DNA from: Burkholderiaceae bacterium
Lineage (GTDB): Bacteria > Pseudomonadota > Gammaproteobacteria > Burkholderiales > Burkholderiaceae_C
Direction: 5' to 3'
DNA: 38,034 bases
NCBI GenBank assembly: GCA_019746735.1
Contig: JAIERT010000078.1
Coordinates: 1-38,034 of the forward strand
The position numbers and the translations under genes were made by a program. The notes under the pieces are model-generated. The model made no database searches. It had not been told where the DNA came from and worked only from the letters and a program-made list of their open reading frames with translations. Shown here one piece after another: positions 1 through 38,034 of the stretch. Within the stretch, counting starts at the first letter, position 1. Every line of letters starts with the position of its first letter.

Positions 1-232
1 GGTTGCGGAACTTCTCGACGCGACCGCCCATGTTGTCCACCGACTTCTGGGTGCCGGTGTAGAAGGGGTGCGACTCACTCGTGGTATCCAGCTTGATCCA
101 CGGCAGCTCGCGGCCGTCTTCCATCTTGATCATTTCCTTGGCATTGGCGCAGGAACGGGTCACGAACTTGAAACCGTTGGACATGTCCTGGAAGCACACG
201 TCGCGGTAGTTGGGGTGAATGCCTTCTTTCAT
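1..232 (-). CDS. rpmE2: 50S ribosomal protein L31 type B (partial, C-terminus cut by window edge)
   Basis: Minus-strand translation [75 protein letters not shown] is characteristic of L31 type B; no CxxC zinc motif. Confidence 0.95.
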
Positions 233-466
233 GATTTCTTCCTCATCTGCGGGAGCCGGCCCGGCCTATTCCAGACTACTTTCCGCCGAAAACGCGAGAT
301 TATACAGAAAAATCAAGGACTTGCGATAGTGCCTCAACCCTCGGCAGGGGGGTCTTTGCCGCGGGCACTCGCGGAACTGGCATTGCCAGGCCGCTGAGTG
401 CGCCCCTCCGCGCAGCAGGAGGGGGTGGCGCAGCGCCCAAGCGGGCGCGCAGCCTGGGGTGGGGCG

Positions 467-1732
467 TCAGCCGCCTCTTCGCATCATGTCGAAGAACTCG
501 TTGTTGTTCTTCGTGGCGCGCATCTGCTTGAGCACCATTTCCATGGACTCGATCTCGTCCATGTTGTAGAGGAACTGGCGCAGGATGCGGGTCTTCTGCA
601 GGATCTCGGGCTGCAGCAGCAGTTCTTCGCGGCGGGTGCCGCTGCGGTTGAGCTGGATGGAGGGGAAGACGCGCTTTTCGTAGAGACGGCGGTCCAGGTG
701 GATTTCGCTGTTGCCCGTGCCCTTGAACTCTTCGAAGATCACTTCGTCCATGCGGCTGCCGGTGTCGACCAGGGCGGTGGCGATGATGGTCAGCGAGCCG
801 CCTTCTTCCACATTGCGCGCCGCACCCAGGAAACGCTTGGGGCGCTGCAGGGCATTGGCGTCCACGCCGCCGGTCAGCACCTTGCCGGAGGAGGGCACGA
901 CGTTGTTGTAGGCGCGGGCCAGGCGGGTGATGGAGTCCAGCAGGATCACCACGTCTTTTTTCAGTTCGACCAGGCGCTTGGCACGCTCGATCACCATCTC
1001 GGCCACGTGCACGTGGCGGGCGGCGGGCTCGTCAAAGGTGGAGGCGATGACCTCGCCCTTGACGGTGCGCTGCATCTCGGTCACCTCTTCCGGGCGCTCG
1101 TCCACCAGCAGCACCATCATGTGGCTGTCGGGGTAGTTGGCGGCAATCGCGTGGGCGATGTGCTGCATCATCACGGTCTTGCCGCTCTTGGGGGGTGCGA
1201 CCAGCAGGGCGCGCTGGCCCTTGCCGATGGGGGCGATGATGTCGATCACACGCCCGGTGATGTTTTCCTCGGTCTTGAGGCCATCCTGTTCCAGCTTCAT
1301 CTGGACCTTGGGGAACAGCGGGGTCAGGTTCTCGAACATGACCTTGTGCTTGTTGGTCTCGGGCGAGCCGCCGTTGACCTTCTCCAGCTTATTCAGCGCG
1401 AAGTAGCGTTCGCCATCCTTGGGCGTGCGCACTTCACCTTCGATCATGTCGCCGGTGTGCAGGTTGAAGCGGCGCACCTGGCTGGGGGAGATGTAGATGT
1501 CGTCCGTGCTGGCCGTGTAGCTCGAATCGGGGCTGCGCAGGAAACCGAAACCATCGGGCAGGATTTCGAGCACGCCGTCGGCGAAGACCTGTTCACCGGC
1601 CTTGGCGCGCTTCTTGATGATGGCAAACATCAGCTCCTGCTTGCGCATGCGGCCGGTGTTCTCGATCTCGAGCGCTTCGGCCTGCAGCAGCAATTCGGAG
1701 ACGTGCAGGGCCTTGAGTTCGTTTAAGTGCAT
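467..1732 (-). CDS. rho: Transcription termination factor Rho
   Basis: [38 protein letters not shown]...; RNA-binding and Walker motifs ([17 protein letters not shown]). The 470-aa ORF extends upstream; the conserved Met gives about 421 aa. Confidence 0.98.
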
Positions 1733-1858
1733 GGATGGAGTCCCAGAGGGGATTCGGTCAGACGGGGGGAGGTGTGAGGGCGGGTCGACGCGGGGTCGGC
1801 CTGCCGGGAACTCGAACCGGCTCCGACAGGGAACCGGCGATCGGGTTTGATTATGACA

Positions 1859-1896
1859 GGAAAAACGGCCGCCGCCCACAAGGGGCCGGCGGCCGT
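1859..1896 (-). terminator. Rho-independent terminator downstream of trxA
   Basis: Minus-strand hairpin acggccgccggcccc-ttgt-gggcggcggccg followed by ttttt, just after the trxA stop. Confidence 0.8.
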
Positions 1897-1916
1897 CTGG
1901 AGACGGGTGTGGCGGC

Positions 1917-2249
1917 TCAGGCCAGCTGCTGGTCGATGAAGGCCGTCAGCTGAGCCTTGCTCATGGCGCCCACCTTGGTGGCGGCGAGCTGGCCGCCCTT
2001 GAACAGCATGAGCGTGGGAATGCCGCGGATGCCGAACTTGGCGGGAATGTCGCGGTTCTCGTCCACGTTCATCTTGGCCACCTGCAGCTTGCCCTGGTAG
2101 GTGCCGGCCACTTCGTCGAGCACGGGGGCAATCATCTTGCACGGCCCGCACCACTCAGCCCAGTAGTCGACGAGCACGGGCTGGTCGGATTTGAGGACGT
2201 CGTTTTCGAAGGAGGCGTCGGAAACATGCTTGATGAGGTCGCTGGCCAT
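1917..2249 (-). CDS. trxA: Thioredoxin
   Basis: 110 aa with [19 protein letters not shown] active site. Confidence 0.97.
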
Positions 2250-2307
2250 CGTGGGCTCCTTTATATCTAGGCGTTGCGGCTACAGTTGCGGCATTGTGAC
2301 AGAAACC

Positions 2308-4821
2308 ATGGATCAACGTTGGCAGCAGTGGCTTGCCGGCATCGCCAGCGCCATGCAGTCGCGCGGTGCCCATCCGGCCCGCACCGTGGTCCTGCTGCCC
2401 TATGCCCAGCTCATGCCGCAGGCCGCGCGGCATTGGGCGCGTCTGCATCCGGACGGCTTTGCGCCGCGCTTCGAAACCACGCAGAACTGGTGCCGCAGCC
2501 TGGGCGAGCACAGCCCCGCGCCGACGGACTACAGCGGTGACGCGGCGCTGGACGTGCTGACGGCCCGCGCGCTGCTGGAACAGGCCGGCCTGCGCGAGCG
2601 CGCCGAGTTGGCCACGCCCTTGCTGCTGGACTCGGCGCGCGAACTCGCTGCGCTGGCCGCGGCCGTGCCGCCGCAGGAGCGTGCTGCCTGGGGCCTGCGT
2701 GCCCGGCAGGCGGCGCTCGCCGGGCTGGAGGCGGGCGCACTGGCGCTCGAAGCCCAGGTGGCGCAGGTGGCCGTGGCCTGGCTCGCTCATTCTTCCTATC
2801 CCAGCGATGTGCTTTTTTCATCGTCGCTGATCGCCGCCGTGGACTGCCTGGTTCTCGTACCGGGCCTGCAGCCCGACCCGCTGCCCGCCGGCCTGCAACC
2901 GGCCTGGGGCGAGCGCCTGCAGGTGCTGGAAACCCCGGTGGTCGGTGACGCAGCGCCCCTGCTGTCCCTGCATGAAGCCAACGATGTGCCGGACGAGGCG
3001 CAGCGCGCTGCGGCCTGCGTGCTGCGCCATCTGGCCGCCGGCCGCTCGCCGGTGGCCGTGGCGGTGATCGACCGCGCGCTCACACGCCGCGTGCGCGCCA
3101 TGCTGGCCAGCCACGGCGTGCAGATGCGTGACGAGACCGGCTGGAAACTCTCGACCAGCCGCGCCGGCGCGCAGCTCATGGTGGCGCTGCGGGCCGCCGC
3201 CTGGAATGCGAGCAGCGATGCCGTGCTGGACTGGCTCAAGCATGCGCCCGCCTGTGATGCGCAGGCCCTGCGCGAGCTCGAGGCCGCGCTGCGCCGCCGG
3301 CCCCAGCGCGCCTGGCGCCATGTGCCGGACACGCTGGATGTGCGCCCCCCATCGCTCCTGCCCGAACTGCTGCAGCACATCGAGGCCTGGCGCGCGCCGC
3401 TGCAAGGCGCACGGCCCCTGGCGGACTGGCTGGGGGTGTTGCGCGAGCTCCTGCAGGCCACGGGCCAGTGGACGCTGCTGCAGAACGACCTGGCCGGTGA
3501 CCATGTGCTGCAGGCCCTGCGGCTGGTCGAAGCCGCGGCCCTGCCGTCCGATGCCCTCTGGGCACGCCGCCGCCTGAGCCTGGCGGACTTCACGCGCTGG
3601 GTGGACCAGGTGCTCGAATCAGAGAGCTTCAAGCCCGAGTACCCGGCGCAGGAGCAGGCCGTGCTGCTGCCGCTGGCCCAGATGCTGGGCCGGGATTTCG
3701 CGGCCGTGGTGCTGCCGGGCTGCGACGAGGTGCGCCTGCCACCTTCCCCCGAGCCTGCAGGCCTGTGGACGGCGGCGCAGCGTGCGGCGCTGGGTCTGCC
3801 GGCGCGTGAAACGCTCGAGGCCGCCTTGCGCGCGGCCTGGGCCGATGCACTGGCCCGGCCGGCCGTGGATGTGCTCTGGCGCCGCAGTGACGAGGGGGGC
3901 GAGCCCCTGCTGCCGAGCCCGCTGGTGCAGCTGGCACGCAGTGATATGGCGGCGCAGGCCGTGCCGGACCTGCTGGCCTCGCGCCGGCTGACGCCGGCGC
4001 CTGTGGCCCGGCCCATGCCGGCTGCGCCTGCCTTGGCCCTGAGCCGCATTTCGGCCAGCGCCTACCAGGATCTGCGGCACTGCCCCTACCGTTACTTCGG
4101 CCTGCGCCTGCTCGCCCTCAAGGAGGCCGAGGAGATCGAGGGTGAACTCGACAAGCGCGACTTCGGTCTCTGGCTGCATGCCGTGTTGCAGCGTTTCCAT
4201 GCGAAGCTGGACCTTCCCGGGGCGGACCGTGTGCAGCGCCGCGCCTGGCTCGACGCCGCGGCGACCGAAGAGGCCGGGGCCCAGCGCCTGGCCGAGGACG
4301 AGTTCCTGCCTTTCCGGTCCGCCTGGCCGCGCATGCGCGAGGGCTACCTCGACTGGCTGGCCCAGCACGAAGCCGCGGGCTGGCGCTACGCCGACAGCGA
4401 GCGCGACGCCGAGCAGCCCCTGGGCACGCTGACCCTGTTCGGCCGCCTGGACCGCATCGACCGGGGCAGCGACGGCCTGAACCTGCTCATCGACTACAAG
4501 ACCGAGGCCTTGCAGAAGACACGTGAGCGCATCCAGGACCCGCTGGAGGACACGCAGCTGGCTTTCTACGCGGCATTGCAGCCCGAAGACACCCTGCATG
4601 CGGCCTATGTCAATGTGAGCGAGCGCGAGGGTTCGCGCACCATCCAGCAGGACAACGTGGTCTCGGTGCGTGGTGCACTGATTGAAGGCCTGCTCAGCGA
4701 TCTGGGACGCATCGCCCGAGGCGCGCCCCTGCCGGCCCTGGGCGAGGGCCAGGTCTGCGAGACCTGCGCCGCGCGCGGCCTCTGTCGCAAGGACTTCTGG
4801 GCCGAGGAGGGCGCCGCATGA
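2308..4821 (+). CDS. AddB-like PD-(D/E)XK nuclease family protein
   Basis: C-terminal LLIDYKTE nuclease motif and Cys cluster (HCPYRYF ... CETCAARGLC) typical of Fe-S AddB/Cas4-like nucleases; stop overlaps the start of the UvrD helicase gene. An in-frame GTG at 2296 is an alternative start. Confidence 0.85.
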   Translation: MDQRWQQWLAGIASAMQSRGAHPARTVVLLPYAQLMPQAARHWARLHPDGFAPRFETTQNWCRSLGEHSPAPTDYSGDAALDVLTARALLEQAGLRERAELATPLLLDSARELAALAAAVPPQERAAWGLRARQAALAGLEAGALALEAQVAQVAVAWLAHSSYPSDVLFSSSLIAAVDCLVLVPGLQPDPLPAGLQPAWGERLQVLETPVVGDAAPLLSLHEANDVPDEAQRAAACVLRHLAAGRSPVAVAVIDRALTRRVRAMLASHGVQMRDETGWKLSTSRAGAQLMVALRAAAWNASSDAVLDWLKHAPACDAQALRELEAALRRRPQRAWRHVPDTLDVRPPSLLPELLQHIEAWRAPLQGARPLADWLGVLRELLQATGQWTLLQNDLAGDHVLQALRLVEAAALPSDALWARRRLSLADFTRWVDQVLESESFKPEYPAQEQAVLLPLAQMLGRDFAAVVLPGCDEVRLPPSPEPAGLWTAAQRAALGLPARETLEAALRAAWADALARPAVDVLWRRSDEGGEPLLPSPLVQLARSDMAAQAVPDLLASRRLTPAPVARPMPAAPALALSRISASAYQDLRHCPYRYFGLRLLALKEAEEIEGELDKRDFGLWLHAVLQRFHAKLDLPGADRVQRRAWLDAAATEEAGAQRLAEDEFLPFRSAWPRMREGYLDWLAQHEAAGWRYADSERDAEQPLGTLTLFGRLDRIDRGSDGLNLLIDYKTEALQKTRERIQDPLEDTQLAFYAALQPEDTLHAAYVNVSEREGSRTIQQDNVVSVRGALIEGLLSDLGRIARGAPLPALGEGQVCETCAARGLCRKDFWAEEGAA

Positions 4822-7800
4822 CGCCGGCCTATGAACGCAACGGCGCGCCTGTGGCGCGCGAGGATTTCTACCGCATCGCCTGCGATCCGCAGCGCCATGT
4901 GGTGGTGGAGGCCTGTGCCGGTGCGGGCAAGACCTGGATGCTGGTCTCGCGCATCCTGCGTGCCCTGCTCGAAGGCACGGCCCCGCAGGAAATCCTGGCG
5001 ATCACCTTCACCAAGAAGGCCGCAGGCGAGATGCGCCAGCGCCTCATGGAGTGGCTGGAGGCATTCGCGCAGGCCGACGACGAACGCCTGCGCCAGGAGC
5101 TGCTCATGCGCGGTGTCGACACCGCGCGCGTGTCCGCGCTGGTCGACCCGCTGCGCCAGTTGCACCGCAGCCTGTTGTTGCAGGGGCGTACGGTGCAGAT
5201 CCGCACCTTCCACAGCTGGTTCGCCGCCCTGCTGCGCAACGCGCCCATGGCCATGCTGGAGGAACTGGGCTTCCCCGCGGCCTACGAGCTGCTGGAGCAG
5301 GATGCGCCGGCCATCGCCCAGCTCTGGCGTCCCTTCCAGGCCCGCCTGCTGCGTGAGCCCGAACTGCGCGCCGACTACGAGGCCGTGATCGCCACGCACG
5401 GCCGCAGCCAGACCGAGAAGGCGCTCGAGGCCGCGCTGCAGCGGCGCGTGGAGTTCATGCTGGCCGATGCGCTGGCCGTGATCGAGCGTTCGGTGCCGCC
5501 TGCAGCCGAGGTCTACCCGGACCTGTCCGCGACCGATGTGCCGCTCGATCTGTTGATCGCAGACGGCGCATTGCGCAAGAGCCTCGAGCGGGCCGCGCGC
5601 CTGCTGGGCCAGGCCAGCCAGCCGAGCTTCAGCGCCAAGGGCGTTGAACTCGAGCAGGCGTTGACGGCTGGTGATGCCCCCGGCGTGCTCAAGGCCCTGC
5701 TGACGGCCGAGGAGCAGCCGCGCAAGTTCAGCGACAAGCTCGCCGGCATCGAGGAGATCCGCGCCGCCCAGACCGGGGTGCTCCATCTGCTCGAGGCCCA
5801 GCAACAGCACGAGGCCTGGCTCTACCAGCAGCGCATGACGCGGCTCTCACGCCTGCTCATCGCCGAATACGGCGCGCTCAAGCGCGAACGCGGCTGGGTG
5901 GACATGAGCGACGTCGAGCGCGCAGCACTGCACCTGCTCTCTGACTCGGCGCTCAGCGGCTGGGTGCAGGAGCGCCTCGATGCGCGTACCCGCCATCTGC
6001 TGATCGACGAGTTCCAGGACACCAACCCCCTGCAGTGGCAGGCCCTGCATGCCTGGCTGTCCGGCTATGGCGGCAGCGGCGGCGGGGCGACGGCGCCGCG
6101 GCTCTTCATCGTCGGTGATCCCAAGCAGAGCATCTACCGTTTCCGCCGTGCCGAGCCGCAGGTCTTCGAGGCGGCCAAGGCCTTTGTGCGCGAACTCGGC
6201 GGCGAGCAGCTGAGCTGCGATCACACGCGCCGCAACGCGCCCGAGGTGCTGGCCCTGGTCAACACGGCACTGGGCCAGGCGCGCGAGGCCGGCGAGTACG
6301 AGGGCTTTCGCACCCACAGCACCGAGTCGCAGCAGGCGGGTGCCGTGCAGGCCCTGCCGGCGATCGCGCGACCCGGGAAGGAAAAGAAAGAGGCCGCCAC
6401 CGAGTGGCGCGACAGCCTGACGCAGCCGCGCCACACCCCCGAGGACACGCTGCGCGAACGCGAATGCCGCCAGGCCGCGCGCTGGATTGCCGGTCAGATC
6501 GACGCCGGCCTGCATCCCGGCGACATCATGGTGCTGGCGCGCAAGCGTGACCGCCTGTCGGCCATGGAGTCCGAGCTGCGCGCCCTCGGCATCCCGGCCC
6601 TGCAGCCCGAGAAGACCGAGCTGGGCGAAGCGCCCGAGGTGCAGGACCTGGTGGCCCTGCTCGACGTGCTGGTCTCGCCAGCGCACGACCTCTCCCTGGC
6701 ACGCGCCTTGCGCTCGCCGCTCTTCGGCCTTCCGGATCAGGCCTTGATCGAGATCGCCTTGCGCCAGCGCACACACAAGCTGCCCTGGTTCGACCTGCTG
6801 CAACAGCCCGGCTGGTCTCCGGCCCTGCAGGACGTGGGGGTGCGCCTGCAACGCTGGCAGCAATGGGTGGCCAGCCTGCCGCCCCATGATGCGCTGGACG
6901 CCCTCTATGAAGACGGCGACGTGCTGGCCCGTTTCGTGGCCGCTGCGCCGCCTACGCTGCGTGCCGGTGTGCACGCGAATCTGCAGGCACTGCTGTCCGC
7001 CGCCCTGCAACTCGATGGTGGCCGTTATGCCACGCCCTACGGCCTGGTGCGTGCGCTGCGTGCCGGTGGTGTTCCCGCACCGCAGGCGGCCGGGGCCGAT
7101 GCGGTGCAATTGCTCACGGTGCACGGTGCCAAGGGCCTGGAGGCGGAGCTGGTGCTGCTGCTCGACACCGATGCGCCGCCGCAGCGCGCCCAGACCATGG
7201 GCGTGCTGCTCGACTGGCCGGGGGAGGAGACGGCACCGGTCTCCTTCATTTTTCTCGCCAGCGAAAGCCGCGTACCGTCCAGTGCGCGCGAGGCGCTTGA
7301 GAAGGAGCAGCAGGCGCGCGGACGCGAGGAGCTCAACACGCTCTACGTGGCGCTGACGCGCGCGCGGCAGCGTCTGGTGCTGTCCTCGGTACAGCCTTAT
7401 GCCGACAGCGGGAGCAGCTGGTGGCAGCGCCTGCTGCCGGCTTGTGAGCCGCTGGCCGTGGCGGATCTGGCGGCTGCGCCAGCGCCAGCGCAGGCGCAGG
7501 ACGCCCCCATCGTGCTGCCCGTGCTGCCGGATGTGCGCTTCGAGGCGCCACGCGGCGGGCCGACCGCGCCCGACGAAGGCACGCCCGAGGCACGCATCGG
7601 CCAGGCCATGCACCGTTTGCTCGAATGGGTCGCGCTTGACGCGCAGGGCTGGAGCACCGCCCAGGTGCAGCGTGCTGCGATCGAGTTCGGCCTGGACGCG
7701 GCTCAGGCGCAGCAGGCCGCAGCCCTGGCGCGGCGCATTCTGCAAGGGGAGGGGCGCTGGGCCTGGCGCAGTGCCGAGGTGGACTGGCAGGCCAACGAGG

Positions 7801-8027
7801 TGCCTGTCACCGTGCAGGGCAGCGTGCGTCGCATCGACCGCCTGGTGCGCCGGCGCGACGGGCATTGGTGGGTGCTGGATTACAAATCGGCTGCGCGGCC
7901 GCAGGACCAAGAGGACTTGCAGATGCAGCTGCGTGCCTACCGCGCGGCCGTGCAGGCCGCGAGCCCCGGGGAGCCCGTGCGCGCGGCTTTCCTGAGCGCC
8001 CTGGGGCGCGTCGAAGAGATTGACTAG
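4818..8027 (+). CDS. AddA-like UvrD/REP helicase with C-terminal PD-(D/E)XK nuclease
   Basis: Walker A (VVEACAGAGKTWML), ITFTKKAAGEM, LLIDEFQDTNP, GDPKQSIYRFRRAEP, LTVHGAKGLE, ALTRAR and C-terminal WWVLDYKS. Confidence 0.92.
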   Translation: MTPAYERNGAPVAREDFYRIACDPQRHVVVEACAGAGKTWMLVSRILRALLEGTAPQEILAITFTKKAAGEMRQRLMEWLEAFAQADDERLRQELLMRGVDTARVSALVDPLRQLHRSLLLQGRTVQIRTFHSWFAALLRNAPMAMLEELGFPAAYELLEQDAPAIAQLWRPFQARLLREPELRADYEAVIATHGRSQTEKALEAALQRRVEFMLADALAVIERSVPPAAEVYPDLSATDVPLDLLIADGALRKSLERAARLLGQASQPSFSAKGVELEQALTAGDAPGVLKALLTAEEQPRKFSDKLAGIEEIRAAQTGVLHLLEAQQQHEAWLYQQRMTRLSRLLIAEYGALKRERGWVDMSDVERAALHLLSDSALSGWVQERLDARTRHLLIDEFQDTNPLQWQALHAWLSGYGGSGGGATAPRLFIVGDPKQSIYRFRRAEPQVFEAAKAFVRELGGEQLSCDHTRRNAPEVLALVNTALGQAREAGEYEGFRTHSTESQQAGAVQALPAIARPGKEKKEAATEWRDSLTQPRHTPEDTLRERECRQAARWIAGQIDAGLHPGDIMVLARKRDRLSAMESELRALGIPALQPEKTELGEAPEVQDLVALLDVLVSPAHDLSLARALRSPLFGLPDQALIEIALRQRTHKLPWFDLLQQPGWSPALQDVGVRLQRWQQWVASLPPHDALDALYEDGDVLARFVAAAPPTLRAGVHANLQALLSAALQLDGGRYATPYGLVRALRAGGVPAPQAAGADAVQLLTVHGAKGLEAELVLLLDTDAPPQRAQTMGVLLDWPGEETAPVSFIFLASESRVPSSAREALEKEQQARGREELNTLYVALTRARQRLVLSSVQPYADSGSSWWQRLLPACEPLAVADLAAAPAPAQAQDAPIVLPVLPDVRFEAPRGGPTAPDEGTPEARIGQAMHRLLEWVALDAQGWSTAQVQRAAIEFGLDAAQAQQAAALARRILQGEGRWAWRSAEVDWQANEVPVTVQGSVRRIDRLVRRRDGHWWVLDYKSAARPQDQEDLQMQLRAYRAAVQAASPGEPVRAAFLSALGRVEEID

Positions 8028-8034
8028 AGAACCC

Positions 8035-9357
8035 ATGACGACATTGCAGAACAAAAGAGTCGCCGTGATCGGCGGCGGCCCGGCCGGGCTGATGGCCGCC
8101 GAGATCCTGATCGAGGCCGGCGTGGCCGTGGACCTGTATGACGCCATGCCTTCGGTGGGGCGCAAGTTCCTGCTGGCGGGCAAGGGCGGGCTCAACCTCA
8201 CGCACGCCGAAGGCGCCGACCGCTTTGCCCAGCGCTATGGTGCGCGGCGCGCGCAGATCGAGGCCCTGCTGCGTGGCTTTGGCGCGCCTGAGCTGCGGGC
8301 CTGGGCGCAGGCGCTGGGCATCGAGACCTTCGTCGGCACCTCGGGCCGCGTCTTTCCCCAAGACATGAAGGCCGCGCCCCTGCTGCGGGCCTGGCTGCAG
8401 CGCCTGCGCCATCCGAAGCACGGCGGCGCCGGGGTGGTGTTTCACATGCGGCATCGCTGGACCGGCTGGGCCGAGGAGGGGCAGACCCTGCGTTTCGAAA
8501 CGCCGCAGGGCGAGGTGCAGGCGCGAGCCGACGCCGTGGTTCTGGCGCTGGGGGGCGGCAGCTGGGCGCGTCTGGGCTCCAACGGCGCCTGGGTTCCGCT
8601 GCTCGCGGCGCGTGGCGTGGGGGTGGCGCCACTGCTCCCGGCCAACTGCGGTTTTGACGTGGCCCTGCGGCGCCCCTTGCCGCCGGATGGCCAGACCTTG
8701 CCCGTGCAGGCCGTCCCTGCACCCACGGGCTGGAGCGCGTTCTTCGCCAGCCGTCATGCCGGCCAGCCCTTCAAGACCGTGTCGATCTCGTTCACGGACA
8801 GCCAGGGGCGTCGCTTCGAGCGCAAAGGTGAGTTCGTCGCCACCGCCACAGGCGTGGAGGGCAGCCTGATCTATGCCGCGTCCGCTCTGTTGCGCGACGA
8901 GATCATCCGCACCGGCCACGCCACCCTTTATCTGGACTTGCTGCCGGACATGGCGCCCGACCGCGTGCTGGCCGAGGTGATGCATCCGCGCGGTTCACGT
9001 TCGCTGTCCAGCCACCTCAAGAGCCGGCTGGGCATCGAGGGCATCAAGGCCGCCTTGCTGCACGAGCTGCTGGGCAAGGAGGCCATGCACGAGCCCGCCG
9101 CGCTGGCGCGCGCCATCAAGGCCCTGCCGCTGCCGCTGGTGGCCGCCCGTCCAATCGACGAGGCCATCAGCAGCGCAGGCGGCGTGCTGTTCGAGGTTCT
9201 CAGCGAGGACCTGATGTGCGAAGCCCTGCCCGGGCTGTTCTGTGCCGGCGAAATGCTGGACTGGGAAGCGCCGACCGGGGGCTATCTGCTCACCGCCTGT
9301 TTTGCGAGTGGCATGCGGGCGGGCGAGGGCGCGTTGCGCTGGCTGGCGAGCCGCTGA
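8035..9357 (+). CDS. NAD(P)/FAD-dependent oxidoreductase (HI0933/BaiN-like flavoprotein, TIGR03862-type)
   Basis: N-terminal dinucleotide fold VAVIGGGPAGLMAAEIL, GRKFLLAGKGGLNLTH, C-terminal FCAGEMLDWEAPTGGYLLTACFASG. Confidence 0.88.
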   Translation: MTTLQNKRVAVIGGGPAGLMAAEILIEAGVAVDLYDAMPSVGRKFLLAGKGGLNLTHAEGADRFAQRYGARRAQIEALLRGFGAPELRAWAQALGIETFVGTSGRVFPQDMKAAPLLRAWLQRLRHPKHGGAGVVFHMRHRWTGWAEEGQTLRFETPQGEVQARADAVVLALGGGSWARLGSNGAWVPLLAARGVGVAPLLPANCGFDVALRRPLPPDGQTLPVQAVPAPTGWSAFFASRHAGQPFKTVSISFTDSQGRRFERKGEFVATATGVEGSLIYAASALLRDEIIRTGHATLYLDLLPDMAPDRVLAEVMHPRGSRSLSSHLKSRLGIEGIKAALLHELLGKEAMHEPAALARAIKALPLPLVAARPIDEAISSAGGVLFEVLSEDLMCEALPGLFCAGEMLDWEAPTGGYLLTACFASGMRAGEGALRWLASR

Positions 9358-9361
9358 GGCG

Positions 9362-12136
9362 TCAGCGCTGGCGCGGGTGCTGCAGCCATTGCGCCAGCGG
9401 CATCGGTCGCTCCATCAGATAGCCCTGCACGCGGTCGCAGCCGCGCTGGCGCAGCCATTCAAGCTGCTCCGCGGTCTCCACGCCTTCCGCCACGACCTCC
9501 AGCCGCAGCTGGCGGGCCAGCGACATGATCATGTGCACGATCTCGACGTCGTCGTTGTCCTGCGGGATATCGCGGATGAAGCTCTTGTCGATCTTCAGTT
9601 CATGCAGGGGAAGGCGCTTGAGGTAGGACAGGCTGGAATAGCCGGTGCCGAAGTCGTCGATCGAGAAGCGTATGCCGAGCGCCTGTAGGCGTTGAATGCG
9701 CTCAACGGTCTCGTTCACATCGCCGACCAGCAGGCTCTCCGTGATCTCGAAGACCAGGTTCTCGCCCCGCGTGTCGTGCGCCCGCAGGGTGGCCGTGACG
9801 GATTCCACGAAGTTGTCCTGCCGAAACTGCCGAGGGCTGACGTTGATCGACAGCGGCAGGGTCCAGCCGGTCGCGCCCAAGACGCCGAGCAAGCGGCAGG
9901 CCTCGTCGATCACCCAGTCGCCCAGGCGCACGATCAGCCCGGTCTGTTCGGCGACGCGGATGAAGTCGGCGGGCGGCACCGGGCCGCGCTGCGGATGCAG
10001 CCAGCGCAGCAGCAGCTCGGCCCCTCGCGGGCGGCCCTGAAGGTCGTACTGGGTCTGCAGGTGCAGGCTCAGCTGATCCAGCTGGATGGCCTGGGAGAGG
10101 TCGTGCTCGAAGTTCAGCTGCTGTTCGATCTCGGCCTGCATCTCGGGGCGGTAGAAGGCCAGCTGGTTGCGACCCAGGGACTTGGCCCGGTACATCGCCG
10201 TATCGGCCTCGCGCACCACGTCGTCCGGCGTTTGCCCTTCCTGGGGCAGCAGGGAGATGCCGAGGCTGGCGCTCGAAGCGTAGTGCTGCAGATCGAGCGG
10301 GTAGGGCTGCTCCAGCGCATGGCGGATCTTCTCGCCCGCGGCGTGGGCCGCGCGGGCCGCGCCCTCCTCGGTGTCGGCGAGATTGGTCATGAGCACGACG
10401 AACTCGTCGCCCCCCATGCGGACTACGGTATCGCCCTCCCGCACCTGGTCCTGCAGTCGCCGGGCCACGGCCTGGAGCAACTGGTCACCCAGGTCATGGC
10501 CTCGCGCGTCGTTGACGCTCTTGAACTGGTCCAGATCGATGAAGAAGCAGGCGCCATAGCGGCCGCTGCGTCGTGCGCGCGCCAGGGCCTGCGCCAGCTC
10601 CTTGGCGAGCAGACGGCGGTTCGGCAGGCCGGTGAGCGGGTCGAAGAAGGCCAGACGGTGGATCTCCTCGTCCCGCAGCCGGCGCTCTGTGACATCGCGG
10701 TGGGTCCCGAGCAGGCGGATCGCCCGTCCGGCGTGGTCGCGCGCCGTGACACGGCCCTGGGTGGCGAGCCACAGCAGTGTCCCGTCGCTGCGGCGCACCC
10801 GGTGTTCAAGCAGGAAGTCGTTGCGTTGTGGATCATCCAGCAGGGCGCTGGCGACCCGGTACAGCTGCTGCCGGTCCGGTGACGGGACCCGGCGCAGCAG
10901 CGCCGGTACCGTGTTGTCCAGAGGAACCTGCGGCTCGGCCAGCAGTTCGGCCCAGGTCTCGGTGTGCAGTACCCGCCCTCGTGCGACATCCAGATCCCAG
11001 ATGGCGAGGTGCGCACCCTCGAGCGCGAGCGTGAGTCGCTCCTCGCTCGACTGCAGCCGGTCCTGGCTGTGCTGGATCGCCTCGAGCATGGCGTTGAACT
11101 GGGTCGCGACCGCGACCACCTCGCGCGGGCCTTCGCTGGGTGCCCGGACGTCCAGGTCGCCGTCGCGAGCCCGGCGCGCAGCCGCGCTCACCGCCAGGAT
11201 CGGACCGCTGATGCGCTGGCTCAGGTGCAGGGCCAGCCACAACACGAGCACGAGGATGGTCCCGCCTGCGAGCAGGCTGGTCAACAGGGAGCGGCGGGCG
11301 TGCTGCAAGGCGGTCCGCGCCGGGATGCCCGATATCGCGATCCATTCCGTGCCCGCCACGGGGGTGTAGCCATAGAAATGGGCGATGCCCTCGACGCCCA
11401 CCGACTCGGCCGTCCCCTGGCGCTCGACCAGGACCCGGTCGATGATGGGCGAGAGACCCTTGAGCTCCCGCCCCACCCATTGCGGCGCATCGCGGGAGCG
11501 CGCCACCACCCGCCCCTGCGGGTCGATCAGGCCGACCAGTACGCCGTCTGGCAGTTTCTCGACGCCTGGCAGCAGCCGGAACTTGAGCAGGTCGATCGGC
11601 GTCTGGACGGCGCCGACCATGCGCCCCTGCTCGTCCCGCACAGGCTCCGCCAGCACGCTGATCCAGTTGCGGTTGATCGGGCCGTAGAGCATGCTGCCGA
11701 CCACGAAGTCCTGGCGCTCGTAGACCTCGCGAAACCACTGCATGTGTGCCACCGGCAGTGGCTTGTTGTCGGGCTGGGGCAGGGCGGAGCAGATCAGGTA
11801 ACCCTGCGGATTGGACAGGCTGATGTTCGAGAGCTGGGGGTAGAACTGCTTGAAGCTGGCGAAGATCGGATCGCAGGTGCCCCGGGGCGCGAGGCCCGCA
11901 CGCATGGCAGGACGGGCGGAAAGCGTCTGCAGAACCACCCGGGCATCCCGAATGAAGGCTTCCACCGTGTCGGCCGATTGCTGGGCCAGCCGCAGCGCCT
12001 CGGCCCGCGCGGCCTGTTGATCCTGACGGTATTGGTAGCCGGTGTTATAGGCCAATAACAAGCCCAGCGGCAGCACGCTGCAGGCCGTGAGCAGATACAG
12101 CAGGCGGCGCAGGGACCAGGTCGTCGAGACGCTCAT
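9362..12136 (-). CDS. Membrane sensor diguanylate cyclase/phosphodiesterase (periplasmic sensor, HAMP, PAS, GGDEF, EAL)
   Basis: N-terminal TM and Cache-like region, [17 protein letters not shown] with upstream RxxD (REGD), EAL-type domain ([36 protein letters not shown]). ATG placed at 12136; the ORF extends to a TTG at 12142. Confidence 0.93.
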
Positions 12137-12310
12137 AGGCAAGAGATCACCACGCCAATGGCAAGGAGGTCAGACTTGTACGCTGTCTGATCGGCAATAT
12201 GAGTGGGGTCCCTGAGCTGTGAATTTAGCAGGGCGCCCGAGCGGGCACAAGCGCGGGCCCGGCGCTGTCGGGTTTCCACGTCAAGGCGCGCCGATGGGAA
12301 ATCCGGCATG

Positions 12311-12340
12311 AAAAAAGCCGCTGGCGCGTGCCAGCGGCTT
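12311..12340 (-). terminator. Rho-independent terminator of the SRP RNA gene
   Basis: Minus strand: aagccgctggc-acgc-gccagcggc followed by tttttt; lies just 3' of the SRP RNA. Confidence 0.85.
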
Positions 12341-12352
12341 GCTGAATAAGGT

Positions 12353-12446
12353 GACGGACCTGGATCCTGGCACTGACTCCACAGTTAGGGCTGCTTGGTT
12401 CCCCACCTGACCCGGTTGGCCGCTTCACCATGCAGGGAGGCCCGTC
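12353..12446 (-). ncRNA. ffs: 4.5S / signal recognition particle RNA (small bacterial type)
   Basis: Minus strand contains GGGTCAGGTGGGGAACCAAGCAGCCCTAAC (conserved GGTCAGG-GGAA-AAGCAGCC core). Ends pair perfectly (gacgggcct with aggtccgtc). TACAAT box 7 nt upstream, terminator downstream. Confidence 0.92.
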
Positions 12447-12453
12447 GCTTGGT

Positions 12454-12459
12454 ATTGTA
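12454..12459 (-). promoter_or_regulatory. Candidate -10 box of the SRP RNA gene
   Basis: Minus-strand TACAAT, 7 nt before the predicted RNA 5' end. Confidence 0.5.
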
Positions 12460-12528
12460 AGGGCTGCCCCGCCGAATTAAAGGCCGGCGTGCAGAAAAGC
12501 CGCGCAATCCACACCTTAGAATCGTCGC

Positions 12529-14409
12529 ATGTCCTATCTCGTGCTTGCACGCAAATACCGGCCGAAAAGCTTCACCGAAATGGTGGGCCAGGAGCACGTG
12601 GTGCGGGCCCTGGGCAATGCACTGCAGACGCAGCGCCTGCACCACGCCTACCTGTTCACCGGTACGCGCGGCGTGGGCAAGACCACGGTCTCGCGCATCC
12701 TGGCCAAGTCGCTCAACTGCGTGGGCGCGGATGGCTCGGGTGGCATCACAGCCCAGCCCTGCGGTGTCTGCCAGGCCTGCACCGACATCGATTCCGGCCG
12801 CTTCGTGGACTACACCGAGCTGGACGCGGCCTCCAACCGCGGCGTGGACGAGGTCCAGTCCTTGCTGGAGCAGGCGGTCTACAAGCCGGTGCAAGGTCGC
12901 TTCAAGGTCTTCATGATCGACGAAGTCCACATGCTCTCGAACACGGCCTTCAATGCCATGCTCAAGACGCTGGAGGAGCCGCCCGAGTACCTCAAGTTCG
13001 TGCTCGCCACGACCGACCCGCAGAAGGTGCCGGTCACCGTGCTCTCGCGCTGCCTGCAGTTCAATCTGCGGCCCATGGCGCCCGAGACCGTGCTCGAACA
13101 TCTCACCAAGGTGCTGGCCGCCGAGAACGTGCCAGCCGAAGCCGGCGCGCTGCGCCTGCTGGCGCGCGCCGCGCGCGGCTCGATGCGCGATGCGCTGTCG
13201 CTGACCGACCAGGCCATCGCCTTCGGTTCCGGCCATCTCGAAGAAGCCACGGTGCGCCAGATGCTGGGCAGCGTGGACCGCTCGCATGTGTACACGCTGA
13301 TCGACGCACTGGCACGGGGCGACGGCAAGACCGTGGTGGAGACCTCCGAAGCCCTGCGCGTCAACGGCCTGAGCGCGGCCTCCACGCTCGAGGAGATGAC
13401 CGTGGTGCTGCAGCGCATGGCCGTGCTGCAGGCCGTGCCGGACAGTGCCGACGCCTCCGACCCTGAAGCCGCCGAGACCGCGCGCCTGGCCGCGCTGCTG
13501 CCGGCCGACGAGACCCAGCTGCTCTACAGCCTGTGCCTGCACGGCCGCGGCGAGCTGGGCCTGGCGCCCGACGAGTACGCAGCTCTGACCATGGTGCTGC
13601 TGCGCCTGCTGGCCTTCAAGCCGGGCGCCATGCCTTCCGGCGGTTCGGCGGAAAAAAAAACACTGAAATCGCCTGAGGCGGCCCCGGCGCGACCCTCGCC
13701 GGTGATGGCGGCGCCGCCGCCTGCGGCCCCTGTGGCCCGACCCGCGCCGCCTTCCGCGCCGACCCCGCCCGCCGCCACGCGTCCCATCGCGGCGCCCACG
13801 GCCCGTTCCGCAGGCGTCACGCCGCCGGGGCAGGTGCTCTCCGTGGTGGACGAAGAGCATCCCGTACAGCCAGCCAGGCCCGTGGCGGCCATGCCCGCCG
13901 CGCAGGTGGTGGCCGTGCCCGTGCGCATGGCGCCCGAGTCACGTGTCGATACCCCTGCGGCCGGTGCGGCCCAGGGCGCGCCCCTGGTGCCGACGGAAGA
14001 GGGGGGTTACTGGCACCAGGTCGTGCGTGGCCTGATCGCCAGCGAAGCCATCACCGCGCTGGTGCGCGAACTGGCCCTGCAGTCGCAGCTGGTGGCGCGC
14101 GACGCCGACCAGTGGCTGCTGCGCGTGGAGCGCGAATCGCTCAACTCCACCTCGAGCCGCGAGCGTCTGCAGGCGGCCCTGCAGGCTGCGGGTCACCACG
14201 TGACGCTGGCTGTGGAAATCGGTCGCGTGGGCGACAGCCCGGCCAGGCGCAACGCCGCCATCGCCGAGGAGAAGCAGCTCGCGGCGGAAAAGCTCATCCA
14301 CGAAGATCCCTTCGTGCAGGCCATGGTGCGCGACTTCGGCGCGAAAATCGTGCCCGGCAGCATCAAGCCCATCGAATCCAACGGTTCATCGAACACTCCA
14401 ACGCGATAA
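12529..14409 (+). CDS. dnaX: DNA polymerase III subunit tau (full length); probable gamma by recoding
   Basis: MSYLVLARKYRPKSFTEMVGQEHVVRALGNAL, GTRGVGKTTVSRILAKSLNC, zinc cysteines (CGVCQAC), HMLSNTAFNAMLKTLEEPP. Pro-rich linker after residue ~378. Confidence 0.97.
   Translation: MSYLVLARKYRPKSFTEMVGQEHVVRALGNALQTQRLHHAYLFTGTRGVGKTTVSRILAKSLNCVGADGSGGITAQPCGVCQACTDIDSGRFVDYTELDAASNRGVDEVQSLLEQAVYKPVQGRFKVFMIDEVHMLSNTAFNAMLKTLEEPPEYLKFVLATTDPQKVPVTVLSRCLQFNLRPMAPETVLEHLTKVLAAENVPAEAGALRLLARAARGSMRDALSLTDQAIAFGSGHLEEATVRQMLGSVDRSHVYTLIDALARGDGKTVVETSEALRVNGLSAASTLEEMTVVLQRMAVLQAVPDSADASDPEAAETARLAALLPADETQLLYSLCLHGRGELGLAPDEYAALTMVLLRLLAFKPGAMPSGGSAEKKTLKSPEAAPARPSPVMAAPPPAAPVARPAPPSAPTPPAATRPIAAPTARSAGVTPPGQVLSVVDEEHPVQPARPVAAMPAAQVVAVPVRMAPESRVDTPAAGAAQGAPLVPTEEGGYWHQVVRGLIASEAITALVRELALQSQLVARDADQWLLRVERESLNSTSSRERLQAALQAAGHHVTLAVEIGRVGDSPARRNAAIAEEKQLAAEKLIHEDPFVQAMVRDFGAKIVPGSIKPIESNGSSNTPTR
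13652..13660 (+). promoter_or_regulatory. A9 slippery tract inside dnaX (candidate frameshift/transcriptional slippage site)
   Basis: gcg gaa aaa aaa aca ctg; heptamer A_AAA_AAA in the 0 frame at 13653-13659; stops at 13674 (-1 frame) and 13664 (+1 frame). Confidence 0.75.
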
Positions 14410-14418
14410 GGAAGACCC

Positions 14419-14751
14419 ATGTTCAACAAAGGACAACTCGCCGGCCTCATGAAGCAGGCCCAGGCCATGCAGGACAACCTCAAGAAGGCCCAGGAAGAAC
14501 TGGCCTTCATCGAGGTCAGCGGTGAATCCGGTGCGGGTCTGGTCAAGGTCGTCATGACCTGCAAGCACGACGTCAAGCGCGTGACCATCGATCCCAGCCT
14601 GCTGGCCGAAGACAAGGACATGCTGGAGGACCTCGTGGCTGCCGCCTTCAACGCCGCCGTGCGCAAGGCAGAGGAGACCTCCCAGGAGAAGATGGGCAAG
14701 CTCACCGCCGGGATGCCGGGGCTCCCCGGCGGCATGAAATTCCCCTTCTAA
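14419..14751 (+). CDS. YbaB/EbfC family nucleoid-associated protein
   Basis: [44 protein letters not shown]; located between dnaX and recR as is usual. Confidence 0.95.
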
Positions 14752-14889
14752 GGGCTACTGCGCGGGCGTGATGCGTCGTTGCGGGGCCCATCGGGACATC
14801 CTCATGGACCTCAAGTCCATTCCGGTTTCCCGCCACCCGCGTCTCGCCTGATACCCGCTCGCTAAGCCCGAGACACTGCTGGCCTACCC

Positions 14890-15480
14890 ATGTCCGACGC
14901 CCACTCCCTCGACACGCTGATCCAGGCCCTGCGCCGGCTGCCGGGCGTGGGCGTGAAGTCGGCTTCGCGCATGGCCTTCCATCTGCTGCAGCACGACCGC
15001 GAGGGGGCGCAGCTGCTGTCGCGCGCCTTGCAGGAGGCGGCGACCAGCGTGCGCCACTGTACGCGCTGCCATACCTTCAGCGAGTCCGAGGTCTGCGCCA
15101 CCTGCCGGGACTCGGCGCGCGACGCCAGCAAGCTCTGCGTGGTGGAGACGCCGGCCGACCAGATGGCGCTGGAGCGCACGGGCGCCTACAAGGGCCTGTA
15201 CTACGTGCTCATGGGCAAGCTCAGTCCGCTGGACGGCATCGGGCCGCGCGATATCGGCATCAAGGGCCTGCTGGACCGTGCCAGCGACGGTTCGGTGCGT
15301 GAAGTCATCCTGGCCACCAATTTCACGGCCGAGGGCGAGACCACGGCCCACGTGATCGCCGAGGGCCTCAAGGCGCGCGGTGTGGCCTTCACCCGGCTGG
15401 CACGCGGTGTACCGATCGGCAGCGAGCTGGAGTACGTGGATCTGGGCACCATCGCGCACGCGCTGGTGGACCGGCGCTGA
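14890..15480 (+). CDS. recR: Recombination mediator RecR
   Basis: [25 protein letters not shown]4 zinc finger [16 protein letters not shown], Toprim [14 protein letters not shown]. Confidence 0.97.
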
Positions 15481-15548
15481 AGGATAATCCGGCGCAGTTT
15501 TGCCCAGCCCGCGACACCCTTTCCCCCTTCTTTTTCCAATCTCCCATC

Positions 15549-15962
15549 ATGACGTTTGCCCGCTTCACCCTGGCCTACTGGTGTGTCCTCATTGCCGCGC
15601 TGCTGCCCATTGCCTGCGCGATCCTGGCCAAGTCCGGCATGCTGGGCAAGCCGCGCAAGGAGGGGGGCTATGACAACGACAACCCGCGCGCCTGGCTGGC
15701 CCGCCAGACCGACTGGCGCGCACGGGCGAACGCCGCGCAGCAGAACAGCTTCGAGGCGCTGCCTTTCTTCATCGGCGCGGTGATCATCGCCCACCTGATG
15801 GGCGCCCACCAGCTGCGGCTGGACATGCTGGCCTTTCTCTACGTCTTCCTGCGCCTGATCTACGTCATGGCCTATGTCTCGGGCATGAGCACGGCGCGTT
15901 CCGTGCTCTGGACCCTGGCATTGCTGACCAATATCGCCATCTTTTTCCTGGGCTACCACTGA
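15549..15962 (+). CDS. MAPEG family membrane protein
   Basis: 137-aa, four-TM protein; NAAQQNSFEALPFFIGAVI is MAPEG-like. Confidence 0.85.
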   Translation: MTFARFTLAYWCVLIAALLPIACAILAKSGMLGKPRKEGGYDNDNPRAWLARQTDWRARANAAQQNSFEALPFFIGAVIIAHLMGAHQLRLDMLAFLYVFLRLIYVMAYVSGMSTARSVLWTLALLTNIAIFFLGYH

Positions 15963-15981
15963 GCCACGGCCCGGGGGGGCT

Positions 15982-16034
15982 GGCGCTTCTAGGGGAAACC
16001 CGGTCGGGAGGTTTCCTGATGCGTGGGCCGCGCC
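15982..16034 (+). promoter_or_regulatory. Candidate structured leader of the ABC operon
   Basis: Nested inverted repeats: ggcgc(15982)/gcgcc(16030) enclosing ggaaacc(15994)/ggtttcc(16010). Confidence 0.35.
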
Positions 16035-16085
16035 GCTTGGGTAAGCTTGGACACCAGGAAAAGCAAGCCAGGGAAGCAGAACATC

Positions 16086-17132
16086 ATGTCCGACCCACAT
16101 ATCAACCGCCGTCTCTTCACGGCTGGCGCGGCACTGGCCGCGGCCAGTCTGGGCCTGCCGGCCCTGGCGGCCGATCCCAAGCCTGAAAAGAGCAAGCTGG
16201 CCATTGCCGTGGGCGGCAAGGCCTCCTTCTACTACCTGCCCCTGACCATTGCCGAGCAGCTGGGCTACTTCAAGGCCGAAGGCCTGGACGTGGAGATCAG
16301 CGACTTCGCGGGCGGCGCGCGTGCGTTGCAGGCCGTGGTGGGCGGCTCGGCCGACGTCGTCAGCGGTGCCTACGAGCACACCATCAATCTGCAGAACAAG
16401 GGCCAGATGTTCCAGGCCTTCGTGCTGCAGGGGCGCGCGCCCCAGATCGCGCTGGGTGTCTCGAACAAGACCCTGCCGCACTACAAGAAGGTGGCCGATC
16501 TCAAGGGCCGGAAGATCGGCGTCACCGCGCCGGGTTCGTCGACGAACATGATGGCCAATCTGGTGCTCTCGCGTGCCGGGCTCAAGGCCGGTGACGTGAG
16601 CTTCATCGGTGTCGGTACCTCGGCCGGGGCCCTCGCGGCGATGCGTTCGGGCCAGATCGACGCCATCTGCAACATCGATCCCGTCATGACCATGCTCGAG
16701 CAGAAGGGGGATGTGCGCATCGTCTTCGACACGCGTACGCTCAAGGGCACGCGCGAGGTCTTCGGCGGCCCCATGCCCGCGGGCTGCCTCTATGCCCCGC
16801 TGGACTTCGTGCAGAAGAACCCGGCCACCGCCCAGGCCCTGACCAACGCCATGGTGCATGCCCTCAAGTGGCTGCAGACCGCGGGCCCGAGCGACCTGAT
16901 CAAGACCGTGCCCGAGTCCTATCTGCTCGGCGACCGCGGGCTCTATCTGGCCTCCTTCGACAAGGTGCGTGAGGCATTGGCCATCGACGGCATGTTCCCC
17001 GAGGAAGGCGGCCGCACGGCGCTGCGTGCGCTGGCCAGCTTCGACAGTACGCTCAAGGCCGACCGCATCGACCTCAGCAAGACCTGGACCAACCAGTTCG
17101 CGGCCCGGGCCAAGGCCCGCTTCAAGGCCTGA
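16086..17132 (+). CDS. NitT/TauT-type ABC transporter substrate-binding protein (NMT1/SsuA-like)
   Basis: Twin-arginine-like leader NRRLFTAGAALAAASLGLPALA; YYLPLTIAEQLGYFKAEGLDVEISDFAGG; upstream of cognate ATPase and permease genes. Confidence 0.9.
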   Translation: MSDPHINRRLFTAGAALAAASLGLPALAADPKPEKSKLAIAVGGKASFYYLPLTIAEQLGYFKAEGLDVEISDFAGGARALQAVVGGSADVVSGAYEHTINLQNKGQMFQAFVLQGRAPQIALGVSNKTLPHYKKVADLKGRKIGVTAPGSSTNMMANLVLSRAGLKAGDVSFIGVGTSAGALAAMRSGQIDAICNIDPVMTMLEQKGDVRIVFDTRTLKGTREVFGGPMPAGCLYAPLDFVQKNPATAQALTNAMVHALKWLQTAGPSDLIKTVPESYLLGDRGLYLASFDKVREALAIDGMFPEEGGRTALRALASFDSTLKADRIDLSKTWTNQFAARAKARFKA

Positions 17133-17211
17133 GGGTGGTCGCGCCGCCCGGCCTCGCCGCAGGCCTGGGCAATGGAGCGCTTCTTAAAATGCAGACAAAC
17201 AGGGAGACACC

Positions 17212-17772
17212 ATGATCCATACTTTCTACCGCGGCGGGCTGCTGGTCCTCGCCTTGTTGCTCGCTGCCTGTGGCAGCAGTTCGATCGGCCCCGAGCGCGA
17301 CATCAACGACCCGAGCAACTCGCTGGTCTTCGCCTATGTCGACATGAGCGAGGCGCCGACCAAGATCGACGGTGCGAGCCTCAAGCCGCAAGGTGAGGAG
17401 GGCTACTGGCACATGAACGTGGCCAAGGACGGCCAGCTGCTGAGCCAGCCCTACCTGCCGCCGGGGTCCTACCAGCTGTCCCAGCTGGAGGGCTCGGGCT
17501 TCTTTGCGGGCAACAATGTCTACCGCTTTCCAGCCTATGGTCGCAACGAGACCTCGGTGCGCATCCAGAAGCCCGGCATCTACTTCCTCGGTGCGTTCCG
17601 CTATGCCAAGGTCAAGACCGGTTTCTTTGAGGGGGGCAAGTTCGCGATCGAGCGCACCAACCAGCCCACGGAGCTTGACCTGCTGCAGCGGCTGGAGAAG
17701 GAAAGCTGGGTCAAGGGCACGCAGTGGGAGGCCCGTATCCGCAATCGCATGGCCGAGCTGAGGAGGAAATGA
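17212..17772 (+). CDS. Small lipoprotein, paralog 1
   Basis: Lipobox LLAACGSSSIG; shares RDINDPxNSLVFAY(V/I)DM, SLKPQGEEGYWHM, LPPGSYQ and WVKGTQWEAR with the next gene. Confidence 0.8.
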   Translation: MIHTFYRGGLLVLALLLAACGSSSIGPERDINDPSNSLVFAYVDMSEAPTKIDGASLKPQGEEGYWHMNVAKDGQLLSQPYLPPGSYQLSQLEGSGFFAGNNVYRFPAYGRNETSVRIQKPGIYFLGAFRYAKVKTGFFEGGKFAIERTNQPTELDLLQRLEKESWVKGTQWEARIRNRMAELRRK

Positions 17773-17873
17773 GCGGCAGCCAGGTGTCCCGACCCTCGTC
17801 GGACCGCTGAACTGTGCGCGCATCCTTCCCCCGCACGCCATCGCCCTGTGTACGTCTCGCTTCAGGAGTCGCC

Positions 17874-18410
17874 ATGAATAGTTTGATCCGGGTTTTTTGT
17901 GTTGTGTGGCTTTCGGCCCTGCTCGCGGCCTGTGGCAGCGACGGCATCGGCCCCAAGCGTGACATCAACGACCCGACCAATTCCCTGGTGTTCGCCTACA
18001 TCGACATGACCGGCGCGCCCAGCAAGAAAATCTATGAGGCCAGTCTCAAGCCGCAGGGGGAGGAAGGCTACTGGCACATGACGGTGTCGGACGACGGCCG
18101 GCTCTTGAGCCAACCTGTTCTGCCGCCGGGCTCCTACCAGATCTCGCGACTGGCGGGACCTAACCACCTGTACAACTTTCCGCTGTACGGTCGCAACGAA
18201 ACGGCCGTGCGCATCCAGCAGCCGGGGATCTACTTTCTGGGCGCCTACCGCTACGTCCGGCTGAAGTCCGGGCAGTTTGACGTCGAGCGCGTGAGCTCGC
18301 CTTCCGAACTGGAGCTGTTGCAGCGGCTGCAGAAAGAGGACTGGGTCAAGGGGACGCAGTGGGAGGCGCGCCTGCGCGACCGTATCGCCGCGCTGAGGGG
18401 GAAACGATGA
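17874..18410 (+). CDS. Small lipoprotein, paralog 2 (tandem duplicate)
   Basis: Lipobox LLAACGSDGIG; strong similarity to the 17212-17772 product along its whole length. Confidence 0.8.
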   Translation: MNSLIRVFCVVWLSALLAACGSDGIGPKRDINDPTNSLVFAYIDMTGAPSKKIYEASLKPQGEEGYWHMTVSDDGRLLSQPVLPPGSYQISRLAGPNHLYNFPLYGRNETAVRIQQPGIYFLGAYRYVRLKSGQFDVERVSSPSELELLQRLQKEDWVKGTQWEARLRDRIAALRGKR

Positions 18411-19045
18411 TCCGGGTGCAACATCGTCTGGCACCGCTGTGCCGCCTGGTCTGGATGGGCGTCGCCGCCCTGTTGCTGACGGCCTGTGTGCCGACCAGCC
18501 GCATCCAGCCCCTAGAGAAACTGGCCGATCTGCCCTCGGGTGAGGTGGTGCTGGTCGGCCGCATCGAGCTCGATCCGCCGCTCAGGCCCGGCGAGCAGAA
18601 ACTGAGCCCGCGCTACGCCGAGTACGACCGCCTGGCCATGGTGATCTTGGGCGAGGAGCCGCGCGATGTGGATCGCCCGGCCCTGGGGGATATGAAGCAG
18701 CGCATCAACGCGACGTTCGGCGAACATTTCTTCGTCAACCATCCGTCCCGGCCTTTCTACATCCTCAAGACCTGGGTGGTGATGCGCGCGGAGATCCGGG
18801 TGGTGTCGCCGAACGCGCGCGTCGACGATGGCGTGGCGCCCTTGCAGGGCCTGTTTCGCGTCGACGTGAAGCCGGGAGACCAGGCCGTCTACATCGGCGC
18901 CATCCGCTACCACCGTGACGAGTTCTTCGGCACCACCCGGGTGGTGGTGCGTGACGACTACGCCAGCGCGAATGCCGAGTTCCAGCGTCGTTTCGGTCGC
19001 ACCATGACCTTGCGCAAGTCGCTGGCCGTCCCGGTGCGGCCCTGA
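18407..19045 (+). CDS. Hypothetical lipoprotein
   Basis: ATG overlaps the previous stop (ATGA); lipobox LLLTACVPTSR. Confidence 0.75.
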   Translation: MIRVQHRLAPLCRLVWMGVAALLLTACVPTSRIQPLEKLADLPSGEVVLVGRIELDPPLRPGEQKLSPRYAEYDRLAMVILGEEPRDVDRPALGDMKQRINATFGEHFFVNHPSRPFYILKTWVVMRAEIRVVSPNARVDDGVAPLQGLFRVDVKPGDQAVYIGAIRYHRDEFFGTTRVVVRDDYASANAEFQRRFGRTMTLRKSLAVPVRP

Positions 19046-19057
19046 GCCCACGCCACC

Positions 19058-19879
19058 ATGATGGTCCCTGCAGCGCATGCACTCGAGCTGCTGGGCATCA
19101 CCTGCACCTTTGCCGCTCCCGGTGGCGGGACGTCCTACACCGCGGTGGCCGACAGCACGCTGCGCGTGGCCGCCGGGGAGTTCGTCTCGGTCGTGGGCCC
19201 GACGGGCTGCGGTAAATCCACGCTGCTCAATGTGGGGGCGGGTCTGCTGGTGCCGAGTGCCGGCGAGGTGCGTGTCTTCGGCGAGACCTTACGCGGGCTG
19301 AACCGGCGCGCCGGCTACATGTTCCAGGCCGAGGCCCTGCTGCCCTGGCGCAGCGCGCTGGACAACGTGCTGCTGGGCCTGCAGTACCGCGGCGTGCCCG
19401 AGGCCGAGGCGCGGGCCCAGGCCGAGGACTGGCTGGCCCGTGTGGGTCTGGCCGGCTTTGGCGACCGCTATCCGCACCAGCTCTCGGGCGGCATGCGCAA
19501 GCGCACGGCCCTGGCCCAGACCCTGGCGCTGGATCCGGACATCATCCTCATGGACGAGCCCTTCAGCGCGCTGGACGTGCAGACGCGCCAGCTGATGGAG
19601 AACGAGGTGCTGGAGCTCTGGAGCGCCAAGAAGAAGGCCGTGCTCTTCATCACGCACGACCTCGACGAGGCCATTGCCATGAGCGACCGGGTGGTCGTGC
19701 TCTCGGCCGGTCCGGCCACGCGCCCGATCGGTGAATTCGACATCGACCTGCCGCGCCCGCGCAATGTGGCCGAAGTACGCAACACACCGCGTTTCGTCGA
19801 GCTGCACCGTCAGATCTGGGACGTGTTGCGCGAAGAGGTGCTCACGGGCTACCAGCAGCAGCTGAGGAAGGTGGCATGA
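19058..19879 (+). CDS. NitT/TauT-type ABC transporter ATP-binding protein
   Basis: Walker A GPTGCGKST, signature LSGGMRKR, Walker B ILMDEPFSALD. Confidence 0.95.
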   Translation: MMVPAAHALELLGITCTFAAPGGGTSYTAVADSTLRVAAGEFVSVVGPTGCGKSTLLNVGAGLLVPSAGEVRVFGETLRGLNRRAGYMFQAEALLPWRSALDNVLLGLQYRGVPEAEARAQAEDWLARVGLAGFGDRYPHQLSGGMRKRTALAQTLALDPDIILMDEPFSALDVQTRQLMENEVLELWSAKKKAVLFITHDLDEAIAMSDRVVVLSAGPATRPIGEFDIDLPRPRNVAEVRNTPRFVELHRQIWDVLREEVLTGYQQQLRKVA

Positions 19880-20721
19880 ATCTCTGGCAAACGCTCAAGC
19901 CGCGCGCTGGCAATCTGCGCTGGTGGCAGCTCGGCGTGCTGCTGGCCTTCCTGGGCCTGTGGCAACTGGCCTCGCGTGATGCCCAGCTGGCCTTCTTCCT
20001 GGGCGATCCCGTGCAGGTGGCCGGGCGGATCTGGTCCTGGTTCCTGCCCTGGGCGGTGGCGCCGAACGTTCTCTTTCCCGACGGGCTGAGCGGCAATGCC
20101 GACATCTACCGCCATCTCGGCACCACCTTGCTGGAGACCTTCCTGGCCTTCGGCATCGGCACCGTGCTGGGCCTGGTCTGCGGGCTCTGGCTGGCGCTCT
20201 CGCCCCTGGCCAGCGCCATCCTCGATCCCTACATCAAGGCGGCCAACGCCATGCCGCGCGTGATCCTGGCGCCCATCTTCGCCATGTGGTTCGGTCTGGG
20301 CATCTGGAGCAAGGTGGCGCTGGCCGTGACCCTGGTGTTCTTCATCGTCTTCTTCAACGTCTACCAGGGCGTGCGCGAGGTCAGCCCCGTGGTGCTGGCC
20401 AACGCCCGCATGCTGGGCGCCAACCAGCGTCAGCTCTTGCGCACCGTCTACCTGCCGAGTGCCACGGCCTGGGTGTTCTCCAGCCTGCACACCTCGGTGG
20501 GCCTGGCCTTCGTGGGGGCGGTGGTGGGCGAGTACCTGGGGTCGGCGCGCGGCGTGGGCTACCTGATCCTGCAGGCCGAGGGGACTTTCGACGTCAACAC
20601 GGTCTTCGCGGGCATCGTGGTGCTCACGGCCTTCGCGCTGCTGCTCGACGGCCTGGTGGGGCGCATCGAGCGGCGCCTCATGAAATGGCAGCCGCGCGCG
20701 GGCGAGACCGAGAAACTCTGA
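19876..20721 (+). CDS. NitT/TauT-type ABC transporter permease
   Basis: ATGA overlap with ATPase gene; multi-TM; EYLGSARGVGYLILQAEGTFD typical of SsuC/TauC-like permeases. Confidence 0.93.
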   Translation: MNLWQTLKPRAGNLRWWQLGVLLAFLGLWQLASRDAQLAFFLGDPVQVAGRIWSWFLPWAVAPNVLFPDGLSGNADIYRHLGTTLLETFLAFGIGTVLGLVCGLWLALSPLASAILDPYIKAANAMPRVILAPIFAMWFGLGIWSKVALAVTLVFFIVFFNVYQGVREVSPVVLANARMLGANQRQLLRTVYLPSATAWVFSSLHTSVGLAFVGAVVGEYLGSARGVGYLILQAEGTFDVNTVFAGIVVLTAFALLLDGLVGRIERRLMKWQPRAGETEKL

Positions 20722-20742
20722 GGGCGGCCGGCCCGCCCGGCC

Positions 20743-22191
20743 TCACATGAAGACGATGACCTTGTCGCCGGCCTTGAAGACGGCGTTCTCGCTCACCTTG
20801 TTCCAGCGGGCCACCGAGCTGACGGGCAGGCGGTAGCGCAGGGCGATGTTGGCCACCGAATCACCCTTGCGGCCGACCTTGAGCACGGTGCGGCGCGGCG
20901 TACCGGCCTTGCGTGGCACATGTTCGCGCGCCAGGTGCAGCTGGCCGTTGTCGGCGATGCGCTCGGTCACGTCGCGCTCCTGGCTGGCCGGACGCGGCAC
21001 CAGCAGGGTGGAGCCGGCGCGGATCAGCATGCGCGGCGGGATGCGGTTGACATAGCGCAGGTCGGCCTCGCTCATCTTCACGCGCCGCGCGGCTTCGTCC
21101 GGCTTCATGGTGGTGGGGGCGATCCAGACCGTCCAGCTCGACAGCCGATCCCCCACGTAGGCATCCAGGTTGCGCTGGAAGATCTCGGCGTTGTCCCAGG
21201 GCAGCAGGATCTGTGGCGTGCCTGCGGCCAGGATGACCGGGCGGTGCAAGGAGGGGTTGAGCGCCTTGAAGTCTTCCAGGCGCACCTCGGCCAGCTTGGC
21301 GGCCAGGGTCACGTCGATGTCGCGCGTGATGGTGACGGTGTCGAAGTAGGGGTGGTTCTCGATGACCGGCAGCTTGATGTTGAACTTGCCGGGCTCGGCC
21401 ACGATGTTCTTCATGGCCTGCAGCTTGGGGATGTAGTAGCGCGTCTCCATGGGCATGTTCAGGTCCAGGTAGCCCGTGCCCTTCTTCAGTCGCTTGTTCT
21501 TGGCAATCGCGCGGCCCACGCTGCCTTCACCCCAGTTGTAGGAGGCCAGCGCCAGATGCCAGTCGCCAAACATGCCGTAGAGGCGTTCCAGGTAATCGAG
21601 CGCGGCGCGTGTGGAGGCCAGCACGTCGCGCCGGTCGTCGCGGAAGGCGTTCTGCTTGAGCTGATAGAGCTTGCCCGTGCTGGGGATGAACTGCCACATG
21701 CCGGCAGCGCGGGCATGCGAGTAGGCCTGCGGGTTGTAGGCGCTCTCGATGAAGGGCAGCAGCGCGAGTTCGGTCGGCAGGCCGCGGCGCTCGATCTCCT
21801 CGACGATGTGGAAGAGATACATGCGCGAACGCTCGGCCATGTTCTCCAGGTCCTGGGGGCGTGCGGCATACCACTGCTCACGGCCAGGCACCAGCGGGCT
21901 GTCGAGATCGGGCATGGCAAAGCCATGGCGGATGCGTTCCCAGAGATCGCCTGGCGGCGTCAGGGCGATGACCTTGCGCTGCGCGGGTTCGAGTGCCGGG
22001 ATCGGGGTGAGCTCGCCCTGGGGATAGACGGGACGGTGCAGGCTGAAGGCGGGGGCGGCAGGCGGGGTGTCGTCGCGGGCCGGAGGGGGGAAGGGTGTGT
22101 CGGAGGTGGCAACGGGGCCGGGTGACAGGCTGGCGCAGCCGGCCAGCAGGAGCAAGAGGGCCGCAAGGCCGGCAGTTCGGAACAGTTTCAT
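20743..22191 (-). CDS. mltD: Membrane-bound lytic murein transglycosylase D-like, LysM
   Basis: Lipobox [13 protein letters not shown] motif [33 protein letters not shown]-terminal LysM ([25 protein letters not shown]). Confidence 0.92.
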
Positions 22192-22955
22192 CGGAAGTCG
22201 TTTTTCCAGAGTCGCAGGGCGGCGAAGATGCCGGCCTCGTCATGGGCCTGCGCCCGGGGCTGGACGGCCTGCACGATGGCAGGCTCGCGGGTGCGCAGGA
22301 AGGGGTTGATGTCACGCTCGACCGCCAGGGTCGAGGGCAGGGTGGGCTGCTGTCGGGCACGCAGGCTCTCGCAGTGCTGCGTGTAGGGTTGCAGCGCCGC
22401 GTTGTCGGGTTCGACGGCGCGCGCGAAGCGCAGATTGCTCAGCGTGTATTCATGCGCACAGCACACACGCGTGGGGCCGGGCAGGGCCGCGAGCTTGTCG
22501 AGCGAGGCCAGCATCTGGGCCGGCGTGCCCTCGAACAGGCGGCCACAGCCGCCGGAGAAGAGCGTGTCACCGCAGAAGAGCAGGGGGGCACCGTCGACAT
22601 CGGCGCAATACCAGGCGATGTGGCCGGCCGTGTGGCCCGGCACATCCAGTACCTCGAAGCGCAGGCCCAGCAGTTCGAGTGCATCGCATTCGCTGTAGCG
22701 CTGCAGGGGCTCGGGCATGTCCTCGCCGGCCGGGCCGTGCACCGCGGCGCCCGTGGCCGCACGCAGCTCGGCCACGCCGCCCACATGATCAGCGTGGTGG
22801 TGTGTGACTAGAATCGCCTGGAGTTGCAGATGTCGGGTCTGCAGCGCCTGCAGCACCGGTTGTGCATCACCGGGGTCGACGACGAGAGCCTGGTGGCCGT
22901 CATGCAGCATCCAGATGTAGTTGTCGTCGAAAGCGGGCAGTGGAAGCAGCGTCAT
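22188..22955 (-). CDS. gloB: Hydroxyacylglutathione hydrolase (glyoxalase II)
   Basis: [30 protein letters not shown] metal-binding motif, [21 protein letters not shown]. Confidence 0.96.
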
Positions 22956-23739
22956 GAATGCCGGAATTATAGGTTTGCAGGACTGGTTCGAGTCCCCTGC
23001 CGGGACTTATCTGTTGGCGTGGGAGCAACAGCAGTTTGATCTGGCCGTCGTCGATCTCTTCGGCTACCACGCCCTGCAGCTGGGCCTGCCCGCACTCGAT
23101 GCGTTGGCCACCAACCGCATGCCGCATCGCTGGCTTTCCACTGCCGAGGGCGTGCAGGCACCGCGCGCCGTGCTGCAGGCCGATTACGCGGCCCTGCCGT
23201 TTCCCGAGTCCAGCCTGGACCTCGTCGCGCTGCCCCACGCACTGGACAGCCATGCCGATCCGCACGCGGTACTGCGCGAGGTCTCGCGTGTGCTGGTGCC
23301 GGGCGGACGGGTGGTGGTCAGCGGTTTCAACCCCGCCAGTCTGTGGGGACTTCGCCAGGGTTGTGAGCATCTGTGCCGTCGCTTCAAGGTTGGCGCGCCG
23401 CTGCTGCCAAAGGGATTGGACTTCATTGGTTCACGTCGTCTGCGCGACTGGTTACGCCTGCTGGATTTCGAGGTCGAGACCGGTGGCTATGGTTGCTACC
23501 GCCCGCTGCTGCGTGGCGAAAAATGGCTGCAGCGCTGGCGCTGGATGGACCGCGCCGGCGCGCGCTGGTGGCCTTTCTTCGGTGCGGCCTATGTTCTGGT
23601 GGCCGTCAAGCGTGTGCACGGTGTGCGCCTGCTGGAGCCGGCCTGGCGCAAGGCGGGCAGCAAGGCCGGAGCCACGGTGCCGCTGGCGCGCCGGCAGGGC
23701 GACAATCGCGTCTCGATGAAACAGGAACAACACGAGTGA
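22954..23739 (+). CDS. Class I SAM-dependent methyltransferase
   Basis: [19 protein letters not shown]...; [47 protein letters not shown]. Start uncertain (ATG 22954 or in-frame TTG 22975). Confidence 0.88.
22966..22971 (-). promoter_or_regulatory. Candidate -10 box for gloB
   Basis: Minus-strand TATAAT (perfect consensus) 10 nt upstream of the gloB ATG. Confidence 0.5.
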
Positions 23740-24176
23740 ACACGGTCGAGATCTACACCGATGGGGCCTGCAAGGGCAATCCGGGCCCCGGGGGCTGGGG
23801 CGTGCTGCTGAAGTCCGGCAGCGTGGAGAAGGAGTTGTTCGGGGGCGAACGCGAGACCACGAACAACCGCATGGAGATGATGGCGGTGATCCAGGCCCTT
23901 GAAGCCCTCAAGCGGCCCTGCCATGTCATCCTGCACGCCGACAGCCAGTACGTGCTCAAGGGCATCAATGAATGGCTGGCCGGCTGGAAAGCCAGGGGCT
24001 GGAAGACGGCGGCGAAGCAGCCGGTGAAGAACGTGGATCTCTGGCAGCGCCTGGACACCCTGCTGAGCCAGACGGAACACCGCATCGAGTGGCGCTGGGT
24101 CAAGGGGCACGATGGCGACCCGGGTAACGAGCGCGCCGATGCCTTGGCCAATCGCGGTGTGGAGCAGGTTCTGTAA
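23736..24176 (+). CDS. rnhA: Ribonuclease HI
   Basis: GTG start overlapping the previous stop; [64 protein letters not shown]. Confidence 0.96.
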
Positions 24177-24310
24177 AGTTCTGCAAAGCCGGGCCTGCCG
24201 GGGGCGTGCATGCGTAGCAGCCCGCATGCAGAGTGGGCGGGGGACTGCTACAGTCGACGGAGTTCAGCTCTGCCGGGACACCTCTGGTGTCCGACTTCCG
24301 TTTGCTATCC

Positions 24311-25438
24311 ATGGCTTCCAAAATTCTCTATCCGGTGATTGCCGCCATCGGCATCGCAGCGGCTTCGGGTGCCGCCTGGTGGTTCCAGAACCGCAGCACG
24401 GCCGTGGCCCCGGCGCCTGCCGGTGCCGCAGCGCGCGCCAATGGCGCGGGCCCGGCCCGGCCCGTCACGGTCGAGGCCGTGCGGGTGCAGCTGATGAAGC
24501 TCACCGACGACGCCCAGGCCGTGGGCAGCCTGCGCTCGCGCCAGAGCGTGATGCTGCGCCCCGAGGTCAGCGGCCGTGTGCTCAGGCTCAACTTCAGGGA
24601 CGGTGAGCGCGTGCGCAAGGGCCAGCTGCTGGTGCAGTTCGACGACCAGCTGCAGCAGGCCCAGATCAAGCAGAGCCAGGCCGAGCTGTCGATCGCCCAG
24701 GCCAACCACAAGCGCAACCAGGAGCTGCTGGCGCAGAACTTCGTGAGCCAGCGTTCGCTGGACGAGAGCGCCGCCAATCTGGAGGTGGCCCAGGCCAAGC
24801 TCGCGCTGGCGCAGGCCACGGCCGACCGGCTGCGGATCATCGCTCCCTTCGACGGTATCGCCGGCATCCGCAACGTCAGTGTCGGCGACTACCTCAAGGA
24901 CGGCACGGACATCGTGAACCTTGAAGACATCGACACGGTCTATGTGGACTACCGCCTGCCCGAGCGTTACCAGACCCAGGTGAAACCCGGCCAGCGCGTT
25001 TCGGTGGAGCTCGACGCGCTGCCCGGGCGCAGCTTCGATGCGCGGGTGCAGGCTGTCGACCCCTTGATCGATGCCAATGGCCGCTCCATCGGCGTGCGTG
25101 CCAGCATCCCCAACCGCCAGCTGCAGCTGCGCCCGGGCATGTTTGCGCGCGTGAGCACCTTGTTCGGCGTGCGCGAGCGCGCCCGCGTGGTGCCCGAGGA
25201 GGCCATCGTGCCGCAGGGCGGCCGCCAGTTCGTCATCAAGCTCGTGCCGGGGCCGGACAACGACACCCTGGTCTCGCGCCGGGTCGAGGTCAAGGTGGGC
25301 ATCCGCCGCCCGGGCCAGGTCGAGATCGTCGAGGGCCTGCAGGAGGGCGACACCGTGGTCACGGCGGGCCAGCAACGTCTGCAGCGCGATGGCAGCCCGG
25401 TCAAGGTGCTCGAGCTGAACCGCCCGACGGCCGGTTGA
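24311..25438 (+). CDS. RND efflux periplasmic adaptor (membrane fusion protein)
   Basis: Single N-terminal TM, biotinyl-lipoyl-like and coiled-coil segments, RIIAPFDGIAGIRNVSVGDYLKDG. Confidence 0.92.
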   Translation: MASKILYPVIAAIGIAAASGAAWWFQNRSTAVAPAPAGAAARANGAGPARPVTVEAVRVQLMKLTDDAQAVGSLRSRQSVMLRPEVSGRVLRLNFRDGERVRKGQLLVQFDDQLQQAQIKQSQAELSIAQANHKRNQELLAQNFVSQRSLDESAANLEVAQAKLALAQATADRLRIIAPFDGIAGIRNVSVGDYLKDGTDIVNLEDIDTVYVDYRLPERYQTQVKPGQRVSVELDALPGRSFDARVQAVDPLIDANGRSIGVRASIPNRQLQLRPGMFARVSTLFGVRERARVVPEEAIVPQGGRQFVIKLVPGPDNDTLVSRRVEVKVGIRRPGQVEIVEGLQEGDTVVTAGQQRLQRDGSPVKVLELNRPTAG

Positions 25439-25450
25439 TCCGGAGGCCGC

Positions 25451-28400
25451 ATGCAACTGCCCGAAATATCGATCCGCCGCCCGGTCTTCGCGACCGTGCT
25501 CTCGCTGCTCGTGCTGCTGATCGGTGCGGTCAGCTTCCTGCAGCTGCCCGTGCGCGAGTACCCCAAGATCGACGAGCCCGTGGTCACGGTCACGGTGCGC
25601 TACGCCGGCGCCTCGGCCGAGGTGGTGGAGTCGCAGATCGCCAAGCCGCTGGAGGACTCCATTGCCGGCATCGACGCGGTGGACGTGATCACCTCGATCT
25701 CGCGCGCCGAGCAGGCCCAGATCTCGGTGCGCTTCCGCCTGGAGAAGGATGCCGACGCCGCGGCCGCCGAGGTGCGCGACCGCACCTCGCGCGTGCGCAA
25801 CCGCCTGCCGCAGACCATCGACGAGCCGGTGATTGCCAAGGTCGAGGCCGACGCCTTTCCCGTGATCTGGCTGGCCTTCTCGAGCGATACGCAAAGCGCA
25901 TTGCAGCTCAACGAGATGATCAACCGTCTGGTCAAGCCGCGGTTGCAGACCGTGACCGGTGCGGCCGACGTGCGCATCTTCGGCGAGCGCAAGTACGCCA
26001 TGCGCGTCTGGCTGGACCCGGACCGCCTCGCGGCCTACAAGCTCACCACCCAGGATGCCGAGGATGCCTTGCGGCGCAGCAATCTGGAAGTGCCCGCCGG
26101 GCGCATCGAGAGCCGGCAGCGCGAGTTCTCGGTCTCCTCCAACACCGACCTGCGCACGCCGCAGCAGTTTGGCGAGATCGTGATCCGCACGGTCAACGGC
26201 TTTCCCGTCAAGCTGCGCGATGTGGCGCGCATCGAGGAGGGTGCGGCCGAGGAGCGCACCTCGGTGCGCCTCAACGGCCGCCCGGCCATCGCGACCGGGG
26301 TGATCCGCCAGGCCACGGCCAATCCGCTGGAACTGAGTGCCGGCGTGCGTGCCATGCTGCCCAAGCTGCAGGCCGACCTGCCTGCGGGCGTGAGCATCAC
26401 CGTGGCCAACGACAACTCGGTCTTCATCGACCGCTCGATCAAGAACGTGTTCCAGACCATCGTCGAGGCGGTGGTGCTGGTGGCGCTGGTGATCTTCGTC
26501 TTCCTGCGCACGCTGCGCGCTTCCATCATCCCCATCGTCACCATCCCGGTGAGCCTGGTCGGCGCCTTCGCGCTCATGGCCCTGGCCGGCTTCTCGATCA
26601 ACACCCTGACCCTGCTGGCCCTGGTGCTGGCCATTGGTCTCGTGGTGGACGACGCCATCGTGGTGCTGGAGAACATCTACCGCCACATCGAGGAGGGGCT
26701 GGACCCCTTCAGCGCGGCCATCAAGGGCGCGCGCGAGGTGGGCTTTGCCGTGGTGGCCATGACGCTCACCTTGGCCGCGGTCTACGCGCCGCTGGCCTTC
26801 ACCCCAGGGCGCACCGGTCGCCTCTTCGTCGAGTTCGCGCTGGCGCTGGCCGGCGCGGTGATTGTCTCGGGCTTCATCGCGCTCACGCTCTCGCCCATGA
26901 TGTGCTCCAAGCTGCTGCGGCACAACCCCAAGCCGGGCGTCTTCGACCGCACCATGGAGCGCTGGCTGAGCGCGCTGAGCACGGGCTACGAGAACCTGCT
27001 GCGTCGCGTGCTGACCATGCGCTGGGTGGTGCTGCTGGGCATGGGCTTGGTGATCGCAGCCATCGCGCTCATCCTGCCGGGCATGAAGAGCGAGCTCGCA
27101 CCGCTGGAGGACCGCGGCGTGGTGCTCAACGTGGTCAATGCGCCGGACGGCTCCACGCTGGATTACACGGACCGGTACGCGAGCGCCATCGAGGCCATCG
27201 GCAAGGATTTCCCCGAGTTCGACCGCATCTTCGTCGTGGCTGGCAATCCCACGGTGAGCCAGGCCAGCGTCTCCATGCGCGCGGTCGATTGGGATGAACG
27301 CAAGCGCACCACGCTGGAGATGGCGCGCGAGATGCAGCCGCGCATCAGCGTGCTGCCCGGGGTTTCCGCCTTTCCGATCACGCCCCCCTCGCTGGGCCAG
27401 GGCTTCCGTGAGCGGCCGGTGAACTTCGTGATCCTGACCTCCGAGAGCTACGAGGACCTGAACCAGGTGACGCGTCAGTTCCTCGACGAGATCGCCAAGA
27501 ACCCGGGCATCCAGGGGGCCGACGTGGACCTGCGCCTGAACAAGCCCGAGCTCAAGATCGACGTCAACCGGGAAAAGGCCGCCGACCTGGGCGTGGGGGT
27601 GGACACGGTGGCACGCGCCATCGAGACCATGCTGGGCGGCCGGCTGGTCACGCGCTACAAGCGCGAGGGCGATCAGTACGACGTGATCGTGCAGACCCAG
27701 TCCGTGGGGCGTGACACGCCCGACGACATCGAACGCATCTTCGTGCGCGGCCGCAACGATGCCATGATCCCCCTGGCTTCGCTGGTCACCGTCAACGAAT
27801 CCGTCGCGCCGCGCGAGCTGAACCATTTCAGCCAGCGCCGCGCCGTCACCATCACGGCCAACCTCGCACCCGACTATTCGCTGGGCGAGGCCCTGAACTT
27901 CCTCGACGAGGTGGCCAAGCGCGTGCTCAAGCCCGGCTACACCACCGACCTCAACGGCACCTCGCGCGAGTTCCGCAGCTCCCAGGGCTCGCTGACCATC
28001 GTCTTCATCCTCGCGCTGCTCTTCATCTTCCTGGTGCTCGCGGCGCAGTTCGAGAGTTTTGTCGATCCCTTCGTGATCATGCTCTCGGTGCCGCTGTCCA
28101 TGATCGGTGCGCTGCTGGCGCTCAAGTTCACGGGCGGTTCGCTCAATGTCTATTCACAGATCGGCCTGATCACGCTCGTGGGGCTGATCACCAAGCACGG
28201 CATCCTGATCGTGGAGTTCGCCAACCAGATGCGCGAGCAGGGGCTGGAGACGGTCGAGGCCGTGGTCAAGGCCGCTGGCCAGCGCCTGCGCCCCATCCTC
28301 ATGACCACCGGCGCCATGGTGCTGGGTGCCGTACCGCTGGCGCTGGCCACGGGTGCCGGTGCCGAGAGCCGCGTGCAGATCGGCTGGGTCATCGTCGGCG

Positions 28401-28540
28401 GCATGACGCTGGGCACCTTGCTCACCATCTTCGTGGTGCCGACCATGTACACCCTGCTGGCCCGTCGGCACGCTCCCGGGGCCGACAAGCGCGCGGTCAA
28501 CGACGCGGGCGCGCACGATGCCGAGCTGATCGCCAAGTAG
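25451..28540 (+). CDS. RND efflux transporter, HAE1/AcrB-like inner-membrane component
   Basis: ISIRRPVFATVLSLLVLLIGAVSF; TM4 LALVLAIGLVVDDAIVVLENIYRHIEEG; 1029 aa. Confidence 0.95.
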   Translation: MQLPEISIRRPVFATVLSLLVLLIGAVSFLQLPVREYPKIDEPVVTVTVRYAGASAEVVESQIAKPLEDSIAGIDAVDVITSISRAEQAQISVRFRLEKDADAAAAEVRDRTSRVRNRLPQTIDEPVIAKVEADAFPVIWLAFSSDTQSALQLNEMINRLVKPRLQTVTGAADVRIFGERKYAMRVWLDPDRLAAYKLTTQDAEDALRRSNLEVPAGRIESRQREFSVSSNTDLRTPQQFGEIVIRTVNGFPVKLRDVARIEEGAAEERTSVRLNGRPAIATGVIRQATANPLELSAGVRAMLPKLQADLPAGVSITVANDNSVFIDRSIKNVFQTIVEAVVLVALVIFVFLRTLRASIIPIVTIPVSLVGAFALMALAGFSINTLTLLALVLAIGLVVDDAIVVLENIYRHIEEGLDPFSAAIKGAREVGFAVVAMTLTLAAVYAPLAFTPGRTGRLFVEFALALAGAVIVSGFIALTLSPMMCSKLLRHNPKPGVFDRTMERWLSALSTGYENLLRRVLTMRWVVLLGMGLVIAAIALILPGMKSELAPLEDRGVVLNVVNAPDGSTLDYTDRYASAIEAIGKDFPEFDRIFVVAGNPTVSQASVSMRAVDWDERKRTTLEMAREMQPRISVLPGVSAFPITPPSLGQGFRERPVNFVILTSESYEDLNQVTRQFLDEIAKNPGIQGADVDLRLNKPELKIDVNREKAADLGVGVDTVARAIETMLGGRLVTRYKREGDQYDVIVQTQSVGRDTPDDIERIFVRGRNDAMIPLASLVTVNESVAPRELNHFSQRRAVTITANLAPDYSLGEALNFLDEVAKRVLKPGYTTDLNGTSREFRSSQGSLTIVFILALLFIFLVLAAQFESFVDPFVIMLSVPLSMIGALLALKFTGGSLNVYSQIGLITLVGLITKHGILIVEFANQMREQGLETVEAVVKAAGQRLRPILMTTGAMVLGAVPLALATGAGAESRVQIGWVIVGGMTLGTLLTIFVVPTMYTLLARRHAPGADKRAVNDAGAHDAELIAK

Positions 28541-28609
28541 GCGCCGCAACGGTTCGTACTTGCGAAGAGGGGTGTCAAGCACCCCGTGCCATGTCGCACA
28601 ATGGTCGAC

Positions 28610-31120
28610 ATGAGCCTGCAAGCAAGCGATGATCCGGGCCTGAGCGCCGCCGAAGCGGCCAGGCGACTGGCCGAGGATGGCCCCAACGCCCTGCCGGGCG
28701 AGGGGGCGCGCAGCGGCTTGCACATCCTGCGCGAGACCGTGCGCGATCCGATGTTCTCGCTGCTGCTGGCTGCAGCCGGCCTCTACCTCCTGCTCGGCGA
28801 GCTGCAGGAAAGCCTGAGCCTCGCCCTGATGGTCTGCGTGGTGATCGGGCTCACGCTGTACCAGGAAGGCAAGACCGAGCGCGCCATCCAGGCCCTGCGC
28901 GACCTCTCCAGCCCGCGGGCGCGCGTTATCCGCGACGGCCAGGCGCTCACTGTGGCCGGTCGCGAACTGGTGCGTGGCGATCTCATCCTGCTGGCCGAGG
29001 GCGACCGCATCGCCGCCGATGCCGAACTGCTTTCGGCCGGCGAGCTGCAGGTGGACGAATCCCTGCTCACGGGCGAGTCGCTGCCGGTCGGCAAGAGCGC
29101 CGGCGGGGTGTCGGCGCTGCACGCCGGCACGCTGGTGGTGCAGGGCCAGGGCCTGGCGCGGGTGAGCGCCACCGGGCCGCGCAGCCAGATGGGACAGATC
29201 GGCCGGGCCCTGCAGACGGTGCGGGCCGAGGAGTCGCCACTGCGGCGGCAGACCCGGACCCTGGTGCACCGGCTGGCCTGGCTGGGCCTGCTACTCTGCC
29301 TGATGCTGGTGCTGCTGCAGGGCCTGTTGCGCGGCGACTGGCTGCAGGCCCTGCTGGCCGGCATCGCCCTGGCCATTGCGATGATGCCCGAGGAGTTCAC
29401 GGTGGTGCTGACGGTGCTGCCGGCCCTGGGGGCCTGGCGCCTGTCACGTGAGCAGGTCCTGACGCGACGCATCGCCGCCATCGAGACCCTGGGTGCGACC
29501 TCGGTGCTCTGCGTCGACAAGACGGGCACGCTGACCCAGAACCGCATGCGCGTGGCCAGTCTGTACGCCGGTGGTGCCGAACTGGCGCTGGACGACACCT
29601 CGCGCAGCGAGCTGCCGGAGGACGTCCATGCGCTCGTGGAGTACGCCATCCTGGCCAGCCGCATCGATCCCTACGATCCCATGGAGCAGGCCTTCCATGC
29701 CCTGGGCCAGCAGTTCCTGGCGCAGACCGGGCATCTGCACCGTGACTGGGTGCTGGTGCAGGAATACGCGCTCACGCCCGAGCTGCGGGCCATGGCCCAT
29801 GTCTGGCAGGGTGACGAGCGTGGGGGCCACGTGGTGGCGGCCAAGGGCTCACCGGAAGCCATCGTCGATCTCTGCCACCTCGATGCATCGCACCGTGCGG
29901 TGGTGGCCGCCGCCGCCGATGCCATGGCTGCGCGGGGCCTGCGCGTGCTGGGGGTGGCGCAGGCGCGGCATCCGGGTCCGCCCTGGCCAGCCGCTGAGCA
30001 CGACTTCGACTTTGCGTTCATCGGCCTGCTGGGCCTGGCCGACCCGCTGCGCGTGGAGATTCCCCAGGCTGTGCGCGTATGCCGCGAGGCCGGCATCCGC
30101 GTGGTGATGATCACCGGCGACTACCCGGTGACGGCGCGCGCCATCGCGCGCCAGGCCGGCCTGACGGAGGGTACGGTCCTGCTCGGCGAGGAGCTGGACC
30201 GTCTGTTGGATGCCGAGCTGCAGCAGCGCCTGCAGACGACGAGCATCTGCGCGCGGATCGCGCCGACCCAGAAGCTGCGCATCGTGCAGGCCCTGCAGGC
30301 TGGCGGCGCGGTGGTGGCGATGACGGGCGACGGTGTCAACGATGCCCCGGCGCTCAAGGCGGCGCATGTGGGTGTGGCCATGGGCGCTCGCGGCACCGAT
30401 GTGGCGCGTGAGGCGGCAGCGATTGTGCTGGTGGACGACAACTTTGCGTCCATCGTGCGTGCCGTGCGCCAGGGCCGGCGTATCTTCGGCAACCTGCGCA
30501 AGGCCATGAGCTACATCCTGGCCGTCCACGTGCCGATCGCCGGCATGGCGCTGCTGCCGCTCCTGCTGGGCTGGCCCATCGTGCTCTTTCCCATGCACAT
30601 CGCCCTGCTGGAGCTGGCCATCGACCCGGCCTGCGCCATGGTGTTCGAGAGCGAGCCGGCCGACGAGGACGTGATGCGCCAGCCGCCGCGTGATCCGGCC
30701 ACGCCCCTGTTTGCCGGCAGCACGCTGGTGCAGGCCGTGCTGCAGGGTCTGGGGGTGCTGGCTGCGGTACTGGGCGCCTACCTCTGGGGGACGCAGCAGC
30801 TGGACGAAATGCAGGCGCGCTCGCTGGCCTTCAGCACCCTGGTGCTGGGCAATCTGGCGCTGATCCTCTCGAGCCGGGCCGGTGCCCGCGGCCTGCTGGC
30901 CTCGCTGCGGGTGCGCAACCCGATGCTCTGGGCGGTGGTGGCCTTCACGCTGGTCCTGCTGGCCCTGGCGCTCTATCTGCCGCCGCTGGCGGCCGTGCTG
31001 CGCATGACGCCGCTGGGGCCGGGTCTGCTGGGCGTGGCGCTGCTGGCCGCTGGACTCTGTCTGCTGTGGTTCGAGGGGATCCGGCTCACGGCGCGGCGCG
31101 CTACCGGGCCGCGGCGCTGA
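28610..31120 (+). CDS. P-type (P2/Ca2+-like) cation-translocating ATPase
   Basis: LLTGESLPVGK, CVDKTGTLTQNRM, KGSPEAI, MTGDGVNDAPALKAAHVGVAMG; cation ATPase N- and C-terminal domains. ORF extends to GTG 28586 / ATG 28601. Confidence 0.93.
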   Translation: MSLQASDDPGLSAAEAARRLAEDGPNALPGEGARSGLHILRETVRDPMFSLLLAAAGLYLLLGELQESLSLALMVCVVIGLTLYQEGKTERAIQALRDLSSPRARVIRDGQALTVAGRELVRGDLILLAEGDRIAADAELLSAGELQVDESLLTGESLPVGKSAGGVSALHAGTLVVQGQGLARVSATGPRSQMGQIGRALQTVRAEESPLRRQTRTLVHRLAWLGLLLCLMLVLLQGLLRGDWLQALLAGIALAIAMMPEEFTVVLTVLPALGAWRLSREQVLTRRIAAIETLGATSVLCVDKTGTLTQNRMRVASLYAGGAELALDDTSRSELPEDVHALVEYAILASRIDPYDPMEQAFHALGQQFLAQTGHLHRDWVLVQEYALTPELRAMAHVWQGDERGGHVVAAKGSPEAIVDLCHLDASHRAVVAAAADAMAARGLRVLGVAQARHPGPPWPAAEHDFDFAFIGLLGLADPLRVEIPQAVRVCREAGIRVVMITGDYPVTARAIARQAGLTEGTVLLGEELDRLLDAELQQRLQTTSICARIAPTQKLRIVQALQAGGAVVAMTGDGVNDAPALKAAHVGVAMGARGTDVAREAAAIVLVDDNFASIVRAVRQGRRIFGNLRKAMSYILAVHVPIAGMALLPLLLGWPIVLFPMHIALLELAIDPACAMVFESEPADEDVMRQPPRDPATPLFAGSTLVQAVLQGLGVLAAVLGAYLWGTQQLDEMQARSLAFSTLVLGNLALILSSRAGARGLLASLRVRNPMLWAVVAFTLVLLALALYLPPLAAVLRMTPLGPGLLGVALLAAGLCLLWFEGIRLTARRATGPRR

Positions 31121-32398
31121 TCAGATCACGCCCTCGAACATCATCACGTCGACCTCGTCGCCCACGGCCACGTTGCCCTGGCCGTGGTGCAGCACGATCA
31201 GGCCGTTGGCCTGCACCATGGAGCTCAGCACCCCGGAGCCCTGGTTGCCCGTGGTGCGCACCTGCAGCGTTCCCTCGGCCGTGGTGCTGACGATGCCGCG
31301 CTGGTACTCGGTACGGCCGGGCTTCTTGCGCATCGGTTCCAGGCTGCGCGCGCGCAGCAGCGGCGGGGGCGCTGCGTTGCTGCCCATCATCCTCAGCAGG
31401 GCCGGGCGGACAAAGGCGAGGAAGGTCACCATCACGGCCACCGGATTGCCCGGCAGGCCGAAGAGCACGCAGGAGCGCTGATCCGAGGCGATGTGCCCCA
31501 CGGCCATGGGCCGGCCCGGGCGCATGGCGATGCGCCAGAAAGCCACGTCGCCTAGCTGCTTCATCATGGTCTTGGTGTGGTCGGCCTCGCCCACGCTGAC
31601 GCCGCCGCTGGTGATGATGGCGTCCGCCTCGGCGGCCGCGCGGCGGAAGGTGGCCTCGAGCTTCTGCGGTTCATCACCCACGACACCGTAGTCCAGCACT
31701 TCGATGCCCAGCCGCGTGAGCAGGCCGAAGACGGTGTAGCGGTTGCTGTCGTAGACCGCGCCTTCGCGCGGCGCTTCGCCCAGGCTGAGGATCTCGTCGC
31801 CCGTGGAGAAATAGGCGACCTTGAGGCGGCGGCGCACCGTGACCATGGGGATGCCCAGGCTGGCGGCCAGGCCCAGGGCGGCAGGGGACAGGCGTGTGCC
31901 GGCGCGCAGCGCGGGCTGGCCCTGCATCACGTCCTCCCCCTTGATGCGGCGGTTGTCACCAGTCTGCAGCAGACCCGCGGGAAGGGTGATGGTCTCGCCG
32001 CTTTGCTGCACGAACTCCTGCGGGACCACGGTGTCCAGGCCGGCGGGCATGATGGCGCCCGTCATGATGCGCACGCACTGGCCCGGGCCGACCTGACCCT
32101 GCCAGGCCTTGCCGGCCAGCGCCGTGCCCACGGATTGCAGCGTGAGCGGCGCCTCCGGGCGCAGCTGGTGGCCGGCGAAGGCGTAGCCGTCCATGGCCGA
32201 GTTGTCGTGGGGCGGTACGCTGACGGGGGAAATCACGTCCTGCGCCAGCACACGGTCCAGGGCCTCGAAGAGCGGCAGCTCTTCGGTCTCGGTCACGGGG
32301 TCGACCAGTCGACTCAGGAAGTCGTTGACGGCGGCGGCGCTCAGGGCCTGCGGGTCGTAGCCCTGCAGTTCGGCGGCGATCTGCGCAATGCTTTTCAT
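31121..32398 (-). CDS. moeA: Molybdopterin molybdenumtransferase MoeA
   Basis: DNSAMDGYAF, RIMTGAIMPAGLDTVVPQE, SGGVSVGEADHTK, LFGLPGNPVAV. Confidence 0.96.
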   Translation of the reverse strand: MKSIAQIAAELQGYDPQALSAAAVNDFLSRLVDPVTETEELPLFEALDRVLAQDVISPVSVPPHDNSAMDGYAFAGHQLRPEAPLTLQSVGTALAGKAWQGQVGPGQCVRIMTGAIMPAGLDTVVPQEFVQQSGETITLPAGLLQTGDNRRIKGEDVMQGQPALRAGTRLSPAALGLAASLGIPMVTVRRRLKVAYFSTGDEILSLGEAPREGAVYDSNRYTVFGLLTRLGIEVLDYGVVGDEPQKLEATFRRAAAEADAIITSGGVSVGEADHTKTMMKQLGDVAFWRIAMRPGRPMAVGHIASDQRSCVLFGLPGNPVAVMVTFLAFVRPALLRMMGSNAAPPPLLRARSLEPMRKKPGRTEYQRGIVSTTAEGTLQVRTTGNQGSGVLSSMVQANGLIVLHHGQGNVAVGDEVDVMMFEGVI

Positions 32399-32402
32399 GC
32401 CC

Positions 32403-33026
32403 TCAGGAGCTCTCGAGTTGCTTCAATTCGGCCAGGGTGTTGGCATTGGCGAAGGCCAGCGGATCGTCGCCAGGCAGGTCGAAGGGGACGACAACGGTCC
32501 GGTGCTGCGCGGTCCAGGCGTCGATCTTGCGGCCGCCGCCTTGCGTGAACTTCACCAGGCTCTCCAGCAGGTCCACCTTGAGCAGGCAGAAGACCGGCTG
32601 GGTGCGGACCTGCGTCTGTCCCTGCGCGTCGGTCTCGGGGCCGGCGGCCATGGCGATCTCGGCGTCGTCGCGCTCCAGGGCGTCGGCCAGGCGCGCCACG
32701 AGGTCCAGCGGGAAGCGCGGGGTGTCGCAGGGCACGGTGACCATGTAAGGCGTCTCGCAGCGCTCCAGTCCGGTCAGAAAGCCGGCCAGCGGGCCGGCAT
32801 AGTCGGCCAGCACGTCAGGCCAGACTTCGGCACCGAAGGACTCGTAGGCTGACAGGTTGCGGTTGGCATTGATCATGACCGTGCCGACCTGCAGCTGCAG
32901 GCGCATGAGCGTGTGCAGGGCCAGGGGCATGCCGTTGAAGTTCTGCAGGCCCTTGTCCACGCCGCCCATGCGGCTGCCACGGCCGCCGGCGAGGATCAGG
33001 CCGGTGATGTCTTGCGGGGAAATCAA
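32403..33026 (-). CDS. mobA: Molybdenum cofactor guanylyltransferase MobA
   Basis: [38 protein letters not shown]. Confidence 0.95.
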
Positions 33027-33028
33027 AT

Positions 33029-34180
33029 CTAGCCTCCGATATAGCTCATCTCGACGCGGCGCTGCGGCGGCTGACCGACTTCAGGTGGCTGCAGGCTGCG
33101 CAGTTCCGAGTAGCGGTCGTCGCGCGCCCCCCAGATGTGGCCGATCGCCGATGCGATGTCGGCATCGCTGGCGCCGCCGCGGATCAGGCTGCGCAGGTCG
33201 TGGCCCTGGGTCGCGAAGAGGCAGAGATAGAGGCGCCCTTCGGTGGAGAGGCGGGCGCGGTTGCAGTCGCCGCAGAAGGCGTGCGTGACGCTGCTGATGA
33301 CGCCGATCTCGCCCAGGGACGGGTCGTGCCGGCTGTCGGGTCCGGCGTAGCCCCAGCGTTCGGCCGTTTCTCCCGGGGCGCTGGGCTCGAGCTGCACCAG
33401 CGGCAGCTCAGCGTGGATCTTCTGGACTACGTCGGCCGAAGGCAGGACCTCGTCCATGCGCCAGCCGTTGGTGGCGCCCACGTCCATGTACTCGATGAAG
33501 CGCAGCACCATGCCCGTGCCGCGGAAATGCCGCGCCATGGGCAGGATCTCATGCTCGTTGGTGCCGCGCTTGACGACCATATTGATCTTGACCGGGCCCA
33601 GGCCGGCCTGGCGCGCGGCGGCAATGCCCTCCAGCACGTCCTGCACGGGGAAGTCCACATCGTTCATGCGGCGGAACACGGTATCGTCCAGCCCGTCCAG
33701 GCTCACGGTGACGCGCTGCAGGCCGGCCTCCTTGAGTGAGCGGGCCTTGCGGGCCAGCAGGGAGCCGTTGGTCGTGAGGGTGATGTCCAGCGGCGCACCG
33801 TCCACGGTGCGCAGCGCCGCCAGCTGCTCGATCAGGATCTCGATGTTCTTGCGCAGCAGCGGCTCGCCACCGGTCAGGCGGATCTTGCGCACGCCATGGG
33901 CGGCAAAGAGACGGGCCACGCGGGTGATCTCCTCGAAGCTCAGCAGGGCGCTGTGCGGCAGGTAGGCGTAGTCCTTGTCGAAGATCTCCTTGGGCATGCA
34001 GTAGCTGCAGCGGAAATTGCAGCGGTCGGTGACGCTGATGCGCAAATCGCGCAGCGGACGACCCAGGCGGTCGGCGAGCAGACCCGTGGCCGCGAGGCGG
34101 GTGGCCGGGTCGAAGGCGGCCGCCGGCGCCTGCAGGGTCGGGATACGCTGGTCGACCAGTGGAATGACACGTTCGGACAT
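33029..34180 (-). CDS. moaA: GTP 3',8-cyclase MoaA (radical SAM)
   Basis: [23 protein letters not shown] (CxxxCxxC), [33 protein letters not shown] second cluster, C-terminal GG. Confidence 0.97.
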
Positions 34181-34337
34181 GCCCTTATTGTGGCTCAGCC
34201 GGCAAGCCCCTGACGGCAGGGGTGTTCAAAACGCGCGACAAGGGCGCGGATGGAGGCCTTCTCAGGGCAAAAGGGCGCGCCGGGCAGGGCAGAATCAGGT
34301 CAGGGATAAGAAAAGCACCCCGACCCTGGAATTCTCC

Positions 34338-36275
34338 ATGACCTCCCGAATTCAATCTGCTGTCCTGCTCATGCTCTATGGACTGAGTGCCGCCGCCGGC
34401 GCCCAGTCCGCCGCCGTGAGCGAGAAGGACTATCTCGACGACGTCCCGGTGGTCCTGTCGGTCTCACGCCTGCCGCAGCGCCTGGACGAGACACCGGGAG
34501 CGGTGACCCTCATCGACCGGCAGATGATCCGCATGAGCGGCGCGCGCGACGTCGCCGACCTGCTGCGTCTGGTGCCGGGATTCCGCGTCACCAACGCCTT
34601 CGAGAGCAACACGCCCCAGGGCAGCTACCACACCACGCTCAGCGACTATTCCAACCACATCCAGGTCATGGTGGACGGCCGCTCGGTCTATTCCAGCTAT
34701 CTGCAGGGCAGCACCGGGCCGGGCCTGCAGACCGTGGCGATCGAGGACATCGAGCGCATCGAGGTCTACCGGGGTTCCAACTCGGCCGCCTATGGCGCGC
34801 GCGCCTTTCTGGGCAGCATCAACATCGTCACCCGCGACCTGGTGGACACCCAGGGCGCGCTGGCCCAGGTGTCCCGCGGCGGCAACGGTATCGAGGATCA
34901 GATGCTGCGCCTCGGCTGGGGAGACGAACGGGCGCGTTTCCGTCTCAGCGCCGACGGACGCAACGATGCGGGGCTGGACGGTGCCAGCGGATCCAGCCGT
35001 GTGCAACGCGTCAACCTGCGTGCCGATTTGCGCGCGGGCCCGCACGACGTGGTGGAACTGCGCACCGGACAAAGCCTGATCGATGCCGGCGTGGGATTTG
35101 CGGGTGATCAGAACAACAATGCGCGGACGCGCCGCATCGACACCAGTTTCGTGCAGCTGGACTGGCGCCGCAACCTCGATGCCGACCAGGATCTGGCCTT
35201 CCAGGCCTCCCACACCATCGAGCGCATCCGTGACAATTTCGTCTACACGCCGGACACCCGGATCACGGTGGATTTCGGCGGTCAGGCGAGCAATTCGAAT
35301 CTGCTGCTGCAGCACACGGTGCGTCTGAATCCGGCGCTGCGCCTGGTCTGGGGTGGCGAGCTGCGACGGGAGTCCGTGGTCTCACGGCCACTCTACAACA
35401 CCGAGGCGGCCTTCAACAACGACTTTGCCCGCCTCTTCACCAACGTCGAGTGGCGACTGCATCCCGACGTGCTGCTCAACGCCGGGGCCCTGCTCGAGGA
35501 CAGCAGCCAGTCGGGCAGTCACGTTTCGCCTCGCGTGATGCTCAACTGGCGCGTGGCCGAGGGACACACCTTGCGCGGCGGCTTCAGCCGTGCTTTCCGG
35601 TCGCCGAGCAACTACGAGAAATATGCCAATGTCCGTTACTTCATCGGCAGCACGCTGATCGAGTCCGTGGACGTGGCCCGCGGTGGCATGTTGTCGGAAA
35701 AGGTGCTGGTGCGAGAGGTTGGCTACCTCGCCGAACTACCTTCGACGCGGCTGAGCTTCGACCTGAGGCTGTTTGATGAACATGTGACGGGCCTGGTGGG
35801 GCGGGAGCCCTACGACCTGCCGGGCAGCGGTGTCCTCAACACCCAGGTGTTTGACTATGTGAACGACGAGGACTTTCGCATCCATGGCCATGAATTCCAG
35901 TTGCGCTGGAAGCCGTGGGACGGCAGCCAGTTCGTCTACGCCTATGCCCGTGTCGACAGCACCCAGTTCTACAACTCGAGTACACAGGTGGGGCACTACG
36001 GCACCCAGGGTCTGATGTTCATGCAGCAGCTGCCCGCCGGTGTGGCCTTGAGCCTGATCCATTCCGAGGCGGATGCCGGGCGTTACCCCGGCTTTGACGC
36101 CGCCATGCCGGCGGTGCGCCGCACCGACCTGCGATTGGCCAAGCAGCTGCGTGTGGCCGGCCGGCCGGCTGAACTGGCGCTGGTCGGACAGAACCTCGGG
36201 TCACCGTATGCCGATTTTCGACCCGAGTTCCGCTATCCGCAGCGGGTCTATGTGCAACTCCGGGTGGAGCACTGA
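34338..36275 (+). CDS. TonB-dependent receptor
   Basis: Signal peptide, plug domain (ETPGAVTLIDRQMIRMSGARDVADLLRLVPGF; IERIEVYRGSNSAAYGARAFLGSINIVT), beta-barrel with C-terminal YVQLRVEH. Confidence 0.9.
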   Translation: MTSRIQSAVLLMLYGLSAAAGAQSAAVSEKDYLDDVPVVLSVSRLPQRLDETPGAVTLIDRQMIRMSGARDVADLLRLVPGFRVTNAFESNTPQGSYHTTLSDYSNHIQVMVDGRSVYSSYLQGSTGPGLQTVAIEDIERIEVYRGSNSAAYGARAFLGSINIVTRDLVDTQGALAQVSRGGNGIEDQMLRLGWGDERARFRLSADGRNDAGLDGASGSSRVQRVNLRADLRAGPHDVVELRTGQSLIDAGVGFAGDQNNNARTRRIDTSFVQLDWRRNLDADQDLAFQASHTIERIRDNFVYTPDTRITVDFGGQASNSNLLLQHTVRLNPALRLVWGGELRRESVVSRPLYNTEAAFNNDFARLFTNVEWRLHPDVLLNAGALLEDSSQSGSHVSPRVMLNWRVAEGHTLRGGFSRAFRSPSNYEKYANVRYFIGSTLIESVDVARGGMLSEKVLVREVGYLAELPSTRLSFDLRLFDEHVTGLVGREPYDLPGSGVLNTQVFDYVNDEDFRIHGHEFQLRWKPWDGSQFVYAYARVDSTQFYNSSTQVGHYGTQGLMFMQQLPAGVALSLIHSEADAGRYPGFDAAMPAVRRTDLRLAKQLRVAGRPAELALVGQNLGSPYADFRPEFRYPQRVYVQLRVEH

Positions 36276-36280
36276 ACCGC

Positions 36281-37186
36281 ATGCGTCTGGCGCCGCTGTC
36301 CCTGCTCGTCTTGCTGGCCTCCCTGGCCCTGGGGGTGCGGGCCAGCGAAGTGCTGGTGGTCAGCAGCGAGCTGAGCCCGGCCTATCAGGAGGCAGCGGAT
36401 GCCGTGGTGGCAGAGCTCGGACGGCGCGAGGTGCTGCAGCTGCCCCTGGCCGAGCTGACGGCCTATCGTGGCCCGGCCCCGCGTCTGTACATGGCGCTGG
36501 GGACCGAGGCCTGCAGCCAGCTGGCGCGCGCGCCCCTGTCGACGCCCGTGCTCTGCACGCTGTTGCCGCGCGCCAGTTTCGAGCGTGTGTTGCGCGAGAC
36601 GGGTCGGCGTACCGGAGCCGCCTTGTCCGCCCTGTACCTGAACCAGCCGCCGGGGCGTCAGCTGGATCTGATCCGTCTGGCCTTGCCGCAGGCGCGTCGC
36701 ATCGGGGTGCTCTGGGGGCCGGACTCGGTCGCCAACGAGGGGGCGCTGGAGGCTGCGGCGCAGGTGCGTGGCCTGCGCGTGGTGGGCGTACCCGTGCGAC
36801 CGGAGGAACCGGTCTTTGCCGGTCTCAAAAAGATACTCGAAGAGTCTGACGTGCTGCTGGCGCTGGCCGATCCGCAGATCTACAACAGCAACAGCATCCA
36901 GAACATCCTGCTGACCTCCTTCCGCGCCCAGGTGCCCATGCTGGCTTTTTCGCCGGCCTATGTGCGTGCCGGTGCCTTGATGGCCGTGCATTCGACCCCG
37001 CGCCAGATCGGCCAGCAGGCCGGTGTGCTGGCGCGCGGTGTTCTGCAGGGGCAAGCGCTGGGTCAGCCGCAGTTTCCGCTGCAGTTCGACGTCAGCGTGA
37101 ACGAACACGTGGCGCGCTCGCTGGGTCTGCGGCTCGATGCCGCCAGCCTGACCGAGCGCCTGCGCCGACTGGAGCGTGGTTCATGA
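36281..37186 (+). CDS. ABC-type substrate-binding protein-like (ABC_sub_bind, PF04392-like)
   Basis: Signal peptide; LDLIRLALPQARRIGVLWGPDS ... DVLLALADPQIYNSNSIQNILLTSFRAQVPMLAFSPAYVRAGALMAVHSTPRQIGQQAG. Confidence 0.8.
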   Translation: MRLAPLSLLVLLASLALGVRASEVLVVSSELSPAYQEAADAVVAELGRREVLQLPLAELTAYRGPAPRLYMALGTEACSQLARAPLSTPVLCTLLPRASFERVLRETGRRTGAALSALYLNQPPGRQLDLIRLALPQARRIGVLWGPDSVANEGALEAAAQVRGLRVVGVPVRPEEPVFAGLKKILEESDVLLALADPQIYNSNSIQNILLTSFRAQVPMLAFSPAYVRAGALMAVHSTPRQIGQQAGVLARGVLQGQALGQPQFPLQFDVSVNEHVARSLGLRLDAASLTERLRRLERGS

Positions 37187-37965
37187 GATTTCTCGACATC
37201 CGCGCGCGCATGCTGCTGGCGGCCCTGCTGCCCGTCACCCTGGTGGCGGTGTTGCTGTCCTCGGTCTTCCTGGCCGGACGCTATGCGGATCTGGACGAGG
37301 CGCATCAGCAGCGTGCGCGTTCGCTGGCCCGCCAGCTGGCCAGCGCCAGCGAGTACGGTCTGTTCTCTGCCAACACCAACAGCCTGCAGTCGATCGCCGC
37401 CGGTGCCTTGCGCGAGTCCGACGTGCGATCCGTGCTCATCCTCGATGCCCAGGGCCAGGCCCTGGCCGTGGCGGGCTGGACCGGGCAGGTCGTGTTGCCG
37501 GCCCTGGGGGCGCAGGAGCAGCAATGGGTCGATGCCAAGACCGGCCACGATCTGCTGGTGCAGCCTGTCAGCCCCTCCCAGTTGCAGCTCGATGACCTGT
37601 TCGAGGTCCGGGGCCGCGCCGGCGAGGCGGATGCGCCGCCTCTGGGCCATGTGGTGATGGAGGTGTCGCGCGCAGGTGTGGTGTCACGCAGCCAGGACAT
37701 GCTGGCGATTGGTCTGGCCGTGACCCTGGGGGGGCTCCTGTTCGGCAGCGTGCTGGCGGTGCGCATCGGTCGCGGCGTGATCCGGCCCATCCTGCGTGTC
37801 TCACGCATGATCGAGCGCATCGGCGCGGGCGAGCTCGGCGTGCGCGGTGAGGTCCGGCCCGATGATCCCCTGCGTGACCTTCAGCAGGGCCTGAACCAGA
37901 TGGCAGAGCACCTGCAGCAGGGGCGTGACGAGCTGGAGCGGCGCGTCACCCTGGCCACGGCTTGA
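37183..37965 (+). CDS. Membrane sensor with HAMP domain, lacking a recognisable output domain
   Basis: ATGA overlap with preceding gene; two TMs flanking a periplasmic domain; HAMP (RIGRGVIRPILRVSRMIERIGAGELGVRGEVRPDDPLRDLQQGLNQMAEHLQQGRDELERRVTLATA) then stop. Confidence 0.8.
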   Translation: MRFLDIRARMLLAALLPVTLVAVLLSSVFLAGRYADLDEAHQQRARSLARQLASASEYGLFSANTNSLQSIAAGALRESDVRSVLILDAQGQALAVAGWTGQVVLPALGAQEQQWVDAKTGHDLLVQPVSPSQLQLDDLFEVRGRAGEADAPPLGHVVMEVSRAGVVSRSQDMLAIGLAVTLGGLLFGSVLAVRIGRGVIRPILRVSRMIERIGAGELGVRGEVRPDDPLRDLQQGLNQMAEHLQQGRDELERRVTLATA

Positions 37966-37989
37966 AGCCTCCTCGAATTCCTGAACCAA

Positions 37990-38034
37990 TCAGAAGTAGA
38001 GGTTGGGGAATTGTTTCACACGGTACTCGACCGG
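37990..38034 (-). CDS. C-terminus of a convergent gene (partial, cut by window edge)
   Basis: Minus-strand in-frame ...PVEYRVKQFPNLYF*; terminal Phe would fit an outer-membrane protein. Only 14 codons visible. Confidence 0.35.
   Translation of the reverse strand, partial: PVEYRVKQFPNLYF

Follow-up and report, generated by a model that had tools for sequence, protein, structure and literature searches.

The window analysed here, a 38,034-nucleotide stretch of DNA from a bacterium classified in the Burkholderiaceae, carries a dnaX gene whose predicted product contains the Pfam domains DNA_pol3_delta2, DNAX_ATPase_lid, DNA_pol3_gamma3 and DNA_pol3_tau_5. This gene is followed by an open reading frame that we take to be ybaB/ebfC-like on the basis of operon knowledge, in which the usual order is dnaX-ybaB-recR. 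The features relevant to this study, all on the forward (+) strand, are as follows.

12529..14409 (+): dnaX, encoding a full-length tau-like DnaX of 626 amino acids (open reading frame from the ATG at 12529; Pfam)
13240..13614 (+): domain III (collar) of the clamp loader, residues 238-362, predicted to be retained in a short product (PF12169)
13652..13660 (+): A9 slippery run, codons 375-378, read GAA AAA AAA ACA
13653..13659 (+): in-frame heptamer A_AAA_AAA, within the A9 run
13664..13666 (+): TGA, stop in the +1 frame (after losing one A or gaining two)
13674..13676 (+): TGA, stop in the -1 frame (after gaining one A or after a -1 ribosomal shift)
14032..14361 (+): tau domain V (binds Pol III alpha), residues 502-611, predicted to be missing from a short product (PF12170)
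14419..14751 (+): ybaB/ebfC-like gene downstream of dnaX (open reading frame)

A gene for the small bacterial SRP RNA (Rfam RF00169) directly precedes dnaX and is encoded on the other strand (window 12350-12446, -); relatives L088 and L105 have an SRP RNA gene there too.

An initial annotation of this DNA had pointed to the nine consecutive A's, to the heptamer that they contain and to the nearby stops in both alternative reading frames, and the sequence bears out each of these features at the coordinates listed above. The run is bounded by G at 13651 and by C at 13661. Past the run, the -1 frame encodes N-T-E-I-A before reaching its TGA, and the +1 frame encodes a single H before reaching its own. 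A transcript with ten A's, or a -1 ribosomal shift, is predicted to yield a protein of 382 amino acids, whereas transcripts with eight or eleven A's are predicted to yield proteins of 378 and 379 amino acids, respectively. The truncated product of about 382 amino acids that had been proposed therefore agrees with the reading frames. Placement of the run at the end of the clamp-loader core was likewise correct. Because the Pfam boundaries assign residues 238-362 to domain III and residues 502-611 to domain V, the A9 run sits directly after domain III, and a product ending at this location would still have the ATPase and collar domains but neither the linker nor domain V.

No other run of at least eight A's or T's is present in the window, for which dinucleotide shuffles give an expectation of 0.02 runs of eight A's. 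Across the 2.77-Mb draft genome there are three A9 or T9 runs in all. A DNA-level insertion or deletion, or an assembly error, at the A9 run of the window was considered and ruled out, since no relative carries a run of eight or ten A's there and the reading frame stays open.

For comparison, dnaX genes were gathered at the levels of genus, family and order, and these include 156 different family-level genes. Named relatives belong to the genera Hylemonella, Curvibacter, Acidovorax, Comamonas, Delftia, Variovorax, Ramlibacter, Rhodoferax and Hydrogenophaga, from which the family concerned is Comamonadaceae. Conservation of the run among close relatives had been put forward as a check on its importance, and it proved extensive. 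An exact A9 run is present in 125 of the 156 family-level genes, always in the same codon phase (phase 1), with an in-frame A_AAA_AAG heptamer found in 14 genes and neither signal in 17. Runs of eight, or of ten or more, A's at the site occur in none of the 156 genes.

The codons used at the site are equally constrained. Wherever the residues Glu, Lys and Lys are present, A is the third base of all three codons without exception (100% of genes), whereas the highest A-ending fraction among 35 other well-conserved Lys, Glu or Gln columns is 0.73. The synonymous alternatives AAG and GAG, the use of which was also raised as a check, are never found at the site in the 125 A9 genes, though elsewhere in these same genes they account for 63% of Lys codons and 60% of Glu codons. 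The ninth A, which lies past the heptamer, is invariably retained as the first base of a Thr or Ser codon. The stretch from TTCAAGCC to the A9 run differs between genomes in both length and letters while the run itself is constant, and thus A9 stands fixed inside a variable linker. Gene counts of this kind overstate independence because most A9 genes share a single origin. Together, the codon choice and the constancy of the run indicate strong selection on A9, probably as a recoding site.

Among the relatives, an apparent gamma-only dnaX gene (L299) was dropped, as its A-run and linker contain N's. In the genus g25, four genes (L132, L308, L309 and L310) are without the A9 signal and their sister gene L303 keeps it. 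This natural loss could offer a way to probe the purpose of the short DnaX.

Stops in the alternative frames were evaluated with 120 A9 genes. The +1 frame terminates at its second codon in 87.5% of these genes, and the -1 frame terminates within 10 codons in 96%. Both frames terminate within 10 codons in 94% of the genes, compared with the 4-7% expected by chance in the same genes (6.5% elsewhere in the linker and 4.4% in the core), which upholds the suggestion that the flanking stops might be conserved. When the set was thinned to 50 genes with less than 88% identity, 44 retained both stops, while 20,000 null draws averaged 2.9 such genes and never exceeded 10.

The manner in which the +1 stop is spelled is also informative. 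It is mostly formed by CTG-A (TGA), but where Leu precedes a codon that starts with G, six of seven genes use CTA or TTA and thereby create TAG in the +1 frame. CTA and TTA are rare, together making up 2.2% of Leu codons. Among the genes that lack the immediate +1 stop, 14 of 15 have another within 11 codons. These findings indicate that both out-of-frame stops are under selection. A +1 stop would be useless to a -1 ribosomal shift and useful to slippage, and its conservation therefore counts against -1 shifting.

The 14 genes with A_AAA_AAG derive from a Polaromonas-type group and from the small-genome genus g30, and their heptamers reside near the same domain boundary. A Shine-Dalgarno-like stimulator was defined by upstream anti-Shine-Dalgarno pairing of -6.5 kcal/mol or lower; the corresponding value for E. 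coli dnaX is -6.9 kcal/mol. By this cut-off, a stimulator is present in 14 of 14 A_AAA_AAG genes versus 6 of 125 A9 genes, in which the median affinity is -2.6 kcal/mol and the mean is equal to that of other windows of the same genes. The A_AAA_AAG genes all carry a -1 stop within five codons (14/14), with the +1 stop located 2 to 139 codons away. The heptamer in the dnaX gene of the window is A_AAA_AAA within A9, not A_AAA_AAG. The covariance model RF00382, which matches the E. coli dnaX control at 2e-20, yields no match in the window or in L002, nor in the three A_AAA_AAG relatives tested. The signals fall into two sets: A9 with stops in both frames and no stimulator, and A_AAA_AAG with a Shine-Dalgarno sequence and a -1 stop. 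A search of the 17 relatives lacking both signals for other slippery heptamers with a near stop recovered 1, with 1.35 expected.

Local folding was assessed by comparing energies with those of shuffled sequences. Scans around A9 yield mean z values of about -0.1 to -0.8, slightly below those of distant windows, and the fold at A9 in the window has a z value of -0.48. However, the E. coli dnaX hairpin has a z value of only -0.16 by the same measure. Because this hairpin is unremarkable by folding energy, the structure test is a weak one, and a candidate hairpin adjoining A9 was dropped given its unconvincing folding signal.

A single well-supported clade (99/95) of the dnaX tree holds the A9 genes together with the two heptamer groups, and the family relatives that branch outside this clade carry neither A9 nor A_AAA_AAG. 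The heptamer groups are nested within the A9 clade, which suggests that A9 is likely the ancestral state in the clade and that A_AAA_AAG is a replacement. Two groups of A_AAA_AAG genes are obtained in the best tree and in its bootstraps, but a single origin of this heptamer is not rejected by the AU test (p = 0.35). A near-identical cassette, GGGAG-N-GCCGCCGAGCC-NNA-AAA-AAG, is present in both groups (codons 373-381 of L130 and codons 379-386 of L088). The occurrence of a common cassette in two distant genera that lie apart on the best tree could reflect a single origin, exchange or convergence.

Among 121 dnaX genes from Burkholderiales outside the family, 12 have an A-run of at least eight nucleotides in the linker, compared with 0.5 expected from codon shuffling, and in 10 of these 12 the insertion frame reaches a stop within seven codons. 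Given this excess, A-runs seem to have originated repeatedly in this region of dnaX. Linker runs of A9 or A10 that are followed in the insertion frame by a stop no more than two codons on are found in the separate families f50 (L215, L217, L224 and L272), f8 (L140 and L190) and f4 (L226 and L246), and the runs in these three families look like independent gains.

We propose that RNA polymerase probably slips on the A9 run, and that a gamma-like DnaX of 378-382 residues is thereby produced in the manner of Thermus. Slippage would generate a mixture of dnaX mRNAs with 8, 9, 10 or 11 A's. Transcripts with nine A's, or with nine plus a multiple of three, would encode the full-length tau-like DnaX. 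Transcripts with other run lengths would lead the ribosome to a stop after one to six codons, giving a gamma-like DnaX in which the ATPase and collar domains are kept and the Pro/Ala linker and domain V are gone. We infer the occurrence of slippage, its efficiency and the gamma-like role of the short protein from comparative sequence analysis.

Several precedents bear on this proposal. The dnaX gene of T. thermophilus makes gamma by slippage on an A9 run, and both of its shifted frames end in a stop (PMC1088944, citing Larsen et al. 2000); this same run produces shifts in both directions when placed in E. coli (PMC6260861). Ribosome sliding on A-runs in an E. coli system required 11 A's (PMC4363877), and A_AAA_AAA is much less shift-prone in E. 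coli than A_AAA_AAG (review PMC5009743). The Thermus precedent, the threshold for sliding, the weak shifting at A_AAA_AAA and the missing stimulators together favour slippage, although translation may contribute because ribosomes could also shift to the -1 frame at A_AAA_AAA. The initial annotation had allowed for one or both mechanisms and had judged A9 to be nearer to Thermus than to E. coli; the evidence presented here favours Thermus-type slippage for A9.

Programmed -1 ribosomal frameshifting at A_AAA_AAA, as in E. coli and without slippage by RNA polymerase, would make use of the in-frame heptamer and of the -1 stop that lies close by in nearly all A9 genes, and relatives do bear the E. 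coli-type heptamer. We nevertheless regard this explanation as unlikely. A strong Shine-Dalgarno stimulator is missing from 119 of 125 A9 genes and present in every A_AAA_AAG gene, RF00382 is not matched, the shift-prone AAG variant never appears at the A9 site, and conservation extends to the +1 stop and to the ninth A, neither of which such a mechanism needs. Furthermore, the heptamer at issue is the much weaker one in E. coli (PMC5009743). Selection on stops in both frames would also be accounted for if ribosomes slide both ways on the A-run and terminate in either frame, with the mRNA unaltered. Such sliding has been demonstrated for E. coli ribosomes, but its reported threshold exceeds the nine A's that are strictly kept here (PMC4363877), making this a very improbable source of the short protein.

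The conservation of E/Q-K-K-T/S at the residue level might instead mean that an EKKT peptide is kept for protein function and that A9 is merely its coding. This reading is extremely improbable, as the third-base A is fixed at these three codons and in no other Lys, Glu or Gln column, GAG and AAG codons are found at the site in 0 of 125 genes, and the out-of-frame stops are left unexplained. In addition, some relatives carry a differently placed K-K with A_AAA_AAG instead, and others are without the motif. We give equally little credence to a chance homopolymer at which slippage is a harmless error and the stops only clear mistakes. Stops past slippery runs could indeed reduce waste, but synonymous substitutions would interrupt a run that evolved neutrally, the linkers of other Burkholderiales dnaX genes carry A-runs far in excess of expectation, and A9 has been swapped for another recoding signal in one or two lineages. 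Frequent loss of A9 with no replacement is predicted by this explanation, and only one such lineage, comprising four genes, is seen in the clade.

With transcriptional slippage as the preferred mechanism for A9, we consider it fairly likely that the ancestral gamma of the family was made in this way, and that at least one inner lineage, and possibly two, moved to -1 frameshifting by gaining A_AAA_AAG and a Shine-Dalgarno sequence together. If true, the level of readout changed while the truncated product was retained, and close relatives are directly comparable.

In E. coli, the gamma product of dnaX comes from -1 ribosomal frameshifting at A_AAA_AAG. The A9 site resembles the E. coli dnaX element (RF00382) in residing in the same gene, at the boundary between the core and C-terminal domains, and in specifying the same kind of truncated product, since the predicted short DnaX keeps and drops much the same domains as E. 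coli gamma. It differs in that A9 replaces A_AAA_AAG, the +1 stop is conserved, and both the Shine-Dalgarno stimulator and the RF00382 match are missing. With T. thermophilus dnaX it shares exactly nine A's in a single-ORF gene, nearby stops in both other frames and a short product without the tau C-terminus. Unlike that system, the host is a GC-rich member of the Burkholderiales, from a different phylum, and slippage is predicted from sequence. The run is also located about 60% along the gene, directly after domain III, whereas the run in Thermus lies seven-eighths along (PMC1088944). Recoding on an A-run is further shared with the two-ORF dnaX genes with A10 runs identified by GeneTack, whose recoding was judged by its authors to be transcriptional (PMC3711429). 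Those genes need recoding to make tau (PMC3711429), whereas here tau is made in the standard frame and recoding would give the short form.

This kind of recoding is already known from Thermus, but its family-wide use and the switch to the E. coli kind appear unreported. Among searchable open papers, there was no earlier report of family-wide slippage in Burkholderiales dnaX or of such a switch. The importance of gamma has long been disputed, even for E. coli. The family examined here keeps the codons, the length and the stops in both frames, and in a nested lineage another type of signal has taken over with the truncation point retained. An unchanged site, together with a change of signal that entails no loss of truncation, is strong evolutionary evidence that a short DnaX is useful. 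The cultured relatives Comamonas, Acidovorax and Polaromonas make slippage and ribosomal frameshifting comparable at one gene.

A T9 run was also observed on the coding strand at L203:1501-1509 (G000 contig C306:4879-4887), where a small membrane-protein gene seems to switch frame. A sequencing error, a phase-variable gene and a gene read by slippage are all possible explanations for this arrangement.
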